Assembly (NCBI GenBank): GCA_030615265.1 | Contig: JAUWZP010000011.1 | Coordinates: 1-34,486, forward strand | Length of the DNA: 34,486 nucleotides | Direction: 5' to 3' | Origin: Candidatus Bathyarchaeota archaeon | Lineage (GTDB): Archaea; Thermoproteota; Bathyarchaeia; Bathyarchaeales; Bathyarchaeaceae | Shown: one piece after another, positions 1 through 34,486 of the stretch | Position numbering within the stretch: position 1 is the stretch's first letter | How the letters are laid out: each line of letters opens with the position of its first letter | Position numbers and translations under genes: made by a program | The notes under the pieces: generated by a model | Databases searched by the model: none | Told to the model about the DNA's origin: nothing | Seen by the model: only the letters and a program-made list of their open reading frames with translations

Positions 1-1
1 G

Positions 2-960
2 ACTGATGTTTCCTTGACCTTTACTGTGGATGAATCAACCTCCTGGATGGGCTACAGTCTGGACGGATCAGCAAATGTGACCGTTACTGGAAACACAACT
101 CTCACAAGTCTATCTGACGGAATGCATTATGTGGTTGTCTATGCTAACGATACCGTAGGCAACATGGGAGTATCTAGCAGGGTTTACTTCACCGTTGACA
201 CCACTTCTCCGACTGTTTCTGTTCTGTCTCCGGAGAACAAGACGTATGCTGCAAATATCCTTCCCTTAACCTTCACCGTAGACGAAACGACCACTTGGAT
301 TGGTTACAGCTTAGACAGACAAGCAAACGTAACCATCACAGGAAACACCTCTCTACCTGTTTTGTCTGATGGGTCGCATTACGTGATTGTATACGCTAAC
401 GACACTTTTGACAACATGGGATTGAGCACGGTTTACTTCACCGTTGACACCACTCCGCCCCCAATTTCCATCCTATCTCCAGAAAACAAGACGTATCCTA
501 CAGAAGATGTTCCCCTAAACTTCATCGTGAGTGAATCAACCTCATGGATAAAATACAGCTTAGATGGACAAGCGAACGCAACCATTACTGGAAACACAAC
601 TTTGACAGGACTATCTGAAGGAACACACAACCTAATGGTTTACGCAAGTGATATAGCTGGAAACATTGGTTCCTCTGACATGGCCTACTTTACCATGGAT
701 GCTACTCTCCCGAGCATTTCAATTCTGTCGCCAGAGAACAAAACCTATGACACAACTGACATCCCATTAACTTTCACGGTAGATGAATCAGTTTCATGGA
801 TGGCTTACAGCTTGGATGGACAAGCAAACGTAACCATTATTGAGGACATAACCCTAACTGGATTGTCTGACGGTTCGCATAGCCTAATAGTTTATGGTAG
901 AGATACAGCTGGAAACACTGGTGTTTCTGGAACAATCCATTTCAGCATAACAACCAAAGA
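2..960 (+). repeat. Tandem coding repeats of about 250 bp
   Basis: The surface-protein gene is built from imperfect tandem units of roughly 245-255 bp. The easiest marker is the SPENKTY codon block, seen near 228, 475 and 727 with the core GAGAACAAGACGTATG or close variants. The units are diverged in third positions, so they look old rather than freshly expanded. The pattern allows unit gain and loss by recombination and would make this gene hard to assemble. Confidence 0.7.
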
Positions 961-1078
961 AGCAGAGCCTTTCCCAATATTGATTGCAGCTACAATAGTA
1001 ACAATAGCCCTAGCTGCTGCAGGTCTTCTGGTATACTACAGAACGATCAAGAAAACAACTAAGAAAGTCAAAAAATAA
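2..1078 (+). CDS. Ig-like repeat surface protein, C-terminal part (5' end outside window)
   Basis: The reading frame is open at the left edge, and the TTG at 14 lies inside a repeat, so this is a fragment of a longer gene. About four copies of an 80-85 residue module are visible. Each carries a motif like TFTVDESTSW, then YSLDGQANVT, then LSDGSHYVIVYANDT, then YFTVDTT, and usually SPENKTY between modules. This looks like a bacterial/archaeal Ig-like or cadherin-like fold used in adhesins and cell-surface proteins. N-glycosylation sequons (NVT, NTT, NDT, NKT) recur in every unit. The last 35 residues form one hydrophobic segment (ILIAATIVTIALAAAGLLVY) and a lysine-rich tail, so the repeats should lie outside the cell. 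No PGF- or PEF-type sorting motif is visible, so this looks like a plain transmembrane anchor. Ligand and function are unknown. Confidence 0.75.
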   Translation, partial: TDVSLTFTVDESTSWMGYSLDGSANVTVTGNTTLTSLSDGMHYVVVYANDTVGNMGVSSRVYFTVDTTSPTVSVLSPENKTYAANILPLTFTVDETTTWIGYSLDRQANVTITGNTSLPVLSDGSHYVIVYANDTFDNMGLSTVYFTVDTTPPPISILSPENKTYPTEDVPLNFIVSESTSWIKYSLDGQANATITGNTTLTGLSEGTHNLMVYASDIAGNIGSSDMAYFTMDATLPSISILSPENKTYDTTDIPLTFTVDESVSWMAYSLDGQANVTIIEDITLTGLSDGSHSLIVYGRDTAGNTGVSGTIHFSITTKEAEPFPILIAATIVTIALAAAGLLVYYRTIKKTTKKVKK

Positions 1079-1960
1079 TACCAGAATCTCCCACATGCAT
1101 CTATACTACTTTTACTCGTCGTGCTTACAGTTGCCATAGCCATCTTCAAACTTGACTTTTGAGTTGCCATAACATCTATAGCATGATGATATTAGAGAAA
1201 AACACCATGACTCCCTCACCTCAGGTGCGCGCAGTTCTCACATGGTGTTCACTACTAAGGGAGGGAATGTAAGGGTGCAGCGTCTCAAAGAAGCGGTTGA
1301 GGGGGCTAACTATGCAAGAAACAGAAGAGGGAGGAGGTAGAAGCTTTGGTCCTTGCGATAAAATATGCCGATAAAAAACTAGATGATTCGTGATTCGGCT
1401 ACTATTTGTTTTGCTGTTTTTCTTTCAGCTCCTTTAAAGCTTTTTCATTATGTTGTTTGCAGCCTGTGAGAAGGCATGTGGCAAATTTATGAATATAGGG
1501 AATTCTGAGGAGAAATGACTCTGGAGCTTGTACAGAGAATTGAAAATTGACGGATAATGGGTCTACATTAATTTTGCATTCTTTGCTGGAAGATGACCCG
1601 CGAAGAGGATGGTCAGACATTGATGGGGCGGAGAGGGTTCCTGGTTAGAAAACGAAAACCAGCTTAGAGTAAGGTCTTGCGAGAACCATTGCGTGGCTTC
1701 GAAGAAAGAGGGCATAAGTTGGGTTAAAAGAGTATGAAAATTAGGTTTTGATTGTATCTTCATGGAGCTTGGAGGATGTTTTGTCCCCTTATCGTTATGT
1801 ATGTCCTTTATCAGGGTTTGAATGATGACATGTGTTTTAAGCGGTCTCGCGCACGCGCCAAAAAGTATTCGAAAGTCATACCAAACGCCTTATTTTTCAG
1901 TTATCGGCGTGCAAAACGCCCCTTTGGACAAAATCTAGTAGGATATTCGAATACCGAGTG
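1079..1960. other. Non-coding or degenerate stretch with a large inverted repeat
   Basis: I see no convincing gene here. Short frames on both strands (for example 1402-1620 and 1563-1763 on minus, 1752-1961 on plus) lack ribosome-binding sites and recognisable domains. The clearest structure is a perfect 9-bp inverted repeat, AACACCATG at 1201-1209 and CATGGTGTT at 1241-1249. Its loop contains a second palindrome (CACCTCAGGTG) and the alternating tract TGCGCGCA at 1226-1233. A further GC-alternating tract lies at 1848-1859, and TATTCGAATA (1944-1953) is a perfect 10-bp palindrome close to the next promoter. Confidence 0.45.
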
Positions 1961-1963
1961 AAA

Positions 1964-1975
1964 ACTCTTATATTT
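1964..1975 (+). promoter_or_regulatory. TATA-like promoter element for the AbrB/Cas2-like unit
   Basis: TTATATTT at 1968-1975 is preceded by an A-rich stretch. A transcript starting about 25 nt downstream would have a leader of roughly 50 nt before the ATG at 2048, which does have a Shine-Dalgarno. The palindrome TATTCGAATA just upstream (1944-1953) could be an operator; related TATTCGAA and ATTCGAAC occur near 1866 and 2039. Confidence 0.4.
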
Positions 1976-2047
1976 GCGGTTATCAAATTATTGCTAGAGG
2001 CTTCACGCGCAATCACCCGTGTGCAGGCTGAAGGAGAAAATTCGAAC

Positions 2048-2371
2048 ATGAAAAAATCCAAAAATCGCGCGTTACCGCCGCCGTTCCTAAACATCCGGGT
2101 ACGCCTCCGTTCATCCGGCGGCACCCTCACGGTCAAGCTGCCTACGAGCTGGTGCGTAGACCACGGCTTAGAGGAATCGACAGAAGTTAAAATGTTTGTT
2201 TTCCAGGATATGGTGCTGCTTTTTCCAATGGACAATAACAAGCCCAGCATGTTCGCAAATCGATTCCTAGGCGCAACCGTGATGATGGAGTTGTGGGAAA
2301 GGTTGAAGGACGCAGAACAAACGACAAAAGGGCACAACCGACCACTCACCCGCGACAAGAGGAGGCGTTGA
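2048..2371 (+). CDS. AbrB/SpoVT-like swapped-hairpin DNA-binding protein
   Basis: This 107-residue protein has a SpoVT/AbrB-type core at about residues 14-50: RVRLRSSGGTLTVKLPTSW, a Gly-Leu turn (DHGLEESTEV), then a strand ending VLLFP. In the family this pattern forms a dimeric DNA-binding beta barrel, found in global regulators and in VapB-type antitoxins. The C-terminal 50 residues carry a short helix (MMELWERLKDAE) and a very basic tail. The ATG at 2048 was chosen over the upstream in-frame start at 1958 because AAGGAG lies about 9 nt before it. The stop overlaps the next gene's start (TGATG), so the two are translationally coupled. Likely role: autoregulator of this three-gene unit. No PIN toxin follows, unlike the pair at 5693-6348. 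Confidence 0.6.
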   Translation: MKKSKNRALPPPFLNIRVRLRSSGGTLTVKLPTSWCVDHGLEESTEVKMFVFQDMVLLFPMDNNKPSMFANRFLGATVMMELWERLKDAEQTTKGHNRPLTRDKRRR

Positions 2372-2655
2372 TGGCAGCTGCCCGGCGTAAACGACGCCAG
2401 ACTAAACGAAAAAAACTGGGAATAAATGAACTAACGAAAGGTCAAGTCAACAAGATACTCGACGTCATCTTTCATAGACATTTCCGCAGGAACCCGGATC
2501 TGATTCTTCTAGACGGGTTAGCCCACGCCATTGTCGAAAATGATCTGAAACAAAGCCTCCGAAAATTCGCCAAATATAGCGTGCCAGCGCTACTCAAAGA
2601 AACAGAACGGAAAAAAACAGGCAAACGTAAGCGAAGAGGAAAGGGATCTCGCTGA
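2371..2655 (+). CDS. Small very basic protein of unknown function
   Basis: I do not recognise this 94-residue protein. It has three parts: a basic N-terminus (AAARRKRRQTKRKK), a central segment of about 50 residues predicted helical (ELTKGQVNKILDVIFHRHF followed by LDGLAHAIVENDLKQSLRKF), and a basic C-terminus rich in Lys and Arg. Such ends suggest nucleic-acid binding. The ATG at 2371 shares one base with the upstream stop (TGATG) and has GAGG just before it; a longer in-frame version from 2293 would lie inside the AbrB-like gene and is less likely. It sits between the AbrB-like and Cas2-like genes, with only 33 nt before the latter, so all three probably form one transcript. Confidence 0.5.
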   Translation: MAAARRKRRQTKRKKLGINELTKGQVNKILDVIFHRHFRRNPDLILLDGLAHAIVENDLKQSLRKFAKYSVPALLKETERKKTGKRKRRGKGSR

Positions 2656-2666
2656 GCAAAACCGCC

Positions 2667-2692
2667 TCCCACATGATAGGTGGGAAAGATGG
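2667..2692 (+). promoter_or_regulatory. Shine-Dalgarno hairpin before the Cas2-like gene
   Basis: TCCCAC (2667-2672) and GTGGGA (2680-2685) form a perfect 6-bp stem with a 7-nt loop. The right arm overlaps the Shine-Dalgarno AGGTG for the ATG at 2689, so folding would hide the ribosome site. The 16 nt at 2677-2692 (TAGGTGGGAAAGATGG) recur exactly at 5681-5696 before the VapB-like gene, where an upstream TCCCACCT can pair in the same way. Confidence 0.45.
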
Positions 2693-2952
2693 AAACGGAG
2701 CCACGGAGGAAAACCAACCAGAATCTTTTCATCGTTGACTATGACATTCCACGAAAACCCCAATCCAAAAGACGAGCATTCTACAGGCAATTATCGAAAA
2801 TAAAGCATAAAATGGGTTCACTTGGAAAAATAAGCACGATGAGCGTCCTGATCACCCCGGACCGGGCGCTAGCCACGCAGATATACGACTTGGCGAAGAA
2901 GTATGGAAGAGCTAATCTGTACACGGGTTTCCGTAAGTGCGACGACGAATAG
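2689..2952 (+). CDS. Cas2-like ferredoxin-fold protein (tentative)
   Basis: This 87-residue protein starts a strand with LFIVDYDIP, followed by a basic helix (SKRRAFYRQLSKIKHKM), a second strand (STMSVLIT) and a second helix (RALATQIYDLAKKYG). This order and the Asp in the first strand (YDIP) resemble Cas2 and related VapD-like small nucleases, where that Asp binds metal. The match is by eye and partial. No cas1 gene and no CRISPR array occur in the window, so a role in spacer acquisition is not supported. A toxin, a nuclease or a DNA-binding role in a mobile element are alternatives. I chose the ATG at 2689 because AGGTG lies 6 nt upstream; a GTG at 2680 is in frame. It is the last gene of the AbrB/basic-protein unit. 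Confidence 0.4.
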   Translation: METEPRRKTNQNLFIVDYDIPRKPQSKRRAFYRQLSKIKHKMGSLGKISTMSVLITPDRALATQIYDLAKKYGRANLYTGFRKCDDE

Positions 2953-2966
2953 AATTACATGAAATG

Positions 2967-2980
2967 GTCTCACGTGAGAC
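2967..2980. promoter_or_regulatory. 14-bp perfect palindrome, copy 1
   Basis: GTCTCACGTGAGAC is a perfect palindrome starting 15 nt after the Cas2-like stop codon. It shares the consensus GTCWCACGTGWGAC with copy 2, whose centre is 62 bp away. It could be a dimer binding site or, read as RNA, a 5-bp terminator-like hairpin with an ACGT loop. Confidence 0.55.
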
Positions 2981-3028
2981 ATCGAGAGCAAACATTTTGG
3001 TATCTGCGAAGGTCCCATCTAAATCCTT

Positions 3029-3042
3029 GTCACACGTGTGAC
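3029..3042. promoter_or_regulatory. 14-bp perfect palindrome, copy 2
   Basis: GTCACACGTGTGAC differs from copy 1 only at the symmetric fourth and eleventh positions (T/A swapped). The 62-bp spacing is close to six helical turns, which would place two bound dimers on one DNA face. No regulator can be assigned from sequence alone. Confidence 0.55.
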
Positions 3043-3279
3043 TGATTTTTCTTCGTTTCTTTTCTGCAACAAGGCTGATCGCCATAAACTTCCTCCCTTA
3101 ATCCATACCTAAATCAAACTTCCATTTAGGTTGGGATATAGGTTTTTATCAAGTTTAATCCCCTTACAATGCTAGTGGTTCTCTTGCATTGTATCTAGGT
3201 TATGGACATGGCTAACTTCTGAAGACTCCCGCATGCATGCATCTGCCCCCAACCAACCCTACCATATAAGTTTGGTCAC
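3043..3279. other. Palindrome-rich intergenic region
   Basis: No gene is visible. It holds CCTAAAT (3108-3114) paired with ATTTAGG (3124-3130), ACAATGC (3166-3172) paired with GCATTGT (3186-3192), and the tract GCATGCATGCAT at 3231-3242. A similar tract, TGCATGCATGCATGC, lies at 3301-3315 just inside the following frame. Together with the two 14-bp palindromes this makes a dense cluster of symmetric sites, as seen in operators, replication regions or recombination sites. I cannot tell which applies. Confidence 0.4.
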
Positions 3280-3834
3280 ATGGGTTGTATCCTCTCCCTC
3301 TGCATGCATGCATGCCTGAAAAAAAGAATCAACCGGAAAAGATGGATTTCTATTACATCCCAAAACCTGGGAAAGACCGGCATAAAACTAGAAATTTTGA
3401 AGTTATCAATCATGCTTGATTTGCCAGTAAATATTTTTCATTTAATAGTCACAAGCATTCTAAAGATTCGTTTATTTCTTTACCTGAAACGTGTAGTCCT
3501 TATAGAGGATTACATCTACGAGAGACTGGTTGATCTTCTTTATGCAAATCAAAATTATGGCGTGAATTTGAAAGTAGTGAAGACATCATCTAACCTTCTG
3601 CTTAGATTAAAACCCAATAATACAACTGAAGTTGTTCTCGTGGCAAATAATCTGAATCTGAAAAACAGATGGAATAAACGAAAATCAGATTTTGAACATC
3701 CCGAATATATAAAAATACAACACACAATGATAGAATACTGCAAACAAAACGCGAACAATTTAGTTTTTATAGAAACTGATGACAAGAGTATAATTGATGT
3801 CCAAGAAGAAATCCTCTCGAAATTGTATGCATAA
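3280..3834 (+). pseudogene. Remnant of a dTMP-kinase-like P-loop protein (N-terminus lost)
   Basis: From about residue 45 the frame resembles the middle and end of thymidylate-kinase-like proteins. A hydrophobic helix (NIFHLIVTSILKIRLFLYL) is followed by KRVVLIEDYIYERLVDLL, which resembles the family's VIxDRYxYD segment, then VVLVANNLNLKNRW (the PDxxxxL...R position), then a helical tail ending LVFIETDDKSIIDVQEEI. The Walker A loop G-x-x-G-x-GK-S/T that must precede these parts is absent. Its place is taken by unrelated sequence including the GCAT repeat (CMHACL). DRY is degenerated to EDY. The coding sequence is AT-rich, unlike its neighbours. I read it as a truncated, probably inactive gene; a short divergent live protein starting at the ATG at 3412 remains possible. 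Confidence 0.4.
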
Positions 3835-3915
3835 ATTTCTTATAAGCGCCCACTTGATCTTTACTTTTAATACTCTTCTTCTTCAGTGCGATAATATTAG
3901 TTTTTGAAATTAGGC

Positions 3916-4389
3916 TTATCTGTGTTTTTTTAATAGAAATTTTGGACTAGATGTTAGCGTTTTTTTACTGTAATACTTGTTTCTGGGTTGTTGGTTACAG
4001 CAATTACTCTTTTGGAGAATTTGCTTATCAAATCGTCCTAGTCTGTTCACTCCTCTTTTGAGCGTATTCAAACCAAGCATGGTAACCAAAGTGACAAAGT
4101 AGGGCCATGCATGCAATCCATAGTCTGATGCCATGCGGCCGCAGAAGTTAATAGAATCATGCCCTTCATCCAAAACATCATTAAAAGCTTTGTTACCCAG
4201 TGGATTCTTCGGGTTTTCATAGGGCATTGCAATCATATGATATATGATCGCGTGCGCTTTATCCCGAGCAATGACCACTGGTTTTCCAGAGAGGGAGATG
4301 CTTGTGCGGTTTAACGTGTACCTTTGGATGTGTGTAAAAGAGGTGGCTGTTATGGCCTTTCCAACCCTCGATACGCGCACTACATACAA
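3916..4389 (-). CDS. Hypothetical protein
   Basis: I do not recognise this 157-residue frame. It has a mixed, soluble-looking sequence with a plausible ordered middle (SGKPVVIARDKAHAIIYHMI, then NAFNDVLDEGHDS-like and SDYGLHAWPYF stretches) and a basic, low-complexity C-terminus (about residues 125-157) that looks like read-through rather than a folded domain. The start is uncertain: TTG at 4389, or GTG at 4380 with GGGAG about 10 nt before it. It is divergent from the epimerase, 42 bp away, so the two could share a promoter region. It may be a decayed fragment, as it lies next to the dTMP-kinase-like remnant. Confidence 0.3.
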   Translation of the reverse strand: MYVVRVSRVGKAITATSFTHIQRYTLNRTSISLSGKPVVIARDKAHAIIYHMIAMPYENPKNPLGNKAFNDVLDEGHDSINFCGRMASDYGLHAWPYFVTLVTMLGLNTLKRGVNRLGRFDKQILQKSNCCNQQPRNKYYSKKTLTSSPKFLLKKHR

Positions 4390-4431
4390 ACTCCCAAAAA
4401 CTTAAACAATTATCAAGGTGCTTAAGAAGGC

Positions 4432-5580
4432 ATGAAAGCCAAAAGAATAGAAAAAATACTCGTAACCGGCGGAGCGGGCTTCATAGGCTCTCACACAGTA
4501 GACCTCCTCACAAAACATGGATACCAAGCAATAATCCTGGACAACCTTGAACCACAAGTCCACGGAAAACAAAAAGCAAAACCTGACTACATACATAAAG
4601 ACGCGACGTTCATTCAACATGACATTCAAGATCACAACTTCCTAACCAAAATCATCTCAGAAGTCGACGCCATAATCCATCTTGCCGCACTGGTAGGCGT
4701 AGGCCAATCAATGTACCAAATCGAACGCTACATCAACGCAAACACCCAAGCCACCGCCATCCTCCTTGATATCTTAGCAAAACAAGAACACAACATAAAA
4801 AAACTCATAGTAGCCTCCTCCATGAGCATCTACGGAGAAGGCAAATACCACTGCCAAAAATGCCAAACCGAAGCCTACCCAGACCTACGCAGCGAGGAAC
4901 AACTCAAAAAAAGACAATGGAACCAAACATGCCCAAACTGCAAGTCAATCTTGGAACCTTTGCCAACTGACGAAGACAAGCCTTTGATGCCAACTTCTAT
5001 TTACGCTCAATCCAAACGGCATCAAGAGGAAATGTGCCTTCTAACAGGAAAAACCTATGGCATACCCACAGTAGCCTTAAGATACTTCAACGTCTACGGA
5101 TCCCGCCAGTCACTCTCCAACCCATACACAGGCGCCTGCGCCATCTTCACAAGCCGCATACTCAACAACAACCCCCCCTACATCTTCGAAGACGGAAACC
5201 AAACAAGAGACTTCATCCACGTAAAAGACATAGCCCAAGCCAACCTAAAAGCACTTGAACAAGACAACGCAGACTACAAAGCCATAAACATCGCAACAGG
5301 AAAACCCATAACAATACTCAAACTAGCAAAAACCCTAACAAAACTATACAACAAACCAAACCTCAAACCACACATATCCAACCAATACCGCAAAGGCGAC
5401 ATCCGCCACTGCTACGCAGACATAACAAAAGCACAAAAACTACTAAACTTCAAACCCGCAATCACCCTACAAAAAGGACTAACCGAACTAAGCCAATGGG
5501 CCAAAACCCACAACTGGGGAGCCACAGACCTCTTCGAAAAAGCACTAAAAGAACTAAAAGAAAAACACCTCGCAACCTAA
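4432..5580 (+). CDS. NAD-dependent sugar-nucleotide epimerase, dTDP-L-rhamnose 4-epimerase-like
   Basis: This is an extended short-chain dehydrogenase/reductase of 382 residues. The NAD-binding loop is TGGAGFIGS (G13, G16, G19), and the catalytic set is Ser in ASSMSIYGEG with Y191-x-x-x-K195 (YAQSK). RYFNVYGSRQ, TRDFIHVKDIA and NIATGKP are typical substrate-side motifs. Two CxxC pairs (C141/C144 and C167/C170) sit in an insert after the Ser strand, probably binding zinc. This insert, together with VGVGQSMYQIERY, is characteristic of the dTDP-L-rhamnose 4-epimerase branch rather than of ordinary GalE, but the true substrate could be another NDP-hexose. It would supply an activated sugar for the glycan/flippase genes downstream. 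The coding strand is strongly A+C rich, especially 5280-5580. Confidence 0.8.
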   Translation: MKAKRIEKILVTGGAGFIGSHTVDLLTKHGYQAIILDNLEPQVHGKQKAKPDYIHKDATFIQHDIQDHNFLTKIISEVDAIIHLAALVGVGQSMYQIERYINANTQATAILLDILAKQEHNIKKLIVASSMSIYGEGKYHCQKCQTEAYPDLRSEEQLKKRQWNQTCPNCKSILEPLPTDEDKPLMPTSIYAQSKRHQEEMCLLTGKTYGIPTVALRYFNVYGSRQSLSNPYTGACAIFTSRILNNNPPYIFEDGNQTRDFIHVKDIAQANLKALEQDNADYKAINIATGKPITILKLAKTLTKLYNKPNLKPHISNQYRKGDIRHCYADITKAQKLLNFKPAITLQKGLTELSQWAKTHNWGATDLFEKALKELKEKHLAT

Positions 5581-5627
5581 CGAAACACAACCTTAACCTC
5601 ATCCATGAAAGTTGAAATTTAAGTCTG

Positions 5628-5689
5628 TCCCACCTCAAAACACAATAAAACATAAATCCCACTAAAACAAAAATATAAAGTAGGTGGGA
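5628..5689 (+). promoter_or_regulatory. Long-range inverted repeat hiding the VapB-like ribosome site
   Basis: TCCCACCT (5628-5635) is the exact complement of AGGTGGGA (5682-5689), and the latter contains the Shine-Dalgarno for the ATG at 5693. A third partial copy, ATCCCACT, lies at 5657-5663. These repeats could be operator half-sites for the AbrB-type antitoxin or an RNA switch at the ribosome site. The 46-nt spacer is A-rich and contains TATA-like sequence. Confidence 0.4.
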
Positions 5690-5692
5690 AAG

Positions 5693-5935
5693 ATGGCTAT
5701 CCTTGAATTAGACAACAAAGGAAGACTGACGCTACCAAAAAAAATCCGGGAATCTCTCAACATCGGAAAAAAAATACTAATCATAAACGCTGGAGACCAC
5801 CTCAAAATAATTCCCCTACCATCCAACCCACTCCAAATCCTCCATGGCACATTCAACATCAAAAAATCATTCAAAAAACTAAGAAAACAAGCAGAACTAA
5901 CCGGTCAAAACGAAGCCAAAAAACAGAGGAGCTAA
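5693..5935 (+). CDS. VapB-type AbrB-family antitoxin
   Basis: This 80-residue protein opens with MAILELDNKGRLTLPKKIRE, the textbook SpoVT/AbrB swapped-hairpin signature, followed by LNIGKKILIINAGDHLKIIPLP. The C-terminal 30 residues (NIKKSFKKLRKQAELTGQNE) are helical and charged, the usual toxin-binding part of VapB antitoxins. It should neutralise the PIN protein encoded 8 nt downstream and repress the pair's own promoter. The ATG at 5693 is preferred over the in-frame GTG at 5684 because the GTG would lie inside the Shine-Dalgarno AGGTG and the family motif begins right after the ATG. Confidence 0.8.
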   Translation: MAILELDNKGRLTLPKKIRESLNIGKKILIINAGDHLKIIPLPSNPLQILHGTFNIKKSFKKLRKQAELTGQNEAKKQRS

Positions 5936-5943
5936 CCCTCCAA

Positions 5944-6348
5944 ATGCCCCTCTTAGAAAACGACCTCATTTTCGCATATTTAAACGAGTACGACTCCAAC
6001 CATGCGATCGCTGAAAGAATCTTCCAAAAACTCCAAACCGGAAAGATCACCGTAGAAATCTCAAGCGTCAGCCTAATTGAAATGGAGCTAATTTACCGAA
6101 GCGAAAAAATGGAACACAAACTCCTCAAAGACCTAGCCGCCATAGCAGCACTACCCCATGTACAATACATTGCATTAACCCCAGATGTGGCAGTTGCAAG
6201 CGTATACCTGAGGCAAACTCTTAACCTAACATTTTTCGACTCTCACTACGCCGCCATCGCACTAAACCTAGACGGAAAAATTATCTCATTCGACCAGGCG
6301 TATGATAGGGTACCAGGCTTGACACGAATCAAACCTGACACCATTTAA
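5944..6348 (+). CDS. PIN-domain ribonuclease toxin, VapC-like
   Basis: This 134-residue PIN domain has the usual acidic set: E5 or D7 in LLENDLIFAYLN, E46/E48 in SLIEMELIYR, D99 in FFDSHYAAIAL and D117 in IISFDQAYDRV. PIN toxins use these residues to hold metal and cleave RNA. The first motif reads E-N-D where most families have D-T/S-N, so the position of the first carboxylate is shifted or replaced; some archaeal PIN families show this too. The gene follows the VapB-like antitoxin after 8 nt, in the normal antitoxin-toxin order. It sits inside a surface-glycan block, a common place for such addiction pairs. Confidence 0.8.
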   Translation: MPLLENDLIFAYLNEYDSNHAIAERIFQKLQTGKITVEISSVSLIEMELIYRSEKMEHKLLKDLAAIAALPHVQYIALTPDVAVASVYLRQTLNLTFFDSHYAAIALNLDGKIISFDQAYDRVPGLTRIKPDTI

Positions 6349-6361
6349 CTTCTCGCTCAAC

Positions 6362-6434
6362 GCGTGCACCCTAGACAAACTCGAGTCAAGACAACTCGCA
6401 ACCTAATAGAGGGGCTATAGGTTATTGTGCACGC
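6362..6434. other. Nested inverted repeats after the VapC-like gene
   Basis: GCGTGCAC (6362-6369) pairs with GTGCACGC (6427-6434). Inside this, AACCT-A-ATAG (6400-6409) pairs with CTAT-AGGTT, forming a 9-bp stem with a bulged A and an AGGGG loop. The structure begins 13 nt after the toxin stop codon. It may be a terminator or a processing site, or part of the leader of the archaeosortase gene that starts at 6510. Confidence 0.4.
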
Positions 6435-6509
6435 ACACAAAAGCGAACGCACCGCAACAACCAATCAACTTCTAACGCTGAAATACCCACATTACAAGGA
6501 CAACTCAAA

Positions 6510-8564
6510 ATGCGAATCACCAAAATCACCTTTCTAGCTACTCACAGCAAAACAGCTTTAACCATAAAGATCGCCGCCATCACACTTGCAACCCTCGCAA
6601 TCTATAACCAAGACTTATTCGCAATAGCCAACGAAGGCACAACGAGCGAACTAATGAGCTACATAATCGCCATACCCTTCCTCTTCGGATACTTCATCTA
6701 CCGCAAAAGGAAAATGCTCAAAGCAACCATAACATTCAAAGAATCTAAACCCTCCAGAAGCAATATCCACATTCACGAAATCGTCGGCGCACTATTCTGT
6801 CTACTAGCCCTCATAATCTACTGGCACGGATCCTACACATTTTATCCACTCGAATACCACATAGCTTCTCTTCCCCTCTTCCTAGCAGGAACCATCCTAA
6901 TAGTATTCAACACGCAAACCCTAAGAACCCTAACCTTCCCCATAACCTTCCTACTATTCCTCATCCCCCCACCCATTCAAACCATCTACACACTAGGCAC
7001 AACACTATCAACGTATAACTCTGAAACCGTATACACACTCCTCAAAACACTAGGCATGCCCGTCAGCCTAACAACCCAATACGGAGCACCAGTCATATTC
7101 CTCGAAAGCTCAGAAATACTGCCCTCAGCCTTCACAATTGACATAGCATGCGCAGGCATATACTCCCTAATAGGCTTCACCCTCTTCGCATCATTCTTCG
7201 CACACATTGCAAGAGGCGCAATGCCAAAAAAACTAGCAATATTCATCATAGGCCTTCCACTAATCTACGGGCTCAACATAATCCGAATCACAACCATCAT
7301 ACTAATCGGCGCCCAATATGGAATAGGAGCAGCCATAGGAGTATTCCATCTCTTCGGAGGTTGGGCCCTCATATTCCTAGGAACTCTAATCCTACTCCCC
7401 TTCTCAGAGAAGATACTAAAAATTCAGATCATAACCACAAAGTCCAAACCACAGCCCTGCTCACACTGTGACAAACGCCCAGTAGAAAAACAAAACTTCT
7501 GCCCAGCATGCGGAAGACTACAAACATACCCACGTATGAAAATCTCCAAACGAGACATGCTCAAAATAACTGCTCTCCTAATAAGCACAAGCCTAATCAT
7601 GCTTTACGGAGTACCCACACTCGCATTAACACAAGGACCTGAAGGAGTCGTAATAACAAGCGGCGAACAAGTAAGCACACAAATACTCCCAGAAATCCCA
7701 AGCTACACACTTGTATTCGTCGAAAGAAACACCGAATTTGAACAAATCTCAGGACAAGACGCCTCATTGGAGTACCAATACGTCGCTTATGGAAGCCCCA
7801 TCATCCGAGTGACCTTAGAAATAGGCGTCTCCCTATCGTCCGTCCATAGACCTGAGATAAGCTGGGTCACATGGCCACAAAGAACTGGACGCCAGCCCCA
7901 AGCCATACAACTAGACCTAAGAGATGTCCAGCTCCTCCAAAACCCACCCATAACCGCCAGGTTTTTCGCATTCGAGCATCCAGGATTTAATCAAACCCAA
8001 GTGATGTTATATTGGTATGAGCAAGCAATCTTCGAAACAGGTTCTGGCCTAGAACAGAAATACGTAAAAATAACCCTCATCGCCAACACTAACAACCCAC
8101 AAAACTTCTCCAAAATCGAGGACATGCTTTTACCATTCGGCGAAGCCATCGCCAACTACTGGAAGCCGATTAAAACCTGGTCCAAAATCACCTTAACCAT
8201 TGCCCAATACGGAACAACCTTGATTGCTGCGATAACCTCTTTGCTAGCAGTCATGCTAATTCTACATCGGATAAAGAGAATAAAACAATCAAAAGCCTCC
8301 CTTCAAACGTTTAACAAACTCGTTTTACCCGAAGAGAGAACCATCCTAAAAGCCGTCAATCAAGCAGGCCAGAAAGGAAGATCCACAGGTCAATCCGTAG
8401 CCTCATTCTATCAGAAACTCTCGCAAGCACCAATCAGATTTAAGACGCTTCTTCAGAAGCTTAGTCAAGCAGAAGAAGCAGGACTAATACACAGAGAAAT
8501 AGCTAACCAAGAGGACAACCCAATACTTATATGGAAAATCAATGTAAATTTGCCGAGTTCCTAA
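6510..8564 (+). CDS. Multidomain archaeosortase (exosortase family transpeptidase)
   Basis: The N-terminal 300 residues form about eight membrane helices with the exosortase/archaeosortase triad: C214 in DIACAGIYSL, R259 in NIIRIT and H280 in FHLFGGW. The family cleaves C-terminal sorting tails of surface proteins and attaches them to lipid. A four-Cys zinc ribbon follows (C317/C320 and C331/C334), then a membrane helix near 350-370. An extracellular domain of about 190 residues comes next, containing VHRPE (H446) and MLYWYEQ, which recall the EpsI/DUF3485 partner of bacterial exosortases. Another membrane helix (about 565-592) is followed by a cytoplasmic winged-helix-like end (about 606-680, ending GLIHREI...LIWKIN). 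Family members are usually about 200-300 residues, so this is a fusion. SD AAGGA lies 9 nt before the ATG. The probable substrate is encoded at 9862. Confidence 0.8.
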   Translation: MRITKITFLATHSKTALTIKIAAITLATLAIYNQDLFAIANEGTTSELMSYIIAIPFLFGYFIYRKRKMLKATITFKESKPSRSNIHIHEIVGALFCLLALIIYWHGSYTFYPLEYHIASLPLFLAGTILIVFNTQTLRTLTFPITFLLFLIPPPIQTIYTLGTTLSTYNSETVYTLLKTLGMPVSLTTQYGAPVIFLESSEILPSAFTIDIACAGIYSLIGFTLFASFFAHIARGAMPKKLAIFIIGLPLIYGLNIIRITTIILIGAQYGIGAAIGVFHLFGGWALIFLGTLILLPFSEKILKIQIITTKSKPQPCSHCDKRPVEKQNFCPACGRLQTYPRMKISKRDMLKITALLISTSLIMLYGVPTLALTQGPEGVVITSGEQVSTQILPEIPSYTLVFVERNTEFEQISGQDASLEYQYVAYGSPIIRVTLEIGVSLSSVHRPEISWVTWPQRTGRQPQAIQLDLRDVQLLQNPPITARFFAFEHPGFNQTQVMLYWYEQAIFETGSGLEQKYVKITLIANTNNPQNFSKIEDMLLPFGEAIANYWKPIKTWSKITLTIAQYGTTLIAAITSLLAVMLILHRIKRIKQSKASLQTFNKLVLPEERTILKAVNQAGQKGRSTGQSVASFYQKLSQAPIRFKTLLQKLSQAEEAGLIHREIANQEDNPILIWKINVNLPSS

Positions 8565-8613
8565 AAAAAGATCCAAAACCAACTTAACGCGAGAGTTAAG
8601 GTCGCTTAGCACT

Positions 8614-9510
8614 ATGCCAAACACACACAAAGTAAAAGAACACGAAACCAGGTTTGCTCCAAAAGTTCTAATCGAGACAATCCAGCAGCTCGAAGATGAG
8701 AAAGAAGCACTAAGGCGCGAACTATGGAAGTATAAACGAAAACCTGCCGGAAGAATCGGCTACCCACTTCTTTCTCTTGGCGCCATGGCGCTTATCTGGT
8801 CTGTGATATCCACATCTTATGTTCCCGCATTCATCGGCATAGCTCTAACGTTCTGGGGAGCCCTACTTCTATTCATAAGACCCATAAAATACGTGAAAGC
8901 CGACCTGCTAAACTCCACAGCCCTTCCAACATTCACAGCAATCAATAGAATAATCAAAAACCTGAATTACAAAGGCAAAGGCGTATATTTGCCTCCAAAA
9001 CACTTCAAAGGATTCAAAAGCGGAAAACTATTCATCTCATCGGAAGAAAACATCGACATCATTGAATACCTACCACCGGCTGAAAAAATAACCCGAGAAG
9101 AAGTTTTCTTCAAAAACCCCCAAGGCATGTGCCTTACTCCCTCAGGAGTAGACCTTACAAACCTTTTCGAGGATGAACTAGGAATAGACTTCAACAAGGT
9201 CGACATGGAATACCTTCAAACCAACCTTCCAAAACTTTTCATCGAGGGGCTCGAAATAGCCAAAGATTTCGAGATGAACACGCGCGGCAAGATAATCAGG
9301 ATCAAAATATGGAACTCCATCTACAAAGACTTTTGCAGTAGAGCCAGAAAGACTTCTAAGAACTCCTGCACCTCCTTTGCATGTCCTTTATGCAGCTCCA
9401 TCGCATGTGCCCTAACCCGCGTTACAGGCAAACCCATCATCATCAAAAAGAGCAAGGTTTCCTCAAAAGGCGAAAAAATAGAGGTTCACTATCAGATCAT
9501 AGAGGAATGA
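8614..9510 (+). CDS. Conserved-looking membrane protein of unknown function, archaeosortase-linked
   Basis: I do not recognise a named family. The 298 residues divide into a short coiled coil (about 20-45, IQQLEDEKEALRRELWKYK), two adjacent membrane helices (about 48-90), and a cytoplasmic alpha/beta domain. The C-terminus carries a cysteine cluster, CPLCSSIACAL, followed by TRVTGKPIIIKK, with further Cys residues just before it. The cluster could bind metal or be lipid-modified. The gene follows the archaeosortase by 49 nt and precedes a tiny two-helix protein by 3 nt, so it probably belongs to the same transcript and may be an accessory factor for sorting. Evidence for that role is purely positional. 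Confidence 0.6.
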   Translation: MPNTHKVKEHETRFAPKVLIETIQQLEDEKEALRRELWKYKRKPAGRIGYPLLSLGAMALIWSVISTSYVPAFIGIALTFWGALLLFIRPIKYVKADLLNSTALPTFTAINRIIKNLNYKGKGVYLPPKHFKGFKSGKLFISSEENIDIIEYLPPAEKITREEVFFKNPQGMCLTPSGVDLTNLFEDELGIDFNKVDMEYLQTNLPKLFIEGLEIAKDFEMNTRGKIIRIKIWNSIYKDFCSRARKTSKNSCTSFACPLCSSIACALTRVTGKPIIIKKSKVSSKGEKIEVHYQIIEE

Positions 9511-9513
9511 TGT

Positions 9514-9723
9514 TTGCAATTCCCACTGTCTTTTGCAGACCTGACGCTTTGGCTAGCCATCACATCAATCATCCTGCTAGCAACGTCGGAACTGATATCA
9601 CCATACTACGGAAGAACAAACCTACTGGTAGAAAAAAAGCGCCTACGGTCCACAGCCCTAACAGTTGGCATAATCTTTATTCTCTCCATTTTGGTGCAAA
9701 TCTACCTGATGGCGCCATTCTAA
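9514..9723 (+). CDS. Small two-helix membrane protein
   Basis: This 69-residue frame starts with TTG 3 nt after the preceding stop codon; GAGG in the upstream gene's last codons serves as Shine-Dalgarno. It consists almost entirely of two membrane helices (about 9-27 and 46-65) separated by a polar, basic loop (YYGRTNLLVEKKRLRST). Tight coupling with the 298-residue membrane protein suggests the two interact. No family recognised; it lies between the archaeosortase and its likely substrate. Confidence 0.6.
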   Translation: MQFPLSFADLTLWLAITSIILLATSELISPYYGRTNLLVEKKRLRSTALTVGIIFILSILVQIYLMAPF

Positions 9724-9819
9724 TAGGCTCAGGTCTACTTGTTTCGCATGCGGCGCTATCTAACCTTCTTATACTTCTAGAACAACTGAAGCCATTTTAT
9801 AGCTGTTATGTCCACAAAC

Positions 9820-9831
9820 ACATATATATTT
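9820..9831 (+). promoter_or_regulatory. TATA box for the sorted surface protein
   Basis: ACATATATATTT lies about 36 nt before the ATG at 9862. An archaeal transcript would start near 9851, giving a leader of about 10 nt. The surface-protein gene therefore has its own strong promoter apart from the archaeosortase transcript. Confidence 0.5.
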
Positions 9832-9861
9832 CTAAATCCAACAACTTAATGGGATAAATAC

Positions 9862-10533
9862 ATGTCAAAATCTAAGTCCTTACTAATATTCGCTCTATTG
9901 CTAGCTGTAGTATCAGTTCCACTTGCCAAAGCCGAAACAGGCACGATACGAATCGAACCAGCATTGCCCTTAATGATCGAAAGTCCCGCGAGCTTTGAGA
10001 TATGGGTCCAAGGAGCTGGAGACCCTACTTTCGAGCCCCACCTATTATTGGTTATGACCGAGACATCCTTCGATGGATGGCTCGTCGGCGACCTGGAAGT
10101 CAGTTGGACAGGCGGGTCGACAAGTTTCTCAAAAGCAGACTTCACGTACGCCGATGAACTAAGCGCAAAGGTTCCCCCCTCAGGTACAACACCCGGCGCC
10201 AGATACAATGTAGCAACCCTGAAGACCAAACTGAACTACCCCGTTGAGGAACCAATTGAAGAGCCAATCTACTGGGCAATGAAACCGTTTCTAAGCGGAC
10301 CCCTACACACATCGCCTAAACAAGAGTTCACTATAGAATTGCCATCCACAGATCCCCGAATGCTCATATACGCTCTAGGCAAGACGCAGCAGTCAAAGGT
10401 ACCTGAACTCTTCAACAACAAGGTACCACCTACAATACCGGGATTCGTAGTACCTGAACTTGGCACAATACTCCTAGCCGCAGCACCGTTTGCCGCCCTA
10501 GCACTATACGCGATCAAACGAAAGAAATTGTGA
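9862..10533 (+). CDS. Secreted surface protein with VPEL-type C-terminal sorting tail
   Basis: The 223-residue protein has a clear signal peptide (KSLLIFALLLAVVSVPLAKA, cleavage likely before ETGT) and an extracellular beta-rich domain. It ends in a tripartite tail: the motif VPELGT (from residue 197), a hydrophobic helix, and KRKKL. This is the architecture of archaeal CTERM proteins (PGF-, PEF- and VPxxxP-type) that archaeosortases process. The motif is closest to PEF/VPE variants by eye. The acidic-proline stretch NYPVEEPIEEPIYW and the segment TETSFDGWLVGDLEVSW are distinctive, but I recognise no ligand-binding family. It lies 1.3 kb after the archaeosortase on the same strand and is the obvious dedicated substrate. 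Confidence 0.75.
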   Translation: MSKSKSLLIFALLLAVVSVPLAKAETGTIRIEPALPLMIESPASFEIWVQGAGDPTFEPHLLLVMTETSFDGWLVGDLEVSWTGGSTSFSKADFTYADELSAKVPPSGTTPGARYNVATLKTKLNYPVEEPIEEPIYWAMKPFLSGPLHTSPKQEFTIELPSTDPRMLIYALGKTQQSKVPELFNNKVPPTIPGFVVPELGTILLAAAPFAALALYAIKRKKL

Positions 10534-10587
10534 CACATCTACAACGCGACAACAATGCTACAGCGCGTAGAAGTGACAGGTTTCCAC

Positions 10588-10611
10588 CTTTTTTACTTAA
10601 TACCTTAAGTA
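10588..10611 (+). terminator. Poly-T plus hairpin after the sorted surface protein
   Basis: A run of six T at 10589-10594 (after CCACC) sits about 55 nt past the stop codon. It is followed by the perfect 7-bp stem TACTTAA/TTAAGTA (10594-10611, loop TACC). Archaeal transcription ends at T-runs, so this is a reasonable terminator, though the hairpin lies after rather than before the T-run. Confidence 0.35.
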
Positions 10612-10789
10612 GCGATAAGGATCCAACATTCTACTAAAGAAAAGCTGCCTCCACACATGCATTTTTGTGTAGATTTAAGAATCTTCTGTTGCCTTAGGCA
10701 TCTTTAAGCCACAAAAACCCAGAAAATCTAAAAGCCTCGAACCCACAAACAACGATTACTTTAATCATAATGAAGGTGGAAGACGACTC

Positions 10790-11401
10790 GTGCCCGCAAA
10801 AAACAAACATAGATTGTCGAGTCTCGACAGGTCTATTATCAATATTCTTAGCAACGATCATCCCAAAACGGTTAAACAACTAATCAAGTTGGTGCAACTG
10901 AAGAACGATAGACCTGAACAGGAGATTGCTGAACGAGTCTTGCTTTTGCAGGATCAACGTAAGATAGTCCTTAAAGATCAACTTCCCCTTTCCTTCACCT
11001 TGAAAGACTACATGCTCTCATTTCACGCCTACTGGTACTTAGTAATCATCGTGCTTGCGGCAACCACGACAACTCTCATTTTAGCGAATCTAGAGCGCGC
11101 ACCCATCATTGGAGGTATTCTTCTATACGTAAGATACCTTTTCGGGTCAATATTCGTTCTCTTCCTTCCAGGATACAGCTTCATAAAAGCCCTATTTCCG
11201 GTAAAAGAAATTGACAACGTGGAACGCGCCGCCTTAAGCATCGGAATGAGCCTAGCCATCGTCGCTATCAACGCGCTAATCCTGAACTATACGCCATGGG
11301 GAATATCAACTAACCCCATAACACTCAGTCTGCTTGGCCTAACCTTAACTTTATCAACTGTAGCCGTTGTGCGAGAACATCAAACTCTTTCCAAGAAATA
11401 A
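10790..11401 (+). CDS. DUF1616-like membrane protein with N-terminal winged-helix segment
   Basis: Residues 1-65 look like a winged-helix domain (LDRSIINILSNDHPKTVKQLIKL). They are followed by four membrane helices, including the segment PGYSFIKALFPVKEIDNVERAALSIGMS, which resembles the DUF1616 (COG4743) family. DUF1616 proteins are common in archaeal surface-glycan and sorting loci, but their reaction is unknown. GTG at 10790 is chosen as start because AAGGTGG lies about 10 nt upstream. The flippase follows after about 60 nt on the same strand, so the two are probably cotranscribed. Confidence 0.7.
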   Translation: MPAKNKHRLSSLDRSIINILSNDHPKTVKQLIKLVQLKNDRPEQEIAERVLLLQDQRKIVLKDQLPLSFTLKDYMLSFHAYWYLVIIVLAATTTTLILANLERAPIIGGILLYVRYLFGSIFVLFLPGYSFIKALFPVKEIDNVERAALSIGMSLAIVAINALILNYTPWGISTNPITLSLLGLTLTLSTVAVVREHQTLSKK

Positions 11402-11462
11402 CAAAAACTACATCCAATCTCTATTTCTCCAGCACAAATAAACCTTCGAGGTGTCATGTCTA

Positions 11463-12986
11463 TTGGAAGCTAATAATGTAGCCAAAGGAACTTTCCAAAT
11501 AACATCTATGAACGCCATCCAATACATAGTTATGGCACTCTTCTACGTTGTTGTGGCGAAGACCAATGCCCTAACTCCAGCGGATCTAGGTCTCCTCTCC
11601 GTTCTATCCTTCATCGCCTCTACCCTTGTCTTATCAACACTGGCTTTACCCACAGCGTTAACCAAATTTGCATCGGAATATATGGGAAAAAACCAATCCC
11701 AAAAAGCTGCCTCTGTGCAACGAACCTTGACAAGAACCGTTGTAATGCTATCTCTAGCAGGTCTAATGGTAGCTACCATTCTCTCAGCACCGCTCTCACA
11801 ATACTTTTGGGGAGCCACTGAGAACGTCCCGCTGATAATCCTGATTTCCATATCAGCGTTCCTTATGAACCTGATAACCTTATACCGTTCTGGACTACGG
11901 GCTCTTCAGCTCTTCGGGAAAATGGCACAAGTAACCCTCATATACATCCTTATTAGTCGAATCATCGCTGCTATCCTAGCTTTACTCGGCTTTGGAGTTT
12001 CAGGCGTAATAATCGGCTACATTATAGGATCAATTGCAGGACTAACAGCAGCCATCACATTCGTCCGCGGCAAATTCGCCAAACCCAACAACCGGACACC
12101 CATAAAGCCTCTGCTCAAATTCAGCTTCCCCCTTTTCCTAAGTTCCCTGGCACTACTAATCTTAAGCCAAGCTGACATCATAATCCTAGCTTCTGCCACT
12201 TCTAACTATGCCCTCGTAGGAATCTATTCTGTAGCAGTCCGAAGCCTGCTTGCCCTTTCCGTGATCTGGCAACCAATCATGATCACAATATTCCCAATAA
12301 TCTCATCTCGATTCGGCCTTCAAAATCCTAAAGGTGTAAGCAACGCCCTAAAGATAGCAAGCCGATATTTATCTTACACGATCATTCCCAGCTGTGTTTT
12401 GCTGGCCACCGTAGCACCAACCGCACTAAACGTTTTTTATGGACCAAACTACGTTTCAGGCGCTACGGCCCTAGCTATACTAGCCATATCCATAATACTC
12501 GCTGCCCTCCTCACGCTTTTGACCACAACCTTGACAGCTATCGGAGAAACAAAACAGGTGTTGAAAATTAATCTGATTTCAGCGCTCGTGGCTGTCACGT
12601 TACTTATGAGCCTTGTGTCTATGTTTGATGTGGTCGGAGCAGCTGTCACACGATTGGCGGTGCGTGCCTTAAGCCTGACATTGGCAGTGCATATGCTTCG
12701 CAAACATGTAAGTGTTCAGTTAGACAGAGAAGCGTTGTGGAAGTCAGTCATAGCCTCGATAATGTCCGTACCATTCCTGTTTGTGCTGGAATCTGTGATG
12801 ACTGAAAGATTTCCCGCTTTTCAGGTTTTAGCTGCAGAAATCCTAGTGGCTGGAGTAGTCTACCTCGCATCCCTATATGCCCTTAAGGCTTTGAATGGCC
12901 AAGACTTCGAGCTGCTGAGGCAGTACTTTCCAAAGCCTTTCTCAAAACTAATTGATGGGCTTCAGAAAATCATGACTAGAAAATGA
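11463..12986 (+). CDS. Wzx-like oligosaccharide flippase (MOP superfamily)
   Basis: About 12-14 membrane helices span the whole protein, which is about 507 residues and of normal length for the family. NNVAKGTFQITSMNAIQYIV at the N-terminus, LALPTALTKFASEYMGK, and the central SQADIIILASATSNYALVGIYSVA are typical of polysaccharide-biosynthesis exporters in the MATE/MOP superfamily. Such proteins flip lipid-linked sugars across the membrane for S-layer glycosylation or polymer export. I place the start at TTG 11463, because GAGGTG lies 9 nt upstream; GTG at 11451 is in frame but overlaps that ribosome site. No glycosyltransferase lies next to it, so its partners must be encoded elsewhere. Confidence 0.8.
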   Translation: MEANNVAKGTFQITSMNAIQYIVMALFYVVVAKTNALTPADLGLLSVLSFIASTLVLSTLALPTALTKFASEYMGKNQSQKAASVQRTLTRTVVMLSLAGLMVATILSAPLSQYFWGATENVPLIILISISAFLMNLITLYRSGLRALQLFGKMAQVTLIYILISRIIAAILALLGFGVSGVIIGYIIGSIAGLTAAITFVRGKFAKPNNRTPIKPLLKFSFPLFLSSLALLILSQADIIILASATSNYALVGIYSVAVRSLLALSVIWQPIMITIFPIISSRFGLQNPKGVSNALKIASRYLSYTIIPSCVLLATVAPTALNVFYGPNYVSGATALAILAISIILAALLTLLTTTLTAIGETKQVLKINLISALVAVTLLMSLVSMFDVVGAAVTRLAVRALSLTLAVHMLRKHVSVQLDREALWKSVIASIMSVPFLFVLESVMTERFPAFQVLAAEILVAGVVYLASLYALKALNGQDFELLRQYFPKPFSKLIDGLQKIMTRK

Positions 12987-13076
12987 CAGCGTTGTGAAGT
13001 TCTAACCATGCGGCTGTACGAATCCCAATTTTGTCTACACAATCTCTACTCAGGTAAGCAGATCCCCAGCATTTGA

Positions 13077-13128
13077 GTATCACCGGTTATTCTGCCGTAT
13101 CAAAAAGAATCACGGTGACCGGCGATAC
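13077..13128 (-). other. Extended stem-loop between convergent genes
   Basis: GTATCACCGGT (13077-13087) faces ACCGGCGATAC (13118-13128). As minus-strand RNA all 11 pairs form (one G-U); as plus-strand RNA one pair is an A-C mismatch. Inside it ATTCT and AGAAT add a second stem. It lies downstream of both the flippase (plus) and the small membrane protein gene (minus). It could be a terminator, an RNA processing element or a small structured RNA. Confidence 0.4.
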
Positions 13129-13283
13129 CCTATTTGGAATACTGTAAAAGACACTAATCACTAGCTCACATGTGACAACAAAATTGCCAAAAAAGCCTCG
13201 TTGGCTCCATTGCAGTGGGAACACGTACATGGTGGAAGTAGAAGAACAAAGTTGTAAATGAAAGACTTCTGTCCGCTTAGGTT

Positions 13284-13511
13284 CTATTCCGTCCACTCAC
13301 TTGCCAATCTCCATATGAAAAATCCAGTCATGCTGATGAGAAAGGAAAAGATTGTGAAAGTGTCCTGCCTTAACCAAGGCGTGAGATGTGACAGCGGAGC
13401 AGACAACCATGAAGGATGTACAAACGCAATTATCACTCCATAGATCCAACCTAATAAACCGTAGACAAAGAGGAGTTCTCCAACAACTTTGGCAAGGGCC
13501 ACTAATTTCAT
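13284..13511 (-). CDS. Small two-helix membrane protein
   Basis: Within a longer open frame the convincing start is the ATG at 13511, with GAGGAG about 9 nt upstream. This gives a 75-residue protein. It has two membrane helices (LVALAKVVGELLFVYGLLGW and FTIFSFLISMTGFFIW) separated by a short polar loop with a Ser/Pro-rich stretch. No family recognised. It is divergent from the 125-residue membrane protein at 13698, with A/T-rich promoter-like DNA between them. Confidence 0.5.
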   Translation of the reverse strand: MKLVALAKVVGELLFVYGLLGWIYGVIIAFVHPSWLSAPLSHLTPWLRQDTFTIFSFLISMTGFFIWRLASEWTE

Positions 13512-13660
13512 ATAAGGGTCTCCTCGTTTTCCTATAGTCAACAATTGTATTCTAATATCGGAATCATAAAAAGGTTCGCAAGATGGAGAAAGACCCTTTT
13601 CGCAGATTAGGGAAGACGTCCTCCGCAAATCCCTCTTTTCTGAGTGTTTTACTCTCAATT

Positions 13661-13670
13661 CTTATATACT
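13661..13670 (+). promoter_or_regulatory. TATA box for the 125-aa membrane protein
   Basis: CTTATATACT is centred about 32 nt before the ATG at 13698, so transcription would begin near 13692 with a leader of only about 6 nt. The spacing supports 13698 rather than the upstream in-frame start at 13644 as the true start. Confidence 0.5.
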
Positions 13671-13697
13671 TTAGTCCATACCCTCTTTCTGGGGGGA

Positions 13698-14075
13698 ATG
13701 TCTAAATTGCACCTGGCGAATAAAAGAAGAATTGCTCTGATAATTGCTTCTCTAGTGGGGTTAAACGGTGTTGGAAACATAGCTCTCGGAGTATGGTCAT
13801 TTCTTGAAATTGACTCTTTGAACATAACCAACCGAGTTACAGCTTTAAATTCCATGATTGACTCACTTGACCCAAGTCTTGTGGCAGCGCCTGCGCTAAG
13901 AGATCAATTACTAACTCTAAAAACAGCAGTGGTTGAAGAGCTGAATGTCTTTCTTGCCCACAACCAAAACTTCAATGTCATACCAGCATTCCTAATTTTT
14001 CAAGGAATAATCTTTGTAGCCATATCTTTAGCCATTTACTTGATAATTCCAAAGAAAGAAAGCGCGCACACATGA
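13698..14075 (+). CDS. Two-helix membrane protein with external helical loop
   Basis: This 125-residue protein has one membrane helix near the N-terminus (ALIIASLVGLNGVGNIALGVW) and another near the C-terminus (IPAFLIFQGIIFVAISLAIYLI). Between them lie about 60 polar residues predicted helical (TALNSMIDSLDPSLVAAPALRDQLL). The shape recalls small sensors or four-helix-bundle domains, but no signalling domain is attached. ATG 13698 is preceded by GGGGGGA and a well-spaced TATA box. The last codons include an alternating GCGCGCACACA tract. No family recognised. Confidence 0.55.
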   Translation: MSKLHLANKRRIALIIASLVGLNGVGNIALGVWSFLEIDSLNITNRVTALNSMIDSLDPSLVAAPALRDQLLTLKTAVVEELNVFLAHNQNFNVIPAFLIFQGIIFVAISLAIYLIIPKKESAHT

Positions 14076-14234
14076 AATAATACCACGTCAAAAGCACCAA
14101 AAACACAAGAGCTTGAAAGCTGGCAAATTTGGATTTGAATAGACAACTGGTAAGCATGGCAACGGCGGAAGATTTTTTGGAAAACAGAAGGAAATGGGTA
14201 ATGTAGAAAATGCTAACCACATGTTAAGAAAGAA

Positions 14235-15242
14235 CTATTCTTTGATCGCACTAAAAGCAAGATAAAACCCTGCAAATGAAGTAAGAATCAACAAAATGCC
14301 TCCTATCATCAGCATCACAAGACTGGCGCTCCAGAAAGTGATCGTGCTAAACACCAAGCCTGGCGAATTGTGAATAGGTCCAACCCACGGAGCCTTCCAT
14401 AAGAGGTTAAGAAAACTAAGCGAAAGAACCAGAGGACCAATGACCAAACCGAAACCATAAGCCAACGTGGCTATCGGATAAAAAAGATATTTCACAGGGC
14501 TCTCTCCATTTTCCTCTAACATAAAATGAAAGAATACTGCCAAAGAACCGAAAGCCAGAGCAGGGCCTTCAACAACAGCCAATGACATAAATGGACCTGG
14601 AACCGAAACATCCCACTCTGTGAAAACCAATTTGAAGATCTGAACCCTAAAAGCTGGAGAAACCGCAAAAGCGAAAATGATTCCACCTAGCAATCCAAGA
14701 AGTGAACCAACGAGTCTGGAACGGTATGTACCCAACACATGACAAGCAATAGCGGTCATAAAAAACATTGGACTAATAGATAAAAGAACGGCACCCAAAT
14801 CAGTCCCTGAAGTCAACAAAACACTACCCATACCGAGACACAACAAATAAAGTGATCCCAAAAAAACACCTAAGACCACGATTCCTCTTGAAAAATCCCC
14901 AAGATAATACTTAATCGCTCCTACAACCACAAGGACACCTAAGGCAATGAAGATCACAGATGCAAAAACAATCAAAAGAATACCAGTCATATCAAGTACG
15001 TTCTGCAAAGAAGAAATAGAAAGCTGCGAAAGACGGTATTGAAACATAAGAATCATTGGAACACTGTTCAAAGCATAACCCGCACCTAAAACGAACAATG
15101 CACTTAAGAGAAGCTTACGAAGAAAAGATTGCAAACCTTCTGTTTCCCGCCTTCCCAAATGGATCCCTGAATGTAATTTGACAACAAATGTCTGGGCTTC
15201 TGCTTTTAAAGGTTTTTCTGAGTTTGGCACAACCCGTCGCAA
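14235..15242 (-). CDS. Polytopic membrane protein of unknown function
   Basis: The frame of 335 residues encodes about 8-9 membrane helices after a 40-residue soluble N-terminus. I see no conserved catalytic or transporter motif. Helix-rich segments such as GIVVLGVFLGSLYLLCLGMGSVLL and SLLGLLGGIIFAFAVSP are low in charge. The start is unsure: TTG 15242 gives the longest form, while GTG 15230 is also possible. It is alone on the minus strand, with a 208-bp gap from the secreted protein gene upstream. Confidence 0.55.
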   Translation of the reverse strand: MRRVVPNSEKPLKAEAQTFVVKLHSGIHLGRRETEGLQSFLRKLLLSALFVLGAGYALNSVPMILMFQYRLSQLSISSLQNVLDMTGILLIVFASVIFIALGVLVVVGAIKYYLGDFSRGIVVLGVFLGSLYLLCLGMGSVLLTSGTDLGAVLLSISPMFFMTAIACHVLGTYRSRLVGSLLGLLGGIIFAFAVSPAFRVQIFKLVFTEWDVSVPGPFMSLAVVEGPALAFGSLAVFFHFMLEENGESPVKYLFYPIATLAYGFGLVIGPLVLSLSFLNLLWKAPWVGPIHNSPGLVFSTITFWSASLVMLMIGGILLILTSFAGFYLAFSAIKE

Positions 15243-15450
15243 GACAACCCTTTATGCGCATACTCGGGTACATTTCAAATTCATGGTAATTATGGCCCTG
15301 ATTAATGCCTTTGCCGTTACATGTCTAATTCTTTTGCGATAACAACGTGTGAAAGTATTGGCAACGCCAGCCAAGTCTCGCTCGCTTCAGACAAGACAAT
15401 TTTAGAATGACAAGTCGACAAAAGTAGGCAGGCGTTCTACTTGGTTCTTG

Positions 15451-15918
15451 CTAAGTTGTCGCGAGTATAGTGATGTCAAAGCTGAATGTAGTTATCCCCT
15501 GAATGGCTGCAGAAACCGACAACGTGAAAGTCGCTTGGACAACTTCTCCCACTGCGACTTGATATCCTTCACGATCCCAGCTGAGAACCACATAATCTGT
15601 GGCATTTGGAGGATTCCAGTTTGAAGTAAACATAGTTAGGTTGGCTGGGGAACTGCCTTCGTTACGGATATAGACTGCAACCGTTTTGTTTGAACCAGGT
15701 TCTAATGTACCCCAATCAATCCCAGAAACATCCATTGAACCTTCTTGATCCCAATAAATTCCCACGCCAATGGCCGTTATTGATCCACTATTTGAGATTG
15801 TTCTGTTTGACAGGATGGGCGACATAACTGGATTTGTTACGCTGATGGCTAAGGCAAAAATCACAAGTAAGAGTGTTGCTACAAGGATTTTGGTCTTATT
15901 TCTGCTTATTGCTCGCAT
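15451..15918 (-). CDS. Secreted archaeal surface protein with signal peptide
   Basis: The 155-residue protein has a signal peptide or N-terminal anchor (KILVATLLLVIFALAISV) followed by a compact beta-sandwich-like domain. Distinctive segments are GVGIYWDQEGSMDVSGIDWG, VAVYIRNEGSSPANLTMF, SNWNPPNATDYVVLSWDREG and ITTFSFDITI. I know this pattern as a recurrent secreted protein type in uncultured TACK archaea, with no assigned function; that is recalled similarity, not a search result. Sequons (NLT, NAT, NKT) suggest glycosylation. The upstream DNA is A/T-rich with ATACATACTATAAAT, giving a very short leader. Confidence 0.65.
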   Translation of the reverse strand: MRAISRNKTKILVATLLLVIFALAISVTNPVMSPILSNRTISNSGSITAIGVGIYWDQEGSMDVSGIDWGTLEPGSNKTVAVYIRNEGSSPANLTMFTSNWNPPNATDYVVLSWDREGYQVAVGEVVQATFTLSVSAAIQGITTFSFDITILATT

Positions 15919-16170
15919 GGGTACACCATGAATTTATAGTATGTATTAAGACTTAATAAACATTATCGTTTCTCTGTTCAACATGTATACAAATCTACGG
16001 ATATTCTCCAAGTATGGAAAACATCTTCTTTGCTAGAGCTTAGATATATCTGAGCAAAGATCGTCAAGCAATTGAAGGCTAGACACGCACGCCTTTAGAG
16101 CTAATCAAGAAAAGCAACATTGATTGAAGAGAGCTACATCCTAATTGCGCCCGTGCAAAGCCCATCAAAA

Positions 16171-16278
16171 CTATGGTGGCAAAGTAGAAATGATCCATTG
16201 GGAATAAACCACTATGAAAGCCACTGTCATAAGGATGACGACTAACATGGGCCAGTATTCCTTGAGCCATTTACTCAT
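16171..16278 (-). CDS. Possible 35-aa single-helix membrane mini-protein
   Basis: ATG at 16278 opens a frame starting MSKWLKEYWPMLVVILM and continuing through one hydrophobic helix to TLPP and TAG. The positive N-terminus, single helix and polar C-terminus are a believable membrane micro-protein. It begins 10 nt after another mini-frame ends. No strong Shine-Dalgarno is visible and I recognise no family, so this is a candidate only. A longer overlapping minus frame (16079-16270) reads the same DNA in a less protein-like way. Confidence 0.35.
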   Translation of the reverse strand: MSKWLKEYWPMLVVILMTVAFIVVYSQWIISTLPP

Positions 16279-16288
16279 CTTAACCATT

Positions 16289-16390
16289 TTATTTACTCGG
16301 TAACGCTCTTCTTCCACTAAAGGATTGCAATATTTTTTTCAGTTGTGCCTTTTCCTTTAGAAGTTCTTCAATCTCTGTTGTTAAGCTCAT
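16289..16390 (-). CDS. Possible 33-aa charged helical mini-protein
   Basis: ATG at 16390 opens MSLTTEIEELLKEKAQLKKI and continues to PSK and TAA. The sequence is a nearly perfect heptad-like amphipathic helix rich in Glu, Lys and Leu. The next mini-frame, a membrane helix, starts 10 nt later on the same strand. The pair looks like a micro-operon of a coiled-coil peptide and a membrane peptide. Alternatively both are remnants of a degraded gene. Ribosome-site evidence is weak. Confidence 0.33.
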   Translation of the reverse strand: MSLTTEIEELLKEKAQLKKILQSFSGRRALPSK

Positions 16391-16735
16391 GCTGTTTCCA
16401 CGGAATTTCTTCTGTTTCATCAGAATGCGCACGCGCATTGCCATGCAAAAAATGTCAACAAATGACATGTGGAGCTTGTCTCTTCTTGGTCTACGGTGAG
16501 TGGGCGTTTTGAAGGGTTTAGCCTATACGAAAAGCCTTGAATATTACTGTTTATTCTTCTTGAGCGCACTCTTGAAAATAAGGAATGGGGAGTGCCCGGT
16601 TGGAGTGTACTCCTTCTCTAGAAAGTTTTTCTGTTTGAAACTGTTTCTAGTTCTAGAACTTTTTTCTGAAACGTTTCCTCAGAAATCATTTATTCCATTA
16701 GGGGGTATTGTCTCTTTATTAAGAGGCTTTAAGAG
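16391..16735. other. Intergenic stretch, no clear gene
   Basis: Nothing protein-like is visible on either strand beyond chance frames. The near-palindrome AATGCGC-AC-GCGCATT lies at 16424-16439. The T-rich segment 16620-16690, with repeats of the type TTTCTAG and GAAACTGTTTC, probably contains the promoter for the winged-helix gene at 16736. Confidence 0.4.
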
Positions 16736-16966
16736 TTGGAGATGATTGACTTTATTTTCAATGTGCTTGAGGATGGTAAGTGGCATAGCTTAACTGAAGT
16801 CGCAGACAAGTCTGGCTTGCACGGGTCTAAGCTTGAAATAGCCACGGATTTTCTTGCTGAATACGCTCTTATCGAGCTGGATAAGGCAGAGCGAAAGGTG
16901 AAGCTTGTTGCGTCCGTTTTTGATTTTTTGAATAAAATTAGGCATATAGAAGAGGATGAAAGGTGA
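16736..16966 (+). CDS. Small winged-helix DNA-binding protein
   Basis: The 76-residue protein reads as one winged-helix unit: FIFNVLEDGKWHSLTEVADKSGL, then LEIATDFLAEYALIELDKAERKVKL for recognition helix and wing, and a short C-terminal helix. It resembles the many single-domain archaeal regulators, but partners and targets are unknown. TTG 16736 has AGAGG about 9 nt upstream; ATG 16742 is two codons later and equally consistent with the domain. It converges with the winged-helix gene at 16973, with 6 nt between the stops. Confidence 0.6.
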   Translation: MEMIDFIFNVLEDGKWHSLTEVADKSGLHGSKLEIATDFLAEYALIELDKAERKVKLVASVFDFLNKIRHIEEDER

Positions 16967-16972
16967 ACAAGG

Positions 16973-17269
16973 TTAAGTTGCGAGGAGGGCCTTGATGCTT
17001 TTGTAGGCTTGGAGAAATGCTTTTCCTTTAGATGTTGTTTCGTAGAGTTCTTGGCGGCTGCTTTCTTTTCGCTGGATTTTTCTTAAGAGTTTTCTGTCAA
17101 CAAGTAGGTTAAGGTAAGCGTGGAGTTGCCTGAAGCTTAGGTTGCATCTATACATTATGTGGGTTTTCTTTGTGCCCCCACCGGATACGCCTAAGATGTT
17201 TGCAATTATGTCTATTCTACTGCGATTAAGTAGACTTAGTTTTTCGCCAACTTGAACCAAAGGAAGCAC
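16973..17269 (-). CDS. Winged-helix transcriptional regulator (HTH_45-like)
   Basis: The 98-residue protein matches the archaeal winged-helix type with RSRIDIIANILGVSGGGTKKTHIMY, then LSFRQLHAYLNLLVDRKLL as recognition helix, and LYETTSKGKAFLQAYKSI at the end, a hallmark of the HTH_45/PadR-like group. These proteins act as local repressors. The GTG at 17269 is the annotated start, but TTG 17260 has the better-spaced site GAAGGTG, so the N-terminus may be three residues shorter. Confidence 0.7.
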   Translation of the reverse strand: MLPLVQVGEKLSLLNRSRIDIIANILGVSGGGTKKTHIMYRCNLSFRQLHAYLNLLVDRKLLRKIQRKESSRQELYETTSKGKAFLQAYKSIKALLAT

Positions 17270-17518
17270 CTTCAGGCACGTTTACCTTCGAATCTTATTT
17301 GTTAAAGCTATATGTGCATATTTAAGACTTTGCGACAAGCTTGAGATAATAAAGCCCAGCTGATTAGACATTTCTTTATGATGAGCGTGAAACAGTTTCT
17401 ATAATGTTTTTCTAGAAATCTTGCTCATTTGCTGGAAAAATGGATTATTGAAGGTTAAGATTTCATACTAGGCAATTTTCAAATGCATTTTGGCAGAATA
17501 ACCTAGAATCGAGGAACT

Positions 17519-18136
17519 ATGACTCTATTTGAAATTCTTTTAGGCTGGTTGTTTTTCACATTTTATCGGTTATGGTATCCTATTATTATGGCAAATGGTT
17601 TTAGCAGTCCAGTCACTTTAGGTTTAATCGGCTTCCACAACGCGTTCTCAGTGAGTTACCTTCTGCTTTTAACGGCCTTGGGCTGTCTGGCTTGGAATAA
17701 GAAGGGCTGGTTTCTTTCTTTTGGTGTAGCCCTAGCGTGGACTCTTTTCGGGCTTCTAGTTATGGGAACATTTGCACAATTTTATGGTCTAATAACTTCA
17801 TTTGCGGCTTTATTCACGCATGGATGGCTTGAACTGATAGCAATCTTCTATTGGGTGTATAATCTACGAAAAGCATGTCTTAGCCTTAACCCTGTTCACG
17901 ATCATAAATGGGCATCATGGAAGGATCTGCTAGCTTCTTTGCAATCGCCAGAAAGACTGTTTCGCATGATCAGTGAGGATACTAAGAAAGCTTGGAGTTT
18001 AACAAACAGAACCATCATTGGGTTATGGAAGCAAAACCTGAAAAGGAAATTGATACTTGTCTTTTTCCTAATTTTTGTTGCAGCACTAATAGAGACTTAT
18101 ATAACGCCGAGTCTTGTGTCAGCATTAAAGGCTTGA
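17519..18136 (+). CDS. SpoIIM-like (DUF95) membrane protein
   Basis: The 205-residue protein has four or five membrane helices. Features of the SpoIIM/DUF95 family are a helix followed by ALFTHGWLELIAIFYWVYNLRKA, where family members have an HG..E motif, and the closing VAALIETYITPSL. In bacteria SpoIIM helps membrane migration during engulfment. The archaeal relatives have no known role, and some are guessed to control membrane shape or export. ATG 17519 has GAGGA 4-8 nt upstream. It is a stand-alone gene. Confidence 0.6.
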   Translation: MTLFEILLGWLFFTFYRLWYPIIMANGFSSPVTLGLIGFHNAFSVSYLLLLTALGCLAWNKKGWFLSFGVALAWTLFGLLVMGTFAQFYGLITSFAALFTHGWLELIAIFYWVYNLRKACLSLNPVHDHKWASWKDLLASLQSPERLFRMISEDTKKAWSLTNRTIIGLWKQNLKRKLILVFFLIFVAALIETYITPSLVSALKA

Positions 18137-18169
18137 TCTTGAGAGGCAAGACCAAGGAAAACTGTCGTT

Positions 18170-18784
18170 TCAAGCCGCTGTCTTCATTTTTTCATACATT
18201 TTTTCTAATGTCCATTTGATGGTGGACTTCAATTCTCTGGAGCGGTCAGGTTGAATGTTTCGAATTGTGATTTCCCGGATTATGTCTCCTTCCCTATCGA
18301 TGCTGTAAGAAAGAATCTTGTCTGGTGGAATAGCTCCTTCGCTTACGGCTTCCCTGTCTTTTTCCTGCATTTTCACCAGCACTCTTTCAAGTAGAAAAGT
18401 TCTGAAAGGTGGAGTGTTGATGTCAAACTGTTTGTCTTCAGCGAGAACAACACGCATAGAATCCTCGTTGGCATAGAGGCTGGCAAGTAGATCGCCAGTT
18501 ACAGTCTTCAGAGGAATTGCTTTCTCATTCTCTAAGGCAGGCGGTTGAACCGTTGGCACCTCAGGTGGAGCAACTTCTTCTGATGGCGGCGGCACGAATG
18601 GTGTTTGTGCAGTTTTCACAATTTCTGCTTTTTTGAAGCCCTCTTTTAACAACGCAGCATTGACAAAGTCTAAGAGTGCCCGCCATTGTTCCAGTTCTTT
18701 CTCCATTTTGCTTACACGCTCTTCCAGAAGGGTTCTAAGTTCAGCAATTTTCTTTACTTTCCCGTCATCAACCTCTTCTGTCAA
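18170..18784 (-). CDS. Coiled-coil hypothetical protein with C-terminal alpha/beta domain
   Basis: This 204-residue cytoplasmic protein has three parts: an N-terminal coiled coil (about 8-48, VKKIAELRTLLEERVSKMEK), a Pro-rich linker (about 60-85, PPPSEEVAPPEVPTVQPP), and a folded C-terminal domain (about 90-204). The C-terminal domain contains SLYANEDSMRVVLAEDKQF, PPFRTFLLERVLVKMQEKD and LKSTIKWTLEKMYEKM. I recall similar sequences in Thaumarchaeota and Bathyarchaeia with no assigned function. The start codon is TTG 18784, with AAAGG a few nt before. It converges with the SpoIIM-like gene. Confidence 0.6.
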   Translation of the reverse strand: MTEEVDDGKVKKIAELRTLLEERVSKMEKELEQWRALLDFVNAALLKEGFKKAEIVKTAQTPFVPPPSEEVAPPEVPTVQPPALENEKAIPLKTVTGDLLASLYANEDSMRVVLAEDKQFDINTPPFRTFLLERVLVKMQEKDREAVSEGAIPPDKILSYSIDREGDIIREITIRNIQPDRSRELKSTIKWTLEKMYEKMKTAA

Positions 18785-18949
18785 GCCTTTTTCCCCTGTT
18801 CTATTCCAGTTACACGAAACAGACTTATCTTTTCTCTGGTTAAAAAGGAAATAGGTTCACAAATCAGCTTTAATGAAGCCAAGCTTAACCCAGTTATTTG
18901 CCTCATCCCTAAACGAAGCGCGCGCAGAACGACGAATTGAGATTTGGTC

Positions 18950-19417
18950 TTAGATTTCTTTTGTGAGCAAGCTGAAAGCTGGCTTATACTCTACTCCCCA
19001 TTTTTTCCCCAAGAATTTTTCAAACTCTTGAAAGACTTTGCTGTTGGTTTCGTTCAGCTTAAAACATACAGGTCCACCAGCGTAAACGTTACTGAGGTCG
19101 TATATGGCAATTCTTTTTGCCAATTTTGGGTCTCTCGCCACAGAGTGAACCAGCGTGTCGGGAGGAGCCTCTGGAAACAGCCAGGCGGTGTAAGCGACGT
19201 TTACTACTTGATATGAACTGCCTTGTTTTATAGCACATCTACATGCAGTTGCTATCTTCTTGAAGGTGGAAGGATGAATGTCTCGAGCCCACAGGAAATT
19301 GTGAAATTCATTGTTGACTTTTATCCAGTCTTCGTTTTGAGAGGTTTTCCAGCCTCGAGACTGGCATTCGTCCTTGAAGTTGCCGATAAGTTCCCAAACT
19401 CGAGGAAAGGTCATCAT
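18950..19417 (-). CDS. Hypothetical cytoplasmic protein
   Basis: The 155 residues read as one soluble alpha/beta protein with Trp-rich and Cys-containing segments (FPRVWELIGNFKDECQSRGW, NEFHNFLWARDIHPSTF, IATACRCAIKQG, AIYDLSNVYAGGPVCFKLNE). No catalytic motif stands out. The C-terminal part (DLSNVYAGGPVCFKLNE then VFQEFEKFLGKKWGVEYKP) is the most distinctive. It is divergent from the Lrp-type regulator, separated by the repeat-bearing spacer at 19440-19694, and might be controlled from there. Confidence 0.5.
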   Translation of the reverse strand: MMTFPRVWELIGNFKDECQSRGWKTSQNEDWIKVNNEFHNFLWARDIHPSTFKKIATACRCAIKQGSSYQVVNVAYTAWLFPEAPPDTLVHSVARDPKLAKRIAIYDLSNVYAGGPVCFKLNETNSKVFQEFEKFLGKKWGVEYKPAFSLLTKEI

Positions 19418-19549
19418 CCCGTATCCCTTAGTAGAAGAATCTTATAGAAGATAGTCTACGTTCGTAAATTTAAAGCTATTTGACAAGATTCTCGCAAATT
19501 TGTCGCTGAAGTGACTTTGTATTGAAAAAACGAGTAAAAGCGAAAGATT

Positions 19550-19642
19550 TTTCGACAATTTTCCGATACATTTCCAAGCACGATCTTCCGAAATTTTATG
19601 AAAAAGACGAGAAATATCCAAAATTTCGACATTTTTCCGACA
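19550..19642 (+). repeat. Direct repeats before the Lrp gene
   Basis: TTTCGACAATTTTCCGATA (19550-19568) and TTTCGACATTTTTCCGACA (19624-19642) match at 17 of 19 positions with starts 74 bp apart, i.e. seven helical turns. A partial inverted copy, TTCCGAAATTTT, lies between them (19586-19597). The array occupies the spacer upstream of the Lrp/AsnC gene and is a plausible autoregulatory operator. Confidence 0.5.
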
Positions 19643-19694
19643 ACAACACATAAATCAGCTAAAAAGAGTGTATATGCGCTAAGGATTCGAGAAA

Positions 19695-20210
19695 ATGAAA
19701 ATCAAAGGGCGTTCAGCTGCTTTAGACGACTTAGACTGGCGGATTCTAGAGCTTCTTCAAGAAAATGCCAAGCAGACGTATACTAAAATCGGGCATCTCT
19801 TGGGCGTCGCACATTCAACGGTCTACGATAGAATAAAAAGGATGGAAGAGTACGGTATCATAAAGAAGTATGGAGCCGTCATTGACTTAGAGAAGGTGGG
19901 AATAAAATCTATCACCGCTTTTGTAACTGTATATACTGACCCGAAGGAAAGTGGGAACATAGCTGAGAAACTGGCAGAGTTCAACGAGGTTCTCGAAGCT
20001 TTCACCTCATTCTCAGAAGAACTCGTCATCATCGCTAAAGTGGTTGCTGGAGACCAAGGTCAACTTCACTCGTTTATTGCTCAGTCCATTGCGCCCCTTC
20101 CGGGAGTGCTCAGGATTCGCACCTCAATTGTCACGAGGAAATACAAGGAAGAACCATTTCGGACCGGTTTGAATTATAACTCTCCGAGGAAACGTGGACG
20201 AAGAGTTTAG
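19695..20210 (+). CDS. Lrp/AsnC family transcriptional regulator
   Basis: The 171-residue protein has an N-terminal helix-turn-helix (LDDLDWRILELLQENAKQTY followed by IGHLLGVAHSTVYDRIKRME). A ligand-sensing RAM-type domain follows (about 70-145), with ITAFVTVYTDPKESGNIAEK and LPGVLRIRTSIVTRKYK. The last 20 residues are basic (SPRKRGRRV). Such proteins form octamers that sense amino acids or other small molecules. ATG 19695 is 20 nt after a TATA-like TATATG, so the transcript may be leaderless. Direct repeats upstream are likely binding sites. Confidence 0.85.
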   Translation: MKIKGRSAALDDLDWRILELLQENAKQTYTKIGHLLGVAHSTVYDRIKRMEEYGIIKKYGAVIDLEKVGIKSITAFVTVYTDPKESGNIAEKLAEFNEVLEAFTSFSEELVIIAKVVAGDQGQLHSFIAQSIAPLPGVLRIRTSIVTRKYKEEPFRTGLNYNSPRKRGRRV

Positions 20211-20286
20211 CCTTCAAAATCTGATGGAAAACTTATAAGGTTAACCAATCCCTATAAACATAAATTGTGGAAAAGGAGAGTTAGAC

Positions 20287-20637
20287 TTGTCTGTTTCACC
20301 CTCACCTTCAAGAATTCTCAGAAACCTGTTGAGAAATGAAGCATTCTATTTCTTCACTTCAATAGGCAACTACACTGGACAACATGCGGATTCACTTCGA
20401 GAATTCATGCAGAAAATTGGAGAAATCGACGTTAAATCTTTAGAATTTCATCTTTATCGCGAAGATTTCGAAAAATGGATAGCCCAAACTCTTGGAGACG
20501 CTAGGTTTGCGGCTGAAATCAGGAATTTGCGGTCAAGAAAGGTTGCGGGGAATCTTCTGCGAGAACAGCTTTATAATGTTGTTTCGAGACGTTACCGAGA
20601 GTTAAGAGGAAAGATGTCCTTCAAAGTAATAACCTAG
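20287..20637 (+). CDS. DUF5752 family protein
   Basis: The 116 residues match the DUF5752 pattern: EAFYFFTSIGNYTGQHADSL, EFMQKIGEIDVKSLEFHLYR, then EDFEKWIAQTLGDARFAAEI. The family is small, mostly archaeal and without known activity; the pattern suggests a helical protein. TTG 20287 is supported by GGAGAG 6 nt upstream. It converges with the DNA ligase gene, with only 2 nt between the two stop codons, so transcripts from both strands must overlap. Confidence 0.75.
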   Translation: MSVSPSPSRILRNLLRNEAFYFFTSIGNYTGQHADSLREFMQKIGEIDVKSLEFHLYREDFEKWIAQTLGDARFAAEIRNLRSRKVAGNLLREQLYNVVSRRYRELRGKMSFKVIT

Positions 20638-20639
20638 CC

Positions 20640-22403
20640 TTACTGCTCAATCACTTTCTTTAGTTGACCTTTGTACATTCTGGCAATTTCTTTTGTGTTC
20701 GTGGCGTCTTCTGCTGCCTTGTCTAATCTAAAGTTTCCTGTAAACCGTGGAAACCGTATGGCGAGGCCGCTTCCTTTTCTTATGGCGTCCATGGCGCATG
20801 TGTGAATGGGGCTAAGCGTGATTTCAGCGCCGATTACTTCGATGACAACTTTAGGCTCGAACCACACGTCAGCTTCTAACGTGGAGTTGACACGGGAACT
20901 CTTATGCAGTGTCTCATGTTTTTTCATCATTTTTGGAAGTTTCGCCAGGTCTTTGTCTGTGAAGCCCGTGCCGCACTTGGTGACCGTTTCAAAGGTATCT
21001 TCTTCCGGGTTATAAGCTGCGAGAAGCAAGGCGCCGTAAGTTCCGCCTCTTTTTCCTCTTCCGTGAAACGCCCCAACGACGACGAGGTCAATCGTGTCGG
21101 TCATTTCGCTTTTGTAGTCACGTTTGTATTTTATCCAGAGCCATCCTCTTGCACCGGCTTGGTAGACGGAGTCTGGGTTTATGGATTTGCATATTAGTCC
21201 TTCGCAGCCGTTTTCAACAGCTTTTTCAAAGAACCTTTCCAGCTCTTCTAGATTTTTGACAATTAGGTTTTCTGCAACTCTTACATGTTCGCTTGGCTGA
21301 ATGATTCGCTCAAGAGCTTTATGTCTAATCGGATATGGCTTCAGGGTTAGGTCTTTTTCATCTGCATACAACGCGTCAAATATGAAAAGTGAGACTGGAT
21401 AGTCTTCTATGGCTTTTTGAATGCCGTACTTTCGTCTTCGATGCATTAGCTCTTGGAACGGTTTCATCTCGCCGGTGTCTGAGTTGATGGCTACAACTTC
21501 AGCTTCGATGATGGCATCCTTTGCCTTAGTATACTTTCGGAATAGTTCAGCAGCATCGGGATACTGCTCTGTGATGTTTTCAAGTCGGCGAGAGAACAGG
21601 ATGACTTTGTTTCCCTTTTTGTGAGCTTGGATTCTTTCTCCGTCGTACTTGAACTCGGCTACGCATTTTCCTCCAAGCTTTTCCAGAATCTCTTCGGGTG
21701 AACCTAATCGTTCGGCTAACATTGGTCTTACGGGTTCGCCTATGGACACTTGAAATTTCTTGACGCTTTCTAACCCCTTTTCTACAACGGTCTTGGCTAC
21801 TCTGCCTAGGTCGGAAGAGATGTTGTACGCGCGTTCTAAGGGTTCTCGAGCTTCTTTTCCACCTCCGTACGCGATTGCTAAGGCGTCGAGAACGGTCATG
21901 TCAGCGATTCCAAGTCTTAAGGCACCTGTAACTGTTCGAACGATGTATTTTGCTTCTTTTGGAGAGGCGTTTGCCAGAAGCCCGGCTAAATAGCTGATTT
22001 TTTGCTCCATAGACCCTGCGCCAGTAGACTTCGCCATCTTGTCCAGCGTGTCGAAAACCATTTCAACGGTTAACAGTTCATGAGACAGTTGCACCTGAAG
22101 CTTGCTCTTCAAGAACTTTTGGGTGGTGCCGCCTAGGTCGCCTGTTTTTCCAAGTTCTTCATGTATTGCTTTCTCGCTTCTTCCAGTTGCTTTTGCCACT
22201 GCGCGCATGGCCAGCTTTTCTGCTACGCCGATTTCTATTCCAGTGAAGTCGGGGTACAGTTTTCCTTGGGTTAGGTAGACGACTTTGTCGATGATTTCGG
22301 GCGGCGTTTTCTTGAGCAAGTCAACTAGGTGGTCGGTCATTTCGAGCCGTTTGGTTGTAGCTTCAATTTTTTGGTAGGCGTCTGCGAGAAGCGAGTATCT
22401 CAT
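20640..22403 (-). CDS. lig: ATP-dependent DNA ligase
   Basis: The 587-residue protein has the normal archaeal/eukaryal layout. An all-helical DNA-binding domain (about 1-215) includes VTGALRLGIADMTVLDALA. An adenylation domain carries the active Lys at K252 in FKYDGERIQAHK, with RRLENITEQYP, EAEVVAIN and EGLICKSI as later nucleotidyltransferase motifs. The OB-fold end contains WLWIKYKRDY, LVVVGAFHGRGKRGG and RFPRF. It joins Okazaki fragments and repairs nicks, using ATP. ATG 22403 fits the family's start (MRYSLLADAYQKIEAT). It stands alone on the minus strand. Confidence 0.95.
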   Translation of the reverse strand: MRYSLLADAYQKIEATTKRLEMTDHLVDLLKKTPPEIIDKVVYLTQGKLYPDFTGIEIGVAEKLAMRAVAKATGRSEKAIHEELGKTGDLGGTTQKFLKSKLQVQLSHELLTVEMVFDTLDKMAKSTGAGSMEQKISYLAGLLANASPKEAKYIVRTVTGALRLGIADMTVLDALAIAYGGGKEAREPLERAYNISSDLGRVAKTVVEKGLESVKKFQVSIGEPVRPMLAERLGSPEEILEKLGGKCVAEFKYDGERIQAHKKGNKVILFSRRLENITEQYPDAAELFRKYTKAKDAIIEAEVVAINSDTGEMKPFQELMHRRRKYGIQKAIEDYPVSLFIFDALYADEKDLTLKPYPIRHKALERIIQPSEHVRVAENLIVKNLEELERFFEKAVENGCEGLICKSINPDSVYQAGARGWLWIKYKRDYKSEMTDTIDLVVVGAFHGRGKRGGTYGALLLAAYNPEEDTFETVTKCGTGFTDKDLAKLPKMMKKHETLHKSSRVNSTLEADVWFEPKVVIEVIGAEITLSPIHTCAMDAIRKGSGLAIRFPRFTGNFRLDKAAEDATNTKEIARMYKGQLKKVIEQ

Positions 22404-22547
22404 GGATCTGGGCTCTCCCTAGTAAAACAGAATGTGCAGGTTTATTTAAGTTAAGGCTCGTCGCGGGGATATCTCTATATGGCTAATTGAAGCTTTATCC
22501 ACCACGGAAAGGTTGTTGAGCACCTTAAGAAAAAGAGGCAGACAGGG

Positions 22548-23552
22548 ATGATTCAGAAGCAGGTCGTGGAAGCTTTGATGAAGCCTGAAGCCTATGATGA
22601 AGAGCCAGGTCGAATTGAACTGGTTCAGACTCACATATCCTTCGTTTTTCTAACTAGAAACTTTGTTTACAAGGTGAAGAAAGCTGTAGACCTCGGATTC
22701 TTGGACTTCACAACTCTTGAGAAGAGGCGTTTCTTCTGCGAAAAAGAGTTAAAGCTGAACAGGCGGCTGTGCGGAGACATGTATCTCGAGGTTGTTCCTA
22801 TCAACAGATCCGATGTTATCAAGATAAAAGGCGAGGGAGAAACCGTTGAATATGCCGTGAAGATGAAGAGAATGCCTCAAGAAAAGATGATGAGCAAGCT
22901 TCTCGAACAGAACAAGGTGGATAGCAAACTCGTTGACAAAATAGCAAAGATCATGGCAGATTTCCATTCAAACGCAGAAACGAATAGAAGGATAAGCGAG
23001 TTCGGCTCCTTGGCGATAATTGAAACCAATTGGAAGGAGAATTTCAAACAGACTTGGGAGTTTGTCGGCAAAACGATATCCATGAAGAATTTCAAACAGA
23101 TCCGTGAAAGAATCGGCGATTTCATGAAGAGAAACATGTCCCTTTTTGAGAAGAGGGTGGCGGAGGACCGAGCCAGAGATTGTCACGGAGACGTCCATTC
23201 GGGTAACATCTTTGTTACCGACCGCATCTACATCTTCGACGCGATAGAATTCAACGAAAGATTCAGATATTCCGACGTTGCCTCTGACATTGCCTTCTTA
23301 GCCATGGACTTAGACTTCAAAGACCGAACCGATCTATCTAACTTCTTCGTCAAAAGGTATATCGAATATTCTGGAGACCAAGAGTTGACGAAACTTCTCC
23401 CTTTCTACAAATGCTACCGAGCCTACGTGCGAGGAAAAGTCGTCAGTTTCAAACTTAAAGACCCCAGCGTAGATAGTGAGGAAAAGAGTGCAGCAATGAA
23501 AGAAGCAAAGGCATACTTCAAACTAGCCTCCACCTACGCGAAGACTCTTTAA
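22548..23552 (+). CDS. Aminoglycoside-phosphotransferase-like kinase (COG2187 type)
   Basis: The 334-residue protein has a protein-kinase-like fold of the APH family. The N-terminal lobe contains THISFVFLTRNFVYKVKKAVDLGFLDF, with a nucleotide-contacting Lys. The catalytic loop is CHGDVHSGNIFV (H213, D215, N220), and the metal-binding D231 lies in IFDAIEF. FLDFTTLEKRRFFCEKELKLN is typical of COG2187. Bacterial COG2187 proteins are often fused to a COG0645 P-loop kinase; here a COG0645-like gene lies separately at 27552. The natural substrate is unknown. ATG 22548 has AGAGG upstream. Confidence 0.8.
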   Translation: MIQKQVVEALMKPEAYDEEPGRIELVQTHISFVFLTRNFVYKVKKAVDLGFLDFTTLEKRRFFCEKELKLNRRLCGDMYLEVVPINRSDVIKIKGEGETVEYAVKMKRMPQEKMMSKLLEQNKVDSKLVDKIAKIMADFHSNAETNRRISEFGSLAIIETNWKENFKQTWEFVGKTISMKNFKQIRERIGDFMKRNMSLFEKRVAEDRARDCHGDVHSGNIFVTDRIYIFDAIEFNERFRYSDVASDIAFLAMDLDFKDRTDLSNFFVKRYIEYSGDQELTKLLPFYKCYRAYVRGKVVSFKLKDPSVDSEEKSAAMKEAKAYFKLASTYAKTL

Positions 23553-23606
23553 TCAACTCAAAAAACGCGCGCGCAGTGGAAAGTTTGGCAAGGGCGCGGG
23601 AAACTA

Positions 23607-24434
23607 TCATTTCAAATTCAAAAGTGCACCTACTTCTTTCTTTCTCTCTTTTAGAAGAGTATAAGCTAACTCTTTCCCAATTTCAGAAATGAAGTAAGAA
23701 TCTAAATCATGTTCTAGGTTTTTTAAATAATCCTGGGGGCTAACATTTTTTCTTACAGTGTCTTGCCAAAAATTGAGTTTGGTAAAAGACCACAAATGGT
23801 CGAGATCTACAACTGCTTTTATTTCGATAAGTAACTTTTTGCCTCTTGCTTTTTCTGTCTTATCGTGCCAGAAAACCGCTTTACAAATTACTTCTTTTTC
23901 TTCTTTAGTTAATGCTGGCTTGAATTTGTATTCATTTAGAATTTTTCGAGCGATTTTTACTCCTTCATCAGCATGCTTTCTTTTAGGACCAAATGCTTCC
24001 CCCTCAATTTTTAACCCTTTTACTGTCAAGCTATCCGCTATCTCTTTTTTATTTAAGACACTCCACCCACTATCATGAAGGATTAATCCAAAGGCTACTA
24101 TCTTTTTATTCATCTTAACCCCCCTTTCTTTTTCAAGTTTCTTGGTATAGTTGCTCCAGTAAGACAGACACACTGCTGTATGAACATCTGTTGTTCTAGT
24201 TTTGAGATAAGGAAGAACAAATTCGAAAAAACGTCTGAATCTCTTAGGAGAAAAGTGCAAATAATCTCTTTCCCAAGGAATATAAACTAGACAGCGAATT
24301 AAGTCGGGAGGTAGAGACTCTTTTGGAAAGACTAATTTGACATCAGTTGGGATATCAAAGCATTTGTTATCAGGAGTAACAACTCTTCTAAAAGAAATCT
24401 TTTTTACCATGATAAAACTGTGAAATTCCATCAT
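23607..24434 (-). CDS. HD-domain phosphohydrolase
   Basis: The 275-residue protein carries an HD-type metal set: H85 (DVHTAV), H120-D121 (LILHDSG), H154 (KRKHADEG), H190-D191 (FWHDKTE) and D210/D212 (VVDLDHLW). Several extra His residues suggest a two-metal variant. HD hydrolases act on nucleotides or cyclic nucleotides; the substrate cannot be named. TATATGA-type sequence at 24459-24467 (minus: TCATATAAT) lies about 29 nt before the ATG at 24434, implying a leaderless message. The coding sequence is clearly more A/T-rich than its neighbours, which may indicate recent arrival. It converges with the COG2187 kinase. Confidence 0.7.
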   Translation of the reverse strand: MMEFHSFIMVKKISFRRVVTPDNKCFDIPTDVKLVFPKESLPPDLIRCLVYIPWERDYLHFSPKRFRRFFEFVLPYLKTRTTDVHTAVCLSYWSNYTKKLEKERGVKMNKKIVAFGLILHDSGWSVLNKKEIADSLTVKGLKIEGEAFGPKRKHADEGVKIARKILNEYKFKPALTKEEKEVICKAVFWHDKTEKARGKKLLIEIKAVVDLDHLWSFTKLNFWQDTVRKNVSPQDYLKNLEHDLDSYFISEIGKELAYTLLKERKKEVGALLNLK

Positions 24435-24533
24435 TTATATTGTTTTTTGGACTACAAGATTATATGAAAAGTATGGTTGGTCGGGGATATTAAGTCATTT
24501 CATTCTCAGATGTGCACGCGCAAAAGGTGCCGC

Positions 24534-24986
24534 TTAAGATTCAACTGTTGTGATTATCACGTAAATTAGGCCGAGGGTGGCTGTCAAAATCGCATCCCAT
24601 ATAAACATTTCCTTCAGCCCCCTTGGATATAAGTTAAGGTCAACCTTCTTAACTGAGAAAGGGTATAGCGGTCGGCAGGGTCTTGTAAGAAAGTCAACGA
24701 CGAAATGGCTTAGTCCACAGCTGAATGCTAATAAAAACAGGTGAGGCCAGACAACCTTTACAAGTAAGGATCCTAATAAGACAAGGACAAGGCCTACAAG
24801 TTCATGGAGCGGTGAACGCGATTCCACTCCAAACCTTCCGGTTCTAAACGCCTTTTTTAGATATGGAATATGATCAAAATCGGGGAAAACTGAAAACAAA
24901 ACGCCCATTAAAATGCTTGGCATAGAACTGATTCCAAACAGCTTGGCTAGAAGCAGTCCTAACAAGGCATGAAAGATTACGTTCAT
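24534..24986 (-). CDS. Membrane-bound metal-dependent hydrolase (DUF457/YdjM-like)
   Basis: The 150-residue membrane protein shows the family's His/Asp pattern: FHALLG at the start, VFPDFDHIPY, SRSPLHELVG and LSHFVVDFLTRP, spread over four helices near the membrane surface. Such proteins are predicted metal hydrolases and are often near phospholipid or stress genes, with unknown substrate. Length is close to the family norm. ATG 24986 begins with MNVIFHALLG as expected. Confidence 0.75.
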   Translation of the reverse strand: MNVIFHALLGLLLAKLFGISSMPSILMGVLFSVFPDFDHIPYLKKAFRTGRFGVESRSPLHELVGLVLVLLGSLLVKVVWPHLFLLAFSCGLSHFVVDFLTRPCRPLYPFSVKKVDLNLYPRGLKEMFIWDAILTATLGLIYVIITTVES

Positions 24987-25057
24987 AGCTCACTATAACG
25001 CGAAATGTTAATCTCTACTATTATAGCCTTCGGTCGTGACGACTTTAGACATCCACG

Positions 25058-26563
25058 CTAAGCGAGAAGCATGTCTAAAACGTCCAGGGTACGTAGCGGC
25101 TGATCAGGCTTCACTTCATAGCTAGAATTACCAACTAGAAGTGGCACCCTCATCTCTGCTGCGTGAAGACCTCCATGTGATCCTCTATGGGGTGGCAACT
25201 CTGGCATAAGGTCCCAACCCATCCGAGAGTTGAGGATCAAATCTCCCGACCGCTGGCTTTCAAAGATTTGTGAAACTTGAACTGGCACATCCGGAAATTC
25301 GGCTTCGCATGTGGCTGAGAGCCATTCCCGATCGTTTAACCACTCTCCATACGCAATCTTTCCATCCTCGACAATAGCGGCGTAACCCAGAGGATCCTTC
25401 CCTTCGATAACATCGTAAGAGTATTCATTTCGGCCCTTTTTCCTTATGACTCCATGTCCATCACAAGAGTACACGTGGAAAGTGGTCTTATTTTCAGCAA
25501 CGAAGACATGTTTCACTGGTAACAGGTGGCTCACTAAGTCTATAATGTTTACACGTCCCTTTCGGATCTTGTAGTTTTCAAGATCTTCTAACTTTGGTTT
25601 ACGCCGCCAATCATGCTTTATGTACTGGAGTGGAAAGGCTTTCTCTTCCGCACCCTCTGTAGCCAAGTACACGTGAGCCATTCCATTGCCGCTTACGGCG
25701 ACCGTGGCATCAAACTCGCCTAGACCTTGGAGGAACGTCACTGGAAAGCTTCGAACGTCTAAACCAACCGTGCTTAGAAATTTCGCCAGATCGAAGTGCA
25801 GGCTGGTGGGACGAAGCCCATGGTCTGAGCCGATTACAATTGAGGTTTCGTCGTATAGATCTAGGTCAATGAGAGTTTTAGCTATATGGCCGATTTGTTT
25901 GTCTACGTTTTGGATGGCGTGGCGTGTGTTTTTGGAGAGGGGACCGTGCTCGTGGCTGACTTCGTCGACGCCAGGCATGTAAACTACTGAGAAAATGGGG
26001 GGCTCAGATGGGAGTTTCATCCACTTTATTAGGGCAGAGCCCCTGTAAACCATTTCGAATGTACGTGCTGCAAGGGTGTCGACATGCTCCCATGTGAAAA
26101 GTCTAAGGGGCCCGAAGACTTTAGCCATGACATTAGCCAAAGGAGGGTACACAAATTTTGCTCCACGAGTGATCGGCTCAAATATCGCAGCCGTGGTGTG
26201 ACCCTTTAACCTTTCAAAGATAGTTTTGATCTCGCCACGCATATCTGTGTTCATAGCAAAGGCTCCTGGACCCACATAGTCACGTTCGAATTGAAGCCAA
26301 GCAAAAGGTCCATAGTTTTGGTAGCTATTCTTTCTTCTGTCAAACCATCGGATGCCGGGCATGTTGAGGGGTCCTGGAAATGCCCCTGTCAAGAAGGGAG
26401 CGTGAGCCGGTCCAGTTGTGGATGGAAAAACGGTTACCGCGTCTTTTACAATTACACCTCTTTTCGCCACGTGTTTCTCTATATTTGGCAAAAATCCGTG
26501 ACTCAACATTTCATAAAAGACGTCCGCTCTAGCGCCATCAACAAGGATAAACACGGAAGGCAA
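25058..26563 (-). CDS. Type I phosphodiesterase / nucleotide pyrophosphatase-like protein
   Basis: The 501-residue protein belongs to the alkaline phosphatase superfamily. Metal and nucleophile positions are visible: D9 in ILVDGARAD, Thr in VFPSTTGPAHAPFLTG, Asp/His in YMPGVDEVSHEHG, and Asp/His in IGSDHGL, plus a later His in GSHGGLHAAE. Family members hydrolyse phosphodiesters, nucleotides or phosphonates, or transfer phosphoethanolamine. There is no signal peptide, so it is cytoplasmic. The start is TTG 26563, reading straight into the first metal motif (PSVFILVDG). It is last in a minus-strand series after the PHP protein. Confidence 0.8.
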   Translation of the reverse strand: MPSVFILVDGARADVFYEMLSHGFLPNIEKHVAKRGVIVKDAVTVFPSTTGPAHAPFLTGAFPGPLNMPGIRWFDRRKNSYQNYGPFAWLQFERDYVGPGAFAMNTDMRGEIKTIFERLKGHTTAAIFEPITRGAKFVYPPLANVMAKVFGPLRLFTWEHVDTLAARTFEMVYRGSALIKWMKLPSEPPIFSVVYMPGVDEVSHEHGPLSKNTRHAIQNVDKQIGHIAKTLIDLDLYDETSIVIGSDHGLRPTSLHFDLAKFLSTVGLDVRSFPVTFLQGLGEFDATVAVSGNGMAHVYLATEGAEEKAFPLQYIKHDWRRKPKLEDLENYKIRKGRVNIIDLVSHLLPVKHVFVAENKTTFHVYSCDGHGVIRKKGRNEYSYDVIEGKDPLGYAAIVEDGKIAYGEWLNDREWLSATCEAEFPDVPVQVSQIFESQRSGDLILNSRMGWDLMPELPPHRGSHGGLHAAEMRVPLLVGNSSYEVKPDQPLRTLDVLDMLLA

Positions 26564-26657
26564 TTATACTCACGTTATTAAGAGATAGTTTTCCAGCAAT
26601 TTAACATTTTGTGAATCTTATAAAGTTCTTCTGAACGATTCTTTGATCAGTAGAAGT

Positions 26658-27533
26658 TCATTCAAAGTTGAATTGCTTGGCTACGTATTCGGGGATTTTC
26701 ACCGTTCCCATGAGGATCGGCTTTTGGTGGCAATCGCTTCCGCCAGTCATGATTAGCTTATGTTTTTTTGCAAACTTTATGTAATGATTTGTTGTTAAGG
26801 TGTCATTTCTGGAGTGCCAACACTCCACGCCACCAATGTATCTCAAAATTGACTCTTCTATAATCTCTGTCTGCTCGTGCAGCGATTTAGTCAGCTTCAC
26901 AAGCGAGGTCCCATAAGGATCGTTAGGATGAGCTAACACTAGTATTCCTCCAGCGTTTCTCACCAGTCTCGACGCCTCTTCAACGTAAAGAGGATACTTG
27001 GGAACATCACATTTCACAAGATACTTATCAAAAGCCTTCTGTTTCGATCTGACAATTCCCCTTCTCACCAAATAGTTCGCTATGTGAGGCCTCCCAAACA
27101 CTCCGTCAACAGAATCTCGAATTGCCTTCAAGTCGTTCTGGGTTAACTTTTCAATTCCCTCTTTTTCAAACTCCGCATTGAGCTTGTCTAGGATCTTTGC
27201 AGCTCTTTCCTCTCGATACTTGCCGATCTGTTGAAGTTTGTTCTTCAGCTTCTTATTTTCTATGTCAAATTGGTAACCCAGAAAATCCAAAGATACTGAC
27301 TTCCCCTCATGATACCTAGGATGCGAGAAGGTTACGTTCAATTCGACACCGGAAACATAATGGATTCCATTTTTCCTCGCCAAAACCATGGCTCTCTCTT
27401 GACAGCCAATAGAATCGTGGTCTGTAAGCGACATCAACCCAATATTTCTGATCTTAGCTTCCTTAACAAGCTCTTCAACAGTCAAGTTTCCATCAGAACA
27501 AGTTTTCGAATGCATATGCAAATCTATTATCAT
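26658..27533 (-). CDS. PHP-domain phosphoesterase
   Basis: The 291 residues carry the complete PHP metal set: H6 and H8 (DLHMHS), D14 (SDG), H39/D40 (TDHDS), E64 (GVELN), His in ILVLAHPND, His in VECWHSR and GGSDCH. Proteins of this kind include 3',5'-nucleotide bisphosphate phosphatases (YciV/TrpH-like), RNA-trimming enzymes and histidinol phosphatases. The middle insert (about 95-160) resembles the helical insert of TrpH relatives, which favours nucleotide bisphosphate hydrolysis. ATG 27533 lies 18 nt after the P-loop kinase stop, so the two are an operon. Confidence 0.85.
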   Translation of the reverse strand: MIIDLHMHSKTCSDGNLTVEELVKEAKIRNIGLMSLTDHDSIGCQERAMVLARKNGIHYVSGVELNVTFSHPRYHEGKSVSLDFLGYQFDIENKKLKNKLQQIGKYREERAAKILDKLNAEFEKEGIEKLTQNDLKAIRDSVDGVFGRPHIANYLVRRGIVRSKQKAFDKYLVKCDVPKYPLYVEEASRLVRNAGGILVLAHPNDPYGTSLVKLTKSLHEQTEIIEESILRYIGGVECWHSRNDTLTTNHYIKFAKKHKLIMTGGSDCHQKPILMGTVKIPEYVAKQFNFE

Positions 27534-27551
27534 GATAAAACGGGGTCCAAT

Positions 27552-28184
27552 CTACCTTTTCTCCATCCCGATCACAAACCAATCCTCAGGAAGATCACAC
27601 TCTGTATCGACTGTCAAGTGCGCAATTTTGAGTCGCGGATGCCTCTCCTTCAAGTCATCCAAGTCAACAGGCTCAAACCTCTTCTTGTTACCAAGATAAG
27701 CCTGCCTAGTCAACGCATTGGACTCATAATTCTCTTTAGTCCTCCTCAAAATCCTCGCAATAGACGCCTCTTCAGAACAATGAGTTTGAAGTATAACAAA
27801 AGTCATGTTATGCCTTGCAGCAATCGCAGCGGCACTTCTTCGCAGCTTCTGGGTGACAAAAGTGGCATCCAAAATTACGCCTTCACTCTTCTGTGCAAGG
27901 TCCTCTGCTCTGCGAAACATCTCATTGTACACAAGCTCCCGTTTACTCATATTCGACGCAACTTTCTCGTCGAAGATATCCTCATTCTTGAGAACTTCCA
28001 GCCGAATCAAATCGGTACGTAGAATGGGAAAACCCTTAATCTTTGAGACCTCCTGCGAAGTCTCTGTCTTCCAAGTTCCCGGGAGACCACACGTAATCAG
28101 CAGAGTGCCGGGCTTTAACTCGGTTCTAACAAACTCTACAAAGGGTTCCTTCAACTGGACACACCCCCATCTCATTGTAATCAT
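27552..28184 (-). CDS. P-loop kinase (COG0645-like AAA family)
   Basis: The protein of up to 210 residues has a Walker A motif G33-L-P-G-T-W-K-T (ITCGLPGTWKTETS), then RTDLIRLEVL, a Walker B-like GVILDATFV, and a lid region with Arg residues (IARILRRTKEN). This pattern is that of small-molecule kinases of the COG0645 type. Its usual fusion partner COG2187 is encoded at 22548 in this window. ATG 28184 gives the longest form; a TTG at 28154 with GGGGGTG 7 nt upstream would remove 10 residues and may be the real start. It is the first gene of an operon with the PHP protein. Confidence 0.75.
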   Translation of the reverse strand: MITMRWGCVQLKEPFVEFVRTELKPGTLLITCGLPGTWKTETSQEVSKIKGFPILRTDLIRLEVLKNEDIFDEKVASNMSKRELVYNEMFRRAEDLAQKSEGVILDATFVTQKLRRSAAAIAARHNMTFVILQTHCSEEASIARILRRTKENYESNALTRQAYLGNKKRFEPVDLDDLKERHPRLKIAHLTVDTECDLPEDWFVIGMEKR

Positions 28185-28226
28185 AATTGAAACAAAGCAA
28201 AATTAAACCTTTGCGTCAAGAAACGC

Positions 28227-28248
28227 ACTGCTTGTCTTGAAAAGCAGT
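28227..28248 (-). terminator. Stem-loop 15 nt past the TreT stop
   Basis: ACTGCTT (28227-28233) and AAGCAGT (28242-28248) make a perfect 7-bp stem with an 8-nt loop. On the minus strand it begins 15 nt after the TreT stop codon and lies before the kinase gene. Position and structure suggest a 3' end or processing element. Confidence 0.4.
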
Positions 28249-28262
28249 TCATAATTTTCTTT

Positions 28263-29498
28263 CTACGAAAGTTGAATAAACAGTTTAAGGTAATCTTCAA
28301 GGTGCCTCGTTATCAAAAAGTTCTTTCTCACGTGTTCTCTGCCTTTCTCACCCATTATCTTGGCTATTTCTGAATGTTTCAATAGGTAAATCGTTTTTTC
28401 CGCCGCCTCTTCTACATTGTTTACTAGGAATCCTGTTGCGTTATGGATAACCTGAAGCGGAATTCCGCCAACGTTTGCGCCTACTACTGGAACTCCTTTC
28501 CACAAGGCTTCTGAAATGGTTAACCCGAAACCTTCACGTAGAGACTTTTGTAAAACCACATTGGAGGCTCTTTGAAAGGCATTCACCTCAATATCATGAA
28601 CCCCCACTAAATCGGTTAGTAAATGTATGTCATAGTCTGCTCCAGAGTAGCGAGCTGTCTTTTCGAAATAGACCCATCCTTCAGGGTCATCTGAAGCCAT
28701 GCTTCCAATAAAGAGAAGTTGAACATCAGGGATCTTCTTTTTCACGAGTTTATACACGTCGATGACGCCAAGCGGGTCTTTCCAAGGGTCAAATCGCGCA
28801 ACCTGTGTTAGAATGGGTTTTTCAGGGTTCACATCGTATTTGCTTAGAACCGAGAGAATCACGGTGTCTGGCAAAGACTTGTTCTTATCGCTTAACGGGT
28901 CTATAGAAGGAGGAATTATGGCAACTTCCTTAAGTTTGAGAGAGCTGCTGACATATTGTTTCATAGTGAAAATTGAGGCATCGTAAAGTCTTATGAAGGG
29001 AGCCGAGAACCTTAAGAACTCTTGATTGGGCTGGGATAAGTCTATGTGACAGCGCCAAATCCACTTTCCATATCGTTTTCGGTAAAAGTTGATTAGGGCA
29101 AGAGGCTGCTGATCATGGATAACTACGTGGTCACAGTCTAAACTCATCTGACTCGCATTAGCCGCGTTTTGCTGAAGATAAGTATTCTTTAATTCTTCGG
29201 TTAACGGTTTTTTCATTCCTTGAAGGGCGTTGTGGATGGTTTTTGTGGCATTAAAGAATTCGGTGGTACCTTTAATCACCTTCCATTGCGTGTCTAATCC
29301 AACATCCTGCATTAGTGGAACTAGTCTATGCAAAATTTCGGCTACACCGCCTCCAAAAGAAGTAGAGTTTACGTGAACCACGGAACATCCAGAAAGTTTC
29401 TCAGCCAAACTTCGTATGTGTTCTACATGTTCTTCCCCAACAGTGCTTTTGTATTTGTCAAGTGAAAGCTTTCTGGAAGAAACGGCAGTTTTATCCAT
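28263..29498 (-). CDS. treT: Trehalose synthase TreT (trehalose glycosyltransferring synthase)
   Basis: This GT4-type glycosyltransferase of about 411 residues carries sequence I recognise from Thermococcales TreT: VVHVNSTSFGGGVAEILHRL, EFFNATKTIHNALQG, WIWRCHIDLSQPN, TQVARFDPWKDPLGVIDVYK and SLREGFGLTISEALWKGVPV, with the donor-binding Glu region at the end. TreT reversibly makes trehalose from NDP-glucose and glucose, so next to an importer it can act in breakdown of trehalose to NDP-glucose and glucose. I place the start at ATG 29498; TTG 29516 is in frame but lies about where transcription would begin from the TATA-like element at 29533-29541. It is the first minus-strand gene beyond the divergent promoter shared with the hydrolase. 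Confidence 0.88.
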   Translation of the reverse strand: MDKTAVSSRKLSLDKYKSTVGEEHVEHIRSLAEKLSGCSVVHVNSTSFGGGVAEILHRLVPLMQDVGLDTQWKVIKGTTEFFNATKTIHNALQGMKKPLTEELKNTYLQQNAANASQMSLDCDHVVIHDQQPLALINFYRKRYGKWIWRCHIDLSQPNQEFLRFSAPFIRLYDASIFTMKQYVSSSLKLKEVAIIPPSIDPLSDKNKSLPDTVILSVLSKYDVNPEKPILTQVARFDPWKDPLGVIDVYKLVKKKIPDVQLLFIGSMASDDPEGWVYFEKTARYSGADYDIHLLTDLVGVHDIEVNAFQRASNVVLQKSLREGFGLTISEALWKGVPVVGANVGGIPLQVIHNATGFLVNNVEEAAEKTIYLLKHSEIAKIMGEKGREHVRKNFLITRHLEDYLKLFIQLS

Positions 29499-29532
29499 AT
29501 TTTCCACGTGACTCAAAAGATGATTTCTCGAA

Positions 29533-29555
29533 CTTAAAGTTTGTTTCGAACGAAA
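29533..29555 (-). promoter_or_regulatory. Candidate treT promoter with symmetric operator
   Basis: ACTTTAAG on the minus strand (29533-29540) is TATA-like and would start transcription near 29511. TTTCGAACGAAA (29544-29555), with arms TTTCG/CGAAA, abuts it on the upstream side, where TFB binds. A second TCGAAC lies at 29528-29533. This may be the site of a sugar-responsive repressor, but no regulator gene is present in the window. Confidence 0.35.
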
Positions 29556-29725
29556 TACTTGAAAAGCCGAAGATGCGTCTCAAATTCTTTAGGTTTAAAA
29601 GTAAAACTTACTCTTTCTGTTAACGAACTAACATAACTGATAAAGTTGCTTGAAAATCATAAGATTCATATTCTATCATTTGCTCATAGACTTCAGCCTA
29701 AATGCTTTCGCAGCAGGTGAATTGA

Positions 29726-30892
29726 GTGAATGTAGCAGAGATAAAACACAGACTTCTTCAAGACATAGAAAAACTAAAAACAGCTGAGGGCTACCTTAAC
29801 GCTGGCTATCCAAGCTACAATACTCTTTTCGGACGCGACACATTGATCTCTGCTTGGCAAATGTTACAGATTGAGCCTTTAATCGCCCGAGCAACTTTGC
29901 AGATTTTGGCCAAATATCAAGGAAAGAGTATAAATCCTAGGGCAGAGGAGGAGCCTGGGAAAATTTTACATGAATACCGGTTCGATCCTAAAAAACAGGC
30001 GGAATTGCCAGAGTGGGACTTCCCGTATTATGGCAGTGTTGACAGCACCTCTCTCTTCATAATTCTAGCAGGCAAATACCTTCAACAGACAGACGATAGA
30101 ATATTTCTTTTAAAGATTTGGAGCAATATTGTAGCCGCTTTCAACTGGATTACAAACTACGGGGACGTAGACGGAGACGGCTACGTAGAGTATGAGAGGA
30201 AGAATCCTTATGGGCTTTTTCACCAAGGATGGCGGGATAGTGTTGAAGACCATTTAAAGATTAGACCACCAATCGCCATCGTTGAAGTTCAAGGTTATGT
30301 CTACGCGGCATACCAGAGCATCGTCGCTCTAGCTAGAAATCTCGGTAAAAACAACATTTCTAAAGAAGCATTGTCGAGAGCAGAAGTTTTGAGGAAAAAG
30401 TTTAATAGAGATTTTTGGGTGGAAAGGGAAAACTACTTTGCTTTGGCTTTAGACGGAGAAAAGAGACAAAGGAAAACCATCGCCTCTAACCCTGGGCACC
30501 TTCTCTTTACAGGAATCGTAGCTAAAGATAAGGTGAAGCCCTTAATTTTGCGGTTTTTTCAACCTGATCTTTGGACTCCATACGGCATAAGAAATCTTTC
30601 TTCCAGAGAACCGGACTTTAACCCTTACAGTTATCACATGGGTTCTATTTGGCCCCACGACAACTGGATCACTTACAAAGGACTGGAAGTTCTCGGCTTT
30701 AATCGTGATGCTGATCGAATCAAGAAAGCCTTGCTTCAGGCCTATAGCACTCTTGGAAAAATTCCCGAACTATATGCTGTGGTAGACAATAGTATTATAG
30801 ACCTAGCACAGTCTCCAACAAGAGGCACATCAGCCAATCCGCTACAAGCTTGGGCCAGTGCTGGCCTACTAGAGATTATTTGGAACGACTAA
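29726..30892 (+). CDS. Glycogen-debranching-like (alpha/alpha)6 glycoside hydrolase, catalytic domain only
   Basis: The 388-residue protein matches the C-terminal catalytic half of amylo-alpha-1,6-glucosidase-like proteins: LFGRDTLISAWQML, PGKILHEYRFDP, PYYGSVDSTSLFI, GDVDGDGYVEYER, GLFHQGWRDSVED (probable acid D171), AIVEVQGYVYAAYQ, ALDGEKRQ, SNPGHLLFTG and YHMGSIWPHDNWI. Family proteins of about 700 residues also have an N-terminal beta domain (GDE_N-type), which is absent here. Substrate could be alpha-glucan, oligosaccharides or trehalose. GTG 29726 follows AGGTGA by 5 nt. It is divergent from treT, pointing to a shared role in alpha-glucoside use. Confidence 0.75.
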   Translation: MNVAEIKHRLLQDIEKLKTAEGYLNAGYPSYNTLFGRDTLISAWQMLQIEPLIARATLQILAKYQGKSINPRAEEEPGKILHEYRFDPKKQAELPEWDFPYYGSVDSTSLFIILAGKYLQQTDDRIFLLKIWSNIVAAFNWITNYGDVDGDGYVEYERKNPYGLFHQGWRDSVEDHLKIRPPIAIVEVQGYVYAAYQSIVALARNLGKNNISKEALSRAEVLRKKFNRDFWVERENYFALALDGEKRQRKTIASNPGHLLFTGIVAKDKVKPLILRFFQPDLWTPYGIRNLSSREPDFNPYSYHMGSIWPHDNWITYKGLEVLGFNRDADRIKKALLQAYSTLGKIPELYAVVDNSIIDLAQSPTRGTSANPLQAWASAGLLEIIWND

Positions 30893-30908
30893 AACTGTTA
30901 TTGGAGGC

Positions 30909-30936
30909 TTAAGGGACAGATTTTCCTATCCCTTAA
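30909..30936. terminator. Perfect 8-bp stem-loop between convergent ends
   Basis: TTAAGGGA (30909-30916) and TCCCTTAA (30929-30936) pair perfectly across a 12-nt loop. It begins 16 nt after the hydrolase stop and covers the stop codon of the permease remnant on the other strand, so it can serve transcripts from both sides. Confidence 0.5.
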
Positions 30937-31231
30937 TTGTCCAAGCAATCATGTCTTTAATGTAATACTTCTGCAAAAGCGCAAAGATGAGAACAGGAAC
31001 GATCATAACCAATATGGATGCAGTTGACAAAAGATCCCATGGTACATAGCGTTCTCCATTCATATACAGAATGTGTTGCGTAGCCAACAGTTTGTCAGAA
31101 GAAAAAATGAGGATTAGAGCAAAGAAGTAATCGTTCCAAACCCACATAAACTGCAAAACGGCGACTGAGGCTAAGGCGGGGAGAGCCATTGGGCGCACTA
31201 TTTTATAGAATATTTCAGTCCGAAGCGCCTC
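30926..31231 (-). pseudogene. MalG-type ABC permease remnant (C-terminal third only)
   Basis: The frame gives EALRTEIFYKIVRPMALPAL, the second half of the permease EAA loop, followed by LQFMWVWNDYFFALILI and a final helix ending LQKYYIKDMIAWTIKG. This is the last 95-100 residues of a MalG-family inner-membrane protein of about 280 residues. The first four helices and the EAA-loop start are absent. The frame upstream continues as unrelated sequence (about 31232-31300) into malK. It differs clearly from the intact MalG at 32414, so it is not a recent tandem copy. A GTG at 31198 could start a 90-residue peptide, but it could not work as a permease alone. Confidence 0.65.
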
Positions 31232-31299
31232 TTCACTCTCATGAGCTCGTTTTCCACGATCTTTTTGGTTGTGTTTTAAGTCAATGAAGTTGCGTCTGG

Positions 31300-32400
31300 T
31301 TAGACTATGGCTTTTTCTGTTTTCTTGTCAAACAAATGAATCTTAAGGGGGTCAAAGACCACTTCTATTTCGTCACCAATTCTTGCCTGTATTATACCTG
31401 GAAATCTCGCTTGAAATCGATCGGCACCGCAAAGAAGGTGGACATACGTGTCTGACCCTAAGATCTCTGTGGCATAGACGGTTGCTTTGATCACACTCGT
31501 GGGAAGAGCATCTGGTACGAGATGGCGGTCATGAATATCTTCGGGTCTTATGCCAAGAACAACTTCATGGCCTATGTAGCCTTTCGCTATCTCCTTTAAC
31601 TCGTCGGGAACGGCTGTGCGAAAACCTTCTGCTTCTAAGAAAAGTTTGGTTTTGTCTTCAGTGATGCTACAGTCTATGAGGTTCATAGGAGGGGCTCCAA
31701 TGAAACCAGCAACAAAAGTATCCGTGGGATGATGGTAGATATCTTGTGGAGGACCTAATTGGCGTATACGTCCGTCGTTCATCACCGCAATTCTGTCGCC
31801 TAATATCATGGCTTCAGCTTGGTCGTGGGTAACATAAATGGAGGTTACACCTAATTCTTCGTGTAATTTTCTTAATTCTACCCTTGTTTGCACTCTCAAC
31901 TTTGCATCTAGGTTGCTTAGCGGCTCGTCGAATAGAAACACCTTTGGCTCCCTTACGATGGCTCTGCCTACAGCAACTCTTTGCTTTTGACCTCCTGAGA
32001 GCTCCTTGGGCTTCCTTTTCAATAGCTCTCCTATGTCAAGCATGTCGGCAATTTCCTTTACCCTCTTTTCCCTCTCTTGTTTGGGCATCTTTTTCATTTT
32101 TAATGGAAAGGCCATGTTGTCAAAAACCGTCATGTGAGGGTACAACGCGTAACTTTGGAAAACCATGGCTGTGTCCCTAGATACTGGCTCTAGATCGTTA
32201 ACGAGGGTGTCTCCAATGTAGATGCTTCCACTTGTCAAGGTTTCTAAACCTGCAATAAGCCTTAGTGTAGTGGTTTTTCCACATCCGGATGGTCCGAGAA
32301 AAACCACGAACTCTCCATCTTTGACCTCCATACTAACATTATCGACCGCTACAACGTCTCCAAATTTTTTAGTTATATTTTCTAGGAGGACTTTCGCCAT
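31300..32400 (-). CDS. malK: Sugar ABC transporter ATPase (MalK/UgpC family)
   Basis: The 366-residue ATPase has Walker A GPSGCGKTT (36-44), Q-loop Q82, signature LSGGQKQR (134-141), Walker B ending FDEP with E159, D-loop SNLD and H192 in YVTHD. The C-terminal regulatory OB domain (about 235-366) has the motif VLGIRPEDIHD seen in MalK/UgpC. It powers uptake through the two permeases encoded upstream. ATG 32400 has GAGGGA 7 nt before it, and the preceding permease stops 13 nt away, so it is the last intact gene of the operon. The symbol names the family; the sugar may be trehalose, maltose or a related disaccharide. Confidence 0.9.
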   Translation of the reverse strand: MAKVLLENITKKFGDVVAVDNVSMEVKDGEFVVFLGPSGCGKTTTLRLIAGLETLTSGSIYIGDTLVNDLEPVSRDTAMVFQSYALYPHMTVFDNMAFPLKMKKMPKQEREKRVKEIADMLDIGELLKRKPKELSGGQKQRVAVGRAIVREPKVFLFDEPLSNLDAKLRVQTRVELRKLHEELGVTSIYVTHDQAEAMILGDRIAVMNDGRIRQLGPPQDIYHHPTDTFVAGFIGAPPMNLIDCSITEDKTKLFLEAEGFRTAVPDELKEIAKGYIGHEVVLGIRPEDIHDRHLVPDALPTSVIKATVYATEILGSDTYVHLLCGADRFQARFPGIIQARIGDEIEVVFDPLKIHLFDKKTEKAIV

Positions 32401-32413
32401 GTACTAATCCCTC

Positions 32414-33307
32414 TTACTTCAAACCCGTCAATGCGATGCCCTTGATGAAGTACTTTTGAAAGATGATAAAGACTATGAGTGTTGGGAGCGCGTTGAACAT
32501 GGACCCAGCTAACACTATGTTGTAACGTTCAAAGTACGTCTCTCTACCAATCCAAGTTATACCTAGAGGTAGAGTCCACATGTCCATGTCGGACATGTAG
32601 AGGAGTGGCCCCATGAAGTTGTTCCATTGACCCATAAAAGTGTAGATTGCTAGGGCGGCCAATGCGGGTCTTGTCAGTGGAAGCATTATTCTCCAAAATA
32701 TCCCGAATAGGGAGCAACCGTCCATTCGTGCCGCATCAAACAGATCTTCAGGAATAGTTTGGTAAAACTGTCTCATCAAAAAGATGTTGAAAACGCTGGC
32801 CAAGGCAGGTATTATTAAGACGTAATAGGTGTCCAACCACCCTAGCCTAGCATAGATTATGTACCCTGGAATCATCGTCACGGCCCCTGGAATCATCATA
32901 GTGCCCAAAAGCAGCATGAAGAACTTGTCACGACCTGGGAATTTAAGTCTGGCGAAGGCATAACCCGCCAGAGAGGCAAAGAATAGATTGCCGATTGTTA
33001 CGGATACCGCGACAAAAACAGAGTTGAAAATCCATCTTAGAAAATGCATTGCCCTCCATATTTCCGCGTAGTTATCTAGCAGAGTACTCCATTCACCGGT
33101 GATGAACTTTGAGGGCAGGAACGTCGGTGGATACGCGCGCACTTCGCTGGTAGTCATAAATGAACCTAAAATTGAGTAGACGAACGGGGTGAAGTACACG
33201 AAGGCTACAGCTATAAGTATAATGTATATAAGCGGTCTCTTAATACGCTTCCATAACTCAGTCACTTTATTTCTCTTTATCTTTGTAGCAGTTCGAGGCG
33301 GGTTCAA
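32414..33307 (-). CDS. malG: Sugar ABC transporter permease (MalG-type)
   Basis: The 297-residue membrane protein has six helices. The EAA loop is DLFDAARMDGCSLFGIFWRIMLPLTRPALAA written across residues near 205-235, typical for docking to MalK. Before it come FLRWIFNSVFVA and GYAFARLKFPGRD, and the protein ends FQKYFIKGIALTGLK, as MalG-type proteins do. I place the start at TTG 33307, overlapping the MalF-type stop (TTGA) with GGGGTG 5 nt upstream; a longer frame to 33382 lies inside the other permease gene. The large first periplasmic loop (about 70 residues) fits MalG rather than MalF. Confidence 0.88.
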   Translation of the reverse strand: MNPPRTATKIKRNKVTELWKRIKRPLIYIILIAVAFVYFTPFVYSILGSFMTTSEVRAYPPTFLPSKFITGEWSTLLDNYAEIWRAMHFLRWIFNSVFVAVSVTIGNLFFASLAGYAFARLKFPGRDKFFMLLLGTMMIPGAVTMIPGYIIYARLGWLDTYYVLIIPALASVFNIFLMRQFYQTIPEDLFDAARMDGCSLFGIFWRIMLPLTRPALAALAIYTFMGQWNNFMGPLLYMSDMDMWTLPLGITWIGRETYFERYNIVLAGSMFNALPTLIVFIIFQKYFIKGIALTGLK

Positions 33308-34230
33308 TATAGCACCCCAGCTTCCTTCACGAGTTTTCTCTGCACCATCGTTGCCACAAATATTATGGCGAACAGGACCCAAGCGATGGCAGAAGCGTAT
33401 CCCATTTTAAAATCCCTAAAAGCCTTGTTCCATATGTGGTAAATCACAGTGGTTGTTGAATAGTAGTAGGGTCCCCCTCTTGTCATAACGTACACTTGGT
33501 CGAAGATTTGCAGAGTTCCGATGACGGATAAGACGACGACAAAATACGTGACGGGTTTTAATAGTGGCAGTGTGATGTATCGAAAGCGTTGCCACCTACT
33601 TGCTCTATCTATCCTAGCAGCCTCATAAAACACCTCAGGTATGGACTGTAAACCTGCCAGGAACATCACCATATAGTACCCCGAAGTGGACCAGATGTTC
33701 ATCATCATAATCGCAAGTAGGGCGTAATTAGGGTTTGGAGGTGAAGTTGCCCAGAGCCAGTTTGGACCAACTATGCCTATGAAGGAAAGGAGATAATTTA
33801 TTAATCCCTCCTTCATGTAAAGCCAGTAAAAAATTAATGAGATGACGACCGAGCTGGTTACAGCTGGAGTGAAATAAGTCGTTTTAAAGAAGGTTGCTCC
33901 TCTTATCTTCTGATTCGCCAGCAAAGCTAAGCCCATCGCAATAAGTGTTTGCGAAGGGACAACCACAATCGTGTAGAGTAGAGTGTTCCTCAGCGCGACA
34001 ATGAAGACGCGATCGTCAAGAATCTTCACGTAATTTTCTATGCCCACGAAATCCATCCTCCAAGTGAGGATTCCCCATTTGTGAAAACTCACTATAACCG
34101 AAAAAATTATGGGCCCCACCGAGAAAGCAAAGAAAATTACGAGTGGTAACGCTATAAAAGCGTAGCCCAACAAGCTTTCGCGAAGCTTCTTTCCCTTAAA
34201 AGACTCTTTGAATTTTTCGTATCTAGACAT
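33304..34230 (-). CDS. malF: Sugar ABC transporter permease (MalF-type)
   Basis: The 308-residue permease starts at ATG 34230 (MSRYEKFKESFKGKKLRE). It has six membrane helices with NTLLYTIVVVPSQTLIAMGL, the EAA loop in IPEVFYEAARIDRASRWQRFRYITLPLL and the ending helix before RKLVKEAGVLY. Family features include GLINYLLSFIG and MMNIWSTSGYYMVMFLAGLQ. It pairs with the MalG-type protein to form the channel. A longer frame upstream (to 34323) is inside the binding protein's terminator region and lacks support. Its stop overlaps the next gene by 4 nt, showing translational coupling. Confidence 0.88.
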   Translation of the reverse strand: MSRYEKFKESFKGKKLRESLLGYAFIALPLVIFFAFSVGPIIFSVIVSFHKWGILTWRMDFVGIENYVKILDDRVFIVALRNTLLYTIVVVPSQTLIAMGLALLANQKIRGATFFKTTYFTPAVTSSVVISLIFYWLYMKEGLINYLLSFIGIVGPNWLWATSPPNPNYALLAIMMMNIWSTSGYYMVMFLAGLQSIPEVFYEAARIDRASRWQRFRYITLPLLKPVTYFVVVLSVIGTLQIFDQVYVMTRGGPYYYSTTTVIYHIWNKAFRDFKMGYASAIAWVLFAIIFVATMVQRKLVKEAGVLY

Positions 34231-34243
34231 AATCAATTGGTTA

Positions 34244-34256
34244 TAAAAAAAGGGGG
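34244..34256 (-). terminator. T-run after the binding-protein gene
   Basis: On the minus strand CCCCC is followed by seven T and TATAA, about 22 nt after the binding-protein stop codon. Archaeal RNA polymerase stops at such T-runs. Partial termination here would give more binding protein than permease, a normal arrangement in ABC importer operons. Confidence 0.45.
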
Positions 34257-34277
34257 AAGATATAAGATTGTTGTATC

Positions 34278-34486
34278 TTATCCCGCGATGATTGCGTCTA
34301 TCGCTGTCTTCATGTCTGCACATGCATCGGCTGCAGTTTTCCCACCATAAAGCGCTGCATCGATTTCAGTATTGGCCGCGGCCATGATCTCTGACCCGTA
34401 GATTCCGAAGATAAAGGCGTGTGAGTCTGCATACTGCTGCATGAACGTCGCATGCTCTGGCCACATGTCAGGATGGTCAGCTAAAG
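34278..34486 (-). CDS. Extracellular sugar-binding protein, C-terminal end (5' end outside window)
   Basis: Only the last 69 residues or so are present, and the frame is open to the right edge. The ending (EIMAAANTEIDAALYGGKTA then ADACADMKTAIDAIIAG) is the usual closing helix pair of carbohydrate-binding proteins of the CUT1 class, where NTEI...AL.G is common. HPDMWPEHATFMQQYADSH precedes it. The protein would deliver sugar to the two permeases directly downstream. The signal peptide and ligand-contact residues lie outside the window, so substrate preference cannot be judged. Confidence 0.7.
   Translation of the reverse strand, partial: LADHPDMWPEHATFMQQYADSHAFIFGIYGSEIMAAANTEIDAALYGGKTAADACADMKTAIDAIIAG

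Follow-up and report, generated by a model that had tools for sequence, protein, structure and literature searches.

How does a membrane-embedded sorting enzyme work when its catalytic core is continued by three further domains, and what does it sort? This question is raised by a gene within a stretch of 34,486 nucleotides (the window; contig JAUWZP010000011.1 of assembly GCA_030615265.1, Candidatus Bathyarchaeota archaeon), whose product had been described, in a sequence-only reading, as an archaeosortase fused to a zinc ribbon, an EpsI-like ectodomain, and a cytoplasmic winged-helix end. The features of the gene and its neighbours are listed in Table 1.

Table 1. Features of the archaeosortase locus, in window positions
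Feature	Position	Strand	Basis or remark
Archaeosortase gene	6510-8564	+	one ATG-started frame, 684 aa
8-TM exosortase/archaeosortase core, residues 26-296	6585..7397	+	PF09721, E 2.7e-34
Triad codons C214, R259, H280	7149-7151, 7284-7286, 7347-7349	+	kept across the family
Zinc ribbon CxxC...CxxC, residues 317-334	7458..7511	+	predicted cytoplasmic; conserved Cys, weak zinc-ribbon Pfam matches
Ninth membrane helix, residues 347-366	7548..7607	+	model helix, hydrophobic, basic loop before it
EpsI-like (DUF3485-like) domain, predicted to lie outside, residues 371-566	7620..8207	+	profile-profile match; DUF3485 in relatives
Motif H446-x-x-E449-x-S451	7845-7862	+	deviant copy of HxWExC
Tenth membrane helix and basic stretch after it, residues 568-600	8211..8309	+	model helix
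Predicted winged-helix domain, probably cytoplasmic, residues 607-677	8328..8540	+	model, Foldseek, Cdc6_C matches
Conserved 2-TM partner, 298 aa	8614..9510	+	no known family; large domain predicted cytoplasmic
Likely substrate, with signal peptide, secreted domain, and sorting signal VVPELGTILLAAAPFAALALYAIKRKKL at the C-terminus	9862..10533	+	VVPELGT starts at 10447
DUF1616 membrane protein	10790..11401	+	PF07760, E 3.3e-27
Polysaccharide flippase (Wzx-like)	11451..12986	+	PF01943, E 1e-22

Catalytic core, topology, and distribution of the enzyme

The core clearly belongs to the exosortase/archaeosortase superfamily, as the sequence-only reading had it: the protein scores 119.1 bits on PF09721 (cut-off 25.7) and 58.5 bits on TIGR04178 (cut-off 23), and the CxG, NxxR, and HxxxG motifs are present with the Cys-Arg-His triad. 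The triad residues and the CxxC...CxxC segment, both picked out earlier by eye, proved to be nearly invariant among 28 aligned family members, with C214 and R259 found in all of them, H280 in 27, and the ribbon cysteines 317, 320, 331, and 334 each in 27-28. This conservation is far from chance, and cleavage of a C-terminal signal by the triad would follow from the family to which the enzyme belongs. All of the named NCBIfam types are missed (score/cut-off in bits: XrtD 85.7/400, XrtA 74.3/208, ArtA 34.5/75, ArtB 14.5/150, and ArtC 12.9/100), the best-scoring model being that of the bacterial XrtD. A superfamily match with every type cut-off missed places the enzyme inside the superfamily and outside all curated subtypes.

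The AlphaFold model of the full chain (pTM 0.83, mean pLDDT 82.6) has a folded domain flanked by helices 347-366 and 568-602. TM2, TM6, and TM8 each end in a basic loop, and further basic loops precede TM9 and follow TM10; their positions suggest a topology in which the triad and the 371-566 domain face the outside, while the ribbon and the tail are inside the cell. Whole-chain Foldseek yielded no PDB match below E 0.001, and profile searches of the PDB with the ectodomain or the whole chain gave no convincing relative.

The source genome is a draft in 119 contigs, so that a long chain created by an assembly or frame error should be considered, but dozens of independent genomes, in some cases on long contigs, encode the same architecture at 35-48% identity, and such an artefact is scarcely conceivable. 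In particular, a relative in another Candidatus Bathyarchaeota genome, found in a scan of public genomes, is 43% identical in its best segment over residues 11-681. A search for the same fusion in other archaea, as proposed with the initial description, detected an enzyme match (E up to 1e-10) in 42 of 257 Bathyarchaeia genomes, in 36 of which it is essentially full-chain (counted by hand; starting no later than residue 31 and reaching at least residue 638), and the same full layout is encoded by three genomes outside the class (G311, G423, and G473). The full-length homologues share the whole chain and rule out an assembly fusion of the C-terminal parts. A tblastn search of plasmids with the protein gave no match. 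No published description of the combination of core, zinc ribbon, EpsI, and winged helix was found in the open-access literature, which does not include the main archaeosortase paper of 2012, so an earlier description is possible.

The EpsI-like domain and the relation to known sorting systems

EpsI domains are represented in Pfam by PF11984 (DUF3485), and a profile search with it gave no match on the 6510-8564 protein, while 4 of the 28 family members are matched (best E 4.4e-4); the same model found nothing in 61 genomes of the phylum and nothing in 14 controls either, which makes that search uninformative. The comparison was made with real EpsI domains taken from plasmids, seven of them fused to XrtD, which had been fetched with a hand-written EpsI consensus. 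When aligned by hhalign with these domains, the family ectodomain scores 38.0 (E 6.6e-5) against at most 19.9 for 100 column-shuffled decoys, and the alignment pairs HxWExC with HSPExC and YWYE with YWFE. On this profile evidence, the domain is EpsI-like, in agreement with the initial description. The Foldseek matches to START/Bet v1-like and MTC28-like folds (E 0.035 and above) are too weak to assign the ectodomain a fold relationship.

The motif VHRPE, which had been quoted in favour of the EpsI assignment, is indeed present, but it turns out to be an exception: the motif of the bacterial EpsI domains retrieved here reads HxPExC, and the family form is HxWExC in 27/28 members, W at 448 and C at 451 each being found in 27/28, whereas the 6510-8564 copy (HRPEIS) has P and S at these positions and retains only the H and E. 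No other of the 28 members has P at 448, and VHRPE is therefore weaker evidence of EpsI than it seemed. Moreover, a motif devoid of its Cys means that the outer domain may be altered in the source genome. A more radical version of this idea is that the system is decaying or altered there, the EpsI part being non-functional (C451S, W448P) and the enzyme working without EpsI or barely at all. Two near-invariant residues altered solely in this member of the alignment speak for such a scenario, as do Cys-to-Ser changes at the same place in G311 and in genus g180, where the catalytic Cys is lost too, and a damaged second copy in G066. However, the frame, the triad, the ribbon, H446, E449, and the other ectodomain invariants are intact, as is the nearby substrate gene, and in several lineages Ser at 451 is compatible with an otherwise well-kept chain, so that decay appears rather unlikely.

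The variants just mentioned deserve a description of their own. In the full-length relatives of genus g180 (L169/L177 from G423 and L171/L178 from G473), PSSG stands in place of ACSG, with Ser for the catalytic Cys, and Ser also replaces the Cys of the EpsI motif (HRWEDS/HTWEHS), while the R, the H, and the ribbon are kept; these proteins are either inactive or a Ser-based form of the enzyme. The damaged copy in G066 (L052:9446-10666) lies beside an assembly gap and consists of an EpsI part with a degenerate HSWQVS and a winged helix, with no visible exosortase core; its neighbours are a gene for the partner and one for a signal-bearing protein.

One of the closest known systems is XrtD, the VPLPA-CTERM-specific bacterial exosortase (TIGR04152), where EpsI is likewise fused to the C-terminal side of an 8-TM core and polysaccharide genes are close by. 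The two differ in the motif (HSPExC in XrtD, HxWExC in the family of the 684-aa enzyme) and in length, as XrtD has about 530 aa and stops at EpsI, lacking the zinc ribbon, the tenth helix, and the winged helix. The XrtA/EpsH PEP-CTERM system, according to the consulted part of its description (PMC1569441), shares the Cys-Arg-His core, an EpsI partner, the exopolysaccharide context, and substrates with a PE motif, a TM segment, and a basic tail; in contrast, it is bacterial, EpsI can be a separate gene, there are many substrates per genome, and cytoplasmic add-on domains do not figure in that part of the paper. The same source reported an EpsI-exosortase fusion as early as 2006 (Haft et al., PMC1569441), which, together with the plasmid XrtD-EpsI fusions, contradicts the earlier view of EpsI as a separate protein in known exosortase loci.

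ArtA of Haloferax volcanii (TIGR04125) is also archaeal, belongs to the same superfamily, and cuts a C-terminal tripartite signal (PMC7157517), but it recognizes PGF rather than VPE, and the enzyme scores below the cut-off of its model. A speculative published scheme for ArtA includes a thioester with the active-site Cys, after which an ethanolamine lipid takes over the protein (PMC7157517).

Two groups of archaeal relatives lack the additions. Short archaeosortase-like proteins (about 300-390 aa) occur in the same class of organisms and belong to the same Pfam family, but they score only about 30-60 bits on the profile, compared with more than 100 bits for the long enzymes, have no room for added domains, and cluster apart in a tree of weak resolution. 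Proteins of 550-605 aa from other Thermoproteota (L181, L182, L183, and L184, from genomes G558, G546, G567, and G457, respectively) have the core, a HxWxxC-like outer domain, and the last membrane helix, and their ectodomain profiles match that of the long-enzyme family weakly (E 7.8e-4); they are devoid of the zinc ribbon and the winged helix, and their cores match the long-enzyme profile at about 1e-9 to 1e-14. The deep branching order of the core tree is unresolved, with long branches meeting, and no claim of a bacterial origin is made for this reason. Fusion to EpsI thus is already known and looks widespread, whereas the zinc ribbon and the winged helix, absent from the other relatives checked here, are unusual and appear to mark the long-enzyme family.

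The winged-helix tail

The soluble C-terminus was expected from the sequence to be winged-helix-like, and the structural predictions confirm this. The elements of the AlphaFold model (helices 607-621, 627-638, and 644-656, then strands 660-667 and 670-677) follow the winged-helix order, the tail modelled alone reaches a pLDDT of 87.4, and its top Foldseek matches in the PDB are nearly all winged-helix proteins (Nur/Fur, PadR, Cdc6/Orc). The Pfam family matched by the largest number of members is the Cdc6_C winged helix (11/26, best E 7.1e-4). Prediction thus shows a winged-helix fold of three helices and a two-strand wing.

It had also been suggested that the tail might report membrane status to transcription. 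ToxR and CadC are membrane-tethered transcription regulators, and by analogy the tail could be a DNA-binding winged helix, with the outer domain sensing the state of sorting or of the envelope. The fold matches do include DNA-binding winged helices, namely Nur/Fur, PadR, and Cdc6/Orc, and most members have a somewhat basic tail. But winged helices serve protein contacts just as well, and the pattern of conservation is against DNA binding: the recognition helix has no conserved charged position, the only invariants of the tail are P671 and W675, and conservation is confined to the hydrophobic core and the wing. Few parts of the chain are conserved as poorly as the tail (mean majority fraction 0.42 versus 0.61 for the core). 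DNA binding is not supported by these sequence data, the link to transcription gains nothing from them, and a regulator of this kind is improbable.

The probable sorting signal, the partner, and a proposed model of the locus

The product of 9862-10533, a gene two places downstream of the enzyme, has the tripartite C-terminus expected of a substrate, with a PE motif, a TM segment, and a basic tail (VVPELGT, TM, KRKK), in addition to an N-terminal signal peptide. When the source genome was searched with a profile of neighbour signals, which includes this very signal as a row, it was the sole convincing match, the next two being, as read by eye, a transporter and another membrane protein. No NCBIfam model matches it at E up to 1, and four relatives match no CTERM model.

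Signal-bearing genes, whose products combine a signal peptide with a PE motif, TM segment, and basic tail at the C-terminus, make up 25/180 of the genes near the enzyme versus 9/388 in random regions of genomes with the enzyme (p 2.9e-7, which is indicative since the detector was tuned after the first examples) and 9/365 in random regions of genomes without a long enzyme. Such a gene is found near the enzyme in 20 of 32 loci, while in the other 12 none was detected within three genes. The presence of the general combination of PE, TM, and basic tail in the background genes led to its rejection as an enzyme-specific signal. The signals near the enzyme are mostly V-V/I-P-E with L, Y, V, or I as the next residue, and PEF signals account for 12/18 in the background versus 1/25 near the enzyme (p 1.3e-5, again indicative because of the tuned detector). 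Judging by its sequence and position, the 9862-10533 protein is likely the dedicated substrate of the archaeosortase.

The 2-TM partner, for which no Pfam or NCBIfam family scores above cut-off, is present in most loci, 24 of its 27 matches there being one or two genes from the enzyme, and it is found in 39 of the 42 genomes that have an enzyme match versus 26 of the 215 others, a count that ignores phylogeny. The N-terminal region of the DUF1616 protein is weakly similar to the winged helix of the enzyme (profile match, E 4.1e-4), and DUF1616 homologues occur in 12 of the loci. Genes for DUF1616 proteins, flippases, epimerases, or glycosyltransferases are found in many loci, the last two being partly judged by eye from sequence starts.

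The most satisfactory reading, and one that is somewhat better than even, is an archaeosortase of an uncharacterized type with one main substrate (9862-10533), an EpsI-like helper outside, and a ribbon and winged helix that dock partners inside. It relies on the intact triad, the EpsI-like domain, the winged helix, the enrichment of neighbour signals, the single convincing signal protein, the co-occurrence and adjacency of the partner, and the fact that the enzyme is the only PF09721 protein in its genome (E up to 0.001). Domain make-up, conservation, neighbourhood, and signal are given by the data; from them we infer the topology, the acceptor, the helper role of EpsI, and the docking. At the outer membrane face, the 8-TM core would recognize the V-V-P-E signal, Cys214 with Arg259 and His280 would cleave at it, and the new C-terminus may be passed to a lipid or glycan acceptor, with the EpsI-like domain on the same face presumably assisting the cleavage or transfer step. 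In the cytoplasm, the zinc ribbon and the winged helix would most likely form a docking module for the 2-TM partner and perhaps for the DUF1616 protein, a role suggested by topology, given that the large domain of the partner is also predicted to be cytoplasmic. A bolder proposal, tentative and more doubtful than not, is that the ribbon and the winged helix sense or recruit a cytoplasmic factor (the partner, the ribosome, RNA, or DNA) and switch the sorting of one substrate from inside. We know of no described sortase or exosortase in which sorting is coupled to a cytoplasmic switch.

An uncultured archaeal class thus carries an exosortase/EpsI-type sorting enzyme with cytoplasmic add-ons and a signal class of its own, beside shorter archaeosortase-like proteins. 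As the source genome looks like a one-enzyme, one-substrate case, the role of EpsI and the site of cut and transfer are testable with two proteins, and natural variants are ready for use, with the EpsI Cys lost in the 6510-8564 copy and both cysteines lost in the g180 lineage.

Several other genes in and outside the window are worth recording. Directly upstream of the archaeosortase, an AbrB/MazE-like antitoxin and a PIN-domain toxin form a pair (5684-6348), preceded by an NAD-dependent sugar epimerase (4432-5580) with an inserted CxxC...CxxC segment at about residues 165-186. Small secreted proteins with SFDI-like end strands are encoded at 15451-15918 and by comparable genes close to the enzyme in L051, L056, L061, and L065. 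In a genome of the same genus (L192, G055), the partner, DUF1616, and flippase genes are syntenic, the archaeosortase is not seen at an assembly gap, and there is no signal-bearing gene between the partner and DUF1616. Finally, C-termini of the IPEFPxW type (L097-L116) occur in genomes that lack the long enzyme and have short archaeosortase-like proteins only, suggesting a second enzyme-signal pair.

Follow-up and report, generated by a model that had tools for sequence, protein, structure and literature searches.

The window analyzed here, a 34,486-nucleotide stretch from a Candidatus Bathyarchaeota archaeon (GenBank assembly GCA_030615265.1, contig JAUWZP010000011.1), carries a surface-polysaccharide locus in which two unfamiliar membrane protein genes follow an archaeosortase. 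In order, and all on the forward strand, lie genes for a nucleotide-sugar epimerase-like protein (4432-5580; PF01370, 184.4 bits), a large archaeosortase of 684 amino acids (6510-8564), a 298-amino acid membrane protein, P298 (8614-9510, ATG start; based on the open reading frame list, an AlphaFold model, and fold comparison), a 69-amino acid protein with two transmembrane helices, P69 (9514-9723, TTG start), which is the usual downstream partner of P298, a secreted protein with a C-terminal VVPELG, a hydrophobic stretch, and a basic tail (9862-10533), a DUF1616 membrane protein (10790-11401; PF07760, 95.9 bits) that recurs as a neighbor of P298-P69 and in operons of a P298 paralog, and a Wzx/MATE-like polysaccharide flippase (11451-12986; PF01943, 81.3 bits). 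An earlier note on this DNA had described P298 and P69 as unfamiliar genes wedged between the archaeosortase and the VPEL-tailed protein; the coordinates, the order, and the gaps of 49 nt (archaeosortase to P298) and 3 nt (P298 to P69) proved exact, and in profile scans neither protein scored above a Pfam or NCBIfam cut-off. Both are real genes, beyond chance: homologs exist, and the gene order is usually kept. Homologs of P298 are 25-56% identical, and those of P69 26-90%. Of 38 named loci with P298 relatives, most are from Bathyarchaeota, and 37 have a strong hit.

The 684-amino acid protein is a member of the exosortase/archaeosortase family, scoring 119 bits against PF09721 (cut-off 25.7) and 58.5 bits against TIGR04178 (cut-off 23), with Cys, Arg, and His at C214, R259, and H280 within conserved motifs. 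By alignment, the codons of this presumed catalytic triad begin at 7149, 7284, and 7347 (7149-7349, forward strand); EpsH has conserved Cys, Arg, and His residues as well (PMC1569441). Thirteen homologs align over their full length and keep the three motifs, except that L037 has Ser for Cys. The protein is built from an exosortase core, a zinc ribbon with conserved cysteines, an extracytoplasmic domain, a transmembrane segment, and a cytoplasmic tail, and weak winged-helix/HTH hits in a few of the 13 members suggest that this tail may be winged-helix-like. The ectodomain has a single Pfam hit, PF11984 (DUF3485/EpsI), at E 0.013 and below cut-off; the same family was the best Pfam hit in two of three ectodomains tested (E 0.013 and 0.076, both below cut-off), the third being without a hit, and the ectodomain did not match TIGR02914. 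The weak DUF3485 similarity agrees with the EpsI-fused exosortases that have been described (PMC1569441) but does not establish membership in EpsI. In its enzyme, its tripartite C-terminal tails, and its polysaccharide genes, the locus resembles known exosortase/archaeosortase systems (PF09721, some with EpsI, PF11984/TIGR02914), but neither P298 nor P69 reaches the Pfam or NCBIfam cut-off of any named family associated with exosortases. As a separate observation made by eye, both the C-terminus of the archaeosortase and the N-terminus of the DUF1616 protein (10790-11401) look like winged-helix-like cytoplasmic segments, which is unusual among surface-assembly proteins.

In the AlphaFold model, P298 comprises a helix (residues 16-41), a transmembrane hairpin (residues 45-66 and 69-87; 8746-8874, forward strand), and a soluble part of ~210 residues. 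The hairpin, delimited by model helices, hydropathy, and conservation, contains the most conserved stretch of the protein (AFIGLGLTFWG in the family consensus). There are 11 K/R and 8 D/E among residues 1-44 and none in the loop that joins the hairpin helices, and RPIKYVK follows the hairpin; because of this pattern, both ends of P298 are assigned to the cytoplasm and the soluble domain is probably on the cytoplasmic side, although the charge asymmetry is weak and the assignment correspondingly so. A conserved CPxxSxxAC motif (residues 257-265; 9382-9408, forward strand) opens the last long helix; in it, C257 is kept in 31/35 homologs, P258 in 34/35, S261 in 35/35, A264 in 33/35, and C265 in 22/35. 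At the positions of the other four of the six cysteines in P298, between 3 and 10 of the 35 sequences have Cys. Thus, the description of P298 as a coiled-coil/two-helix/cysteine-cluster protein fits the coiled-coil-like helix and the hairpin but not the cysteines, since only C257 and, in part, C265 are conserved, and we rejected a metal-binding or redox role for them on the same grounds. Other candidates also failed: among the 24 members scanned, the hairpin was matched by DUF308 in two (best E 0.00096) and by NfeD in one (best E 0.00035), the best sequence relative in the PDB reached E 0.086 and was not convincing, and assignment to a haloarchaeal DUF is without Pfam support. P69, as stated earlier, is a two-helix protein, with hydrophobic helices at residues 5-23 and 48-66. 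An HpsJ-like identity was rejected: HpsJ_like_C, the only lead for P69, was hit in 3/21 members and scored 17 bits, below its cut-off of 140, likely a hit on transmembrane composition.

The soluble domain of P298 (residues 90-298; 8881-9507, forward strand) likely adopts the V4R/TRAPP-Bet3 fold, as indicated by structure models and a profile comparison. A first AlphaFold2 model, made from an alignment of 35 sequences (pLDDT 84.5, pTM 0.72), was compared to known structures with VIA-align, and all 50 of the 50 matches listed were TRAPP/Bet3, V4R, MopR/PoxR/DmpR, H-NOX, BcsD, or YslB proteins, including Thorarchaeota TRAPPC3 and the V4R protein MJ1460. The best match was 3kxc_C (Z 7.9, 3.3 A over 125 residues), which we take to be TRAPP (its title reads 'Mutant transport protein'). 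A second model, of a Nitrosocaldus homolog (pLDDT 74.4), gave a best Z of 8.2 (3kxc_C and 2cfh_C), Z values of 7-8 being in the range that VIA-align calls common; every listed match that covers the soluble domain belongs to the same superfamily, and the other listed matches (histidine kinases and ChpT) fall on residues 26-90, the hairpin region alone. In both predicted structures, helices pack on one side and a four-stranded antiparallel sheet on the other. We take the matched structures to form one superfamily, a grouping that in part follows PMC10933270. Foldseek was less decisive: its best match to the P298 model was TRAPPC3 (6aq3) at E 0.021, a value also reached by a histidine kinase with an rmsd of 14.8, none was below 0.001, and among its top 50 were also AlaX, designed proteins, and further kinases, at rmsd values of 7 to 22.

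Profile alignment provides independent evidence. With hhalign, residues 168-286 of P298 were collinear with a profile of 23 V4R sequences from neighboring genomes over 111 columns (score 32.5, E 2.2e-4, Prob 45%). None of 300 column shuffles reached this score (mean 12.1, max 20.4), the reversed profile scored 15.6, and 15 control families gave scores of 8.5-19.1 when aligned to V4R and of at most 22.0 when aligned to P298; the archaeosortase profile matched P298 with a Prob of 0.3. P298 shares with V4R (PF02830)/TRAPP-Bet3 the order of two helices, a beta hairpin, helices, and a second beta hairpin, and differs in having a transmembrane hairpin as an anchor and P69 as a partner. The two C-terminal cysteines of the V4R motif ExKCxxKGDxxCxF, a zinc site that is invariant in the 23 local V4R sequences, have no counterpart in the P298 alignments, and a conserved Ser/Ala in the last helix replaces the V4R glycine pair (GxxxG pairs in Bet3/V4R; PMC2253512). 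HMMER found no V4R domain (PF02830) in the P298 of the window (E<=1) or in 24 homologs (E<=0.1). Thus, the models and the profile match make the fold likely, and P298 falls outside the V4R family proper. It is quite improbable, in our judgment, that P298 has an unrelated alpha/beta fold merely resembling V4R/Bet3, with the pair serving as a ligand-free structural membrane scaffold: such a reading would account for the modest Foldseek E value, the Z below 8 for the protein in the window, and the silence of HMMER, but two models of different sequences led to one superfamily, and the profile match lies beyond all 300 shuffles. Relatives with this fold dimerize and bind hydrophobic ligands, such as palmitate in TRAPPC3 and phenols in PoxR (PMC10933270), and V4R itself has been described as a predicted hydrocarbon-binding domain (PMC2253512). 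The cellulose-synthase accessory protein BcsD/AxCesD resembles P298 in fold and in its polysaccharide export context; the likeness is at the level of the fold alone, and P298 differs in being membrane-anchored.

An early survey found P298 in 23 of 61 genomes (the genome of the window and its relatives). Profile searches of 256 genomes of the class detected P298 in 71 (E<=0.001), the archaeosortase profile in 108, and P69 in 67. The tallies that follow use 78 P298 loci scoring 90 bits or more, spread over 65 genomes (12 rows with lower scores were dropped, and the two rows of a split gene in G137 were merged), 46 archaeosortase rows scoring 137 bits or more, from 41 genomes, and the full set of 81 P69 rows. 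In the remaining 67 genomes with an archaeosortase match the scores are lower, and most of these matches involve the core alone. P69 lies directly downstream of P298 (<150 bp, same strand) at 63/78 loci and within 30 kb on the same contig at 73/78; it is absent within 30 kb from the remaining five, one of which is at a contig end. The archaeosortase lies directly upstream (<200 bp) at 21/78 loci and within 30 kb at 36/78. By genome, 38 encode both P298 and the large archaeosortase, three the archaeosortase only (G117, G127, and G136), 27 P298 only, and 188 neither; by genus, the corresponding numbers are 23, 1, 8, and 76. P298 is therefore present in 38/41 genomes and 23/24 genera that have the large archaeosortase (Fisher p 3e-24 by genome and 9e-16 by genus, both ignoring kinship).

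These numbers bear on the idea, put forward in the earlier note, that a conserved order would mark the two genes as new parts of an archaeal sorting complex. The conserved order holds to the extent of the linkage and co-occurrence just given, but 27/65 P298 genomes are without the large enzyme; and where the note had looked to homologs lying mostly away from archaeosortases as an argument against its idea, the loci divide about half and half. Because P298 and P69 are paired at 63/78 loci, as against 21/78 for the archaeosortase, and because of the 27 genomes without it, we regard P298-P69 as a stable unit and the archaeosortase as a frequent, non-obligatory neighbor. The pair is thus conserved, with a strong but non-exclusive tie to the large archaeosortase. 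Scaffold gaps of 100 N occur on the archaeosortase side of P298 in G002, G008, and G019, so the missing archaeosortase of G002, which is among the 27, tells nothing. Apparent archaeosortase remnants in G019 and G008, as if the C-terminal half had been selectively retained, border these gaps and were dismissed as assembly artifacts. Since TIGR04178 matched in 20 of 32 chosen genomes, mostly P298 genomes without a linked large enzyme, a tie to other, shorter archaeosortases is possible.

Among the 24 named loci without the archaeosortase that were included in the tree described next, a homolog of the flippase in the window lies directly upstream of P298 in 11, and five end before any gene upstream; flippase-type loci usually have a YdjM/DUF457-like gene downstream (PF04307, 57.6 bits in one member). 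A tree of 37 P298 proteins (36 named plus that of the window; L085, a short ORF, and L120 were left out) contains a 14-row clade without the archaeosortase (support 98/94), in which the flippase is directly upstream in 11/14. On this tree the archaeosortase label changed six times, versus 11.0 in shuffles, of which 0 or 1 of 500 were as low; the absence is unsure for L090, L091, L095, L107, and L113, which have <220 upstream bases, and for L104, L114, and L119, which have 2.5-3 kb. On a simple reading, linkage to the archaeosortase would be old in Bathyarchaeia and lost in the 14-row clade. Tails of the VPE type (V/I-P-E, a hydrophobic stretch, and a basic end, a pattern set after seeing the tail in the window and revised once) occur at 8/13 named loci with the archaeosortase and 1/21 without it (Fisher p 5e-4), a count that leaves out L116, L119, L120, and L121, two of which have VPE tails. 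The single tail without the archaeosortase is on an opposite-strand ORF and looks spurious, and L084, among the eight, has a spurious match besides a good one. The VPEL-tailed protein of the window (9862-10533) is presumably an archaeosortase substrate.

Flippase, epimerase, or glycosyltransferase genes occur in many P298 loci, with and without the archaeosortase. Together with the flippase of the 14-row clade, they might indicate that the pair serves polysaccharide export, regulating or coupling to a Wzx-type flippase, and that the archaeosortase is linked solely because exosortases occupy polysaccharide loci; exosortases do sit among exopolysaccharide genes (PMC1569441). We find this doubtful, as P298 and the large archaeosortase co-occur strongly across genomes, including some in which the two are unlinked, and the Nitrosocaldus-type and several other loci have no flippase beside the pair. 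Another reading, which takes up the sorting complex of the earlier note and in which P298 and P69 are dedicated subunits of an archaeosortase complex that hold the enzyme and present its substrate, would explain the 21 adjacent loci, the presence of P298 in nearly all genomes with the large enzyme, and the distribution of VPE tails. This too we consider unlikely, given the 27 P298 genomes without that enzyme, the Bathycorpusculum-type loci, where the pair follows a flippase and the stretches examined held no convincing VPE tail, and a paralog that resides in a MoxR-DUF58 operon.

Across the phylum, the P298 profile matched in 49/398 genomes, paralogs included. Outside the class, P298 itself is found in five genomes of two families, and three of these genomes have a large exosortase on another contig or ~38 kb away. 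Judged by length and by score against the archaeosortase profile, those of G310 (675 amino acids, 633 bits), G422, and G472 (723 and 749 amino acids, 466 and 423 bits, respectively) are of the same type as the enzyme in the window; that of G543 is cut by the contig end (323 amino acids, 278 bits), and G485 has a 323-amino acid frame only. In Nitrosocaldus-type genomes, P298 and P69 are followed by two genes for membrane or secreted proteins and then by DUF1616. The paralog family (236-278 amino acids; ten sequences) is found in other Thermoproteota and some Bathyarchaeia and aligns with P298 over its full length (hhalign Prob 99.5, E 3e-23, 237 columns); on its own it scored 17.9 against V4R, a value reached by 3/150 shuffles. 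At the ten paralog loci, DUF1616 is adjacent in five, and a small membrane ORF of 81-100 amino acids follows in seven, not counting an ORF of the same length on the other strand in L227. This small family is weakly similar to P69, with a score of 20.6 that lies beyond 150 shuffles (max 18.7).

In the two loci scanned, L222 and L226, the genes that come after the small ORF encode a surface protein of Ig/DUF4129-like type (below cut-off), then DUF4350, an AAA ATPase of the MoxR family (by Pfam in L222, by position and look alone in L226), and DUF58. Judged from sequence, the paralog is an older duplicate of P298 residing in DUF1616-DUF4350-MoxR-DUF58 operons, whereas no MoxR, DUF58, or DUF4350 was found among the seven genes scanned at the locus of the window. 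The DUF58 of these operons may correspond to the vWA protein in the arCOG01314 table. The predicted archaeal secretion system of arCOG01314 (DUF4350) resembles the paralog operons in that DUF4350, MoxR, and DUF1616 (pfam07760) appear in Table 2 of Makarova et al. 2015, which lists pfam07760, MoxR, vWA proteins, and an unnamed 'membrane protein with 2-3 TMs' (PMC5898192), and both L222 and L226 have the DUF4350 and DUF58 genes characteristic of it. The unnamed protein may be the P298 paralog; a term search of the main text of that paper found neither 'V4R' nor 'exosortase'. In Haloferax, a single glycoprotein cluster contains both the DUF1616 protein HVO_2173 and HVO_2160, which is an ArtA substrate, either confirmed or predicted (PMC8241124). 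The paralog operons, the arCOG01314 table, and this cluster together make DUF1616 a neighbor common to sorting and the DUF4350-type system.

With a probability of about 0.5, we propose that P298 and P69 form a two-gene module at the cytoplasmic membrane, consisting of a V4R-fold adaptor or lipid sensor and its partner, that is common to several surface-assembly systems. Gene order, co-occurrence, family, the resemblance of the predicted fold, and paralogy are observed; we infer the cytoplasmic side, the P298-P69 contact, dimerization, a ligand, and the adaptor role. P298 would be anchored through its transmembrane hairpin, with the V4R/TRAPP-Bet3-fold domain on the cytoplasmic face, and P69 would contribute a second hairpin, most likely packing against the first. 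The V4R-fold domain, whose relatives dimerize and either hold a hydrophobic ligand or dock a partner, would recruit or gate the surface-assembly enzyme encoded beside P298. This enzyme varies by locus: in the window it is the archaeosortase, which has a zinc ribbon and a tail of winged-helix-like character; elsewhere it is a lipid-linked-sugar flippase; and for the paralog it is a DUF1616/MoxR complex. The domain would then face the cytoplasmic tail of the archaeosortase, DUF1616, or the flippase, and could couple lipid supply to surface assembly, a role that fits all of the neighborhoods. In Haloferax, PssA and PssD assist the lipid anchoring of archaeosortase substrates; the genes for these two proteins are syntenic with artA in Methanosarcina (PMC7157517). 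A more specific and speculative version, which we rate as rather unlikely, makes P298 a lipid receptor of the Bet3/V4R type, tethered to the membrane, that would act together with P69 to sense or pass on an isoprenoid lipid. This lipid would be the one employed across the membrane for anchoring or for carrying sugars. The pair would then be an ancient archaeal module duplicated early in Thermoproteota, one copy would serve exosortase/polysaccharide loci and the other the DUF1616-MoxR-DUF58 system, and a vesicle-tether fold would have a prokaryotic use at the membrane where surfaces are assembled.

To our knowledge, exosortase/archaeosortase systems have been described mainly as an enzyme plus its tailed substrates. 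P298-P69 is a concrete, testable candidate for the coupling of such an enzyme to lipid or polysaccharide supply, and a new candidate helper of cell-surface assembly with a fold that binds hydrophobic ligands in its relatives. Two findings were unexpected, the V4R/Bet3 fold and the occurrence of paralogous genes in a DUF1616-MoxR-DUF58 operon: the first gives a probable fold to families without a Pfam match above cut-off, and the second links two orphan archaeal surface systems by the parts they have in common. The pair is named nowhere in the main-text literature searched, and the genes may have been noticed earlier.

Several minor observations accompany these results. In the window, a small gene pair between the epimerase and the archaeosortase (5684-6348, forward strand) looks by eye like an AbrB/VapB-type antitoxin and a PIN toxin, and the ORF list shows, at 14-1078 (forward strand), a surface protein that has several repeats and a transmembrane segment at its C-terminus. 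A 155-amino acid secreted protein (15451-15918, reverse strand), TasA/pilin-like by eye and without a Pfam match above cut-off, belongs to a family of 29 members found at 15/26 loci compared, the window included, where its genes often lie close to the P298 locus but on the other strand. L051 (G039:C158, ~9999-13327, reverse strand) has a pair of neighboring P298-like ORFs (526 and 531 amino acids) that are aberrant and contain long inserted segments; one of these ORFs is probably the source of the single DUF5752 match among the 24 P298 members scanned. P298-like matches on contigs of other lineages, L104 (Clostridiales), L091 (Baldrarchaeota), and L120 (Cytophagales), are on short contigs and are possibly binning errors. 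Beside the P298 paralog, L219 (3375-5165, reverse strand) and L220 (a 596-amino acid ORF) each encode a remote, full-length archaeosortase homolog (hhalign Prob 97.6, E 2.9e-12, from two sequences); their catalytic residues seem not to be kept, and a pseudo-exosortase beside a P298-like gene is possible.
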